A DNA stretch of 6,599 nt. It comes from Deltaproteobacteria bacterium RBG_13_61_14. Lineage in GTDB: Bacteria > RBG-13-61-14. Made by a program: the position numbers and the translations under genes. The notes below the pieces were generated by a model, which saw only the letters and a list, made by a program, of their open reading frames with translations, was not told the origin of the DNA and did no database searches. Positions 1 to 6,599 of this stretch are shown here, in pieces (position 1 is the stretch's first letter; the number at the start of each line of letters is the position of its first letter). Location: positions 23,497 through 30,095 of the forward strand of contig MGQK01000063.1 in NCBI GenBank assembly GCA_001797815.1. Direction: 5' to 3'.

Positions 1-1
1 C

Positions 2-85
2 GCGGCCCAGATGCTGCTGGCGGTGCGGATCGGGAAAACGCGGTTGATTGATAACGCGAGACTGACGCGGTCGGTGCGCGGGTGA
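2..85 (+). CDS. panC: Pantothenate synthetase, C-terminal end (partial)
   Basis: Only the last 27 codons are in the window, ending in TGA at 83-85. The frame reads ...LLAVRIGKTRLIDNARL..., and the GxTRLIDN block is the characteristic C-terminal strand of pantothenate synthetase, which ATP-dependently condenses pantoate and beta-alanine in the cytoplasm. The identification is strongly supported by the next gene on the same strand being panD, which makes the beta-alanine substrate; panC-panD order is common in bacteria. Catalytic parts of the enzyme lie outside the window, so intactness cannot be judged. Confidence 0.88.
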   Translation, partial: AAQMLLAVRIGKTRLIDNARLTRSVRG

Positions 86-104
86 GGCTTCGGCCGTGAG
101 CTCC

Positions 105-131
105 CTTCGGTCTGAGGACTCAGGGTCGAAG
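105..131 (+). other. Stem-loop in the panC-panD gap
   Basis: CTTCG at 105-109 can pair with CGAAG at 127-131, and inside it CTGA (112-115) with TCAG (120-123) around a GGAC loop, giving an interrupted nine-pair stem. No T-run follows, so it does not look like an intrinsic terminator. It may be a processing or stabilising structure between the two cistrons, or chance. Seen directly; function unknown. Confidence 0.3.
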
Positions 132-152
132 ACAGCCGAACGGGCACCCGCG

Positions 153-171
153 CTCCTAAAGTCGTAGGAGG
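153..171 (+). promoter_or_regulatory. Hairpin enclosing the panD ribosome binding site
   Basis: The strong Shine-Dalgarno TAGGAGG at 165-171 lies 6 bases before the panD ATG. Its first six bases (TAGGAG, 165-170) are perfectly complementary to CTCCTA at 153-158, leaving a six-base loop at 159-164. In the folded mRNA the binding site would be paired, which could lower panD translation or make it conditional. The complementarity is visible; a regulatory role is inference, since a six-pair stem is marginal in stability. Confidence 0.45.
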
Positions 172-177
172 AAAACA

Positions 178-567
178 ATGCAGGTTACAGTATTGAAATG
201 CAAGATCCACCGGGCCACGGTGACCCGCTCGGACCTGGACTACGAAGGCTCGATCGAGGTGGACGCCGGGCTGATGGAGACCGCCGGGCTGATCCCGCAC
301 GAGCTGGTCCACGTCTGGAACGTGACCAACGGCGAGCGTTTTCAGACTTATGTCGTGCCCGGCGAACCCGGCTCCGGCACTATCTGCATCAACGGCGCCG
401 CGGCGCACAAGGCGCGGGTGGGCGACCTGCTGATTATCGCCGCTTTCGCCGCCCTGGAGGAAGCCGCGGCCCGGAAGTGGCAGCCGACCCTGGTCTTTGT
501 GGACGCGAAGAACCGGCCGGTGGCCCTCTCCGAGAAGCGCCGCCAGCAAAAGCTCCGGGTGTGTTAA
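178..567 (+). CDS. panD: Aspartate 1-decarboxylase (pyruvoyl-dependent proenzyme)
   Basis: PanD converts L-aspartate to beta-alanine for pantothenate and CoA synthesis in the cytoplasm. The 129-residue product is close to the 126 residues of the E. coli enzyme. The N-terminal LKxKIHRATVT block is diagnostic. The Gly24-Ser25 pair in YEGSIEVD is the self-cleavage site that creates the pyruvoyl cofactor on the alpha chain. Lys9, Arg54, Tyr58 and Asn72 (in INGAAAH), which bind substrate or act in catalysis or processing in the E. coli enzyme, are all present at the same numbers. ATG 178 has a strong TAGGAGG six bases upstream. The gene follows panC on the same strand and appears fully functional. 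The last ~15 residues are basic and not conserved in the family as I recall it. Confidence 0.97.
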   Translation: MQVTVLKCKIHRATVTRSDLDYEGSIEVDAGLMETAGLIPHELVHVWNVTNGERFQTYVVPGEPGSGTICINGAAAHKARVGDLLIIAAFAALEEAAARKWQPTLVFVDAKNRPVALSEKRRQQKLRVC

Positions 568-578
568 GATAAGGTCTC

Positions 579-831
579 ATGAGCATTTCCCTGGAACAAC
601 TAAAGGAGTGGATGCAAACTCCCGAGGAAAACGAACACCTCGAATTCAAGGAAGAAGGCCTTGCTCCTAAAGCATATTAGCGAGAATCCCGGATGCCCCC
701 TCAAGGAACTTGCCAAAGTTCTTCCCCACCTTGCAAAGACCCAGGTTCAAACCCTGGTTCGTGAGCTTAAAGGCGAAGGCAAGGTCGAACCCAAAGGCCG
801 CACGAGAGCTGGCCGTTGGTATCCAAGATGA
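579..831 (+). pseudogene. Remnant of an AlbA_2/Schlafen-type DNA-binding regulator gene (internal deletion)
   Basis: ATG 579 begins MSISLEQLKEWMQTPEENEH followed by LEFKE, the typical start of bacterial proteins with an N-terminal AlbA_2 domain (often annotated ATP-binding protein or RecG-like helicase). After FKE the frame runs for nine more codons to TAG at 678-680. From about 661 another frame encodes a typical C-terminal winged helix of the same family: KHISENPG, LKELAKVLPHL, QVQTLVRELKGEGK and GRTRAGRWYP, ending TGA 829-831. The two ends of one gene are therefore present, but the several hundred residues between them are gone and the frame is shifted at the join (about 650-665). The remnant starts 11 bases after panD with AAGG at 571-574. 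Family intact length is from memory; the two-frame structure is seen directly. Confidence 0.75.
661..831 (+). CDS. Possible stand-alone winged-helix ORF left from the AlbA_2 gene
   Basis: TTG at 661 opens a 56-codon frame ending at 829-831 that holds one complete-looking winged-helix domain: two helices around KELAKVLPHL and TQVQTLVRELKGEGK, then the basic wing GRTRAGRWYP. An AAGGA (649-653) precedes TTG by seven bases, so the remnant could in principle still be translated as a small DNA-binding protein. More likely it is simply the 3' debris of the deleted gene. It is listed because it would be missed by size filters. Translation is inference. Confidence 0.25.
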   Translation: MLLKHISENPGCPLKELAKVLPHLAKTQVQTLVRELKGEGKVEPKGRTRAGRWYPR

Positions 832-985
832 ATTGCGGAAAAACTCTTCCCCAATTAGGATTTTACGCAATCTAATTTTCCTAATATAGACTAACTGTCT
901 ATGATCATTGCATTTTTTTCAAAAGAATAGCGCAATAACTGGAGGCTTGCTACGCAATTCCAGCGTAATTGAGAAGGATAACCGC
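832..985. other. AT-rich spacer with two inverted repeats before the glycosidase gene
   Basis: This 154-base stretch is clearly more AT-rich than the genes around it. It holds ATTAGGA (854-860) against TCCTAAT (879-885), and directly after it ATAGAC (886-891) against GTCTAT (897-902) around a TAACT loop, followed ten bases on by a T-run (913-919). It probably contains the promoter of the glycosidase gene and possibly a weak terminator for the panD side. I found no convincing -35/-10 pair, so no promoter is drawn. Confidence 0.4.
973..978 (+). promoter_or_regulatory. Ribosome binding site fixing the glycosidase start
   Basis: GAAGGA lies seven bases before ATG 986. The same frame is open back to a TTG at 908, but that start would put 26 polar residues before the signal peptide. 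ATG 986 begins directly with a signal sequence, so this site decides the start. Confidence 0.75.
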
Positions 986-2458
986 ATGAAGAAGCTGATG
1001 GGTATTCTGGTATTCCTTGTTTTCATTAACGGAACGGTCTGCGCTGCATCGAATAAAGGAGTTGATCGCCCCGTCCCTACTCTTACGGTGCAATCCGGCC
1101 CTTCCTATTGGGGACCCGCCTTTGGCGAGGTCTATCGGCTGCTGCGGTCCAACCTCCGCGAGCCGAACAAACTCTTCCCCATGCGCCATGCCATACCCGC
1201 CAAAATCTTTATGGGCGTCTATCTGTGGGATACCGCCTTCATCGCCCAGGTCTGGAAGCCGTGGGACGCGGGGCTGGGCGAGGAGATCTGCACCGCGGTG
1301 ATGGAGCACAGTGTGGAGGGCCGGCTCCCGCACTTCGTGAGCAAATACGATTCGAGCGAATGGACCCAGCCGGCGGTCATGGCCTGGTCGGTGTGGGAGC
1401 TTTATCAGGCGCAGCCCGACCGCGCCTATCTCGAGAAATATTACCCGGTGCTCAAGGACTACAACCGCTGGCTCTACGAGAACCGCCGTTTGGAGGGCGG
1501 CCTCTTTTTCTGGGACCACCCCTACGAGTCCGGCATTGACAACGCGCCCCGCTTCTCCAGCCGCAGCGAGGCCGAGATCGCGGACATGCGCCGCCTCGCC
1601 GCGATTGACCTGTCCTCCTACCTCGTCCGCCAGAACCGGACTCTGGCCGCCATGGCCCGGGAGCTGGGCCGGGATGAAGAGGCGGCCCGGTTCGAGCGGA
1701 AAGCCGAGGAGCTGGCCGCGCTCATCAACCGCGACCTCTGGGACCCCGATACAGAGATGTATTACGACCTGGCCGCCAACACCGGCCGGCTGATCAAGGT
1801 CAAGACCATCGCCGGCTTTTTCCCGCTTTTCGCCGGCGCGGCCGCCGCCGAGCAGGCGCAAGCCCTCGTCCGCCACATCATGGACCCGGCCGAGTTCAAC
1901 ACCCTGATCCCGCTGCCCTCGGTCAGCCGCGACGACCCGGCCTATGAGCCGGACATGTGGCGCGGCCCGGTCTGGATCAACACCGCTTACCTGGTGATCG
2001 TGGGCCTGGAAGATTACGGCTATCGGAAAGAGGCGGCGGAGCTGGCCTGGAAGCTGGTGGACGGGGTCTATCGGACCTGGGAGCAGGATCACAAGATCTA
2101 TGAGTTCTACGACCCGGACCGGATCGGGATCCAGGAACTCCACCGCAAGCGCGGCAACCTCTATAAAAAAATCACGCTCGGCGACAAGCCCAGGCCCAAC
2201 TTCGTGGGCTGGACCGGGCTGGTCAACACGCTCCTGATCGAGCACCTGGTCGGCTTGCGCCAAAGCAACGGACGATGGGTTCTCGCACCGAACTTTCCGG
2301 CCGAGGCGCAAGGCTTTCGAGCGAGACTCACCTTCCCGGCAGATCAGGTGGACCTGCGGGTCGAGGTCAAAACCTCGAACCAAATCATCTTTGAATTTCA
2401 ATCCCCGACGAAGTGGCGGAAGTTGGAGCTGACCTCGGGCGAGAGCGCGGAAATCTAG
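986..2458 (+). CDS. Exported glycoside hydrolase, GH63/GH37-like (alpha/alpha)6-barrel (trehalase/mannosylglycerate-hydrolase-like)
   Basis: The 490-residue protein starts with a Sec signal peptide (MKKL basic end, hydrophobic 4-14, likely cleavage after VCA at 18-20). The cysteine is not in a lipobox, so a soluble periplasmic or secreted enzyme is expected. The body has the clan GH-G (GH37/GH63) motifs in order: YLWDTAF at 79-85, ESGIDNAPRF at 181-190, PVWINTAYL at 328-336, IYEFYDP at 371-377 and GWTG at 408-411. Asp185 is the likely general acid and Glu373 the likely general base, by analogy with GH63 enzymes. The last ~65 residues after the barrel are rich in alternating hydrophobic residues and may form a small beta domain. 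Hydrolysis of an alpha-linked sugar with inversion is expected; whether the substrate is trehalose, mannosylglycerate, glucosylglycerate or an oligosaccharide cannot be read from the sequence. No sugar transporter or regulator sits next to it. Confidence 0.85.
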   Translation: MKKLMGILVFLVFINGTVCAASNKGVDRPVPTLTVQSGPSYWGPAFGEVYRLLRSNLREPNKLFPMRHAIPAKIFMGVYLWDTAFIAQVWKPWDAGLGEEICTAVMEHSVEGRLPHFVSKYDSSEWTQPAVMAWSVWELYQAQPDRAYLEKYYPVLKDYNRWLYENRRLEGGLFFWDHPYESGIDNAPRFSSRSEAEIADMRRLAAIDLSSYLVRQNRTLAAMARELGRDEEAARFERKAEELAALINRDLWDPDTEMYYDLAANTGRLIKVKTIAGFFPLFAGAAAAEQAQALVRHIMDPAEFNTLIPLPSVSRDDPAYEPDMWRGPVWINTAYLVIVGLEDYGYRKEAAELAWKLVDGVYRTWEQDHKIYEFYDPDRIGIQELHRKRGNLYKKITLGDKPRPNFVGWTGLVNTLLIEHLVGLRQSNGRWVLAPNFPAEAQGFRARLTFPADQVDLRVEVKTSNQIIFEFQSPTKWRKLELTSGESAEI

Positions 2459-2475
2459 AGACCGCTGCTCGCCCG
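2436..2475. terminator. Hairpin between convergent genes, possible bidirectional terminator
   Basis: CGGGCGAG (2436-2443) is perfectly complementary to CTCGCCCG (2468-2475). Inside, GCGG (2447-2450) pairs with CCGC (2462-2465) around an 11-base loop. It spans the last codons and TAG of the glycosidase gene and ends five bases before the stop of the opposing gene. No T-run follows on either strand, so intrinsic termination is uncertain. Its position at a convergent junction is the main argument. Confidence 0.35.
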
Positions 2476-2480
2476 TCCCT

Positions 2481-3233
2481 TCAGGCGACGGTATTCTCCA
2501 GCCTCCCGATCCCCTCCACCTCAATCACAATCCGATCGCCTTTTTGCATAGGCCCGACGCCGGGCGGGGTTCCGGTGGCGATGATGTCGCCGGGGAGGAG
2601 GGTCATGACCCGGGAGACAAAGGAGACGATCTCCGGCACCTTGAAGATGAGCTGGCTGGTGGTCGAGTCCTGCACTACCTGGTCGTTGAGGAGAGCGCGG
2701 ACGCGGAGGTTCCCGGGGTCGAGCTCGGTCTCGATCCAGGGGCCGACCGGGCAGAAGGTGTCGAAGCTCTTGGCCCGGGTCCACTGGCCGTCCTTGGCCT
2801 GCAAATCGCGGGCGGTCACGTCGTTGAGGCAGGTGTAGCCGAGGATGAATTCATGGGCGCGCTCGACCGGCACCTGCCGCGCCGGCAGCTTGATCACCAC
2901 CGCCAACTCGGCTTCGTAATCCACCCGCTTCGACATCTCCGGGTAAAGGATCTTGTCCCCCGGGCCGACCAGCGAGGTGAACGGCTTCAGGAACAGGATC
3001 GGCTCCGCGGGGATGGGCAGGTTCATCTCCCGCGCGTGGTTCGCGTAGTTCAGCCCCAGCGCCACCACCTTGCTCGGCAGCATCGGCGCCAGGAGCTTCT
3101 GCTCCTGAAGCGGCCCCAGCTCGTCCCCCGGCTCGAACCGGTCGAACACGCTGCCCTTGAGCGCAAAGACCCGGTCCCCTTGCACCACCCCGAACTTCGC
3201 TTCCACCCCCCATGCCATCCGAACGAGTTTCAA
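2481..3233 (-). CDS. Fumarylacetoacetate hydrolase (FAH) family enzyme
   Basis: The 250-residue product has the whole FAH C-terminal-type fold. Visible motifs are GLNYANHAREM (60-70, with the His66 seen in FAHD1-like enzymes), LFLKP (80-84), the divalent metal ligands Glu107 and Glu109 in DYEAELAVVI, Asp138 in LNDVTARDLQ, the substrate-loop KSFDTFCPVGPWI (155-167) and ATGTPPGVG (219-227). Members cleave or isomerise beta-diketo acids: acylpyruvase, oxaloacetate decarboxylase/tautomerase, fumarylpyruvate hydrolase, or the HpcE isomerase of homoprotocatechuate breakdown. The exact reaction cannot be chosen here, and no aromatic-degradation genes lie nearby. The start drawn is TTG (3231-3233), preceded nine bases by GAGG. 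It retains the MKLVR first strand common in the family; ATG at codon 6 is the alternative. Only 17 bases separate it from the upstream YIP1 gene, so co-transcription is likely. Confidence 0.9.
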   Translation of the reverse strand: MKLVRMAWGVEAKFGVVQGDRVFALKGSVFDRFEPGDELGPLQEQKLLAPMLPSKVVALGLNYANHAREMNLPIPAEPILFLKPFTSLVGPGDKILYPEMSKRVDYEAELAVVIKLPARQVPVERAHEFILGYTCLNDVTARDLQAKDGQWTRAKSFDTFCPVGPWIETELDPGNLRVRALLNDQVVQDSTTSQLIFKVPEIVSFVSRVMTLLPGDIIATGTPPGVGPMQKGDRIVIEVEGIGRLENTVA

Positions 3234-3250
3234 AGTCTGTTACCTCATCC

Positions 3251-4243
3251 TTATTCTGGAATTAATTTGGTCAAATCCAACGATCCGACTACTCCGATAA
3301 TGACCGCAATAACCGCAGCCATCACCGCGCCGATTACCATCACCAGCGGCAAAACCATGGCCACGATGGCCGGGGCCGGCTCCAGGCGGTGGGCGTGGCG
3401 GTAGCCGAAGAAGACGAGCGCAAACCAGAAAGCGATCGCGGCCAGGGGCCCGAGATAAGGCACCACCTGCAAGACCTGGCCGGAGTTGGCGAAGCAGGCC
3501 ACCCGAAAGGTCGCCTGATATCCGCCCCGGCCGCCGAGCAAGACCACGAAAAGGTGCATGATCGCCGCGCCGATAAAGGTCATGATGGCAATCAGCAACG
3601 GCAGCGTAACCACGGCCAAAAGCAATCCCAACGCCATCAAGAGGATGGTGAACCCGGTGACGTTGAGTTTGGCGGTGATGAAGAACACCAGGGCGGGGAA
3701 GAAAAAGAGAATGGGGATGACCCAGATCAGGCTGATCAGTAAAACCAGCAGGTTGCAAATGACGGCATAGAGCAGCGGGCTTTGATACCCGCCGCTGATA
3801 CTCATCCGGGCGAAAAAATCATCCGGCCAGCGCAACGAAAACTTGAGGGTCTCCCACCAGGCCCTGAAGATACCCAAGGGCCCGCGCAGGTCCCAGGGGA
3901 ACCCTTGCTGGATGGGGGCCGCGGCGAAAATGTCCACCGGGATCCAGGCTCCGGCGGCCGGCGGGGGCGGCACTTCGACCGAGGGCGGCGCGGTTTCGGC
4001 CCCGATCGGCTCGAGTTCCACCACCGCGCCCAGGTTGCTCAGCTCGCGTTGGATCCGCTCGGCCAGGTCCGGCGCCGCTCGCCGGGTGACCACGATGGGC
4101 AGGCGGTCGAGGTAGCCCCGGATCTCCTCCACCGTCTTGCCCCGGAGCCGACCGCTCAAGTAAAGGGCGACGCGCTCCTGGCTCTCGCTGTCCCGCAGCG
4201 CCGTGATCCGGACCACGAAAAGGCCAGTGCTCGCATTCGCCAC
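3251..4243 (-). CDS. Membrane protein: L7/L12 C-terminal-like domain fused to a YIP1-family domain
   Basis: From GTG 4243 the product is 330 residues. Residues about 7-80 (FVVRITALRDS...GKTVEEIRGYLDRLPIVV...LAERIQRELSNLGAVVELEPI) follow the beta-alpha-alpha-beta-alpha-beta layout and residue pattern of the ribosomal L7/L12 C-terminal domain, especially the final LAERIQRELSNLGAVVEL compared with EEIKKKLEEAGAKVEL. A Pro/Ala-rich linker (about 80-103) follows. The rest is hydrophobic, with membrane segments near 157-191, 199-222, 223-236, 260-282 and 291-319. The loop GGRGGYQATFRVACFANSGQ and the following VPYLGP (237-266) match the bacterial YIP1 (PF04893) signature. Function is unknown; such proteins are inner-membrane proteins. 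The open frame extends upstream to TTG 4285, but GTG 4243 has AGAGGA seven bases before it and begins just before the first domain. FAH follows after 17 bases. Confidence 0.75.
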   Translation of the reverse strand: MANASTGLFVVRITALRDSESQERVALYLSGRLRGKTVEEIRGYLDRLPIVVTRRAAPDLAERIQRELSNLGAVVELEPIGAETAPPSVEVPPPPAAGAWIPVDIFAAAPIQQGFPWDLRGPLGIFRAWWETLKFSLRWPDDFFARMSISGGYQSPLLYAVICNLLVLLISLIWVIPILFFFPALVFFITAKLNVTGFTILLMALGLLLAVVTLPLLIAIMTFIGAAIMHLFVVLLGGRGGYQATFRVACFANSGQVLQVVPYLGPLAAIAFWFALVFFGYRHAHRLEPAPAIVAMVLPLVMVIGAVMAAVIAVIIGVVGSLDLTKLIPE

Positions 4244-4325
4244 GGCTCCGTCCTCTTTCAAGGCCTTGACCCTATCAGGAAACAAACTGAATTATGCATA
4301 GTCAGGCTCTGACCCAAGCTACAAT
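4244..4325 (-). promoter_or_regulatory. AT-rich gap upstream of the YIP1 gene, possible promoter
   Basis: The 82 bases between the TPR and YIP1 genes include, on the minus strand, a CATAAT hexamer (4291-4296 region, inside the palindrome TATGCATA at 4293-4300) that resembles a -10 box. A TTGGGT lies upstream at a shorter than ideal spacing (about 15). A five-pair hairpin GTCAG/CTGAC (4301-4305, 4309-4313) lies between them. An internal promoter here would separate YIP1-FAH from the TPR gene. The evidence is weak. Confidence 0.25.
4251..4256 (-). promoter_or_regulatory. Ribosome binding site choosing the GTG start of the YIP1 gene
   Basis: On the minus strand this reads AGAGGA, seven bases before GTG (4241-4243). 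The longer start, TTG at 4285, has no comparable site, so the shorter 330-residue form is preferred. Confidence 0.6.
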
Positions 4326-5012
4326 CTACTTCGGCGGCTGGGAGGGTTGGGTTTCCTGCTGGATGATCTCCCGGTTGGTCTGGGCCTGGGTAAAATCCGG
4401 ACGGAGCTCGAGGGCCTTGGCCGCCGCCTGCAAGGCCTCCGGGGAGCGGCCCAGGTTGTGGTAGCAAAAGGCGAGGTTGTTCCAGGCCTCGGCTTCTTGC
4501 GGCGCGGCGGCGACAATGGCCTCGAAATACTCGGCCGCCTCGGCATAGCGGCCGCGGCGGGCCGAGAGCGCGCCCAGTTGATAGAGGGTGGGCAGGTCCT
4601 GGGGGTAGCGCTGGATCAACTCCTGGAAGAACTCTGCGGCCGCTTTTTCCCGGTGGTTCTGGAGCGCGGCCACGCCAACCTCGAACAGGTATTCGCGGTT
4701 CTGGGGCTCCAGCCTGGCCGCCTGCTGAAAGCTCGCCTCCGCGTCGTCTTTCAACTGGAGCCCGTCCAGGGCCTGGCCCAGGGCAAAATGCAGGCGGGCA
4801 TCCTCCGGCGTCTGCTCCAGGGCCTGCCGGATCTTGTCCTCCGCGGCCAGGTAGTCACCGGCCTGGAGTTCCTGCTCGGCTTCCTGGTAGAGCGCCGCGG
4901 CCGAGCGCGAGACCGGACGAGGCAATACAAACCATACCGCCACCAGGGCGCCCAGGGTCAGGGCCAGGCCGATAACTAAAAGGTTAAGGATGCGGGTCTT
5001 GTCTTCATCCAT
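4326..5012 (-). CDS. Membrane-anchored TPR protein, five tandem repeats
   Basis: The 228-residue product has a short acidic N-terminus (MDEDK), one membrane segment at about 9-30 (LNLLVIGLALTLGALVAVWFVL) and then exactly five 34-residue tetratricopeptide repeats in register: 38-71, 72-105, 106-139, 140-173 and 174-207. Each shows the family pattern, for example A-x-x-x-x-x-G-x-Y-x-x-A around 48-57, GRYAEAAEYFEAIVAAAP (154-171) and AWNNLAFCYHNLGRSPEAL (176-194). The tail is Gln/Pro-rich. The protein is probably an inner-membrane scaffold with the repeats outside the membrane, helping assemble a complex; the partner is unknown. ATG 5012 has AAGG about seven bases upstream. It lies 82 bases before the YIP1 gene and may share its transcript. 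Confidence 0.88.
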   Translation of the reverse strand: MDEDKTRILNLLVIGLALTLGALVAVWFVLPRPVSRSAAALYQEAEQELQAGDYLAAEDKIRQALEQTPEDARLHFALGQALDGLQLKDDAEASFQQAARLEPQNREYLFEVGVAALQNHREKAAAEFFQELIQRYPQDLPTLYQLGALSARRGRYAEAAEYFEAIVAAAPQEAEAWNNLAFCYHNLGRSPEALQAAAKALELRPDFTQAQTNREIIQQETQPSQPPK

Positions 5013-5133
5013 CCCGGGACCTTGCTATCCTCAGCATACGCTTTTTCCCGTCGGGATTCAAGGATTTGCCCGCCGGGGAGCCTCTTTTCTATACAAAACT
5101 GAGTTAATTGAAAATTGAAGCACTGACCCAGGT
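5013..5133 (-). promoter_or_regulatory. AT-rich leader of the TPR gene, possible promoter
   Basis: Between the lipocalin-like gene and the TPR gene lie 121 bases. The part at 5085-5118 is AT-rich and, on the minus strand, contains TATAGA (5088-5093) as a candidate -10 box, with no good -35 at the right distance. Downstream are small GC-rich complementarities (TCCCG/CGGGA at 5046-5056) whose loop is too short to matter. It is the most likely site of a promoter for the TPR gene and those after it. Confidence 0.25.
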
Positions 5134-5520
5134 TCATTGGGACTGGAGCGCGAGACCGTGGCCCGGGCCGGCTTTGATGATGGTTCCCTGGTCCGTGGTC
5201 ACCGTCAGTTTTACCCGGCCGTCAAAGCGCAGGTCCAGCGGCGGCTCGGTCACCAGCTCGACCAGGCGCTTTTCAATGTCGCCGAGCCAGACCAAGGGAT
5301 CGTTGTGATCGGCGAGCCGGACGCCGGTAAACTCGATCTGCACGGTCACGCCCTGGCCCCGGCTCTCCAGCCGGTAACCAATCGGGATCTTGAACCCGGT
5401 TTTGGGCTCGGTTACCGATTCCAGAATCTCCTTGCGAAAGTCCTGGGACACGTGGATCATCCGGCCCTGGTCATAAACCATGAGCAGAGTCCACTTTATC
5501 GGTGCTGATGATTGGGACAT
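5134..5520 (-). CDS. Small protein resembling the C-terminal half of AttH/CrtC-like lipocalins
   Basis: The 128-residue product has no signal peptide or membrane segment and is predicted to be mostly beta. The order DQGRMIHVSQDF, VTEPKTGFKIPIGYRLESRGQG, EFTGVRLADHNDP, then PPLDLRFDGRVKLTVTTDQGT and GPGHGLALQ resembles, from memory, the second barrel of AttH/CrtC-like (hydroxyneurosporene synthase) lipocalin proteins, where a TSPxTGxxYP block and a late short G-x-G strand recur. Those proteins are normally two to three times as long, so this would be an isolated C-terminal half. I cannot confirm the family, and it may be a novel small protein. ATG 5520 lies nine bases after the CPBP gene stop and lacks a clear Shine-Dalgarno, suggesting translational coupling; ATG at codon 14 is an alternative start. 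Confidence 0.6.
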   Translation of the reverse strand: MSQSSAPIKWTLLMVYDQGRMIHVSQDFRKEILESVTEPKTGFKIPIGYRLESRGQGVTVQIEFTGVRLADHNDPLVWLGDIEKRLVELVTEPPLDLRFDGRVKLTVTTDQGTIIKAGPGHGLALQSQ

Positions 5521-5529
5521 GAAAGTTAT

Positions 5530-6237
5530 TTAATTCCCCCAGGGGGCGGCCAGCTTGACGCCGGAAAAAAGCAGTGCATTCGCAATAAAGTGCCCGAAGA
5601 TCAACGGCCACAGGTTCCTGGTCATCAGGTAGGCCCCGGAAAGCATCAGCCCCAGAAAGAAAGTCACAAACATCTTGATGGTCCCTCCTTCCCAGTGGAT
5701 CAGGGAGAAAACCAAGGAGGAGAACAGGAGGTAGAGGACCAGACTGAACGTGTTGGATTTGAAAAGCAGCCGGGGCAGGGCCCGGTAGTAAAACTCTTCC
5801 GCCAGGCCGCCGGTGATGGAAAAATAGAAAACCACGATTATCTTTTCCATTCCCTGTTTCGGAACGGCCATGGAAAAATCAAACACAAAATCTTCCGCGC
5901 CTTTGGCGAAAAAACGATAATGCAAGTAGTGGCCCAGCCACATCAGGAACCAGAAACCATAAAAGACCAGGAAGGGCATGGCGATCATGGCCCCGAGGAA
6001 AATGACCTTTTGGCGCCGGCCGGGGAGCTGAAAATGGAGGCCCAGGTCTTGGTTGGTAAACAACCCGCGGCGGAGTCCCCACCCGTAAAGCAGGAGGGGC
6101 ATCGCCGCCAGGGTCAGGATATCCACGGTCCAAAAGGCAACCGGATGAGCCAGTAACCCTGGATTATAAAAACCATTGAAAAGTTGAGGGGAGATCGCCA
6201 ACAGGAACAGCCCCCAGAGGAATCGGTGATTTTTCAT
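5530..6237 (-). CDS. CPBP family intramembrane metalloprotease (CAAX/Abi type)
   Basis: From ATG 6237 the product is 235 residues, a usual length for the family, with about seven or eight hydrophobic segments. All three catalytic motifs are intact: EExxxR as Glu147-Glu148-x3-Arg152 (GGLAEEFYYRALP), FxxxH as Phe177-x3-His181 (FSLIHW) and HxxxN as His216-x3-Asn220 (GHFIANALL). Bacterial members are polytopic membrane proteases related to the Rce1 CAAX endopeptidase; some act in bacteriocin self-immunity or regulated proteolysis, but most have no known substrate. No bacteriocin or lantibiotic gene is visible nearby. The frame is open to ATG 6279, but ATG 6237 has CAGGA eight bases upstream and removes a basic, non-conserved 14-residue extension. 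The lipocalin-like gene follows after nine bases. Confidence 0.92.
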   Translation of the reverse strand: MKNHRFLWGLFLLAISPQLFNGFYNPGLLAHPVAFWTVDILTLAAMPLLLYGWGLRRGLFTNQDLGLHFQLPGRRQKVIFLGAMIAMPFLVFYGFWFLMWLGHYLHYRFFAKGAEDFVFDFSMAVPKQGMEKIIVVFYFSITGGLAEEFYYRALPRLLFKSNTFSLVLYLLFSSLVFSLIHWEGGTIKMFVTFFLGLMLSGAYLMTRNLWPLIFGHFIANALLFSGVKLAAPWGN

Positions 6238-6245
6238 TACGGTAT

Positions 6246-6250
6246 TCCTG
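6246..6250 (-). promoter_or_regulatory. Ribosome binding site choosing the CPBP gene start
   Basis: On the minus strand CAGGA precedes ATG 6237 by eight bases. The alternative ATG 6279 has its purine-rich AAAGG touching the start codon, too close to serve. Confidence 0.6.
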
Positions 6251-6285
6251 AATCGCCTGGGCCGCTTCGGGCCAGCCATCCTTTA

Positions 6286-6313
6286 TGGAGTGCGATGCTT
6301 CAGCGTCGCTTTG
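6286..6313 (+). repeat. 28-base palindromic repeat unit, left copy
   Basis: The unit reads TGGAGT, then a 7-bp stem with a TTCA loop, then TTTG. It is inverted relative to the copy at 6403-6430. The six differences between the copies comprise five stem bases at three paired positions and one loop base. Confidence 0.75.
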
Positions 6314-6402
6314 GTGCGCGGCAATTCATTGCCGCCCTCAGTTCGGGGGACAGGCATTCCTGCCTGTCAACCTATATACCCGCCGATCAATCGCAGGGAA
6401 GT

Positions 6403-6430
6403 CAAAGCGGCGGTAAACCGCCGCACTCCA
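6403..6430 (-). repeat. 28-base palindromic repeat unit, right copy (inverted)
   Basis: On the minus strand it reads TGGAGT, stem GCGGCGG/CCGCCGC with a TTTA loop, then TTTG. The outer nine bases CGCACTCCA (6422-6430) are an exact inverted match of TGGAGTGCG at 6286-6294. Confidence 0.75.
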
Positions 6431-6451
6431 AAATGGGGGCTACGCCCCCAT
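6431..6451 (-). terminator. Possible intrinsic terminator for the FGE-like gene
   Basis: Read on the minus strand, the eight-pair GC-rich hairpin ATGGGGGC/GCCCCCAT (6451-6433) is followed directly by a short T-run (ATTTTGG). It lies about 43 bases after the TGA of the upstream gene. The T-run is short, so efficiency is doubtful. Confidence 0.35.
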
Positions 6452-6455
6452 ACCC

Positions 6456-6486
6456 CCAAGGGTAAAAGTGTCCAAGGGCCCAAGGG
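6456..6486. repeat. Three copies of CCAAGGG
   Basis: The heptamer CCAAGGG occurs at 6456-6462, 6472-6478 and 6480-6486, the last two around a GGGCCC palindrome. It lies between the hairpin cluster and the end of the FGE-like gene. It looks like low-complexity sequence of no known function. Confidence 0.4.
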
Positions 6487-6494
6487 TTCAAAAT

Positions 6495-6599
6495 TCAGTC
6501 CCCACCGCAACGAAACCCGCTGTAGTAGTCCCGGTACCCCGAGAGGGCCGCTTCGGTAGCGATGCGGGACGATACGCACAGGGTAGTCGCATCGTCGAT
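6495..6599 (-). CDS. Probable formylglycine-generating enzyme (SUMF1/FGE-sulfatase) domain protein, C-terminal end
   Basis: A minus-strand frame enters from the right edge and ends in TGA at 6495-6497, giving 34 residues that finish ...SSRIATEAALSGYRDYYSGFRCGGD. A run of the form S-x-R followed by ~15 residues and a terminal GFRC is the usual end of FGE-sulfatase (PF03781) domains, which either oxidise a sulfatase cysteine to formylglycine or act as non-catalytic or other oxidative variants. The fragment is too short to test catalytic cysteines. Codon use is GC-rich like its neighbours. The identification rests on a short motif only. Confidence 0.55.
   Translation of the reverse strand: MDDATTLCVSSRIATEAALSGYRDYYSGFRCGGD

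Follow-up and report, generated by a model that had tools for sequence, protein, structure and literature searches.

GGAG-tagged hairpin composites in a deltaproteobacterial genome and their relation to REP/RAYT systems

REP sequences have been divided into GTAG and CGTC super-families (PMC3733652), and the canonical REPs found beside TnpAY1 subclasses carry the tag GT[AG]G (PMC6006769). For TnpA-REP of E. coli and its relatives, it is the folded single strand that is bound, recognition depends on the tag and cleavage takes place near the foot of the hairpin; cleavage at CT is tied to positions 3-4 (AG) of GTAG (PMC8266576). The tag GGAG is absent from the running text of PMC3733652 and PMC6006769, and a search of open literature with the motif letters returned unrelated papers only.

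The stretch of deltaproteobacterial DNA analysed here (the window) is 6,599 nucleotides long. We consider it very likely (probability about 0.87) that its positions 6286-6433 are a non-autonomous REPIN/BIME composite, whose outer inverted GGAG-tagged hairpins are recognised by a clade of Y1 (HUH/tyrosine) transposases dedicated to them. As in the canonical REP/REPIN and RAYT systems of E. coli, Pseudomonas and Stenotrophomonas, many short tagged palindromes are dispersed through the genome, occur as inverted pairs and, in other genomes, flank a Y1 HUH gene of the NF047646 type. In contrast to canonical REPs, the tag at the hairpin foot is GGAG(T) or GGAC(T) and not GT[AG]G, one unpaired T separates tag and stem, TTT is present at both sides, and the hairpin foot is conserved in many phyla, whereas the stems of a single genome differ from one another. 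The CGTC-tagged REPs (Di Nocera et al. 2013, PMC3733652) are also tagged short palindromes found in many species, but they carry CGTC and were reported without a dedicated transposase, neither of which holds here. The TIRYT/TIRtron elements (PMC3733652), RAYT-like genes flanked by inverted repeats other than GTAG REPs and in some cases multi-copy, may include relatives of the GGAG family; the consensus named for them, however, is GGGGWSAS, and the running text describes no GGAG-tagged cross-phylum hairpin family.

The window locus and its sister composites

Three stems of the form GCGNNNN-TTYA-NNNNCGC with paired N4 are present at 6292-6309 and 6318-6335 on the plus strand and at 6407-6424 on the minus strand. 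Their positions, and the retention of all four variable pairs in each with a single T-G wobble, are as the initial annotation described. No other such stem occurs in the window, dinucleotide shuffles of which contain 0.003 on average. The 145-nt stretch holding them has 4 perfect hairpins with a 7-bp stem and 4-nt loop (mean 0.15 and maximum 3 in 2000 shuffles), and as RNA 6280-6435 folds much more stably than its shuffles (z = -5.6). The element is extragenic. Of its two co-directional neighbours, both on the minus strand, one encodes a CPBP-type protease (5530-6279) and has its start towards the element, and the other faces it with its 3' end.

The outer pair follows the plan [C/T]TTTGGAGT-GCG-N4-loop4-N4-CGC-TTTG, with a 7-bp stem and 4-nt loop. 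REP1 (6286..6313, plus strand) consists of the tag TGGAGT (6286-6291), the stem GCGATGC/GCGTCGC (6292-6298 / 6303-6309) with loop TTCA, and a 3' TTTG. REP2 (6403..6433, minus strand) is inverted; its tag GGAGT is the complement of 6425-6429, its stem GCGGCGG/CCGCCGC (6407-6424) has the loop TTTA, and TTT stands at both sides. The arms of the outer pair make up an inverted repeat of 34 nt, 76% complementary. The proposal that the three stems are one family holds for this outer pair, which is tagged and dispersed, and not for the middle stem (6318..6335, plus strand, GCGGCAA-TTCA-TTGCCGC), which lacks the GGAGT tag and is internal hairpin A of the composite. A nested insert of about 36-38 nt follows at 6337..6374, with a palindrome GACAGGCA-TTCC-TGCCTGTC at 6349-6368, and then internal hairpin B (6379..6398, plus strand), CCCGCCGATCAATCGCAGGG, a degenerate (partly decayed) version of the CCCGCCGATCAATCGGCGGG of sister copies. 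The fourth (6349-6368) and fifth (6379-6398) hairpins are thus further parts of the composite. An outer hairpin, ATGGGGGC-TAC-GCCCCCAT, adjoins at 6433..6451, and a similar one (GGGGGTATGGGGGC...GCCCCCAT) lies outside a REP at C59 (L018) of the same genome. Elsewhere in the window, at about 580-830, inspection by eye revealed an apparent decayed gene with an AlbA_2-like N-terminus (ISLEQLKEWMQTPEENEHLEFKEEG), a stop and then a winged-helix-like C-terminus.

Copies beyond the window, which the initial annotation had led us to expect, are plentiful in its own genome. The DNA query 6270-6460 gave 24 matches, one of them nearly full-length (86%, at C129), and GGAGTGCG-N15-TTT, a pattern that leaves the 3' arm unconstrained and includes the GGAG tag itself in the selection, matched exactly at 20 places, REP1 among them, and at 0 in controls. 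Six own-genome loci align end to end in the order REP1-hairpin A-hairpin B-REP2. The nested insert, whose 36-38 nt separate hairpin A from hairpin B and have GACAGGCATTCCTGCCTGTC at their centre, is found only in the window and C129 copies; the composites at C99, C109, C113 and C82 do not have it and therefore serve as empty sites. Since the two insert-bearing copies have unrelated flanks, we infer that composite and insert were probably copied as one unit. The GACAGGCATTCCTGCCTGTC palindrome also stands by itself at other genome positions (perfect at 8 sites, the window's included).

Other repeats were noted around these elements. Palindromes of the form GGGGGACAGGCATTCCTGCCTGTCAACC (window 6345-6372; L024-L036) are solitary at many genome sites and constitute a second repeat family, for which no mobiliser is known; no GACAGGCA palindrome lies close to the genome's own Y1 genes. 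At C60, C84 and C124 (L001, L004, L006) a REP pair sits within a MITE-like element of about 215 bp with ends AGAGCGTGTACGAAAAGGGTC / GACCTTTTCATACACGCTCT, and at C109:30967-31079 (L019, L027) another long inverted repeat encloses the composite, near CGGACTGAACTTTAGAACTTTTT.

Stem covariation and spread across phyla

Covariation of the stem is strong, whether the copies compared come from the window's genome or from different phyla. Among 13 distinct own-genome copies (including C81, probably a chance match that was left in the count), 95.6% of cells are paired, compared with 79.2% in alignments with reshuffled 3' letters and 23-73% in those with a slid partner. In the six composites 94.8% of cells are paired and seven pairs have changed on both sides, neither figure being reached by any shuffle, and slid versions of the alignment are 26-56% paired. 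Hairpin A, the second helix of these composites, is paired in 100% of cells, with changes on both sides at two positions. In 73 distinct copies from different phyla, 93 cells have changed on both sides; shuffles give 20. Stem changes therefore keep pairing far beyond chance in all three sets, which supports the suggestion that the folded form is what is selected or copied, as in REP/RAYT-type elements.

Alternatively, compensatory change could reflect arm-to-arm copying, in which quasi-palindrome template correction rewrites the stems and no recognition of the fold is involved. The near-perfect palindromes, with many different apices in one genome, are what such a process would give; however, it leaves the conserved single-stranded tag, the TTT flanks and the linkage to a RAYT (below) unexplained. 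We regard it as improbable as the main cause, and it could act in addition.

Related copies are present in genomes that their labels assign to about a dozen phyla. In the genome contig collection at least 116 stretches matched TTTGGAGTGCGG-N10-CCGCTTTG, on records named Verrucomicrobia, Lentisphaerae, Planctomycetes, Chlamydiae, Acidobacteria, Aminicenantes and Chloroflexi, with further labels of Hydrogenedentota, Armatimonadetes, Sumerlaeota, Methylomirabilota, WOR-3, and Delta- and Betaproteobacteria; these are mostly metagenome bins, of which single phylum labels may be wrong. Twenty-three other genomes have 2-173 copies each, with controls at about 0, and three repeat-rich genomes have 132, 173 and 71 copies, with 0 for reversed-pattern controls. 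In IMG/VR the repeat pattern is rare (8 stretches). The geometry of the hairpin is nearly constant, 7 bp and 4 nt with TTT at both sides, although TTT is a component of several of the retrieving patterns. In 279 distinct hairpins chosen by a GGA[N]TGC start, the fourth letter of the tag is G in 239 and C in 31.

Close hairpin pairs are convergent in 44 of 53 cases, and those inspected in a Chlamydiota genome (G019) include 16 near-identical inverted pairs of 177-181 bp. Together with the six own-genome composites, these agree with the idea that the inverted outer pair acts as the ends of a composite element. The Chlamydiota copies (L363-L378) reach past the hairpins, via CGCGCAGCG and a looser inverted repeat, by about 25 bp per side. 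The GCGNAGC beside them resembles known DNA mini-hairpins of very high stability; such a mini-hairpin just outside the element was rejected as a general feature, being found in only 12 of 162 flanks.

The associated Y1 transposase clade

No transposase was shared among the clustered ORFs around the 116 repeat stretches. The clade was found by a PF01797 search with retrieved flanking DNA: divergent Y1 genes lie within the hairpin arrays of two repeat-rich genomes, one from Blastocatellia (acidobacterial, L263) and one from Anaerolineales (Chloroflexota, L270). Their proteins are 45% identical and both score above the cut-off of NF047646 (NCBIfam, REP-associated tyrosine transposase). When the two were made into a profile, it found full-length relatives (>200 bits) in nearly half of the 40 repeat-bearing genomes searched, and no clade RAYT in several others, for example G008, G018 and G022. 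An alignment of 16 members, all 16 of which match NF047646, has an invariant H-x-H and invariant Y, N and H positions in the catalytic region. The HUH and catalytic tyrosine regions are shared with canonical TnpA-REP, and the clade profile is similar in sequence to the solved TnpA-REP 4er8 (E 8.5e-8). In a FastTree topology, taken without support values, members above 200 bits cluster together with their phyla intermixed. No plasmid or phage record matched the RAYT protein.

One of the closest described groups appears to differ in its motifs. TnpAY1 subclass 2.8 (Quentin et al. 2018, PMC6006769) likewise has the HYH form of HUH and related sequences from several phyla, but it is reported with GT[AG]G REPs and the motifs NHYH, W[YH] and YIHYNP, whereas here the W and Y motifs are mostly WD/WE and YVHxN[PA] and the tag is GGAG.

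It is clear that the repeat is tightly linked to one RAYT clade, both physically and phyletically. Strict hairpins lie within about 200 bp of 17 of 20 clade loci and of 0 of 48 other Y1 loci (Fisher 2.5e-13, approximate, as the searches share some of the "other" loci), and the tags adjoining clade genes are GGAG/GGAC. In 145 Verrucomicrobiota genomes drawn evenly and regardless of the repeat, with membership set at >200 bits (14 genomes; repeat in 16), 11 have both, 3 the RAYT only, 5 the repeat only and 126 neither (Fisher 1.4e-10, or 1e-9 without the centre genome; these genomes are related and shared ancestry is uncorrected). The short hairpin is present at most Verrucomicrobiota clade loci; by eye, L316, L319, L321, L325 and L331 have the GGAGT tag on longer imperfect stems, and at L326 and L329 the tag is altered. 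Weaker relatives of about 110 bits (L327, L328, L332, L302) have different hairpins, or none of the GGAG-tagged kind.

The expectation of a RAYT-like Y1 gene was thus borne out in many genomes, where it is flanked by GGAG-tagged hairpins, but not in the window's own, in which no cognate clade member was found (95% complete). PF01797 has 19 matches there, generic Y1 proteins scoring at best 49 bits, and no strict GGA[GC]TGC hairpin is present in the inspected flanks of these genes. Many of the Y1_Tnp proteins encoded at these loci (L039-L046, L183-L201) are of about 320 aa, and 8 inspected loci have no perfect 9-bp hairpins. Among the three genomes of the window's phylum compared, its own included, one of the same order (G040) has a clade RAYT with GGACT hairpins, TTTGGACTGCGGCGTC-CGC-GACGCCGCTTT, on both sides, so the enzyme exists in the window's lineage. 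There (L313, G040:C699), a perfect 20-bp inverted repeat, CCTGACCGTCTAACACTTTT, encloses the RAYT together with both of its hairpins. In the window's own genome the clade RAYT is lost, diverged, unassembled or never present. Because the cognate enzyme was not found, the copies there are probably relics, or reliant on an unassembled or cross-acting enzyme.

Proposed mechanism, remaining alternatives and significance

By homology, these elements are a REP/RAYT (REPtron) system set apart by its tag and cross-phylum spread, and the transposition mechanism would be that of their relatives. By analogy with TnpA-REP, the clade enzyme would bind the folded single strand, read the GGAGT tag and the basal GCG pairs, cut near the hairpin foot and then transfer the unit. 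Upper-stem letters would be free to drift provided that pairing stays; recognition of shape and tag would leave just such a pairing constraint, and arm-to-arm copying could contribute to the pattern as well. The AG of GTAG is retained in GGAG, which would fit cutting at CT here also. If GGAC tags went together with GT at the foot, the flanks should change accordingly; they remain C/T-TTT, which gives this prediction no support.

We lean slightly towards the further reading that the clade represents a RAYT subclass not yet classified, one that uses GGAG as a non-canonical guide and has been carried by horizontal transfer into about a dozen phyla. Its recognition code would be split between a tag and basal stem common to the phyla and an upper stem and loop that drift in a genome-specific manner under the pairing constraint.

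The initial annotation had also offered an RNA structure, that is, terminators or mRNA-stabilising or cis-regulatory elements kept for their folded RNA. The GC-rich stem followed by TTT, the strong RNA folding, the placement between co-directional genes and the stem covariation would all suit this, but the T-run is just 3, the inverted pairs show structure on both strands, and the link is to a DNA transposase clade. Rfam gave the alternative no support, with no covariance-model match in the window and sub-threshold miRNA models only, in 1 of 6 loci. An RNA explanation is therefore very unlikely, and some copies may have a secondary RNA role. It is just as hard to credit that a DDE-type insertion sequence with terminal inverted repeats (TIRs) gave rise to the composites as its MITEs, the hairpins being passengers. 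Several own-genome copies (C60, C84, C124; C109) do lie inside longer inverted repeats, and the relative's RAYT within its perfect 20-bp TIR, but these TIRs vary between copies and genomes, whereas the GGAGT hairpins are met again and again. No TIR of this kind was seen by eye around the window copy, the C63 and C129 flanks already suggest that none is shared, and the link to the RAYT is a specific one.

REP families are usually described per species, with the tag as GTAG. A tag-shifted family that has one hairpin plan in many phyla and its own transposase clade is a natural enzyme-substrate series, which would test how RAYTs read the tag, the basal stem and the fold, and whether such systems move horizontally. 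It also accounts for a class of hairpins between the genes of little-studied bacteria, which might otherwise be read as terminators or regulatory RNAs.
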